Positions 1-33,688 of a stretch of 33,688 nt of DNA are shown one piece after another. A program made the translations under genes and the position numbers. Position 1 is the first letter of the stretch. Every line of letters begins with the position of its first letter. Source of the DNA: Henriciella sp. (GTDB taxonomy: Bacteria > Pseudomonadota > Alphaproteobacteria > Caulobacterales > Hyphomonadaceae); contig JABSQA010000022.1 in NCBI GenBank assembly GCA_013213825.1, forward strand, positions 1 to 33,688. Reading direction: 5' to 3'. Below the pieces are notes generated by a model, which searched no databases, was not told where the DNA came from, and worked only from the letters and a program-made list of their open reading frames with translations.

Positions 1-1031
1 TGTCAAAACAGTTTAAAATCGCGCTGGCGGACCAATTGACGGATTCGCTGACGGATGACGGCGCCCTGGAACGCCTCGTGGCCGGGGTCAAAGCCCGCTA
101 TGAACGTCGCTGCCCTGTCATCTCAGTGATGAACCTTAAAGGCGGGGTCGGCAAAACTACGGTCACCCGCCAGGTCTTTGGCGCCTGGCAGTCCCGAATT
201 GGCGGACGGACTTTGTTGATCGACCTGGATCCGCAATACAATCTCACTCAGACCTTTTTCGACATGGACCATGCCGATGCGAGCGCGGCACGGGACAAAT
301 CAGTAATTTCCCTGTTCGAGCGATCGCACCTGCATGCCTATGACATGACCTCACCGGCTGAGAATTGGACCCGGAGCAGCACGGAACCTTTCGAACCAGT
401 TGGGCGGGATGTGATCTGTCATGACCTCTTGGTGGGAGACAATGCGCCAGCCGGCCGGTTTGATTTGATTTCGGGCCAATTTGAAATCTCGAAATATGCC
501 TTTGCCCCGAGTCAGGAATCTCTCGGCGTTGTCGGCGCCAATTTTCGGCGGATGATCGATTATTTCCGCAGTGAGTATGACCTGATTGTCTTCGACACCA
601 ATCCCAATGCCACCTTCCTCACGCGCTGCGCTTTGGAAGCGGCTGACCGCGTGCTGACCCCGATGCAGCCCGATGCGTATTCGCTGCGCGGTGTAAAGCT
701 GCTCAACCAAGTCATGCATGAGCAAGTGAGCGACGAGAATCGGCCGGAATTATCGGTTCTGTTCAACACGGTGGGCCGGTCTGAACAGTCTGATTTTGAG
801 GCGGATGCTCGTAACGGCGCCTATGATGATCAAGCTGGGTTCAGCTTGTCGAAAAAGCTGCTGGCAAGCGCATTGCCGCGCTCTGGTCATCTCGTGGTGC
901 GGAGCCCAGAGTCTGAAGAGCTGCCCTGGAAGCAATTGGTTATCCATCAAGGCCGCGGCGGCGGTCTCAAACGGATCCGCCAAAACTTGGAAAGCATCGC
1001 GACCGAGTTAAAATCGCTCGACGACGCCTAG
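1..1031 (+). CDS. ParA-family ATPase (orphan), 5' end at window edge
   Basis: ParA/MinD-type P-loop ATPase of the kind that positions DNA or protein cargo on the nucleoid. The deviant Walker A box KGGVGKTT follows a beta strand (VISVMNL), and later LLIDLDPQYNLTQT and LIVFDTNPNATF match the usual ParA motifs. An in-frame TTG lies at 36, but the frame stays open to the left edge, reading SKQFKIALADQ from base 3. Bases 1-2 are TG, so a start codon beginning one base before the window is likely and would give about 343 residues. No parB or centromere-like repeats are seen beside it, so it looks like an orphan ParA rather than the chromosomal parAB pair. Its stop abuts the stop of the convergent gene on the other strand with no gap. 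The family call is firm; the cargo is unknown. Confidence 0.85.
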   Translation, partial: SKQFKIALADQLTDSLTDDGALERLVAGVKARYERRCPVISVMNLKGGVGKTTVTRQVFGAWQSRIGGRTLLIDLDPQYNLTQTFFDMDHADASAARDKSVISLFERSHLHAYDMTSPAENWTRSSTEPFEPVGRDVICHDLLVGDNAPAGRFDLISGQFEISKYAFAPSQESLGVVGANFRRMIDYFRSEYDLIVFDTNPNATFLTRCALEAADRVLTPMQPDAYSLRGVKLLNQVMHEQVSDENRPELSVLFNTVGRSEQSDFEADARNGAYDDQAGFSLSKKLLASALPRSGHLVVRSPESEELPWKQLVIHQGRGGGLKRIRQNLESIATELKSLDDA

Positions 1032-1346
1032 TTATTGCAGGATGTCCAGGCTTTCGAGCTGGAACGCGCCATCATCCGTTTCGGAGATCGTTAGCTCGTA
1101 GATTTTGCGAGCGGTCGGTGAGCCGGTCATTTCAATCCGCAAGACTGTGTGTTCTGAAGCAGACGGAACGCGCTCGACTTTGTCCACCAAGGCCCGAGTC
1201 GGATGCGCGTCATACACCTGACCAATCGCGAATTGTTCCATCGCATCATCTCTCGGTGAAACAATGATCTCAGCATCTGATGACGTGTGCATGCAAGCCG
1301 ATGTACCGAGAAACGCAAAACCAATAGCAAGTGCAACCTGTTTCAT
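1032..1346 (-). CDS. Small exported protein, possible lipoprotein, unknown function
   Basis: A 104-residue protein I do not recognise. It starts with a short basic and hydrophobic signal (MKQVALAIGFAFLGTSAC). The Cys could be lipidated, but the -3 residue is Thr rather than Leu, so the lipobox is imperfect. The rest is a small hydrophilic domain ending in LESLDILQ. The ATG at 1346 is preferred over an upstream start at 1394 because GGAGG lies seven bases before it and because the longer form would overlap the BCCT gene. It follows the BCCT transporter by 25 bases on the same strand and may be cotranscribed. It converges on the ParA gene with adjacent stop codons. Confidence 0.6.
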   Translation of the reverse strand: MKQVALAIGFAFLGTSACMHTSSDAEIIVSPRDDAMEQFAIGQVYDAHPTRALVDKVERVPSASEHTVLRIEMTGSPTARKIYELTISETDDGAFQLESLDILQ

Positions 1347-1371
1347 AGACTGTCCTCCCGCGCCGTTCTTA

Positions 1372-2952
1372 TCACATCCCCGGCGCTGTATCACGCGCGC
1401 GATGGAGCGCGTTGGCTTGGAATACCATGCGGATCAAACAGGCTTGCAGCCCCAAGACGATGAATAAAGCAGGCAACCCACCGACATTTGACAACATCCG
1501 CACCCCATCAATGCCGCTAAAGGCGACCATGATCCACGCCATCACGCAAATCAGGATGACCCAGAGGATTTTCAGCCGCGGCGCACTTGGTTCGGTTTCA
1601 TCAACCTCTGTCATCTCATGCGTATGGGTTTTACATATCTGCGAAATGGCTTCGGTATTGCTGTCAGCGGCCGTAACGTAAGAAATGAATGAGACGAGCA
1701 GCAAAGCCGGGATCATCACCGCTGTTAGCGGCAAATAGTCTAGCGCGGCAAACATCACCGATTCAGGACCGGTTGCATCAAGCGTGTCCTTCAAAGCACC
1801 CGCATTTGCAAAATCCGTCTCCATTGCAAAGACACCAAAGGCGCTCATCCAAACCATTGAGAACAAAGCTGGCAGGACGAGATTGACCAAAACAAATGCG
1901 CGGACGCTATAACCTCGAGCTATCCGCCCGAGGAACATGGCCGTCACAGGTGCCCAAGCGAGCCAATTGGCGAAATAGAATGTGGTCCAACTCTTTGCCC
2001 ATTCCTGGTCTCCGCTCGCCGATCCGATCATTAAAGACCGATCCAGAAAGCCTCCGACATAGCCGATGGCCGCCTGCCCGCCTTGCACCAGCATATCTCG
2101 GAATGGGCCGAACACGACAATGAAGGCGATGAGCGCAAAAAAGAACCAGGTATTGGCTTCGGACAGAATTCGGATGCCGCGCATGAGTCCTGTTAGAGAA
2201 CTGATCAGAACGACAATCGCAATCGCACCGGCAACCAATGCCAGTGTGAGCGGACCGCTGGTCAGACCGGTGAGATCCGCGACACCACCTGACAGCATCA
2301 ACATGCCCGCCCCGAGCGACCCGGCCATGCCCATGACCAGCGCCCATAGGATAGCTGCATCCAATCCGGCCGCCACGGGATTTGGGAGGGGTCTTCCGAG
2401 CAAGGCAATAAAAGGTCCAGAAACCGAATAAGGCTTACCGAGATTATGATAGGCGAGCGCAAAGGTCAGCGCTGCGACAGTGTAGATCGCATAAGGCGAT
2501 ATCGTCCAATGCATGAATAGACTGACCAGGCTGAATTGTATCGCCGCCTCACTGCCCGGCCCGATCCCCCGCGCAGCACCGCCGGGATCATAGAGGTGAT
2601 AAAGCGGCTCCGCCATCGCCCAGAAAAGGATCCCGATGGCAATCGTTGTGCACAGCGTAATCGAGAACCAGCTCCACGGCTTCAGCGTTCGTGGGGCGCC
2701 CTGACCGCCAATTGTGACTTTGCCTAAAGGCGACACGACCACGGCCAGACACGTCAGCACAAAGCCGAACACGGCCCAGGAAATCACCGTAGAGAACGTA
2801 TCTAGGATCCAATCATTGAGGCCTTTTGCGAATGCGAAAAAGGCATCGAGATTGACCAGGCTAGCAACCGCGGCGCTGATAAAGACAGCGGCGGGAACTA
2901 TGATAACAAAAAGGCGCAGGGATCCGTCCTGCGCCTTCTCGAAGTTCGTCAT
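1372..2952 (-). CDS. BCCT-family betaine/carnitine/choline-type transporter
   Basis: Inner-membrane secondary transporter of about 526 residues with roughly twelve hydrophobic segments. The family signature GILFWAMAEP lies in the first third, and the Trp-rich stretch with WTTFYFANWLAWAP lies in the middle, corresponding to the conserved TM8 region of BCCT carriers such as BetP and CaiT. These carriers move quaternary ammonium compounds, usually with Na+ or H+; which substrate is used here cannot be read from the sequence. There is no long C-terminal osmosensing tail of the BetP type. ATG at 2952 is chosen; a TTG three codons upstream (2961) is also possible. It begins 12 bases after the stop of the M16 lipoprotein gene, so it may be the last major gene of the ileS transcript. 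Confidence 0.88.
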   Translation of the reverse strand: MTNFEKAQDGSLRLFVIIVPAAVFISAAVASLVNLDAFFAFAKGLNDWILDTFSTVISWAVFGFVLTCLAVVVSPLGKVTIGGQGAPRTLKPWSWFSITLCTTIAIGILFWAMAEPLYHLYDPGGAARGIGPGSEAAIQFSLVSLFMHWTISPYAIYTVAALTFALAYHNLGKPYSVSGPFIALLGRPLPNPVAAGLDAAILWALVMGMAGSLGAGMLMLSGGVADLTGLTSGPLTLALVAGAIAIVVLISSLTGLMRGIRILSEANTWFFFALIAFIVVFGPFRDMLVQGGQAAIGYVGGFLDRSLMIGSASGDQEWAKSWTTFYFANWLAWAPVTAMFLGRIARGYSVRAFVLVNLVLPALFSMVWMSAFGVFAMETDFANAGALKDTLDATGPESVMFAALDYLPLTAVMIPALLLVSFISYVTAADSNTEAISQICKTHTHEMTEVDETEPSAPRLKILWVILICVMAWIMVAFSGIDGVRMLSNVGGLPALFIVLGLQACLIRMVFQANALHRARDTAPGM

Positions 2953-2964
2953 CCCGGCCAAGAC

Positions 2965-4344
2965 TTATCCGTCCAGGCCTTGCGGTTCACCGACCACAAC
3001 GAAGGTGAAATTCTCGGGATTGAGATATTCCGCAGCGACGCGGTTCACATCTTCCAGCGTAACCGCCTCGATCATCGCATTGCGCTTGTCGAAAAAGTCG
3101 ACCGGCAAGTCGTCGAGGCGAACGCCCATCATCCGGCCGGCAATCTTTGCATTCGAGTCAAAACCGAGTGGATACGATCCTGTCAGATAGGCTTTCGCAT
3201 CGGAGAGCTCCAGCTCGGTCATCCCGTCAGCGACCATTTTCTCCATATTCTCTTTAACGCCCGCGATAAACTCACCCGCGCTCTCATTCTTGGTTTGACC
3301 GCCGCCGCTCCAAGTTTGCAGCTTTTCACCGCCATTTACCGATGTGTAGACGCCATAAGTCAGGCCCTTATCGACCCGCAAATCTTGCATCAGACGACTT
3401 TGGAACCCGCCACCGCCAAATGTGTAATTGAGGACAACCGCGGTATAGAAATCAGGATTCTCGCGACGCATAGCGGGGCCGACAAACGTCACCAAGCTTT
3501 GCGGTTGCGGAAGCGCCACTGTAATAGGTTCAGCGCTCGCCTCAGCGAGAATAACATCTTCGGTCTCTGCAACCTGGCTTGAATCCGGCAGACCCACCAC
3601 CGCAGCATCGATCAACGGCGCGAGCTGTTCAGGCGACATCGCGCCAACCGCTGTGACCATCATACCGTCTTTGACCATTAACAGGTCTTTCTGTGCCCGC
3701 ATGGCGTCCTGCGTAATCGCTGCAAGGCTTTCAGCGCTGGTTTCGCGGGCATAAGCATGGTCGGGATACAAAGCGGCCGCCCGAGCGCGTGTCGCAAGAT
3801 AGCGCGCATTCGTTTCCCGGGTTTGCAGGCTGACTTCTTGCTCGCGCTGGAACCGCTCAAACGGGCCATCGTCAAATCGCGGTTCTGTCAAAGCCAAAGC
3901 AATCATGCCGAAGGAGTCTTCAGCATTATCCGTCAGCATAGACGCATTACAGAAGACATTCTCGGTCGAAGATCCGCAAGAAAAGCTCATATTCAGCTCT
4001 TCCATACCCTTGAAAAAGGCCTGCGTATCAAGCTCTCCGGCACCTTCATTCATATGATAGACCATGGCATTGGTCAGTCCCTCTTGTCCGACCGGGTCCA
4101 TGGTTTCGCCGCCATGCCAAGCCATTCGAAGTGACAGGATTGGGATGGAAGGCTCTTCCACCAACCAAACCGAGACGCCGCCAGGTGTGGTGAATTGCTG
4201 AATGGTTGCAAACTCACCGTCATGGACTTCAACGTCGAGTGTGGACCCATCGGTGCCAGCCTGATCATCGATCGTAACCGAAACATCACAAGCAGAGAGT
4301 GCGATCGCGGCGACCGCTGAGCTAAATAGAAAAGAAATTCGCAT
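2965..4344 (-). CDS. M16-family peptidase-like lipoprotein, catalytically inactive subunit
   Basis: A 459-residue M16 (pitrilysin/insulinase) homologue. It begins with a lipoprotein signal (ALSAC lipobox, Cys at about residue 19), so it is probably anchored in the outer membrane. The zinc motif HxxEH is missing: the matching helix reads NAMVYHMNEG. The C-terminal half keeps the GGGGFQSRLMQDLRVDKGLTYGVY segment, which carries the Arg and Tyr used by the regulatory partner of heterodimeric M16 enzymes. Together with the zinc-binding paralogue that starts upstream and ends two bases before this ATG, it probably forms a two-subunit periplasmic peptidase. Loss of HxxEH is normal for such partners, so this is not read as decay. 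The substrate is unknown. Confidence 0.88.
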   Translation of the reverse strand: MRISFLFSSAVAAIALSACDVSVTIDDQAGTDGSTLDVEVHDGEFATIQQFTTPGGVSVWLVEEPSIPILSLRMAWHGGETMDPVGQEGLTNAMVYHMNEGAGELDTQAFFKGMEELNMSFSCGSSTENVFCNASMLTDNAEDSFGMIALALTEPRFDDGPFERFQREQEVSLQTRETNARYLATRARAAALYPDHAYARETSAESLAAITQDAMRAQKDLLMVKDGMMVTAVGAMSPEQLAPLIDAAVVGLPDSSQVAETEDVILAEASAEPITVALPQPQSLVTFVGPAMRRENPDFYTAVVLNYTFGGGGFQSRLMQDLRVDKGLTYGVYTSVNGGEKLQTWSGGGQTKNESAGEFIAGVKENMEKMVADGMTELELSDAKAYLTGSYPLGFDSNAKIAGRMMGVRLDDLPVDFFDKRNAMIEAVTLEDVNRVAAEYLNPENFTFVVVGEPQGLDG

Positions 4345-4346
4345 GA

Positions 4347-5708
4347 TTAAAACTCCCCGTCTTCGGGCAGCAAATGCGCCTCAATGTAATTATTATCCGC
4401 GGCAAAGACTTGCCGTGCGGCGCTCATGGCCTGTTCGGTGGTGATCGCCCGGATGTCGTCTTCATAGTTCATAAGATCGTCAATCGACCCACCAATCGCC
4501 ATCCAGCTGCCAAACAATTGCGCCATGCTTTGCTGATTGTCTCTGGCATAAATCGCCGATGCAGCCATGGAATTGCGCACGCGCTCGACATCTTCGTCGC
4601 TAAAGCCAGCTTCCAGCAGATTGGTGATTTCTGCCATCACCGCTTCTTCGAGCTCTTCCATACTGACGCCGGGGCTTGGCGTTGCGTAGATCACAGCTGG
4701 GCCATCATCATGCAGACCGGTCCAAGCGAACGTGCCGGCATTCACCGCAACCTTCTGCTCTTCCACCAAAGCAACATAGAGCAAGCTGGTATTGCCGCCG
4801 CCAAGGACGTCCAAACCGACATCTAAGGCCAGGGAAAAGTCACGATCGCGTAATTGGCTGGTGCCATTATAGTAGCGATACCAAACCGGCTGACGCACTT
4901 TCGGATCTGAATGCGACAGCTCTTTGGTTTCCGTCAGCGCTGGGACGTCTGCCCATTTGCGCGTGCCGTCGACGAGGCCCGATGGTTCGATCTTGCCATA
5001 ATGCTCTTCCGCTAAGGCGCGAACTTCATCGCCGGTGACATCGCCTGCAACTACGAGAATGGTGTTCTCGGGCGAATAATATTTTTTGTAGAAATCGATT
5101 CCGTCTTGTGGGGTAAGCGCTTCAACCTCATCCATCCGACCGATCACGGTGATCTCATAAGGATGATCTTTCCAAAACTCCGCGAGAACGCGCTCTTGTA
5201 GGATCACGCCAGGATTATTATCGACCCGCTGCCGACGCTCTTCTTTGACGACGTCGCGCTCCGTAATGAAGCTGCCTTCAGGATCTTCATCGATGATCAG
5301 ATCGGTCATCCGCTCGGCTTCGAGTTCCATCATCTTGCCGAGATGCTGCTTGGCGACGCGCTGATAGTAAGCGGTATAGTCCCAGCTGGTGAACGCATTG
5401 TGCTGGCCACCGACGCGGGAGATTGTCGAGTCAAACTCGCCATCCTCAAGATCGTCGGTTTCTTTGAACATGACGTGCTCAAACAAGTGCGCGATGCCGG
5501 ATTTGCCCGGATCTTCGTCAACCGCGCCGACCTTGTACCAGACCATATGGGTCACAACAGGCGCGCGATGGTCGGGCAGGACCACCACTTCCATACCATT
5601 GTTCAGCGTGAACGTTTCAGGTGCCCAGGCCTCGTCCGCGCTGTCTGCGAGCGCGGTGCCGCAAATCAAAGCCGTGGCGGCAAGCCCGCCGGATATCCAA
5701 TATTTCAT
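4347..5708 (-). CDS. M16-family zinc metallopeptidase, active subunit
   Basis: A 453-residue M16 peptidase with a Sec signal peptide (cleavage probably after GTALA) and the inverted zinc motif HLFEH at residues 74-78. A downstream Glu-rich helix (ERDVVKEERRQRVDN) supplies the third zinc ligand in this family. It is predicted to act in the periplasm with the inactive lipoprotein partner encoded two bases downstream. GGAGG sits four bases before the ATG. The gene follows the DUF3035 lipoprotein gene by 41 bases in the ileS-lspA unit, an arrangement common in alphaproteobacteria, which suggests a role in envelope protein or peptide turnover. No missing motif or frameshift is apparent. Confidence 0.92.
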   Translation of the reverse strand: MKYWISGGLAATALICGTALADSADEAWAPETFTLNNGMEVVVLPDHRAPVVTHMVWYKVGAVDEDPGKSGIAHLFEHVMFKETDDLEDGEFDSTISRVGGQHNAFTSWDYTAYYQRVAKQHLGKMMELEAERMTDLIIDEDPEGSFITERDVVKEERRQRVDNNPGVILQERVLAEFWKDHPYEITVIGRMDEVEALTPQDGIDFYKKYYSPENTILVVAGDVTGDEVRALAEEHYGKIEPSGLVDGTRKWADVPALTETKELSHSDPKVRQPVWYRYYNGTSQLRDRDFSLALDVGLDVLGGGNTSLLYVALVEEQKVAVNAGTFAWTGLHDDGPAVIYATPSPGVSMEELEEAVMAEITNLLEAGFSDEDVERVRNSMAASAIYARDNQQSMAQLFGSWMAIGGSIDDLMNYEDDIRAITTEQAMSAARQVFAADNNYIEAHLLPEDGEF

Positions 5709-5749
5709 AATTCCTCCGTACGTGCCTCAATGTTCAGGTAAAAATTGCC

Positions 5750-6220
5750 TTAGGTTCCAGGCAGTTTGATACGTTCGCCGCTGCCGCGTGCGATTTGAAC
5801 GTCACCGCCACCCGTGGCGCTGTCAGGTTCCGTCAGCTCAGACCCATCCGTGGTCATGACTCGGTCAGAGACGCGGGAAGACTTGCGAATAATGGCGGCT
5901 TCTTCCCAGTCGACTTGCTCACGAATGACCGGGCTTACCGCATTCGCGCCGGCCGAAGCGACCAGAGCGCGCTCCGACGCGCTGGCATTGGTGCCAATAT
6001 CGCTGCCAAAGGCCGACGCCGTTCCAGCGCGGGTTTCGTCCACTTCAAACGGTGTGCCTGAACCCGCTTCCGGCGGCCGCAAGCTATAATCTGGCGGCAC
6101 CACCAAGGGCGCTTTCTTCACAACCCGGAATTCGTCCGGACTGTTGCTGCCGCCTAAAGCGGCGCAGCCAGACACCAACGTGCCGGCGATTAAAGTCGAA
6201 ATCAAAAGAGCGGTTTTCAT
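5750..6220 (-). CDS. DUF3035 lipoprotein, possibly BamF-like
   Basis: A 156-residue lipoprotein with signal and lipobox VSGC near residue 19. The mature N terminus carries the segment PDEFRVVKKAPLVVPPDYSL, typical of the alphaproteobacterial DUF3035 family. The Pro-rich PPDYSLRPP motif recalls the BamC/BamF-type lipoproteins of the outer-membrane beta-barrel assembly complex; that link is my inference from motif memory. The C-terminal half is low-complexity and Ala/Ser/Glu rich. The ATG overlaps the lspA stop as ATGA, so the two are translationally coupled. A lipoprotein gene coupled to the lipoprotein signal peptidase is functionally sensible. Confidence 0.78.
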   Translation of the reverse strand: MKTALLISTLIAGTLVSGCAALGGSNSPDEFRVVKKAPLVVPPDYSLRPPEAGSGTPFEVDETRAGTASAFGSDIGTNASASERALVASAGANAVSPVIREQVDWEEAAIIRKSSRVSDRVMTTDGSELTEPDSATGGGDVQIARGSGERIKLPGT

Positions 6221-6774
6221 TGAGGTGTCCTCGCCTCGTCTTCAGTTACGGCCCCAGCCGCTTTGTCTTGTCGCGACATTAGGAACTGGTCCGCAAAGAG
6301 CAAGACCGCACCTACAGAAATGGCCGCATCCGCGACGTTGAATACGTAATTGAAAAAGTATGGCCGCAATATGCCGCTAAAGTCGAGAAAATCGACGACG
6401 GCGCCAAATCGAACGCGGTCAATCACATTGCCGAAGGCACCGCCAATCACCATGGCCAGGGCGATCCCGGTCAAACGGCGGGAGGCGCGCAGCAGCCAGA
6501 CCGTAAAACCAATGGCAATTGCGGTGGTCAGGATGACCAATAACCACCGCATAATCCCTTCCGATTGACCAATTCCAAAGCTGATTCCGCGATTCCAAAC
6601 CATGTGTAGGTCGAAGAAGGGCAGAACATCGATATGCCCACAGCGTTCCGTCCGATCCAAACAGCCAAGCGCATTAAAAGTCGGCTCGTTCAGGATCAGC
6701 CCTTTGCTCCACTGGTCCAGGAGCACAATGGTTGGAATCAGAAAGAAAAGGCCATTGCGGAAGCTTTTGGTCAT
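6217..6774 (-). CDS. lspA: Lipoprotein signal peptidase (signal peptidase II)
   Basis: Inner-membrane aspartyl protease that cleaves diacylglyceryl-modified prolipoproteins before the lipidated Cys. At 185 residues with four hydrophobic segments it is close to family length. The catalytic Asp pair lies in GNVIDR (D119) and FNVADA (D149), with the conserved VVDFLDF between them. The first periplasmic loop contains two Cys (ALGCLDRTERCGH) that could form a disulfide. The ATG overlaps the ileS stop (ATGA) and the TGA overlaps the next ATG (ATGA), so three genes are coupled. Several proteins in this window with lipoboxes would be its substrates. Confidence 0.96.
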   Translation of the reverse strand: MTKSFRNGLFFLIPTIVLLDQWSKGLILNEPTFNALGCLDRTERCGHIDVLPFFDLHMVWNRGISFGIGQSEGIMRWLLVILTTAIAIGFTVWLLRASRRLTGIALAMVIGGAFGNVIDRVRFGAVVDFLDFSGILRPYFFNYVFNVADAAISVGAVLLFADQFLMSRQDKAAGAVTEDEARTPQ

Positions 6775-9773
6775 GAATTACCTCTGATCTCCCGAATAGC
6801 AGCGGCATCGCGGGGTGTCACATCCGGAAACTCCGGATCTGCGCCGGCTGGATCGAAATATTTCCAACTCCGAAGGCACTTCACACCGCTCGCTTGACCC
6901 GGTAATACGGCCACGCTGGCTTCTTCGGGCAAACGGAAGGCGTCCGCTGGCGCAGCTTCGGTGACCAGCTCGGCTTGTGACGTGATGAAGATGTCCTCCG
7001 CCACTTCGCCCTCATAAGCGGCCAATAAGTCTGCATCAGCGATAAAGACTTTCGGCGCGGCTTCGAGCGACGAGCCGATCCGCTTTTCTTTGCGCTCAAT
7101 CTCAATCGCACCAGTGACCACGCGGCGCACGCGGAAGATTTTCTCCCAGCGCGCGGCCAGGTCTTCATCTTTCCAGTCGAGCGGCGTTTCGGGGAATTGC
7201 AGCAAATGGACACTGTCAGCCCGGTCGGCAAACACACTCATCAAGAAAGTTTCTTCGGTTGTGAATGGCATGATCGGGGCCAGCCAGGCTAAAAGACGCT
7301 CTAAGATCGCCGCCATGACGGTGCGGGCGGAGCGACGACGAACATCGCTCGGCGCATCGCAATAGAGGCTATCTTTGCGAATATCGAAATAGACCGCTGA
7401 CAAGTCTACAGAGCAGAAGTTGAGCAAGGCCGCCATGACGCGCTTAAAGTCATGCTCTTCATAGGCTTTGCGCACCAGCTCATCGAGCTCTGCCAAACGG
7501 TGCAGGACCCAGTTTTCGAGGCTGGGCATTTCCACCGGCAGAACCGCTTCGCCGGGCGTATAGCCATGCAGCGCGCCCAAGAGATACCGCATCGTGTTGC
7601 GCAAGCGGCGATAATTCTCGACCGCGCCCTTGATGATCTCATCCGAGATGCGGAGGTCTTCGGTATAGTCAGCGCTGGCGGTCCAGAGACGCAAGATCTC
7701 AATGCCATATTGTTTGGCAAAGTCCGCCGGGTCGATCGTATTGCCGATCGACTTGGACATTTTCTTGCCCTCGCCATCGACAATCATACCGTGCGTGACG
7801 ACTTGTTTGAACGGCGCCATGCCGCGTGTGGCGCAGCTTTCGAGCAAGGAGGATTGGAACCAACCCCGATGTTGGTCAGAGCCTTCCATGTAAACATCCG
7901 CAACACCGGTCTCATCATCAATGATGCCGCGATCGCGCAGCGCAAAAGCGTGCGTGGTGCCTGAATCGAACCAGACATCGAGCACGTCATTGACTTTGTC
8001 CCAGCCGGCCGGATCGTCCAGGAAGTCGCTGACCTCAGCAGAGAACCAGCCTTCAACGCCCTCTTCGCGGATTTTGGCGAGGATTTTCTCGTTCACGGCA
8101 GCCGCATCGGCTTCGCTCATTGCAGCTGTGTGCGGCTCGCCTTTCTCATTGACCAGCAGCGTGATCGGCACGCCCCAATTGCGCTGGCGAGAGATCAGCC
8201 AGTCTGGGCGATCTGCAACCATGGCTTTCAAGCGATTATAGCCGGTCGGCGGCACGAATTTGGTCTGTTCGATTCCTTCAAGCGCCATCTCCCGCAGGGG
8301 CCGCGAGCCGTCTTTGCCGGGCGTGTCCATAGCGATGAACCATTGCGGCGTGGCACGACGGATCACCGGCGCTTTTGACCGCCAAGAATGGGCGTCGCGA
8401 ATGCTGGTCATGCCGCGCGCCAGGAGGTTCCCGCTCTCGGCAAGGAGGCGAATAACTTCCGGATTGGCCTTGCCTTGCTCCCCGCGCTTCTTGCCAGAGG
8501 TACGGATGATATCCAGCCCGCGCAGGGGTTCAGGAACGTCGTCCGTGTAGCAGCCGTCTGGATCGACGATCTGGCGGATCTGCTGCGTTGTGCGACCGGA
8601 TTCAACCCAGACATTGAAGTCATCCTCGCCGTGGGCCGGTGCGGTATGGACGAAGCCGGTACCGGCATCATCGGTGACATGGTCTCCGGCGAGCATTGGG
8701 ATGTCGTGCTGGAAGAACGGGTCCAGATCCGCGAGCGGATGTGACAAAACAAGGTGTTGAACGATATCTTCCACCGGCAGGTCAATCACTTGACGATATT
8801 TGGTCGCTTTCGCACCGTTCATAACCTCCTCCACGCGGGCATCAGCGATGATTAGAAGCTCTCCTTCTTTCACGTAAGGTGCGAAGCCAAGCTCCTCAGC
8901 CGACATGACTTCTTCGACCTCATACAATGAGTATTGAATGCCGGAATTGAAGCTCACAGCCTGGTTGGCCGGGATCGTCCATGGCGTGGTGGTCCAGATC
9001 ACAACGCTCGCATGCTCGACACCATCGTAGTGTCCTGAAGTGTCTATTGGGGTGGGGTCTTTATACGTCTTGCTGACGTTCACCGGAAACTTCACCCAAA
9101 TCACCGGCACCTTGCGGTCGTGATATTCCACCTCAGCTTCCGCCAAAGCCGTCCGCTCAACCGGGGACCACATCACTGGTTTCGCCCCGCGGACCAAGCG
9201 GCCGCCCATGGCGACGCGCAGGAATTCGCGCACGGTCGCTGCTTCAGACTCGAAATTCATGGTCAGGTATGGGTCGTCCCACTCGCCTTCGACACCGCAT
9301 CGGCGGAACCCAGCTTTTTGGACCTCAATCCACTCGGCTGCGTATTCCCGGCAGGCGCGGCGGAATTCGTCGCCGGGGACGTCATCCTTGGTCCGGCCTT
9401 TGGAGCGGAATTGTTCTTCCACTTTCCATTCGATTGGCAGGCCGTGACAGTCCCAACCTGGAAGATACGACGCATCATAGCCGCGCATCTGATGATTGCG
9501 GACAATGATATCCTTGATGATCTTGTTCATCGCGGTGCCGAGATGGATCGGACCATTCGCATAAGGCGGGCCATCATGCAGGATGAAGGGCTCCGCGCCG
9601 CGCGCCTTGGCATCAGCACGGAAGCGCTCATACAGCTTCATCTCATCCCATTTCTCGATCCATTTCGGCTCGGCTTTTGGCAAGCCGCCGCGCATCGGGA
9701 AATCGGTGGTCGGCAAGAACAATGTGTCCTTGTACGGGTTTTCAGGTTTTTTCGGTTTGTCAGTATCGGCCAT
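6771..9773 (-). CDS. ileS: Isoleucyl-tRNA synthetase
   Basis: Class Ia synthetase of 1000 residues charging tRNA-Ile. The HIGH motif appears as HLGT (residues 77-80, within PPYANGPIHLGT) and KMSKS lies at about residues 671-675 (GEGKKMSKSIGN). The large CP1 editing insertion lies between them and the anticodon-binding domain follows. The C-terminal tail reads KCLRSWKYFDP and lacks the CxxC pairs that bind zinc in the E. coli enzyme; I recall this loss as usual in alphaproteobacterial IleRS. It starts 156 bases after the ribF stop, a gap that holds a candidate Ile-rich leader, and overlaps lspA by four bases. No strong Shine-Dalgarno is seen before the ATG. Confidence 0.97.
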   Translation of the reverse strand: MADTDKPKKPENPYKDTLFLPTTDFPMRGGLPKAEPKWIEKWDEMKLYERFRADAKARGAEPFILHDGPPYANGPIHLGTAMNKIIKDIIVRNHQMRGYDASYLPGWDCHGLPIEWKVEEQFRSKGRTKDDVPGDEFRRACREYAAEWIEVQKAGFRRCGVEGEWDDPYLTMNFESEAATVREFLRVAMGGRLVRGAKPVMWSPVERTALAEAEVEYHDRKVPVIWVKFPVNVSKTYKDPTPIDTSGHYDGVEHASVVIWTTTPWTIPANQAVSFNSGIQYSLYEVEEVMSAEELGFAPYVKEGELLIIADARVEEVMNGAKATKYRQVIDLPVEDIVQHLVLSHPLADLDPFFQHDIPMLAGDHVTDDAGTGFVHTAPAHGEDDFNVWVESGRTTQQIRQIVDPDGCYTDDVPEPLRGLDIIRTSGKKRGEQGKANPEVIRLLAESGNLLARGMTSIRDAHSWRSKAPVIRRATPQWFIAMDTPGKDGSRPLREMALEGIEQTKFVPPTGYNRLKAMVADRPDWLISRQRNWGVPITLLVNEKGEPHTAAMSEADAAAVNEKILAKIREEGVEGWFSAEVSDFLDDPAGWDKVNDVLDVWFDSGTTHAFALRDRGIIDDETGVADVYMEGSDQHRGWFQSSLLESCATRGMAPFKQVVTHGMIVDGEGKKMSKSIGNTIDPADFAKQYGIEILRLWTASADYTEDLRISDEIIKGAVENYRRLRNTMRYLLGALHGYTPGEAVLPVEMPSLENWVLHRLAELDELVRKAYEEHDFKRVMAALLNFCSVDLSAVYFDIRKDSLYCDAPSDVRRRSARTVMAAILERLLAWLAPIMPFTTEETFLMSVFADRADSVHLLQFPETPLDWKDEDLAARWEKIFRVRRVVTGAIEIERKEKRIGSSLEAAPKVFIADADLLAAYEGEVAEDIFITSQAELVTEAAPADAFRLPEEASVAVLPGQASGVKCLRSWKYFDPAGADPEFPDVTPRDAAAIREIRGNS

Positions 9774-9817
9774 TTGGACGTCTTCGGATCAGCGTGTGAA
9801 GAAAGGGCTAAGCAATA

Positions 9818-9854
9818 GGTCCCCGGCCGCGAGCTCTAAGTGGAGCGGGCGACC
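9818..9854 (-). promoter_or_regulatory. Inverted-repeat region before ileS, possible attenuator structure
   Basis: On the transcribed strand GGTC-G-CCC (9854-9847) can pair with GGG-GACC (9824-9818) with one bulged base, and a GCTC/GAGC hairpin is nested inside. An alternative CCCGG/CCGGG pairing (9857-9853 with 9826-9822) overlaps it, so two exclusive folds are possible. This sits just after the Ile codons of the leader ORF. No T-run follows, so it is not a standard intrinsic terminator; Rho or translational control would be needed. Confidence 0.35.
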
Positions 9855-9898
9855 GGGCCGCTAATTCGAATAATAGATATGATTGCTGCCCGTTTCAT
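9836..9898 (-). CDS. Candidate Ile-rich leader peptide of ileS (20 aa)
   Basis: A 20-codon ORF between ribF and ileS beginning MKRAAIISIIRI and ending at TAG. Five of codons 6-12 are Ile (ATC, ATA, ATT, ATT, ATT), directly upstream of the Ile-tRNA synthetase gene and followed at once by sequence that can form alternative hairpins. This is the layout expected of ribosome-mediated attenuation, where low charged tRNA-Ile stalls the ribosome on the Ile run. There is no clear ribosome binding site. Its ATG instead overlaps the TGA of an 11-codon ORF (TGATG) whose own ATG overlaps the ribF stop (ATGA), so ribosomes could arrive by reinitiation. The Ile run could be chance in a short ORF. Confidence 0.42.
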   Translation of the reverse strand: MKRAAIISIIRISGPVARST

Positions 9899-9933
9899 CA
9901 GGCCCGCTTAGCAGGGCTCGCAGCCCCTGTCAT
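9898..9933 (-). other. 11-aa mini-ORF linking the ribF stop to the Ile-rich leader
   Basis: ATG overlaps the ribF TGA as ATGA. It reads MTGAASPAKRA and ends at a TGA overlapping the next ATG as TGATG. It contains a GGGCT-GCG-AGCCC hairpin. It would matter only as a reinitiation relay to the Ile-rich leader; there is no independent evidence that it is translated. Confidence 0.25.
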
Positions 9934-10847
9934 CCCGCCAGATGATGCTGTGCGGTCTCAACATCTTTGTGCATTTGCGTGACCATATCGTCGAGCACAT
10001 CGAATTTTAGCTCTGGCCGCAGGAATCGAACCAAAGCGACTTCCAAATGCTGGCCGTAAATGTCGCCATCATAGTCAAAGATGAACGTCTCGAGCAGAGG
10101 GTCGCGAATGCCCGTGGTTGGCGTGCGGCCAAAATTGGCCACGCCGCCCCGCCAAGCCTGTTCCCCAGTCAGGCGGACCCGAACGGCATAGACGCCATGA
10201 CGCGGATGGATGAGCTCGCCCAGATGCAGATTTGCGGTCGGGAACCCAATCGTACGCCCGCGTTTCTCGCCATGCTCAACGGTGCCATCAGCAATCCAGT
10301 CATGACCGAGAATTTCGGCGGCCTTTTCTGGCTCACCCGCAATCAGCGCTTCGCGAATGGCCGTCGAAGAGGCTTTGGCGCCCAGTGCTTCAATCTTCTC
10401 GATGACCGTGACGCCAAACCCGAGCGCCCGGCCGAGCGAGGCCAATCGCCCGGCATCGCCCATGCGACCACGACCAAAGCGAAAGTCAAAGCCAACGGTG
10501 ACATGCGCCGCGCCAATGCCATTCTTGAGCACGTCGCGGGCGAAGTCTTCGTCCGTCATCGCCGCCATGTCAGCATTGAAGGGCAATTCATACACTGCCT
10601 TCGCGCCGAGCTCTGCCAAACGGGCATTGCGCCGCGCCGGGCGATAAATCCGAAACGGAGGGTCATCAGGCCGGAAGAATTGTCGTGGCGGCGGCTCAAA
10701 TGTGGCCACCCCGAGCGGCGCACCCGCGGCAATCGCCCCCTCAATCACGGCGCGATGTCCAGCATGCACCCCATCAAAATTGCCCAAAGCGACTGAATGT
10801 CCGCGCGCGGACTCAGGCACATCTTTATAATGGGCAATCACTGTCAT
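9930..10847 (-). CDS. ribF: Bifunctional riboflavin kinase / FAD synthetase
   Basis: A 305-residue cytoplasmic enzyme that phosphorylates riboflavin to FMN and adenylates FMN to FAD. The N-terminal nucleotidyltransferase has GNFDGVHAGH (residues 22-31), GFDFRFGRGR and SSTAIR. The C-terminal kinase domain has GFPTANLHL and the glycine-rich stretch ending in GVYAVRV. Length and domain order are standard. It starts directly after the maoC-like stop (TAA then ATG, no gap) and precedes ileS, the common ribF-ileS-lspA order of proteobacteria. The FMN-dependent nitroreductase at 14031-15182 is one possible consumer of its product. Confidence 0.96.
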   Translation of the reverse strand: MTVIAHYKDVPESARGHSVALGNFDGVHAGHRAVIEGAIAAGAPLGVATFEPPPRQFFRPDDPPFRIYRPARRNARLAELGAKAVYELPFNADMAAMTDEDFARDVLKNGIGAAHVTVGFDFRFGRGRMGDAGRLASLGRALGFGVTVIEKIEALGAKASSTAIREALIAGEPEKAAEILGHDWIADGTVEHGEKRGRTIGFPTANLHLGELIHPRHGVYAVRVRLTGEQAWRGGVANFGRTPTTGIRDPLLETFIFDYDGDIYGQHLEVALVRFLRPELKFDVLDDMVTQMHKDVETAQHHLAG

Positions 10848-11279
10848 TTAGGCGTCTCGCTTCGGCACCATGACTATGGCTTCGCCAGAAATCGCCGCTT
10901 TGCCATCGACATTGCACGAGACTTTTAGAGTCACCCGGCTCGTCCGGTCTTGCTTTTCCGTGACTTCAACTTTGACAATCACCAAAGAGCCAATCAGGAC
11001 CGGCCGACGAAATCGCATATTCAAGCCGACAAAGATTGACCCTGGCCCAGGCAAGTCATTGCCGAGAATGCCGGAGATATAGCTCGCTGTGAGCGCGCCA
11101 TGCGCAATGCGTTGGCCAAATTGCGTTTGCTTGGCGAACTCTTCGTCCAAGTGAAGGGGATTGCGATCCCCCGACACTTCGGCAAAGAGCTCAATGTCTT
11201 TCTCGGTAATCGTATGTTCGGTCTGGTGGGTCATACCGACCTCCAGATCCTCGTACTTGTAACCTTCTTTATAGGTCAT
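10848..11279 (-). CDS. MaoC-family (R)-specific enoyl-CoA hydratase-like protein
   Basis: A 143-residue single hot-dog domain. The hydratase-2 motif is intact: FAEVSGDRNPLHLDEEFA, with the catalytic Asp38 and His43 expected from PhaJ-like enzymes, followed by RIAHGALTASYIS. Such proteins hydrate trans-2-enoyl-CoA to (R)-3-hydroxyacyl-CoA and feed fatty acid or polyhydroxyalkanoate metabolism; the exact chain length here is unknown. Its stop is directly followed by the ribF start, so the two are cotranscribed. The start ATG lies 56 bases after the HAD gene stop. Confidence 0.88.
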   Translation of the reverse strand: MTYKEGYKYEDLEVGMTHQTEHTITEKDIELFAEVSGDRNPLHLDEEFAKQTQFGQRIAHGALTASYISGILGNDLPGPGSIFVGLNMRFRRPVLIGSLVIVKVEVTEKQDRTSRVTLKVSCNVDGKAAISGEAIVMVPKRDA

Positions 11280-11335
11280 TTCGGATCAGTCTCCGTTTTT
11301 CGCTCACGGCCTGTTACAATGTGTTTCAGGTTTCG

Positions 11336-12193
11336 TCACCATGTGAGTTTCGGCATCGCCCATTTTGCGCTGACCGCATACTCGCTCAGCAGGTCGACCA
11401 CCTCTTGCTCGAAATTCGCGCCATGCTCTTTTAGTCCGGTGCCAACATAGAGACCAGAATAGCCGCGCTGTAGTGCGCCTTTCATGTCTGTGGCTGGACT
11501 GTCGCCTATGCAGAGCACCCGTTCCGCGGCGGGTTCGACGCCGAGATCGGAGAGCTTATCCAGCGCCAATTCGTAAATCGGGGCGTGCGGTTTGCCGGGA
11601 TAAATGACGGTCCCGCCCTCTTCCTCAAACACCTGGGCGAGTGCGCCAGCACACCAATAAAGCTGCTCCCCTACGCGGACGCGAATATCCGGATTGGCGC
11701 AGATCATCTGCATGTCGCGATCCGCGGCCTCAGCTAGACGATCCCGATAATCATCTGGGTGATCATTCACCTGGTCTTCAAAGCCAATGCAGAGAATCGT
11801 GTCGGAGCTGCGCGCATCACCGAATTGCAGATCCAATCCCTCATAGAGGAATTTATCATACTCCCAGCCTGAATCGGCGCCCATCCGCCAGAACACATCG
11901 CTGGACATTTGGCCCAACACTTCGCGAGTCGCATCTCCAGACGTGACGCAATCATCATAGGCTTCTGGCGGCACGCCAAGCGGGTCAAAATAGCGAATGG
12001 CTTGCGCTTTCGGCACGGGCGCATTTGTGATCAAACAGACGGCGCCACCTTGGTCGCGAAACCGTACCAAGGCCTCGCACGCTTCATCAAAGGCATAGCG
12101 TCCATTATGAATGACGCCCCAAACATCACAGAGGATAGCGTCATATTGGTCAGCAATCGCGGCGAGCCCGCTTGGAAAGAGTGTCTCAGTCAT
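11336..12193 (-). CDS. HAD-superfamily IIA hydrolase (TIGR01459-like)
   Basis: A 285-residue HAD subclass IIA protein related to NagD. Motif I is CDVWGVIHNG with nucleophile Asp23, motif II is LITNAP, the motif with Lys is GKPHAPIY and the metal-binding motif is IGDSPATDMKGA. The residue two after the nucleophile, normally the general acid Asp in phosphatases, is Trp25. That DxWGV form is typical of this alphaproteobacterial subfamily as I recall it, so ordinary phosphatase activity is uncertain. It lies between the TipF-like gene and the maoC-like gene on the same strand, with 36- and 56-base gaps. Confidence 0.85.
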   Translation of the reverse strand: MTETLFPSGLAAIADQYDAILCDVWGVIHNGRYAFDEACEALVRFRDQGGAVCLITNAPVPKAQAIRYFDPLGVPPEAYDDCVTSGDATREVLGQMSSDVFWRMGADSGWEYDKFLYEGLDLQFGDARSSDTILCIGFEDQVNDHPDDYRDRLAEAADRDMQMICANPDIRVRVGEQLYWCAGALAQVFEEEGGTVIYPGKPHAPIYELALDKLSDLGVEPAAERVLCIGDSPATDMKGALQRGYSGLYVGTGLKEHGANFEQEVVDLLSEYAVSAKWAMPKLTW

Positions 12194-12229
12194 GTCCGCG
12201 AGTTATGCGGCGCGGGAGATCACGTCAAT

Positions 12230-13465
12230 CTAAGAAGCGCGCGCGGTGAGCATACGCACCAATTCGATGGGTGGTGCGGTTTCTTCCATCAATGAAGATT
12301 TGATCGGACGTGGCGCACCAAAAATATGACCCTGGCCGTATGGAATGCCATATTCCAGCACTTCGACGACACTGACTTCCTCTTCGATTTTCTCGGCAAT
12401 GAGGGTGACACCGTAACGCGAGCAAATCGCGGCAACCTCTTCGCCAGAAATCTTACGCTCTACAGACGAGATTGGCCGCGGTCCGAAGGGGTCGCGCAAC
12501 TGATCAATCATATCGCCGCCATTCAGTTTTACGAAGCGAATACCGGCATCCTGCAAGCGCGGCAGATCGATCTCAATCGTCTCAGCATGGTCAATGGAAA
12601 AGCGGAATCCGAGGGCGGTGAGGCGCTCCATCGCTTCGCGCATTTGCTTTGACCGGTGCTCAAATCGACTGGCATGAATTTCGAAAATCAAGGCCCCCGC
12701 AAGGTCGCGATTTTGTTCCATATGATTCAAGAAGAATGGAAAAAAGTGAGGATCTTCAAGCGAGTGTGACGAGACGTTACAGAATACTCCAACCCGTCGG
12801 TCCCGCGCTGCTAAGCGCCGTACCACTTCAACCGACCGATACAGCATCATATTGTCGACGACGCCGAGAAGATTGGCGCGACGCGCCGCATCAAGAAATT
12901 CAGCCGGTAGAATCAAAGAGCCATCGGCATCGCGCAGACGGGTATAACCTTCATAGAACGCGACCCGGCGCTGGGGCAGCGACACGATCGGCTGTAAGTG
13001 CAAATCGACGCGACCATCTTCCAGCGCCTCTTTCACACGGCGCAGGACCAAATCCTCTTGCGGCGCCACTTCGCCGGCTGTTTCAGCATCCGCCAATTTA
13101 GTCTCAAAACTGCGCGATAGGCGTTCGATCAGCGTTTCCAATTGGCGCATTTCACTGACCAAAGCGTCACGTCGCTCCGCCAGTTCTTGCTTAACGGTGG
13201 TTTCGACGGCGCTGGTGCGCGCCTGCACAATTTCCACACGTTCATTGGTACTTTTTTGGATCACTTCTAATGCTTCGATTCGATCCTCAAGCTCCGACGA
13301 ATCAGACCCGCTTGTCGCAAACAGGTGCACCTGTCCGAGCAAAGCCGTAATGATAGCGCCACCCCCGATCGCCAATGGGAGTCCGACCGCCGCAAAAGAG
13401 AACAAGCCCCAGCCTGCGCCCGCGCCGATCAACGCGTAGATCATAAAGTACAAGGCAACCAGCAA
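12230..13465 (-). CDS. TipF-like membrane protein with degenerate EAL domain
   Basis: A 411-residue protein. Two closely spaced hydrophobic segments (residues about 8-50) are followed by a coiled coil (about 56-125) and an EAL-type domain (about 140-400). Catalytic motifs are altered: EAL reads EGY (172-174), the ExT motif reads FEIHA, the DDFG motif reads IDHAE and KID reads KLN. AEKIE and YGQGHIFGAP are kept. This matches a c-di-GMP-binding but non-hydrolysing EAL protein. The layout is that of Caulobacter TipF, which recruits flagellar assembly factors to the pole; the orthology is inferred. Start is unclear: TTG at 13465 or ATG at 13444. Confidence 0.75.
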   Translation of the reverse strand: MLVALYFMIYALIGAGAGWGLFSFAAVGLPLAIGGGAIITALLGQVHLFATSGSDSSELEDRIEALEVIQKSTNERVEIVQARTSAVETTVKQELAERRDALVSEMRQLETLIERLSRSFETKLADAETAGEVAPQEDLVLRRVKEALEDGRVDLHLQPIVSLPQRRVAFYEGYTRLRDADGSLILPAEFLDAARRANLLGVVDNMMLYRSVEVVRRLAARDRRVGVFCNVSSHSLEDPHFFPFFLNHMEQNRDLAGALIFEIHASRFEHRSKQMREAMERLTALGFRFSIDHAETIEIDLPRLQDAGIRFVKLNGGDMIDQLRDPFGPRPISSVERKISGEEVAAICSRYGVTLIAEKIEEEVSVVEVLEYGIPYGQGHIFGAPRPIKSSLMEETAPPIELVRMLTARAS

Positions 13466-13560
13466 TTCCCAGCCCCTGTCGCCACAATATCCTTAACAAA
13501 TATTCGCCAAACGTTAACGAATTCGTAGCAATAGAGTTAATTCGCATGCTTTGCCAAGCG

Positions 13561-14028
13561 TCAGCTTAGTCCGTCTACAGCATTTCTTTCTGCATCGAGG
13601 AATTCGCGCAACGTTTGCAAAACTGGAATGATTTTCACCAATTTGGAGATGTCCTGCTGTTCAACGACAATCGCGGCGAGCGGGGCCATCGCCTTAATCC
13701 CGCGCTCACGGGCTTTTCGGCCAGCTGAGGTGATCGAAACGATCTTCCGACGACGGTCATCCGCACTGCCCGCTATTTCGATATAGCCCTTATTTTGCAG
13801 CTTGCCCAAAATCGCCGTCATGCTCGGCTTGGTCATTTGAAAGGCTTTGGCGAGGTAGGACGGCGACTTGCCATCGCCCAGGCGGACAAAATGATTCAAG
13901 ACGCCAAATTCAGAAGGATTGAGGTCCGGCGCCAAAGCCCGCGCAAACCGACTCGTGGCCAATTGATTGATGATGCCAATCTCATTGAACAGGGTGAAAA
14001 TCTGGGTCGCTGGATCAGAATCGCTCAT
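13561..14028 (-). CDS. MarR-family transcriptional regulator
   Basis: A 155-residue winged-helix regulator. The recognition helix region reads LAKAFQMTKPSMTAILGKLQNKGYI, followed by the wing SADDRRRKIVSITSAG, both typical of MarR proteins that bind palindromic operators as dimers. ATG at 14028 is chosen because it sits two bases after the stop of the nitroreductase gene; a longer form from 14064 would overlap that gene. The two genes form one operon, with the regulator second. The inverted repeat at 15201-15216 in the nitroreductase promoter is its likely target, giving autoregulation. The inducer is unknown. No Cys is present in the protein, so Cys-based peroxide sensing of the OhrR type is unlikely. 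Confidence 0.88.
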   Translation of the reverse strand: MSDSDPATQIFTLFNEIGIINQLATSRFARALAPDLNPSEFGVLNHFVRLGDGKSPSYLAKAFQMTKPSMTAILGKLQNKGYIEIAGSADDRRRKIVSITSAGRKARERGIKAMAPLAAIVVEQQDISKLVKIIPVLQTLREFLDAERNAVDGLS

Positions 14029-14030
14029 GC

Positions 14031-15182
14031 CTAAGAGCTTATCAGCTTGCTCTCCAGCGGCCAACGCGGACTTGCTGATGGAAACTTTGTATAGCCGATC
14101 CGACCCAGCATATGGATGACCCCATCGGGGCCCACATTGAGTTCATCGCGAATGGCTTCATACGGCTCTGCCATTTCCGGAAATTCCTGCAAGATTTGAC
14201 TCAGAGGATGCACACATACACCCGCCTGCTGGGCAGCAAGATTCATCCGCACCCAGGCGCGCCCGGCCTGAAGCTGGCTAAGACGGGTATTGGCGTCGGC
14301 TTTGATCCAAACAAACCCCTGGGCTGAGTGGATGATCGGCTCATACATTTTCAAGCCTTCATTATACGCCGTGCTGCCGGGCGTATCGAGCCCTTCATGG
14401 GTGACGATCCAGGTCATCTTGAACAGGCCCATGGGAATGCCGCCCATGTCGATCCCATCCGGATTCTCGACAACGGCACGATTGCCGATGCGCATTAAGT
14501 CAACGCTTTCGCGACGTGTCACATCAGTTGCAAGCTCGATTTGAAATCCTTGCCAAGCGAGGTCGATAATCCGCTGACGCTTGTCGGTATCGAGTGTTCC
14601 GCCGATTTCGAGCGCCCCCTGTCCGCCTGCAATCACATCGGCCAGCGTCGCCTCAGATACCGGCTGATCGGTGTCGAACGGCTCTTTCGTAGAGCGGCGT
14701 TCTAAGATGTTCGCAAAGAGTGGATCTTTTGGCGTGTCTGCCGCTTGCGTGAACTGAACCTGCGCGATGCGATTGCCATTCAGCCGTGGATAGGCATCGC
14801 CATCCGGAAACGGAGACTCCGTAACGGTATAGCCCTTCTCTGCGGCTGCGATACGCAGCAACTCCATCATACACCCAAAGCCAATGGTGATTTGGCGATC
14901 ATATGGATCTGTGTGCGGCAAGCGTCGGTCCAGATCGACATAAATATCGATACGATCCTCTCCAACCAAGTCGAACTGCCAAGGTTGGCGATTGTGCGGA
15001 TTGGGCGCCAGAATGGCGTAAGCCAAAGCATCTAGGCGCGGATCTCCAAAACTCTCGCCAACTTGTTTCCAAGGCGCCCGTGCTTTGGCAAGCCCCGGTC
15101 CACGTGCGGCACCGACGACACCGACACCCCCGCTAAGCGCCGCCGCGCCCCCCGTCATTAAGATGTTTCTTCTCGTGAACAT
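14031..15182 (-). CDS. Tat-exported Acg-family FMN oxidoreductase (nitroreductase fold)
   Basis: A 383-residue protein with a twin-arginine signal (MFTRRNILMTGGAAALSGG), so it is folded with cofactor and exported. The mature region has APNPHNRQPWQFDL, the FMN-binding motif of the nitroreductase fold in Acg-type proteins. RRSTKEPF and the later QAGVCVHPLSQILQEFPEM segment also match that family. The reaction is not known for most Acg-like members; sequestering or reducing flavins or quinone-like compounds has been proposed. It is the first gene of a two-gene unit with a MarR regulator and has a TTGACA promoter with an overlapping palindrome. The regulation suggests a response to a toxic or redox-active compound. 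Confidence 0.85.
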   Translation of the reverse strand: MFTRRNILMTGGAAALSGGVGVVGAARGPGLAKARAPWKQVGESFGDPRLDALAYAILAPNPHNRQPWQFDLVGEDRIDIYVDLDRRLPHTDPYDRQITIGFGCMMELLRIAAAEKGYTVTESPFPDGDAYPRLNGNRIAQVQFTQAADTPKDPLFANILERRSTKEPFDTDQPVSEATLADVIAGGQGALEIGGTLDTDKRQRIIDLAWQGFQIELATDVTRRESVDLMRIGNRAVVENPDGIDMGGIPMGLFKMTWIVTHEGLDTPGSTAYNEGLKMYEPIIHSAQGFVWIKADANTRLSQLQAGRAWVRMNLAAQQAGVCVHPLSQILQEFPEMAEPYEAIRDELNVGPDGVIHMLGRIGYTKFPSASPRWPLESKLISS

Positions 15183-15197
15183 GATCGCTTCCTATTT

Positions 15198-15227
15198 TTG
15201 TTAGTTTTCTAACTAATTTAATATATT
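15198..15227 (+). promoter_or_regulatory. Candidate promoter of the plus-strand small RNA
   Basis: TTGTTA (15198-15203) and TATATT (15222-15227) with an 18-base spacer match 4/6 and 5/6 of the sigma-70 consensus. Transcription would start near 15234 and run to the terminator at 15414-15450. The palindrome at 15201-15216 lies inside it. Confidence 0.4.
15201..15216. promoter_or_regulatory. Perfect inverted repeat, candidate MarR operator
   Basis: TTAGTT-TTCT-AACTAA is a perfect 6-base inverted repeat with a 4-base spacer. It covers the candidate -10 box of the nitroreductase promoter and lies between the -35 and -10 of the opposing promoter. Its size and symmetry fit a MarR dimer site, and the MarR gene is in the operon it would control. 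Confidence 0.6.
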
Positions 15228-15238
15228 TCACCTGTCAA
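15210..15238 (-). promoter_or_regulatory. Promoter of the nitroreductase-marR unit
   Basis: A perfect TTGACA (15238-15233) is followed after 17 bases by TAGTTA (15215-15210). The -10 match is poor, as is frequent in alphaproteobacteria. The start site would be near 15203, about 20 bases before the ATG at 15182. The -10 overlaps the inverted repeat. Confidence 0.5.
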
Positions 15239-15450
15239 GGGAATTCCGTGACCAACAGGACACAGTGAGATTCTCAATCGTAAAATTCGTTCTGATTCTC
15301 GCAGCGTCGCGTTTGACAGCGTTCTCAGCGACCTCTACTCCGAAGAACAAATCCCGGCACACCTACGGTCCACGGTCACTGTTTGACCGGATGGGGGCGT
15401 CTCGGGGGAGACCGGGGTCCCGCATAAACCGGGACCCCGTTGCTTTTTTT
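15234..15450 (+). ncRNA. Candidate small RNA with three hairpins and a terminator
   Basis: The plus strand between two minus-strand genes ends in a strong plus-oriented intrinsic terminator (15414-15450), yet no convincing plus-strand protein gene precedes it. Two more perfect hairpins come just before: CGGTCA/TGACCG (15373-15389) and GTCTC/GAGAC with a GGGG loop (15399-15412). A plausible promoter lies at 15198-15227. Together they suggest a roughly 215-nt noncoding transcript divergent from the nitroreductase gene. The 5' part shows no clear structure by eye. It does not match any RNA family that I recognise. Confidence 0.5.
15414..15450 (+). terminator. Strong rho-independent terminator
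   Basis: GGGGTCCC (15414-15421) pairs perfectly with GGGACCCC (15431-15438) across a 9-base loop. After GTTGC comes a run of seven T (15444-15450). Read on the minus strand there is no T-run after the hairpin, so it serves plus-strand transcription. Confidence 0.85.
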
Positions 15451-15456
15451 GGACAG

Positions 15457-16179
15457 TTAGTTTTTGACGATGAAGACGGTTTCGCGCAAAGGCCAGCTAT
15501 GGTCGCCCGCATCGCCCGCGCAAGCTATGGTGACGTGTCGCTCGACCGCTGGGTCTGGCACCACCCGCTCGTCCTCCGCCTGACATTCCTGCAGGGCCAC
15601 AACCGACGTCTTGCCATCAGCGCGATAGGCAATGCGATAACCATAGTCGGCCCGTGTCACGCTTAGATCTCCGGTATCGAACACCAGCGATTCTCTCTGG
15701 GCCACACGCGCTGTCAGAATGGCCGCGTCATACCCCCCGGCAGGGATGCCGTGCTCGACAACATATAAAGCATCGGATTGTTCGAAAGCCTTGTTCAGCG
15801 CCGTGACGACGTCCTCGATCCCGGTCGGACCGATCACCAAGAGCGGCTCCGTGCGTCCCGCATGCCAAGAGACGTTGCGGACTTCATCAACCCCCTCCAG
15901 GTCGCGCGCTGTGAGTGAAAACACGACCATAGCGTCGAGCTGGCTAAGATCTGCGGACGACTGAGACTGCGCCACACCTGCGGGCGCTCCGAACAAGATT
16001 CGCTTGCCGCCGGCGACCACCAATGTACAGGGGCTTTGATGAATCGAGGCACAGGGACGCAATGCGAACTCGTCAGGCTGCACCATGACCTCTTCACGGC
16101 TTTGCCCCTGCTCCGCGGCACCACATGCGCCGAGCAAAATGACGAGGCTTGCACCGGTAACTTTCAGCCTGTCTCTCAT
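15457..16179 (-). CDS. Lipoprotein with degenerate metallo-beta-lactamase fold
   Basis: A 240-residue lipoprotein (lipobox LGAC, Cys19). From residue 51 the pattern follows RNase Z-like metallo-beta-lactamase proteins: CTLVVAGGKRILF, then LDAMVVFSLTARDLEGV (81-97), then RTEPLLVIGPTG (109-120) and VVTALNKAF. The metal site is gone: where the family has HxHxDH there is SLTARD (88-93), and the DxG of the preceding motif reads GAP. It should therefore not bind the usual two metals. The reading frame is clean, so a retained non-catalytic role is more likely than decay. It lies 22 bases after the FAH-family gene on the same strand. The fold assignment is by motif pattern only. Confidence 0.6.
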   Translation of the reverse strand: MRDRLKVTGASLVILLGACGAAEQGQSREEVMVQPDEFALRPCASIHQSPCTLVVAGGKRILFGAPAGVAQSQSSADLSQLDAMVVFSLTARDLEGVDEVRNVSWHAGRTEPLLVIGPTGIEDVVTALNKAFEQSDALYVVEHGIPAGGYDAAILTARVAQRESLVFDTGDLSVTRADYGYRIAYRADGKTSVVALQECQAEDERVVPDPAVERHVTIACAGDAGDHSWPLRETVFIVKN

Positions 16180-16201
16180 GTCTGACCCTTATCCGGAATC
16201 G

Positions 16202-17056
16202 CTATTTGAGAACAAGCTCACCCGATTCTCGCACGATCTCGTTTTCGATAAATCCTAAGCCTTCAATTTCGACGCGGACTCGGTCGCCAGCTTTCAGCCA
16301 TTTCGGCGGATCGAACCCGGCGCCCACGCCTGCTGGTGTGCCGGTAAATATGACATCGCCTGGCTCTAAGGTGAACGCTTTGGAGAGATGGGCGATCTGC
16401 TGCGGCAAGGAAAACACCATGTCGCGCGCATACCCATTCTGACGCAACTCACCATTGACTGAGCCGCGCACATTTAACGCACTAAAATCTTCAATCTCAT
16501 CCGGCGTTACTAGATAGGGCCCGAAGGGGGCATGCGTGTCGAAGCCTTTGCCCATAATCATCGTTTGGCTTGCCCGCTGCCAATCACGCACCGAAACATC
16601 GCAGCCGCAGCAATAGCCAGCAATCATTTCCAGCGCACGATCTTCAGGGACATGCCGTCCGGTTTTGCCAATGATCGCCACCAATTCGGCCTCGTAATCC
16701 AGCTGCTCAGAGACGCTGGGCAGATGCACCGGATCATATGGTCCATTGGCGGCGGTAGACTGCTTGTTGAACCATTTTTGCACACTCGCCGGCGTCGATT
16801 TGACAAAAGAGACAGACTCTTTGGCATGCGCTGCATAGTTCAAGCCGATCCCAAGAATCTTCCCGGGGCGAAGAATGGGCTGCCGCACATGGACATTGTC
16901 CAGTGGCACCACCTCGCCCGCGCGCGCGGTCTCCGCCGCCGCCGCTAGGTCAGCCAAAATATCCTTCACATCCGACGCTGGGTGCAAACGCGCTGTGTCA
17001 CCTTCAATTAGGCCCGCACACGGCGTTTCATTAACCAGTAGATTAGCCCATTTCAT
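16202..17056 (-). CDS. Fumarylacetoacetate hydrolase (FAH) family protein
   Basis: A 284-residue FAH-fold enzyme. Metal and substrate motifs are intact: GIGLNYAAHAKES near residue 70, DYEAELVAIIGKTGRHV in the middle (acidic metal ligands), KGFDTHAPFGPYL and GDVIFTGTPAGVG. The family cleaves or decarboxylates beta-diketo and oxo acids (for example acylpyruvate hydrolases, HpcE/HpaG and oxaloacetate decarboxylase); the substrate cannot be set from sequence. The ATG at 17056 is the natural start. It is divergent from the DUF262 gene and followed by the degenerate metallo-beta-lactamase-like lipoprotein gene. Confidence 0.9.
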   Translation of the reverse strand: MKWANLLVNETPCAGLIEGDTARLHPASDVKDILADLAAAAETARAGEVVPLDNVHVRQPILRPGKILGIGLNYAAHAKESVSFVKSTPASVQKWFNKQSTAANGPYDPVHLPSVSEQLDYEAELVAIIGKTGRHVPEDRALEMIAGYCCGCDVSVRDWQRASQTMIMGKGFDTHAPFGPYLVTPDEIEDFSALNVRGSVNGELRQNGYARDMVFSLPQQIAHLSKAFTLEPGDVIFTGTPAGVGAGFDPPKWLKAGDRVRVEIEGLGFIENEIVRESGELVLK

Positions 17057-17111
17057 TGGCGTGTGACCTCTTCGCTACGTTTTTGTCGAAACCGAATGAA
17101 TTTCCGCAGAC

Positions 17112-17117
17112 TGTCAA
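17112..17117 (-). promoter_or_regulatory. TTGACA -35 box upstream of the FAH gene
   Basis: A perfect TTGACA on the minus strand lies 56 bases before the FAH ATG. No good -10 is seen at 16-18 bases, so only the -35 is proposed. Confidence 0.3.
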
Positions 17118-17187
17118 TTGAAGGCGATCAGTTTGAAGTCTAAGCCTGCAATTTCAAGTTGGTGGGACAATAGAAAGTAGAGTGGTT

Positions 17188-18855
17188 ATGACACAAGGTC
17201 TTCGGGCTCAAGAAAGTACTTTGGCAGATCTTTTGTGCAATGGCATCGAGATGGCCATGCCGCCTTATCAGCGGAGCTATTCGTGGGAAATCTCGGAAGC
17301 TCAAGCACTGCTTTCTGATTTACATGATGCCAGCGAAAGCGGTGAGAGCCACTTTATCGGTGCGATTGTATTGGTGCGTGAAGCGTCTGGTCGATTCCTG
17401 ATCGTTGATGGACAGCAGCGCCTCACCACTTTGACCATTCTTCTCTCCGTCTTGCGCGACACCGAAACCGACCAGGCCCGAAAGGATGAGATTCACGCGA
17501 TGATCGCGGATGATGGCGACGACACGACAGGGCCCACCTGGCGGATTTCGTTGAATCATATTGACGGCCCCTATTTGCGCGAAGCGATCCAGACGCGGGG
17601 CGCGGCGTTGCGCAAAGATGTCGAGCCAAATGACAGTGAAAGCCAGCGGCGGATGACCCGCAATCTTGAGAATTTCATCAAGACGGTTCGGAATATGTCA
17701 CCCGAGGCTCAACGCGAATTGGCAGAGACGATCAAGAACCGGATCCTTCTGGTGAAAGTGGTCGTCGAAGACTGGGACGGGGGGTATAATGTGTTCCGCG
17801 TCCTGAATACGCGCGGCAAAGCGCCGAACACACATGATATCATCAAGACAGATCTATTAGAGAACGCTCATTTAACGCCTGAAGAAGCGAACGCCTATTC
17901 GCGCGAATGGTCGGAACATGAGTCTCGATTGAGTGGGTCTGGTTTCGATGATTTGCTCAATCAGATTAGCACGCTCTATGCGCGCAAGACCCGTAAAGGC
18001 GCCAGCGAGTTTCGCAAAGCCGTGATCAATCGCTCCATCGGCGGCACACGGGAATTCTTAAGCAAAGAACTCCCCGCCTATGTGGATGCGTACGTCACCA
18101 TCTCGACAGGCAAAGGCAATTTCGGAAATCTGACGCCGCAAGTCACAGAGTGTTTGAACCATTTGCGGCTGATTGATCACCAATTGTGGCGCGCCCCGGC
18201 CTTGAAATTCCTGGTCAATCACAATGGTAGCCCCGAAATCGCTTTGTCTTTCTTCCGCAGCTTAGAGCGGTTTGCTTATGGCGCGATGATGGCGATTACG
18301 GAGCAACGCAGTCGCCCACGCCGCTACCAGAAGATTGCTGATAATGCCGACAATCCACGTGTGCTCTTATCGGATAGCGGCCCGCTCGCTTTATCGCGAG
18401 AAGAACGGCGCGAAATTTCAAATCGTCTGCGCAGCCGGTTCGGCGCCTTCGCGCAGCGCCGCGCGATCGCCTTGCGGATGAATGCCGAAATCGCCGGCGG
18501 TGAAGCGCTTGGTCCAGACAATGGCGCAACGGTGGAACACGTGCTGCCTAAGAACATGCCGGAAGAGTCACCTTGGAGAAATGCTTGGCCAAACCAATCC
18601 GTTCACCGCGACTTGGTCGACACAATTGGCAATTTCGCTTTGCTCTCGCAAACGACCAATCAAAAAGCCGACAATCTCTCTTTTGAGGAAAAGAAGTCGC
18701 TCTATTTCGCCAACGGAAAACCGGAATATGCGCTGACCAGCGATATTGAAGACAAGGTCGCTTGGACCCCAGACGTCACGCGCAGTCGGACCGAGCATCT
18801 ATCAAAAATCATGGAAAATGCCTGGCAACTGAACCAAGCCATGTTGGATCTTTAA
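17188..18855 (+). CDS. DUF262/DUF1524 protein, GmrSD-like nuclease
   Basis: A 555-residue protein with both halves of GmrSD-type (type IV restriction) enzymes in one chain. The N-terminal DUF262 domain has MPPYQRSYSW (near 25-33), HFIGAIVLV and DGQQRLTTL (74-82), a ParB/Srx-like fold that binds nucleotide. The C-terminal DUF1524 domain has the HNH-type motif TVEHVLPKN (His near 451), then GNFALLSQTTNQKADN and a terminal Lys-rich segment. Characterised relatives (GmrSD, BrxU, SspE) cut modified phage DNA or act beside modification systems; here no methylase or BREX/Dnd/Ssp partner is seen. A GTG two codons upstream (17182) is an alternative start. It stands alone between divergent and convergent housekeeping genes. 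Confidence 0.85.
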   Translation: MTQGLRAQESTLADLLCNGIEMAMPPYQRSYSWEISEAQALLSDLHDASESGESHFIGAIVLVREASGRFLIVDGQQRLTTLTILLSVLRDTETDQARKDEIHAMIADDGDDTTGPTWRISLNHIDGPYLREAIQTRGAALRKDVEPNDSESQRRMTRNLENFIKTVRNMSPEAQRELAETIKNRILLVKVVVEDWDGGYNVFRVLNTRGKAPNTHDIIKTDLLENAHLTPEEANAYSREWSEHESRLSGSGFDDLLNQISTLYARKTRKGASEFRKAVINRSIGGTREFLSKELPAYVDAYVTISTGKGNFGNLTPQVTECLNHLRLIDHQLWRAPALKFLVNHNGSPEIALSFFRSLERFAYGAMMAITEQRSRPRRYQKIADNADNPRVLLSDSGPLALSREERREISNRLRSRFGAFAQRRAIALRMNAEIAGGEALGPDNGATVEHVLPKNMPEESPWRNAWPNQSVHRDLVDTIGNFALLSQTTNQKADNLSFEEKKSLYFANGKPEYALTSDIEDKVAWTPDVTRSRTEHLSKIMENAWQLNQAMLDL

Positions 18856-18869
18856 GGAACGAGACTTGG

Positions 18870-19487
18870 CTAAGACGCGGCTTCAGCAGATTTGCGATTG
18901 GCCGCATAGTCTGCAAGCTTGTCAGCCGCATCCCGGGCCGAGTCGATGCTGGCATCGAATTGCGCCAGGGCATAAGTTGTTGAATTGGCGTCATCCATAT
19001 CCAACTCGGACAAGACCGTCACAAAGGTCCGACGTGCTTTCTTGGCGGTAACCAAAGCACTCTCATAACTGACCAAATCGGCACGCAAGGATTTAGCGGC
19101 TTGTTCCGTGCCAAACAGTTTCTCAACTTCCATCGTGGCCACGTCGAGGCCATGCGCAGCGCTTTCAATATCGGAACGAATGTAATCAACTTGCGCCGAT
19201 AGGGTGTCGTTCTGACGCGTGACTTTGTCGAGATAAGTATTGTCACTATTCGTGTCATCTTCGCTGGCGCCATCCATCAGCACCCGGGCAAAACCGAAAA
19301 AGCCTTTACTGGCTTCAACCCAATGCTTGCGTTCTGCCTGATCCGTGTAAGCGTTTGCGACTTTGCTGAGACTGCTTTCTTGTTCGGTCAGATTGGTTTC
19401 AACCATGGCTTCTGAAGCCACCATAGACACCGTTGCGCAGCCGCCCAAACCAGCTGCCAAGATCACAGAAAGAAGTACACTACGCAT
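18870..19487 (-). CDS. Coiled-coil lipoprotein of unknown function
   Basis: A 205-residue protein with a clear lipoprotein signal (MRSVLLSVILAAGLGGC, lipobox LGGC). The remainder is hydrophilic, Ala/Asp/Ser rich and predominantly helical in appearance, with long amphipathic stretches such as TLSAQVDYIRSDIESAAHG and EQAAKSLRADLVSYESAL. No enzymatic motif is visible. ATG at 19487 is preferred over one six codons upstream because AGGTGA lies just before it and the lipoprotein signal then starts correctly. It converges with the DUF262 gene, with 14 bases between stops, and is divergent from the proline iminopeptidase gene. Confidence 0.65.
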   Translation of the reverse strand: MRSVLLSVILAAGLGGCATVSMVASEAMVETNLTEQESSLSKVANAYTDQAERKHWVEASKGFFGFARVLMDGASEDDTNSDNTYLDKVTRQNDTLSAQVDYIRSDIESAAHGLDVATMEVEKLFGTEQAAKSLRADLVSYESALVTAKKARRTFVTVLSELDMDDANSTTYALAQFDASIDSARDAADKLADYAANRKSAEAAS

Positions 19488-19615
19488 GCGACCGTCACCT
19501 GCCAAAAACCAACCCTCGCCTGTAATATCACATACAGATGAGAAAATCGCCGTCCATACCCTTTATTCAGATGTTAACAGCCGATAGGTGAAGAGGTCGT
19601 GAACAAAGGCAAAAA

Positions 19616-20581
19616 ATGCTTAAACTTTATCCACCTATAGAGGCACGCCGGTCTGGTTTCCTACGCGTTGATGACCTCCATGAAATTTACTGGGAAGAAT
19701 CGGGCAATCCTGACGGCTTGCCGGTCATAGGCATTCATGGCGGTCCGGGCGGGGGTTCGAGCCCCGAAATGCGACGCTTCTTCGATCCGACCGTGTATCG
19801 CATCATTCTCGTCGACCAGCGCGGCTGTGGAAAATCAACGCCGCATTCTGAGCTGCAAGGCAATGATACTTGGAGCCTGGTCAGCGACATGGAAGCGGTT
19901 CGCGAAAAGCTTGGCATTGAAAAATGGGTCCTGTTTGGCGGCTCTTGGGGATCGACCCTGGCCTTGACCTACGCCGTCACCCATCCAGAGCGCGCGCTCG
20001 GCTTGATCCTTCGCGGCATTTTCCTGCTGACCGCCAGTGAAGTTCGATGGTTCTACCAGGAAGGCGCCAGCCGTCTGTTCCCGGACGCTTATGATCGCTA
20101 TGTCGCGCCCATCCCCGAAGCTGAACGGGATGATTTGCTGCATGCTTTTCATCGGCGTTTGACGGGCGACGATCGCAAAGCCCGGCGCGCAGCCGCAAAA
20201 GCCTGGGCCTGTTGGGAAGGTGAGACCATCACAATTCAAGGCCCAACCAGTCGTCCCAAACGGTTTGAGGAAGACGATTTTGCTGACGCCTTTGCCCGGA
20301 TCGAATGCCACTATTTCGTCAATAAGGGCTTTTTCCCGAAAGATGGTTGGCTGCTAGAACAGGCACAAGAGAAACTCAAAGACATCCCCGGACGCATTGT
20401 TCATGGACGTTATGATGTGGTGACGCCGCTCTCCAGTGCGTGGGCGCTTAGCAAAGTGTGGCCGAGCGCTCGGCGCGACGTCGTGTCCAATGCAGGACAT
20501 TCCAGCTTGGAACCCGGCATTGTCGATAAGCTGATCCGAGCCACGCGGGAGTTTGGACGCGAATTGCGGACTCACAGATAG
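19616..20581 (+). CDS. pip: Proline iminopeptidase
   Basis: A 321-residue alpha/beta-hydrolase of peptidase family S33 that removes N-terminal proline from peptides. Signature motifs are HGGPGGGSSPE (oxyanion region), DQRGCGKSTPH, the nucleophile elbow GGSWGS (Ser110), GRYDVVTP (Asp267) and NAGHSS (His295). Length matches the family. A weak AAAGG precedes the ATG. It is cytoplasmic, with no signal peptide. It stands alone, divergent from the coiled-coil lipoprotein, with no terminator seen directly downstream. Confidence 0.95.
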   Translation: MLKLYPPIEARRSGFLRVDDLHEIYWEESGNPDGLPVIGIHGGPGGGSSPEMRRFFDPTVYRIILVDQRGCGKSTPHSELQGNDTWSLVSDMEAVREKLGIEKWVLFGGSWGSTLALTYAVTHPERALGLILRGIFLLTASEVRWFYQEGASRLFPDAYDRYVAPIPEAERDDLLHAFHRRLTGDDRKARRAAAKAWACWEGETITIQGPTSRPKRFEEDDFADAFARIECHYFVNKGFFPKDGWLLEQAQEKLKDIPGRIVHGRYDVVTPLSSAWALSKVWPSARRDVVSNAGHSSLEPGIVDKLIRATREFGRELRTHR

Positions 20582-20686
20582 TTATTGATGGAATTTGTCT
20601 AAGACTATCAAATCCATACAAATTTTATATTCGCCTTATTGGTGTGTCGAACCATCTCCTTAGGGTCATACTTGGGAGTGACACAT

Positions 20687-21572
20687 ATGAAGAACTTATG
20701 GCTGGCTGGCGCTGCGGCGCTGGCCTTGAGCGCTTGCGCGAATACGAGCCCCACCGAAACGGCAAACGAGACGGACACCACAACGACAGCGGTGGTCGAG
20801 GAGACCGTAGAGGTTGCGGTAGAAGAAGCCATGGACGTGGTGGAAGAAACCGCGCCAGCTCTATGCCTCGATATGGGGCCACAAACCCCTCGAGATATAT
20901 CGAGTGTGGTGGGTCTGAACACCGTGACCTTCCCCAAGGCTCCCCCCCTCCAGCGCCATGAACCTGTGCAACATTCACACGCACACCAATGCCGAGCACC
21001 AAGGCCCGGGCTTTAGCGTCTTCGTCGATGCAACCGATAATGGTGGCTATGCCTGTAACGAAACAGCCGACCTGACAGAGGCCGAGCTGACCCCAGCACC
21101 AGGCGCCTATAAAGGCGTTGTGCCGGGCCAAACGATCGAAGTGCATTGGGTCCACACCACCTGTGACGCGACCCCCGGCGAAGGTCTTGGTGCCTGCGTC
21201 CCTGAAGGCTGTACCGACCCGCTATTGCGCGTGGAAGCCCAGACCTTCCTCGTCGTGAATGACGCCAACGCGCTCGACTTCACCAAGATGGCTGCCGTGG
21301 TCGAGGAAAAAGGCGGCTTCTTTCAGGCCGGCATGATCCCAGCGAACACCGGTACGCCCGTGACCTTCCCAGGCTCAACCACCGGGCCAAGCTATACGCA
21401 GGAAGTTTGTTCACCGGCTCAAGTCACTTGGAACGTGCGTCCAATGTGCGCGAAGGTCGACATCAATTCGCTCAATAAATGGGCGGAAGACGGCAATGTC
21501 TTTAATGAGACCAAGTCACACGGCGTGCGCCAACTGGTCACCGCGCCAGAATTGCTGTCGCCTATCCAGTAA
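20687..21572 (+). pseudogene. Delta-class carbonic anhydrase lipoprotein, frameshifted at a C7 tract
   Basis: Two overlapping frames together encode one delta-class carbonic anhydrase. The first (from ATG 20687, GGGAG eight bases before) has a lipoprotein signal (ALALSAC), a Glu/Thr/Val-rich linker and GPQTPRDISSVVGLNTVTFPKAP. The second carries MNLCNIHTHTNAEHQGPGF, TIEVHWVHTTCD, GLGACVPEGC and LLRVEAQTFLVVND, the zinc-site and core motifs. The frames join at seven C (20942-20948); removing one C gives KAPPSAMNLCNIH and a 294-residue protein. As written, frame one ends at 21016 after the signal and part of the domain. It may be a sequencing error, a true null, or a slippery tract. The rest of the frame is clean, which argues for recent or conditional loss. 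Confidence 0.8.
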
Positions 21573-21596
21573 AATTTGGACACCACAATGTAAGAA

Positions 21597-21625
21597 GCCC
21601 CGCCTCAAAACAGGCGGGGCTTTTT
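21597..21625 (+). terminator. Rho-independent terminator after the carbonic anhydrase
   Basis: GCCCCGCCT (21597-21605) pairs perfectly with AGGCGGGGC (21612-21620) over a 6-base loop, followed by TTTTTGTTT. It begins 24 bases after the stop. On the minus strand the trailing TTCTTA is weaker but might also help the converging NSS transporter gene. Confidence 0.9.
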
Positions 21626-21651
21626 GTTTCAATTCGGTCGATTGATCATAA

Positions 21652-22983
21652 TCAAAAGACTTGATCCCATATGCCGAAGACCAGAATGATCCCAATGGCG
21701 GGTGGCACGACCCACCGAACGGCAAAGCGCCAGAGGTTCATAATCGTGCCTTCGCCGAACTCTGAGGTGAGCATATCGCGGCTCAGGACCCAGCCTGAGA
21801 ACACCGCCACAAGCAATCCACAAAGCGGCAACATAATCGTACCCGTGATCATATCCGCAAAGTCGATATAATCTGCCGAATAGACATAACCTGCGCCGAT
21901 CATAAACAGCACAAAACCGACGCCGAGGGCCGCGCCCCAGCGATTGACGCCTTGGCGCTCTTCAAGCCAGGATACGCCGACTTCCATCAAGGAAATAGAC
22001 GAGGTCAAAGCCGCAAAGAGTGCGAGCGTAAAGAAGGCCCCGCCAATCAAATGCCCCATCGGCATCGCTTCAGATCCGAAAGCAATTGGCAGTGAGACGA
22101 AGAACAGGCTCGGTCCGCCTGCTGGATCGGCACCAAAGGCAAACACGATTGGGAAAATCGCGAAACCTGCAATCAGCGCCACCATTGTATCCGCGCTCGC
22201 AACGATCGCAGATGAACGGGGAATGTTAGTGTCTTGCGACAGGTAAGCACCATAGGTGATCATCAAACACGAACCGACGCCGATCGAGAAGAAAGCCTGG
22301 CCAACAGCCGCGAGGAACGTGCTGAACGTGACCTTGCTAAAATCGGGTTGCAAAAGGAAGGCGGCGGCTTGTGCAGCGTCACCATTTGCCAGAGCAAAGC
22401 CGACAATGCCGAGCAACAAGATAAAGAAAAGCGGCATTAAAATGGAGGCTGCACGCTCAATCCCGCCTTTGACGCCGCGTGCAATAATGATCACATTGAC
22501 CGCGATAAATCCGCCGAGGCAGGCCAGGATCATCCCGCGATTTCCAATCGTTTCACCGAAATTAGCGCCTGATGTTTCTGCTGTGAATCCATCAAATGTG
22601 CCCGAAAAGGCCTGCGGGATAAACGCAATCACCCAGGCCGAGATGACCATATAGAAGGTCAGGATAAAGAATGCGGCGAGCGATCCGACCCAACCAACAA
22701 AGCCCCAATTCGCGCTCTTGCTTTCAGCACGGGCGAGCGAGTGAACGCCTTCAATCGCGGACATACCGGATTTCCGACCCATGCCATATTCCGCCATCAA
22801 GACGGGCAAACCAAATAGAATGACACACGCGATATAGATGACGATGAAGGCGCCACCGCCATTCTCACCCGCTGTGAACGGGAACCGCCAAAAGTTACCC
22901 AAGCCGACGGATGATCCGACGGCGGCCATAATGAATCCGAAACGCGAGCCCCACGTATCTGTCTTGCGACCGATCGCTGCCAT
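21652..22983 (-). CDS. Sodium-dependent symporter of the NSS/SNF family
   Basis: A 443-residue inner-membrane protein with about eleven to twelve hydrophobic segments. The N terminus has the family hallmark WGSRFGFIMAAVGSSVGLGNFWRFPF and then GENGGGAFIVIY, which line the Na+ and substrate sites in LeuT-type transporters. GSCLMITYGAYLS matches the TM6-TM7 region. Bacterial members carry amino acids or related compounds with Na+; the substrate is not determined. A GGGAGAG sequence precedes the ATG. It is a single gene: the next gene in the same direction, rodA upstream of it, stops at 23092, leaving a 108-base gap. Confidence 0.92.
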   Translation of the reverse strand: MAAIGRKTDTWGSRFGFIMAAVGSSVGLGNFWRFPFTAGENGGGAFIVIYIACVILFGLPVLMAEYGMGRKSGMSAIEGVHSLARAESKSANWGFVGWVGSLAAFFILTFYMVISAWVIAFIPQAFSGTFDGFTAETSGANFGETIGNRGMILACLGGFIAVNVIIIARGVKGGIERAASILMPLFFILLLGIVGFALANGDAAQAAAFLLQPDFSKVTFSTFLAAVGQAFFSIGVGSCLMITYGAYLSQDTNIPRSSAIVASADTMVALIAGFAIFPIVFAFGADPAGGPSLFFVSLPIAFGSEAMPMGHLIGGAFFTLALFAALTSSISLMEVGVSWLEERQGVNRWGAALGVGFVLFMIGAGYVYSADYIDFADMITGTIMLPLCGLLVAVFSGWVLSRDMLTSEFGEGTIMNLWRFAVRWVVPPAIGIILVFGIWDQVF

Positions 22984-23091
22984 AATAGTTCTCTCCCAGG
23001 TGAATTTTCCGCGACACTAGTGGTCGAGGCGCAAAAATCAACGCGGACACTGGGTTTAGGCGCAAGAATGATGCGGGGCTTAGGTCGCCGC

Positions 23092-24255
23092 CTAGGCGCG
23101 CGAATTGAGCGGGTCTTTGCGGCCCAAATGCACTGCCCCGACCAATCCGAAACAGGCTGCCGTGGTGATCATCACCGTGCCACCATAGGATAAGAGCGGC
23201 AGCGGAACGCCGACCACAGGCACCAGGCCCAACACCATCGCAACATTGAACAAGATATAGAAGGCCACGGTTGCCACCGCCCCCGCGGCGGCAAATCTGG
23301 CGAATAGACTCGCGGCCCTGAGCGCGATCACCAAGCCTAAGCCCAAAATCACCATCCAGAGCAACAGCACCCCACTGGTGACCAAGAAGCCAAATTCTTC
23401 CGCAAGCACGGTGAGAATGAAGTCCGTGTGCTGCTCGGGGATGTAATCGAGTTGCGATTGTGTGCCTTCCATATAGCCTTTGCCGGTCCAGCCGCCTGAT
23501 CCAATAGCGATTTTCGCCTGCTCGATCTGATAGCCATCATCCATGACATTCACTGAAGCGCCGGTGAGCTGCGCCAGATAGGTGTCCACACGCTCTCGCT
23601 GATAGTCTTGCAGAACAAAGAAATAGATGGCGGGGATGCTGGCTACGGCCGCCACCGCAATCGCCGTGATGACGCGCCACCACAGGCCCGCAAGGAAGAT
23701 CAATATCCCACCGGACGCAAACAGAGCCAGGGTTGTTCCGAAATCTGGCTGGCGGAAAATCAATGCGGCCGGAATCGCGATCAAAGCTAAAGCTGGCAAG
23801 TGGATCAGGAACCCGCCCGAATAATCGTTCCAACGCTTATGATAATATGCCGCCAGCGCGAGGGTCAGGGTCACTTTCATAAATTCCGACGGCTGAACGC
23901 CGATCGGCCCGATTTGAACCCAGCGCTGCGCACCGCCGCCGGTAAATCCGAAGAATTCCACTGCAACTAAGAGAACAAGAGTCGCCAAATAGCTCGGCCA
24001 CGCCGCCCAAAACCACCATCGCAATGGAATCAGCGCTGTGAATAAGAGCACGCCGAATGCGATCGCAAAGCGCACCGCTTGGCGCATGGGCAGTCCGGCT
24101 TCTTCCGGATTGGTGAACGTTGCCGAGTGCAGGATCGCGACGCCGATCATCGCCATCGCACAAATCATCAAGATCAATCCCCACGGCAGAGACCGAACCT
24201 GCGTGAAAAAGGATTTACGAGAGAAATCCAGGGAATTGGAACTTAATGCAACCAT
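23092..24255 (-). CDS. rodA: Rod-shape SEDS glycosyltransferase RodA
   Basis: A 387-residue polytopic SEDS protein that polymerises lipid II glycan strands during cell elongation, in complex with PBP2. Family motifs are intact: GAQRWVQIGPIGVQPSEFMK, RQPDFGTT, a large periplasmic loop with EQHTDFILTVLAEEFGF and the C-terminal GVPLPLLSYGGTVM. About ten hydrophobic segments are seen. It starts two bases after the mrdA stop, the last gene of mreB-mreC-mreD-mrdA-rodA. Confidence 0.96.
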   Translation of the reverse strand: MVALSSNSLDFSRKSFFTQVRSLPWGLILMICAMAMIGVAILHSATFTNPEEAGLPMRQAVRFAIAFGVLLFTALIPLRWWFWAAWPSYLATLVLLVAVEFFGFTGGGAQRWVQIGPIGVQPSEFMKVTLTLALAAYYHKRWNDYSGGFLIHLPALALIAIPAALIFRQPDFGTTLALFASGGILIFLAGLWWRVITAIAVAAVASIPAIYFFVLQDYQRERVDTYLAQLTGASVNVMDDGYQIEQAKIAIGSGGWTGKGYMEGTQSQLDYIPEQHTDFILTVLAEEFGFLVTSGVLLLWMVILGLGLVIALRAASLFARFAAAGAVATVAFYILFNVAMVLGLVPVVGVPLPLLSYGGTVMITTAACFGLVGAVHLGRKDPLNSRA

Positions 24256-24257
24256 GC

Positions 24258-26183
24258 TTACCGGGCTCCACCGCCCGTCGTGCCGCCGCCGATAGAGGCT
24301 GTCTGCGTATAAGAGGGTGCACGTCTGGAATCGATCCGAAGCGCCTCAGCAAGAATGTCACGCGCAACAGGGGCAGCCGCTTTCGAGCCCCCTTCCCCGT
24401 GCTCGACAATCACCGAAATCGCATATTTGGGATCATCATGCGGCGCATAAGCAACAAAGAGTGCATGATCGCGCAAACGCCGATCAATATCCTCGCCTTT
24501 AAGAATACCAGTCGCGCGTTCTGCCGCCGAAATCCGCCGAACTTGCGAAGTTCCCGTTTTGCCGGCGAGGCGCGGTCCGCCTAGTCCAAGGTCACCAGAC
24601 CTGAGCGCGGTGCCGCCTGCCTCCGATGTCACGCCAAACATCGCTGCTTTCATGCGCTGCATGTGTTCAGGGTCCATGGGCTCATCGAACGGAATGTCGG
24701 CCTCGGGGCGTGGCCCCTCTCCGATGATCCGCGGTGTGATCAGCTTGCCTTCATTGGCGATCCGAGCGGTCATTACTGCCAATTGCAGCGGAGAGGTCGA
24801 GACCTGACCTTGGCCAATGCCAATATTCAGGGTTTCGCCTTCATACCAAGGCTCACCCCGGGCCGCGCGTTTCCATTCATCATTCGGAACCACACCGCTG
24901 CGGCCGCCCATCAAGCCGAGCTCCCAGCGCTGACCGAAGCCCATCCGCTTGGAATAGTCGGCGAGATGCTCAATCCCCATGCGCTTGGCGACCTCATAGA
25001 AATACACGTCGCACGAGCCTTTAATCGCCGAATGCATATTCACTGAACCGTGGCCACGCTTCTTCCAGCAATGCCATGTATTATTGCCGAACCGATAATG
25101 GCCCGGGCAATAGACGCGCTCTCGCGGATCAATCACGCCCGCTTCCAGTGCCGCGGCAGCAACCACCATCTTAAAAGTCGACCCTGGCGGATACGTCCCA
25201 TCATAGGCTTTATGATAGAGCGGCGAATATTCCACATCATCGCGCAATACAGCGTAATCGGCGGACGAAATCCCATTGACGAAATCGTTCGGGTCAAAGG
25301 CGGGTGTCGAGACAAAAGCGAGGATGTCGCCCGTTTCAATGTCCAGCACGACGGCCGCACCGCTTTCTTCACCAAATCGATCAATCGCAAATTTTTGCAA
25401 TTCCGCATCGACGGTCAAATAGAGGTCGCGACCGGGTCGCGGCGCCAGAGTAGGATCGTCAAACTCTCGAATGATCCGGCCCGCGGCATTGGTTTCCAGC
25501 TTGCGGAACCCGGCTTCCCCGCGCAACCACTCCTCAGCGAAGCGTTCCACGCCGGAGCGACCGGTGCGCATGTCCGGGTGCTTGAACAGGCGTCGAATGG
25601 CAGCCCGTTCCTGGGCATTGGCGCCTTCGCTGAGCCGCTCCAAATCGGTTTCGCTGGCCTTGGCGACATAGCCGAGCACGTGCGCAAAGTCTCGCCCGCG
25701 TGGATAGGACCGCGTCGCCGCCATCTCAACTTGCAAACCCGGCATGCTCGGTGCGCGCACAGCAAGCCGGGAAAAATCCTCATAGGACAATTCGCTTTTG
25801 ACCGTGACGGGCTGGAAACTCGCCTGACGCCGTGCATCGCGAATGAGCCGCGCCTGGCGTTCTGGTGAAATCTCGATCTGCTCCGACAGCGCAGAAAGGA
25901 GTTTGGTCAGGTCGTCTGCCTGTTCGCGGACAATCGAAACACGTCCGGCTTGGCGATGCGCCGCCAGCGCGCGACCGAACCGATCCAGAATCCGCCCGCG
26001 TTGCGGTGGGGCAAGATCCAAACGGACGCCATTCTCAGCCGCCGCCACTTCGAACCGTTCATGTTCCATGATTTGCAGCTGGAACAGGCGCGCGATCAAT
26101 CCGCCAAACAGAGCAGCGCCGCCACCCGCCGCAATCACGGCGCGGCGGTTGAACAGAGCGTCAATCGGACGATTACCACTCAT
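24258..26183 (-). CDS. mrdA: Penicillin-binding protein 2 (elongation transpeptidase)
   Basis: A 641-residue class B PBP that crosslinks peptidoglycan in the elongasome. A single N-terminal membrane segment (about residues 13-35) precedes the pedestal domain with PQRGRILDRFG. The transpeptidase domain has SxxK as STFK (Ser335, Lys338), SxN as SCD (390-392) and KTG at 542-544 (AGKTGTSQ). The Cys in the SxN motif is within known variation. The C-terminal tail is Gly/Thr rich. The ATG overlaps the mreD stop by four bases and the stop lies two bases before rodA. Confidence 0.96.
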   Translation of the reverse strand: MSGNRPIDALFNRRAVIAAGGGAALFGGLIARLFQLQIMEHERFEVAAAENGVRLDLAPPQRGRILDRFGRALAAHRQAGRVSIVREQADDLTKLLSALSEQIEISPERQARLIRDARRQASFQPVTVKSELSYEDFSRLAVRAPSMPGLQVEMAATRSYPRGRDFAHVLGYVAKASETDLERLSEGANAQERAAIRRLFKHPDMRTGRSGVERFAEEWLRGEAGFRKLETNAAGRIIREFDDPTLAPRPGRDLYLTVDAELQKFAIDRFGEESGAAVVLDIETGDILAFVSTPAFDPNDFVNGISSADYAVLRDDVEYSPLYHKAYDGTYPPGSTFKMVVAAAALEAGVIDPRERVYCPGHYRFGNNTWHCWKKRGHGSVNMHSAIKGSCDVYFYEVAKRMGIEHLADYSKRMGFGQRWELGLMGGRSGVVPNDEWKRAARGEPWYEGETLNIGIGQGQVSTSPLQLAVMTARIANEGKLITPRIIGEGPRPEADIPFDEPMDPEHMQRMKAAMFGVTSEAGGTALRSGDLGLGGPRLAGKTGTSQVRRISAAERATGILKGEDIDRRLRDHALFVAYAPHDDPKYAISVIVEHGEGGSKAAAPVARDILAEALRIDSRRAPSYTQTASIGGGTTGGGAR

Positions 26184-26731
26184 CGACCGGCCCCTCCCAT
26201 CGCATGTCTTTGTGTGCCCAGATCAAACAAAGGTGAGATCAGCATGTGCACGAATAATGTTGCGAAATAGGCGGTCAGCATGGGTGCGACCCGGACAAAG
26301 TGTCCGGACGAAATACTCGCGGTCAGCCAGACCAATCCGATCCCAAATAGCAGCGTGACCACAGGCAGCGCGAAGCTGAGCACCGGCGTGCGTTCGGTAT
26401 CCGCCATTTGAGTGACCATCGCCGAAAACCCATAGGTCAACAGATTGGCTAAGCCATGACTCCCCCACGGGGCCTGCGACGCGTCTTGAGCGAAGCCAAA
26501 TAAGAGCAAGAATACCATGGGCCCAAAACCGAGCCCGGACCGTCCCCAGCCAACCGCGGCAATCAAGCCGACATAGGGCCAGGCGAGAGGTACACCGAAA
26601 AAAGACTTAGGCGTCAGACCCACCAATCCGATCATCGCGACAACAAAAGCGCCGATCACCAAACGTGAACGCGGCCTTGCATTTTCCCAACGCAAGGCCA
26701 ACCAATCCGGGATTTCACGCAAACTGTTCAC
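26180..26731 (-). CDS. mreD: Rod-shape determining protein MreD
   Basis: A 183-residue membrane protein with about five to six hydrophobic segments. Sequence is weakly conserved, as usual for MreD, but GFAQDASQAPWGSHGLANLLTYG matches the family core. Identity rests mainly on its position between mreC and mrdA, with ATGA overlaps at both ends, which shows tight translational coupling. It acts as a membrane partner of MreC in the elongation complex. Confidence 0.92.
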   Translation of the reverse strand: MNSLREIPDWLALRWENARPRSRLVIGAFVVAMIGLVGLTPKSFFGVPLAWPYVGLIAAVGWGRSGLGFGPMVFLLLFGFAQDASQAPWGSHGLANLLTYGFSAMVTQMADTERTPVLSFALPVVTLLFGIGLVWLTASISSGHFVRVAPMLTAYFATLFVHMLISPLFDLGTQRHAMGGAGR

Positions 26732-27588
26732 GACCCATCTCCCTCGCCGAGATCAGCCACTTCGGTTTCCACTGGAAAGGCTTCGGGCGGCGCAACCGTG
26801 ATTGTCGGCTTCAAGCGAACATAGCTCAATTGCCCTGCCAGCATGGAAAGATCGACCCGCACTTCTTTATCGGTCTTGCCGCGGACATGCCCAACCACAA
26901 CACCGCGTGGGAACAATCCGCCCTCGCCCGAGGTGAGAATACGCTCATTCGGTAAGAAATCGTCCTGCTCCGGCAAATCCGTGAGCCGCCCTAGCCCATC
27001 GCGCCCACCAAACATGATTGCGCGGAGGCCGCTGGCTTCGCCCATGACGGGGACTCGGCTGTTAAAATCAGTGATTTTTAGAATGCGCGATGACCGCTGC
27101 CCGACTTGCACGACCCGGCCCACGAGGCCGCGATCATTTTCGGCATAATAGCCTTCCTGCACGCCATTGGTTGCGCCCGCATTCGCGAGTAGTGCTTCCG
27201 CAAATGGCCCATCTGTTTCAGCCATGATCCGCGCTGTCACTTCAGCGCCGCCGGGCTCGCCCTGCATGTTCAAAATGTCTTCATAGACTTCCAGCCGCTC
27301 GGCCATGGTCAAGGCGAGCGCTTTATATTGCGCCAATTCGCGTACACGGGCTTCCAATTCGAGAATCCGGCGCTCTTTCGCCGAAGCGCCGCTAATCCGG
27401 TCGATCAGACTGGGGCGCGTGACATGATAAAGCTGGTCTGAAGCCGCCGTTCGGATCGGTTCGACCCCTTCACTCAAACGCGGCGATGTTTGTAGGAGCA
27501 AAAGTGCCAGCAGCCCCGCAATGGCAATAAAAAATCCATACCGGCGGAGCGGTCGCTGTCTGTATCCCTTGCCGCTGGCGCGTGGCAT
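26728..27588 (-). CDS. mreC: Rod-shape determining protein MreC
   Basis: A 286-residue bitopic protein: a basic N terminus, one membrane segment (about 16-35), a coiled coil (about 68-105, AKERRILELEARVREL) and the periplasmic beta-rich MreC domain with GLVGRVVQVGQRSSRILKIT and ILTSGEGGLFPRGVVVGHV. It links cytoplasmic MreB to periplasmic PBP2. It begins 52 bases after the mreB stop and overlaps mreD by four bases. Confidence 0.95.
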   Translation of the reverse strand: MPRASGKGYRQRPLRRYGFFIAIAGLLALLLLQTSPRLSEGVEPIRTAASDQLYHVTRPSLIDRISGASAKERRILELEARVRELAQYKALALTMAERLEVYEDILNMQGEPGGAEVTARIMAETDGPFAEALLANAGATNGVQEGYYAENDRGLVGRVVQVGQRSSRILKITDFNSRVPVMGEASGLRAIMFGGRDGLGRLTDLPEQDDFLPNERILTSGEGGLFPRGVVVGHVRGKTDKEVRVDLSMLAGQLSYVRLKPTITVAPPEAFPVETEVADLGEGDGS

Positions 27589-27640
27589 GGGCGTATCCCT
27601 CTTCTCTAATCGATTTTGGGCGCTTTAGCCCGCAATCGTG

Positions 27641-28907
<1,267 letters not shown>

Positions 28908-30440
28908 TTAGGCCGCTTTTCGCTTCAAACGGCGGGCTTCGAGCTTATTGAGTGCGTGAATATAGGCCTTCGCTGCGGCGACCAATGTGTCGGGATCTGA
29001 CGACCGGCCTGTGGCCATAATGCCCTCGCCTTTCAGGCGCACATGCACTTCAGCTTGCGCGTCCGTTCCGCCCGTCACAGCGCTGACCTGAAACAGGTCC
29101 AGCTTGCCTTCATGCGGAACGATTTTGCGAATGGCATTGAACACGGCATCCACAGGCCCGTTGCCATTCGAGCTCACGGAGTGGCGCTCGCCTTCGATCA
29201 GCACACTCAAATCCGCGGTCTGTGGGCCTTCCGATCCCGCAACGACGCGCAATTTCTCAAATGAGATACGTTCGCCAATGGCTGAGAGTTGATCATCCAC
29301 GAGAGCGATCAAGTCATCGTCAAAGACATGTTTTTTCTTATCTGCCAGATCTTTGAACCGCTTGAACGCCTCGTTCAAACTGTCCTTGTCGAGCTCATAG
29401 CCGAGGCTTTCCAGCTTGTCCCGGAAGGCGTGGCGACCGGAATGCTTGCCCATGACGAGGCTGGTTTTGGACACGCCAACGTCTTCGGGCCGCATTATCT
29501 CATAGGTTTCGGCATTTTTCAGCATGCCATCTTGGTGAATGCCGCTTTCATGCGCGAACGCATTCTTACCGACAATCGCCTTATTATACTGCACTGGGAA
29601 GCCTGTAATCCGGCTCACCATATGGCTCGCAGAGGCCAGCTTGCTGGTGTCCAATCCGGTGGTGAAGGGCAAATCATCACGGCGAACATTGAACGCCATG
29701 ACGACCTCTTCCAGCGCCGCGTTACCGGCCCGTTCGCCGAGGCCATTAATGGTGCATTCCACCTGCCGCGCACCGTGCTGTACGCCAGCAATCGAATTGG
29801 CGACGGCCAGTCCCAAATCATTATGGCAATGCGTCGACCAAATGACTTTGTCGCTGTCAGGAATGTTTTCCCGCAACCGGCGGATTAGATTGCCGTATTC
29901 TTCAGGGTGCGAGTATCCGACGGTGTCGGGGATGTTGATCGTCGTTGCCCCTGATGTGATCGCCGCATCGATACATTTACACAGGAAGTCAAACTCTGTC
30001 CGGGTGGCGTCTTCTGGGCTCCATTCCACATCGCCGACCAAGTTGCGCGCCTGCGCAACGGACCGGCCAACCGCTTCGAGTACAGCGTTCGGACCCATTT
30101 TCAATTTATGCTTCATATGCACAGGGCTGGTGGAAATAAACGTGTGAATTCGGGGCTTTGCCGCATTTCGAACCGCTTCTGCACAGCGCTCTATGTCGCC
30201 GGGGGTCGAACGGGCGAGGCCGCAAATCGTGGCCGATTTGGAGCGCCGCGCGATTTCGCTGACGGCTTCGAAGTCACCAACGGAGGCAGCAGGAAACCCG
30301 GCTTCAATCACATGCACGCCCATGGACTCGAGCAGTTCGCCTAGGGCCAGCTTCTCATTATGTGTCATCGACGCGCCGGGCGATTGTTCGCCATCACGCA
30401 TAGTGGTGTCAAAAATTACAATTTCAGTAGTGTCGGTCAT
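28908..30440 (-). CDS. leuA: 2-isopropylmalate synthase
   Basis: A 510-residue enzyme condensing acetyl-CoA with 2-oxoisovalerate, the first committed step of leucine synthesis. The DRE-TIM barrel has FDTTMRDGEQSPG (metal Asp and catalytic Arg), STHCHNDLGLA (metal His pair) and NGLGERAGNAALEEV. GKHSGRHAF lies in the linker, and the C-terminal regulatory domain for leucine feedback inhibition is complete (SNGNGPVDAVFNAI onward). It ends with a basic tail. The start ATG at 30440 is preceded by a 134-base region holding a Leu-rich leader and hairpin, which implies attenuation control. Confidence 0.96.
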   Translation of the reverse strand: MTDTTEIVIFDTTMRDGEQSPGASMTHNEKLALGELLESMGVHVIEAGFPAASVGDFEAVSEIARRSKSATICGLARSTPGDIERCAEAVRNAAKPRIHTFISTSPVHMKHKLKMGPNAVLEAVGRSVAQARNLVGDVEWSPEDATRTEFDFLCKCIDAAITSGATTINIPDTVGYSHPEEYGNLIRRLRENIPDSDKVIWSTHCHNDLGLAVANSIAGVQHGARQVECTINGLGERAGNAALEEVVMAFNVRRDDLPFTTGLDTSKLASASHMVSRITGFPVQYNKAIVGKNAFAHESGIHQDGMLKNAETYEIMRPEDVGVSKTSLVMGKHSGRHAFRDKLESLGYELDKDSLNEAFKRFKDLADKKKHVFDDDLIALVDDQLSAIGERISFEKLRVVAGSEGPQTADLSVLIEGERHSVSSNGNGPVDAVFNAIRKIVPHEGKLDLFQVSAVTGGTDAQAEVHVRLKGEGIMATGRSSDPDTLVAAAKAYIHALNKLEARRLKRKAA

Positions 30441-30480
30441 CTGTCTGGCCTGGTGATCTGAGAAACTTTTTAAGGTCTAT

Positions 30481-30530
30481 CCCCTGGCCGTGGACGGAAG
30501 CGCTATAGCACCGTCGCTACCGGCCAGGGG
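30481..30530 (-). promoter_or_regulatory. leuA attenuator hairpin
   Basis: CCCCTGGCC (30481-30489) and GGCCAGGGG (30522-30530) form a perfect 9-base stem, with a second GACGG/CCGTC stem (30493-30497 with 30511-30515) inside. On the transcribed strand the first arm lies within leader codons directly after the Leu run, so a ribosome stalled there would mask it. No T-run follows, so the exact mechanism (Rho, pausing or an anti-structure) is open. Confidence 0.6.
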
Positions 30531-30574
30531 CCAGTAAGGAGGAGTAGGCTCATAAGAGGCAAATTCTTGCGCAT
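30503..30574 (-). CDS. leuL: leuA leader peptide (23 aa, Leu-rich)
   Basis: A 23-codon ORF starting MRKNLPLMSLLLLTG and ending in TVL before TAG. Seven of its residues are Leu, including four consecutive codons (CTA CTC CTC CTT). It lies 62 bases upstream of leuA and runs into the hairpin at 30481-30530, the classic layout of ribosome-mediated transcription attenuation by leucyl-tRNA supply. No ribosome binding site precedes the ATG. The predicted start of transcription falls at or next to the ATG, so the leader may be translated from a leaderless mRNA, as reported for trpL in rhizobia. Confidence 0.75.
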   Translation of the reverse strand: MRKNLPLMSLLLLTGPWPVATVL

Positions 30575-30581
30575 GACCACT

Positions 30582-30610
30582 GCAATGCGGCGACGGGCCG
30601 ACAGTGTCAA
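30582..30610 (-). promoter_or_regulatory. Candidate leuA promoter
   Basis: A perfect TTGACA (30610-30605) followed after 17 bases by CATTGC (30587-30582), a weak -10. Transcription would start near 30575, one base before the leader ATG. It lies just after the stop of the VTT-domain gene (30615). Confidence 0.45.
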
Positions 30611-30614
30611 CAGG

Positions 30615-31331
30615 CTATTCTGCATTGAGCGCAATATTTTCCCCTTTGCGGCGCCGGTGCCGCACATAGAAAAAACCGCCCAGGAAGACCAAGAAAGCCG
30701 CCAGCGCGGCGCCAATCGCCAACCAAATATTCCCGGCGAGCGCGGCTTGAATCGCCTGCAACCCAAATGCCACCAAGGCGATTTTTGGGATCACACCCAG
30801 CGCCATTCCCCCAAGATAATGCGGAAACGGCGCGCGGATTGCGCCGAATAACATATTCACCATCAGGAAGGGCCCCGTCGGCACGTTGCGGACGATCGCA
30901 CTCGCTGCGAAGGCGTTACGGGCGACAAAATCAGCAAATTTTTTAATTCGCCCTTGGCCAAGCCGCGCCAGCATTGGATCCCCGAAGAAGCGACCAATCC
31001 AGAACGTGATCGTGCCTGAGCAGAGGGTTGCGACCCAGGACCAAATCGCGCCCCAGAGCGGCCCGAATGCGTAAATCGCAATACCGAGCAATAGGAATTG
31101 CGGCACACCGATAAAAGCGCAGGCGCAAAATGTCAGGATGATCGCGGGTACACCCCAAGGCCCGTCTGCAAAGGTCGCAATCGCCCGTTCCAGCGCCTGC
31201 AGATCCAAAAATTCCGTGTAGCGCCCGAACAGAAATAGACTCGCGACCAAGGCCAATGCGCCGACCCCGAGCCAAAGCCCCAGTTTGGGCCGGCTGGATT
31301 TCGCCCCAGTTTCTGTTGGTTGGTCTGACAT
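30615..31331 (-). CDS. TVP38/TMEM64-type VTT-domain membrane protein
   Basis: A 238-residue inner-membrane protein of the DedA/VTT superfamily. About five to six hydrophobic segments are seen, with the VTT core GVPQFLLLGIAIYAFGPLWGAIWSWVATLCSGTITFWIGRFFG and the second half VRNVPTGPFLMVNMLFGA. Relatives take part in lipid scrambling or undecaprenyl-phosphate and phospholipid flipping; the specific role here is unknown. The tail is basic (RHRRRKG). ATG at 31331 is preferred; an upstream start at 31370 would add 13 residues. It is divergent from the esterase gene and ends five bases before the leuA -35 box. Confidence 0.82.
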   Translation of the reverse strand: MSDQPTETGAKSSRPKLGLWLGVGALALVASLFLFGRYTEFLDLQALERAIATFADGPWGVPAIILTFCACAFIGVPQFLLLGIAIYAFGPLWGAIWSWVATLCSGTITFWIGRFFGDPMLARLGQGRIKKFADFVARNAFAASAIVRNVPTGPFLMVNMLFGAIRAPFPHYLGGMALGVIPKIALVAFGLQAIQAALAGNIWLAIGAALAAFLVFLGGFFYVRHRRRKGENIALNAE

Positions 31332-31523
31332 GGCCCTTCCCTGCGCTGCACGGGCAGCGAGGTCAAGCATGCGGGATCAGAGCGGCCTCGGCGTCTCCTC
31401 CGAACCATAAGGCCAGAGCCCCAAATCGCAGGAGATTAAATTCCGGTCAGCTTCGGCGCTACAAGGTGGCCGCAAGCCATTGAATCACTGAGAGTGAGAT
31501 CGCTGATCAACGCGGAGCCCGTC

Positions 31524-32408
31524 ATGCACCTCAAAACCCTTTTCCTTCTGGCCTTCATTGCGGCATGCCAAGTCTCAGTTTTGACGGATATCGCTAGGGC
31601 CGAGCCGGTCTCTTTAGCCAATACCGAAACCTTTACGCTGACCTCGGACCGCGTGGGTGACACCTATTTTATCAAAGTCGCCTACCCACGCGATTATGCT
31701 GAAAGCGACAAATCATATCCGGTCTTGTACGTGACCGATGCAGAGACCAATTTTGGCGCTCTTCAATATGTCGCGCAAAGATTGGCCAAAGATCGGCTCA
31801 TCCCTGAACTGATCCTTGTCGGCATTGCCTATGATACCAGTTATGACGATTTTTATCGCCTCCGCGCCAGAGACTTGCGGCCGTCTATCCCAGACGATCC
31901 GGACTTTGATCTTGGCGGGCGAGAAGATGAAGGCAAAGCCGAGCAGTTCGCTGACTTCCTGCGCCACGAACTGTTCCCGCACATTGATGCCAACTATCGC
32001 ACCGTCGCAGGCGACCGCGCCTATTATGGGCATTCCTATGGCGGATTGTTCGGGGTTTGGAACCTTATGTATGAGACCGACCTGTTCAATCGCTATGTAA
32101 TCTTAAGCCCCTCGCTATGGTGGGGCGAATTATGGTGGGGGCGTCCGCGGGTCAGCCATGGCTACCATATCCTGCCGAAACGCGCGGCGACGGATGGCTC
32201 GCCGGAAACCGATGCCCGTGTGTTTGTCGCATCCGGTGAATTGGAACCCCGGATCGATGAGCTCCAACAAGACTGGGTCGACGCCATCCGTCCCATGCTC
32301 GATGCCAGTGTTGAGATGTACGATGTGATCTATGAGAACGAGACCCACCGAACGATATTTGGACGCGGTGTGATGGATGGCTTGCGGTTTGTCTATGAGG
32401 ACGATTAG
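31524..32408 (+). CDS. Secreted esterase of the D-family (alpha/beta hydrolase)
   Basis: A 294-residue protein with a Sec signal peptide (hydrophobic LFLLAFIAACQVSVL, cleavage likely after IARA). The domain resembles Pfam putative esterases (esterase D / siderophore-esterase type): YPVLYVTDAE near residues 65-74, nucleophile elbow GHSYGG with Ser161, LSPSLWWG after it, and a late ETHRTIFG with the probable catalytic His. The substrate is unknown; related enzymes hydrolyse ferric siderophores or short acyl esters. GGAG six bases before the ATG at 31524 favours this start over one ten codons upstream. Confidence 0.82.
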   Translation: MHLKTLFLLAFIAACQVSVLTDIARAEPVSLANTETFTLTSDRVGDTYFIKVAYPRDYAESDKSYPVLYVTDAETNFGALQYVAQRLAKDRLIPELILVGIAYDTSYDDFYRLRARDLRPSIPDDPDFDLGGREDEGKAEQFADFLRHELFPHIDANYRTVAGDRAYYGHSYGGLFGVWNLMYETDLFNRYVILSPSLWWGELWWGRPRVSHGYHILPKRAATDGSPETDARVFVASGELEPRIDELQQDWVDAIRPMLDASVEMYDVIYENETHRTIFGRGVMDGLRFVYEDD

Positions 32409-32502
32409 GCCTTGGGTCAGTTAGAGAAAAGGTGATCGACTCTCGCCCAAAAAGCCGCTTAGTTGAAGGCAACTTTTCTAACGCCAAGGAGCGATCGCCG
32501 AT

Positions 32503-32955
32503 ATGAGCGAGCGGCTTGTTTATGTCGAACTAAAGTCGGGCCAATCAAACTCCGGGCCCGCTTGGATCAGCATTGCGACCACGTCTAAAACCGGGGCAAC
32601 AATTTACTCAAACGGAAAAGCGTTCAGAAGCCTCAAGGGAAGCGGATTCATCGCCAACTATTTCGACATCGAAACCGGCTAAGAGTACTGGATTTCTGGT
32701 GTCAAAAAGAACAACCAAGACCGTCACTGGGCTGGATCGGGAAATATTATGATAGATCACTCGGCGATCTCTGCATACTTGGCGGAAACGGGTCGAATGA
32801 AACTACCGAGAAATCTCATTCCGACGGAACTGGCGCCTTCCGAACAACGAAAACATCATCAACAATTGGAAAATCAATCTCTCATAGGTGACGAGGCCGA
32901 TGTTCGAACCGAACCGCCAATGAGTCGAGCGGCTTACATTAAGAGCAAAGTCTAG
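32503..32955 (+). pseudogene. Small conserved protein gene interrupted by an in-frame TAA
   Basis: One reading frame runs from ATG 32503 (AAGGAG upstream) to TAG 32955, broken only by TAA at 32680-32682. Before the stop: SERLVYVELKSG and KAFRSLKGSGFIANYFDIETG; after it: EYWISGVKKNNQDRHWAGSGNI. This matches a short protein family often mislabelled 1-deoxyxylulose-5-phosphate synthase in databases, in which I recall ETGEEYWISGVKK across this point. The TAA would thus replace GAA by one base change. The downstream part has its own ATG at 32749, but that would lack the conserved core. The function of the family is unknown. Confidence 0.7.
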
Positions 32956-32967
32956 CTGTCGGGTTTC

Positions 32968-33372
32968 TCACGCCTTTCGCCGCAAAAACTTCAATCCCGA
33001 CCAATCTTGGTCCACTGCACAGACTTTCACATCGACCCAGCCAAGTGGCAGGATATGGTCGCGAAAGTGCTGCTCGGTCAGGTCATGATAGAGGGGTGAA
33101 GATTTCTTCGGCCACGAGACCCAAATCATGCCGCCGTCTACACTGCTTTTCAGCGCACGATCGAAAAGCGGCGCAACATCCTTGCGGCGGCGACAGAAGA
33201 CATGGACGAAATCAGCGGGCGTCGCGCGGCTGAAAAATTGTGCCCTGTCGACGCCAATGAGCAAGTCCCGATAGTGCTCCGGTGGCCGGATAGTTAGGCA
33301 GCGCATGCCGGGCTTGATCCCCAGTTTTTGGTAAAGCGGTTTGCCTGAATATCCGGCCGTTTTCTGCGTCAT
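32968..33372 (-). CDS. DUF3052 family protein
   Basis: A 134-residue cytoplasmic protein of the DUF3052 family, of unknown function. Typical motifs are AGYSGKPLYQKLGIKPGMR at the N terminus, GGMIWVSWPKKSS in the middle and GWVDVKVCAVDQDWSGLKFLRRK at the end. Length is normal. Its ATG overlaps the stop of the SRPBCC gene by four bases (ATGA), so the two are coupled; such DUF3052-SRPBCC pairs suggest a shared role, not known. It converges on the interrupted gene at 32503-32955, with 12 bases between stops. Confidence 0.85.
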   Translation of the reverse strand: MTQKTAGYSGKPLYQKLGIKPGMRCLTIRPPEHYRDLLIGVDRAQFFSRATPADFVHVFCRRRKDVAPLFDRALKSSVDGGMIWVSWPKKSSPLYHDLTEQHFRDHILPLGWVDVKVCAVDQDWSGLKFLRRKA

Positions 33373-33688
33373 CCAACCTCCGCCATTCGCGCTTTATACA
33401 TCTGCTCGAGCGCTAAAAAGTGCTCCCAAAAATCACGTCCGTCTTGGCCATTCAAGATATCATCGAGAATATCCAGATGCGTATGCCACCCCGCAGAGGC
33501 CCCTGACTTATAGTCATCCGTGACCAATTTCTCGTGACGCAAATGCAGTCGCACGCCGTTTTCAGTTTCGCTCAAGTGTATCACCACTTCGGTCGGGGCC
33601 TCCGCCTCACCGGAAGGCCAAGAGAACGCAATATGATGCGGTGGGTCAAAGGCCCTGACACCGCCAATCATATGCTGATCGCCTCCGC
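33369..33688 (-). CDS. SRPBCC/AHSA1-domain protein, 5' part outside window
   Basis: The C-terminal about 105 residues of an SRPBCC (START-like, AHSA1) protein. GVRAFDPPHHIAFSWPS matches the central strand of the family, then EVVIHLSETENGVRLHLRHEKL, and a final helix with SAGWHTHLDILDDIL. The frame is open through the window edge (GGDQH before the Met at 33671), which fits family sequence upstream, so that Met is not the true start. The fold binds hydrophobic ligands; no function can be named. Coupled by ATGA to DUF3052. Confidence 0.78.
   Translation of the reverse strand, partial: GGDQHMIGGVRAFDPPHHIAFSWPSGEAEAPTEVVIHLSETENGVRLHLRHEKLVTDDYKSGASAGWHTHLDILDDILNGQDGRDFWEHFLALEQMYKARMAEVG

Follow-up and report, generated by a model that had tools for sequence, protein, structure and literature searches.

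On the minus strand of the window, by which we mean the whole 33,688-nucleotide stretch of Henriciella sp. DNA that was analysed, a short open reading frame (ORF), a near-invariant heptamer, a hairpin and promoter-like boxes lie between ribF and ileS, together with an anti-element that sits 10-21 nt ahead of the A of the ileS ATG (Table 1). An earlier note on this DNA had drawn attention to an Ile-rich ORF of 20 codons in this gap, and translation confirms it, with Ile at codons 6, 7, 9, 10 and 12 as claimed. The leader codons CGA ATT A lead straight into the CCCGG/CCGGG hairpin, whose 5' arm begins 11 nt past the first base of CGA, and the heptamer is mostly unpaired in a local fold of the element. 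Searches against Rfam gave no match at gathering thresholds over the whole window and none reaching E 10 at 9700-9960, and the latter result includes the T-box covariance model (RF00230).

Table 1. Features of the ribF-ileS region in the window
Feature	Position	Strand	Remarks
ribF	9930-10847	-	upstream of leader ORF
-35-like box ATGACA	9928-9933	-	promoter-like; overlaps ribF stop codon
-10-like box GCTAAG	9907-9912	-	promoter-like; GCTA ends 10 nt before leader ATG
leader ORF	9836-9898	-	20 codons + TAG; translation MKRAAIISIIRISGPVARST
heptamer CGAATTA	9862-9868	-	near-invariant; codons CGA-ATT-A..; conserved in leaders
hairpin CCCGGUCGC...GCGGCCGGG	9822-9857	-	encloses ORF end and stop TAG (9838-9836)
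anti-element CGCUGAUCCGAA	9783-9794	-	complements UUCGAAUUAGCG (9859-9870)
ileS	6771-9773	-	isoleucyl-tRNA synthetase; presumed regulated gene; downstream of leader ORF

Conservation of the leader reading frame before ileS

We gathered ileS upstream regions from 80 named genome contigs, from the genus, from the family and from an evenly drawn sample of the class, and defined the core of the element as CGAATTA-N4-CCCGG together with 11 accepted one- to three-base variants. The genus set comprised 29 genomes, 28 of which have ileS (our own genome included) and one of which gave no ileS match; in the class sample 142 genomes were searched, yielding 109 loci, 108 of them with a recognisable ileS, the most divergent ileS matches being left out. 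The group names of many loci are inferred, including Caulobacteraceae for L145 and L166-L182 (family f2). The core is present at all 28 ileS loci of the genus, at 41 of the 42 family loci that were retrieved (the sole miss being a 306-base fragment), at 73 of the 80 named loci and at 28 of the 108 class-sample loci; at the other 80 class-sample loci it was not found ahead of ileS. Named carriers include Hyphomonas, Ponticaulis, Maricaulis, Glycocaulis, Paracoccus, Rhizobium, Agrobacterium and Cohaesibacter; in Parvularcula (L020), to give one example, a search of about 520 nt upstream of ileS did not reveal the core. Order-level relatives encode peptides such as MSFVRKIARIIRPA (L166) before ileS.

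The Henriciella sp. genome holds a single exact copy of CGAATTANNNGCCCGG. A covariance model, R1, built from 13 leaders (11 from genes other than ileS and two from distant ileS), matches the window at 9822-9868 on the minus strand with 31.2 bits (E 5.6e-4); in an R1 search of the whole genome, where 150 of 1479 first-look candidates were scored, this was the only match with E up to 10. Given that the core stands at every ileS locus of the genus and that R1 matches only once among the genome candidates scored, we regard the window element as more than chance. The check on related genomes put forward in the earlier note is answered as well, because an Ile-rich ORF does occur at the same place before ileS; judged by sequence alone, the leader ORF with its hairpin is conserved in many alphaproteobacteria.

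The frame was tested on 155 distinct ileS leaders, 145 of them with the exact core, after removal of leaders identical over the 120-nt comparison stretch. An in-frame ATG within 60 nt, with no intervening stop, is found for frame 0 in 151 of the 155, for frame 1 in 9 and for frame 2 in 21; the stop lies 7-10 codons past CGA in 148 leaders, and the leader ends follow the pattern (I)-R-I-x-x-P. Ile is the commonest residue between ATG and CGA, at 18.4% of 1480 codons in the full set; once the set is thinned to 104 representatives with less than 70% identity it is 16.8% of 1050 codons, and the other frames give 2.9-3.8% there (2.6-4.4% overall). In 80 ileS genes Ile makes up 4.6% of residues. Leu and Val account for 4.7% and 3.7% of the codons before CGA. 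The enrichment in frame 0 peaks next to the heptamer, with Ile at position -1 in 44% and at position -2 in 33% of the representatives. ATA, ATT and ATC supply 33%, 38% and 29% of the leader Ile codons and 1.7%, 11.3% and 87.1% of those in the 80 ileS genes, and ATG replaces an Ile codon at positions -1 to -4 only 1, 1, 1 and 2 times. The only near-universal Ile codon is the ATT of the core; some leaders have no earlier Ile, for example MADARTQ-RIMSLASA (L031). The earlier note would have been refuted by a lack of coding constraint, which is instead evident in the frame-0 ATG, in the retention of Ile through three synonymous codons and in the narrow stop distance. Comparison shows the putative leader ORF to be conserved as a reading frame, and Ile enrichment by way of the normally rare ATA and ATT is, at the level of codon usage, the look that would be expected of an Ile-tRNA sensor.

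CGA and ATT are each found in 154 of the 155 leaders. We stress that this set was picked mainly by the exact heptamer motif, so that both counts are biased by selection; a fairer test of the heptamer comes from scanning 258 ileS upstream regions, duplicates among them, for mismatches without prior selection. Of these regions 159 have no mismatch, 10 have one, 6 have two and 83 have three to five, most of the last being background-like. CGA makes up 2.3% of the Arg codons in ileS genes. The codon after ATT begins with A in 151 of the 155 leaders, though it encodes different residues (S, I, T, M, R, N), and this invariance of wobble and first bases beside a varying amino acid argues for constraint at the nucleotide level beyond the peptide. 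Simple codon counting gives no explanation for the frozen wobble bases of CGA and ATT. In one leader (L204, family f2; peptide MTVRVIRVISISRPA) TCG ATT AGC replaces CGA ATT AGC while the frame, the Ile codons and the hairpin are all retained, which offers a natural test of the need for CGA.

The hairpin, its competing pairings and the start of the transcript

A fold-based filter found the hairpin in 169 of 172 ileS-type leaders and in 28 of 30 others. Covariation was assessed on rows that passed this filter (three ileS and two other leaders being dropped), carry exact CCGGG and were deduplicated; pairs 1-5 belong to the search pattern or the filter and were excluded as evidence, and pair 6 is uninformative. 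By register only, among 90 distinct ileS rows, pair 7 is paired in 74 (shuffles: mean 42.3, maximum 56), pair 8 in 60 (mean 41.6, maximum 58), pair 9 in 66 (mean 50.1, maximum 63) and pair 10 in 47 (mean 30.8, maximum 46). When only Watson-Crick pairs are counted in these rows, pairs 7 and 9 beat every shuffle, pair 8 falls below the shuffle maximum (38, maximum 39) and pair 10 ties with it (43, maximum 43). Among 22 rows from genes other than ileS, pairs 8, 9 and 10 form in 18, 21 and 21, above all shuffles, and pair 7 fails to exceed all of them. The earlier note had named covariance of two alternative stems as a check; compensatory change is seen in the hairpin, and comparison shows a predicted, covarying hairpin directly behind the Ile codons that holds the end of the ORF and its stop.

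Within the genus a further pairing is possible. The duplex z-score of UUCGAAUUAGCG with CGCUGAUCCGAA is -4.0 in the window; in a first sub-group of 13 leaders (two of which, L015 and L322, come from outside the genus) the mean is -3.0, with 10 below -2, and in a second sub-group of 12 leaders it is -5.3, with all below -2. The partner in the second sub-group varies, as UAAUUCG (8), UGGUUCG (3), UGAUUCG (1) and UAGUUCG (1), with pairing kept through G-U. A long closing stem encloses the hairpin in the minimum-energy fold of the RNA 9871-9756, and its mean pairing probability is 0.75 and 0.67 in the two sub-groups against 0.15-0.32 in three other groups. Outside the genus, complements of the heptamer near ileS give group mean z-scores of only -0.5 to +0.4, and scores below -2 are absent from groups of 22, 15 and 10 leaders and occur in 1 of 19 and 5 of 62 leaders in two others (L008, among these five, being in the genus). 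In Hyphomonas, AGTTCG lies at most 40 nt behind the hairpin in 6 of 19 leaders (group mean z 1.15). Comparison shows the predicted complementarity of the heptamer to the ileS start region in the genus of the window.

The minimum-energy fold of the whole leader, 9898-9771, lacks the closing stem; the first codons of the ORF pair behind the hairpin instead. With a ribosome placed on the element, the ileS start region becomes hardly more accessible by computation (from 0.47 to 0.55 in HenrA and from 0.54 to 0.54 in HenrB). Because the whole-leader fold lacks the stem and accessibility hardly changes, the output step can only be a proposal. We set the pairing of the first codons aside, as the ORF-start side varies among close relatives and the downstream side is constant (by eye); in the modelled structures it is still a competing fold.

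Promoter-like boxes precede the leader in several groups. All 13 HenrA leaders, all 13 HenrB leaders and 18 of 19 Hyphomonas leaders have GCTA or GATAA at a distance of 10-14 nt ahead of the leader ATG. A -35-like box (TGACA or similar) is found in 12 of 13, 13 of 13 and 15 of 19 leaders of these three Hyphomonadaceae groups, and in 36 of the 40 leaders that have it the spacing to GCTA/GATAA is 15-16 nt. In Rhodobacterales, TATAA stands 6-13 nt before the leader ATG in 19 of 23 leaders, 14 of these 19 having a -35-like box, 13 of them at 18-nt spacing. A promoter-like box without a -35 box occurs in 7 of 9 leaders of other Rhizobiales and in only 1 of 15 of Rhizobiaceae, no box being found in the other 14. 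A sigma-70 consensus scan of the window did not flag the boxes there; the GCTA-type box resembles the housekeeping promoter of Caulobacter. These observations point to a putative promoter directly ahead of the leader ORF in two groups, Hyphomonadaceae and Rhodobacterales, and the lack of a Shine-Dalgarno sequence would be accounted for if the transcript began at the ORF or no more than a few bases from it. Leaderless mRNAs are common in Caulobacter (375; PMC4117421).

The earlier note had proposed a different route, with ribosomes reaching the leader ORF through a chain of overlaps from ribF. The ribF TGA/ATG overlap, an 11-codon ORF and a TGATG overlap are indeed all present in the window. 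When the window RibF was searched against up to 520 nt of sequence ahead of each leader, ribF was found in 8 of 13 HenrA and 1 of 13 HenrB leaders, in 6 of 15 from Rhizobiaceae and 2 of 9 from other Rhizobiales, and in none of the 19 Hyphomonas or 23 Rhodobacterales leaders. Since ribF lies upstream of few leaders in most groups, the chain is not a conserved feature; it stands as a description of the window and is unsupported as a ribosome route, and we reject read-through from ribF on this ground.

Leaders before genes other than ileS

Pattern scans gave at least one match in 138 of 385 genomes class-wide and in 102 of 150 order-wide. We inspected 117 matching rows, 53 before ileS and 64 others, one of the latter (L160) being a truncated ileS by eye. 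The 63 non-ileS rows comprise 29 before genes for ACT-like proteins, one before an ilvA-like gene (L334), three before NTF2-like genes and one before a kinase-like gene; the remaining 29 look accidental or unclear. Six of these last 29 (L335, L337, L345, L356, L371 and L386) lie in a long frame, ...ANYLPGPDDIY..., which we take to be the rho gene.

The 29 ACT-like proteins are small (about 85-150 residues as read) and have the consensus ACFSVxAxADPGVMPRVLExFAKRGLVP; a search with them returns the same 29 loci and no others. Two of five tested gave a hint, below the cut-off, of the Pfam ACT domain of the AHAS small subunit (E about 0.03), and a profile of the group had three weak matches in the PDB, two of them acetolactate synthase small subunits (E 0.84) and one a xylanase (E 0.9); NCBIfam had no name for the two members tested. 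At L336 the ACT-like gene is followed by a DUF4743 gene (Pfam E 1e-35), as it is, by eye, in several others.

The leader L334 directly precedes a threonine ammonia-lyase gene (NCBIfam PRK07334, E 1e-37 over a 125-residue piece). A citramalate synthase gene (TIGR00977, E 5e-37, 128-residue piece) follows the ACT-like gene at L129, and a protein read as threonine ammonia-lyase (not scanned) follows it at L369. In one genome (G155) the leader stands ahead of three genes, namely ileS (L194), an ACT-like gene (L131) and ilvA (L334). The targets that could be named are Ile-related, though the placing of the ACT-like, NTF2-like and kinase-like ones is not firm.

For the 29 ACT-gene leaders, chosen by downstream homology alone, an in-frame ATG is found in 29, 0 and 1 for frames 0, 1 and 2, against 12, 12 and 6 for the 35 other rows. 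A previous count of 30 in-frame ATGs in 30 leaders is not independent, as those leaders were picked partly for having an ATG. Ile makes up 12% of the codons before CGA in the ACT leaders (L334 included) and 1.6-3.9% in the other frames; of these 35 Ile codons 20 are ATC, 12 ATT and 3 ATA, so that the ATA enrichment is absent from the non-ileS leaders. The upstream ORF stops inside the hairpin in 13 of 28 non-ileS leaders. The other 15 run past the hairpin, many of them reaching about 28-40 codons and overlapping the start of the ACT gene (e.g. L355, L363, L381), and such overruns suggest a different output, by translation overlap.

Some further features were noted in these leaders. About 7-12 nt behind the ACT-leader hairpin is an (A/G)UUCGUCC-like stretch, partly complementary to CGAAU; an ATTCG-like anti-element that follows the hairpin scores a mean z of 1.1 over 30 leaders of ACT and other non-ileS genes, only mildly above shuffles. 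L152, L153 and L154, all from one genus, have leaders with RITTPA, RISNPA and RISIPA plus CCCGGCCUGAUCCGUUCAGGCCGGG, and the protein downstream of L152 is weakly similar to the NTF2-like DUF6841 (E 0.017, below the cut-off). At L347 a leader-like element with hairpin precedes, by eye, a small P-loop kinase-like gene.

Proposed control of ileS and competing readings

The earlier note had suggested ribosome-mediated leader-peptide control of ileS, and the comparison of frame, Ile codons and covarying hairpin supports this. We consider it likely, with good confidence, that the element is an isoleucine-tRNA-sensing leader-peptide control region for ileS; the mechanism is inferred, there being no expression or ribosome data for Henriciella sp. 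We propose that the transcript begins at the leader ATG or just ahead of it, which would allow the ORF to be translated without a Shine-Dalgarno sequence. With plentiful Ile-tRNA, the ribosome would reach the stop inside the hairpin and depart, and the hairpin would close; in Henriciella, CGAAUUAGCG could also pair with CGCUGAUCCG ahead of the ileS start, and ileS would be held low. When Ile-tRNA is short, the ribosome would stall with AUU (or an earlier Ile codon) in the A site and, assuming a footprint of textbook size, would cover CGAAUUA and the 5' arm CCCGG, so that both structures stay open and ileS is expressed. Very probably, the cell makes more IleRS when Ile-loaded tRNA is short, the response to isoleucine being itself an inference.

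Three features expected of such a system are present, namely a short conserved ORF on the same strand before the gene, its enrichment in codons for the amino acid of the gene product (Ile) and an RNA structure near the critical codons, here the covarying hairpin, that a stalled ribosome could alter. Support for an alternative structure is narrower, since the closing stem is confined to the genus and a few close relatives and is absent from the whole-leader fold, with weak short complements elsewhere. An intrinsic terminator with a U-run is not supported, and this lowers the claim to the classical transcriptional subtype, not that to ribosome-mediated control.

We also entertain, tentatively and with less than even confidence, a more specific reading, in which the element belongs to an undescribed, ancient family of Ile leaders in Alphaproteobacteria, placed before ileS, threonine ammonia-lyase and ACT-like (IlvH-like) genes and able to form a small regulon within a single genome, with CGA-AUU-A itself as the sensor. 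CGA in the P site beside AUU in the A site would make decoding unusually sensitive to Ile-tRNA, or the heptamer would be read as RNA; in either case one fixed site, and not a run of codons, would set the response.

A trp/ilv-type transcription attenuation, in which the CCCGG/CCGGG hairpin ends transcription, intrinsically or with help from Rho, unless a stalled ribosome prevents it, is possible to about the same degree. The hairpin does lie directly behind the Ile codons in the examined clades, hairpin tails are T-rich in part of Rhizobiaceae (mean 4.1 T in 9 nt; at least 5 in 4 of 15) and in a few relatives within the genus, such as L096 (GGGGTTTTTGCTTTTT), and the Caulobacter ilvBN leader has been described as an attenuator of this kind (PMC4117421). 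However, only 14 of 110 grouped ileS leaders have at least 5 T in the 9 nt after the hairpin, and no alternative antiterminator stem common to the clades was found. A terminator scan of the window likewise found no T-run terminator, as the earlier note had conceded. A classical U-run terminator is therefore not supported, and with U-rich tails so rare termination remains unproven. For Henriciella, release of ileS translation is the more likely output than escape from an intrinsic terminator, and elsewhere the output may differ; across the element as a whole, the choice among translation release, intrinsic termination and Rho termination is undecided and any output step a proposal.

If CGAAUUA and the hairpin were conserved as an RNA or RNA-protein element, with the ORF and its Ile codons incidental, the invariant wobble bases of CGA and ATT and the base that follows them, beside a varying next amino acid, would be accounted for, as would the many non-ileS leaders that do not stop inside the hairpin. 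We think this improbable, because the in-frame ATG is found in nearly all ileS leaders and in every ACT-gene leader, because Ile outside the heptamer is kept through three synonymous codons with ATG rare in its place, and because the frame-0 Ile enrichment peaks beside the heptamer. Arrest by the nascent peptide, with R-I-x-x-P stalling the ribosome whatever the level of Ile-tRNA and sensing something else, is similarly unlikely: leaders of different genes share R, I and P at the amino-acid level, but the conserved nucleotides CGAATTA and CCCGG account for all three, the Ile-rich stretches vary in sequence and not in residue, and the nameable target genes are Ile-related. That a chance Ile-rich ORF met a chance hairpin in a GC-rich gap is next to impossible, for a 20-codon ORF alone is weak evidence but conservation, frame, codon usage and covariation all oppose this reading, which comparison across relatives has already refuted.

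The kind of system that we propose is known. In enterobacteria the leader peptide that governs the synthetase gene pheST abounds in the cognate amino acid and acts through a classical terminator/antiterminator pair; the ileS leader is alike in joining a synthetase gene to a leader peptide of the cognate amino acid and differs in amino acid, bacterial class and RNA structure. The T-box of actinobacterial ileS is also an RNA control of ileS, by uncharged tRNA-Ile, but it binds the tRNA directly and has no leader ORF. Closer to the present class, a motif before cysS in Rhodobacterales, uORFC-8-2, has been proposed to be a ribosome-mediated attenuator (PMC8632094). It too lies before an alphaproteobacterial aminoacyl-tRNA synthetase gene and has a short upstream ORF, tandem cognate codons and stems; in contrast to the ileS element, its codons are for Cys, it is confined to one order and it has two prominent stems with an intrinsic terminator, and no shared sequence element is mentioned in the accessible text (PMC8632094). 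The leader attenuator of Caulobacter ilvBN/ilvIH (Tarleton 1994, cited in PMC4117421) is described as combining tandem codons for Ile and Val with a rho-independent terminator. It resembles the control proposed for ileS in having Ile (and Val) codons in a leader CDS, there before a branched-chain gene, and in responding to tRNA charging. The ileS element differs in its enrichment for Ile, its near-invariant CGA-AUU-A and, mostly, the lack of a U-run.

An ileS leader CDS, CCNA_03934, has been mapped in Caulobacter crescentus in a study that used ribosome profiling, 5'-RACE and mass spectrometry and was cloned as a negative control for overexpression; a trpS leader CDS is also named (PMC4117421). 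CCNA_03934 is likewise a small CDS before ileS in a related bacterium, and the available part of that paper describes for it no motif, conservation, Ile-codon content or regulatory role. It is likely the same leader as the present element, which has not been shown, there being no sequence comparison. An alphaproteobacterial screen met the ilvB leader peptide (PMC1273637), and its text contains no occurrence of ileS, isoleuc- or synthetase; nor do the accessible parts of PMC2965389 and PMC10117765 mention ileS. Among open PMC papers, supplements excluded, our searches turned up no description of an ileS leader element in alphaproteobacteria beyond PMC4117421. We found no printed account of the present element, of its heptamer or of its occurrence before several Ile-related genes.

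If our hypothesis is true, IleRS joins the few synthetases under leader-peptide control, and such control is spread over several alphaproteobacterial orders and not a local invention. It would also supply a signature of RNA and ORF for isoleucine control that crosses genes and is missing from Rfam. Caulobacter, with one ileS leader CDS mapped already (PMC4117421), is a tractable model. The near-invariant CGA-AUU-A poses a testable question, namely why the wobble bases of a sensing codon pair should be frozen.
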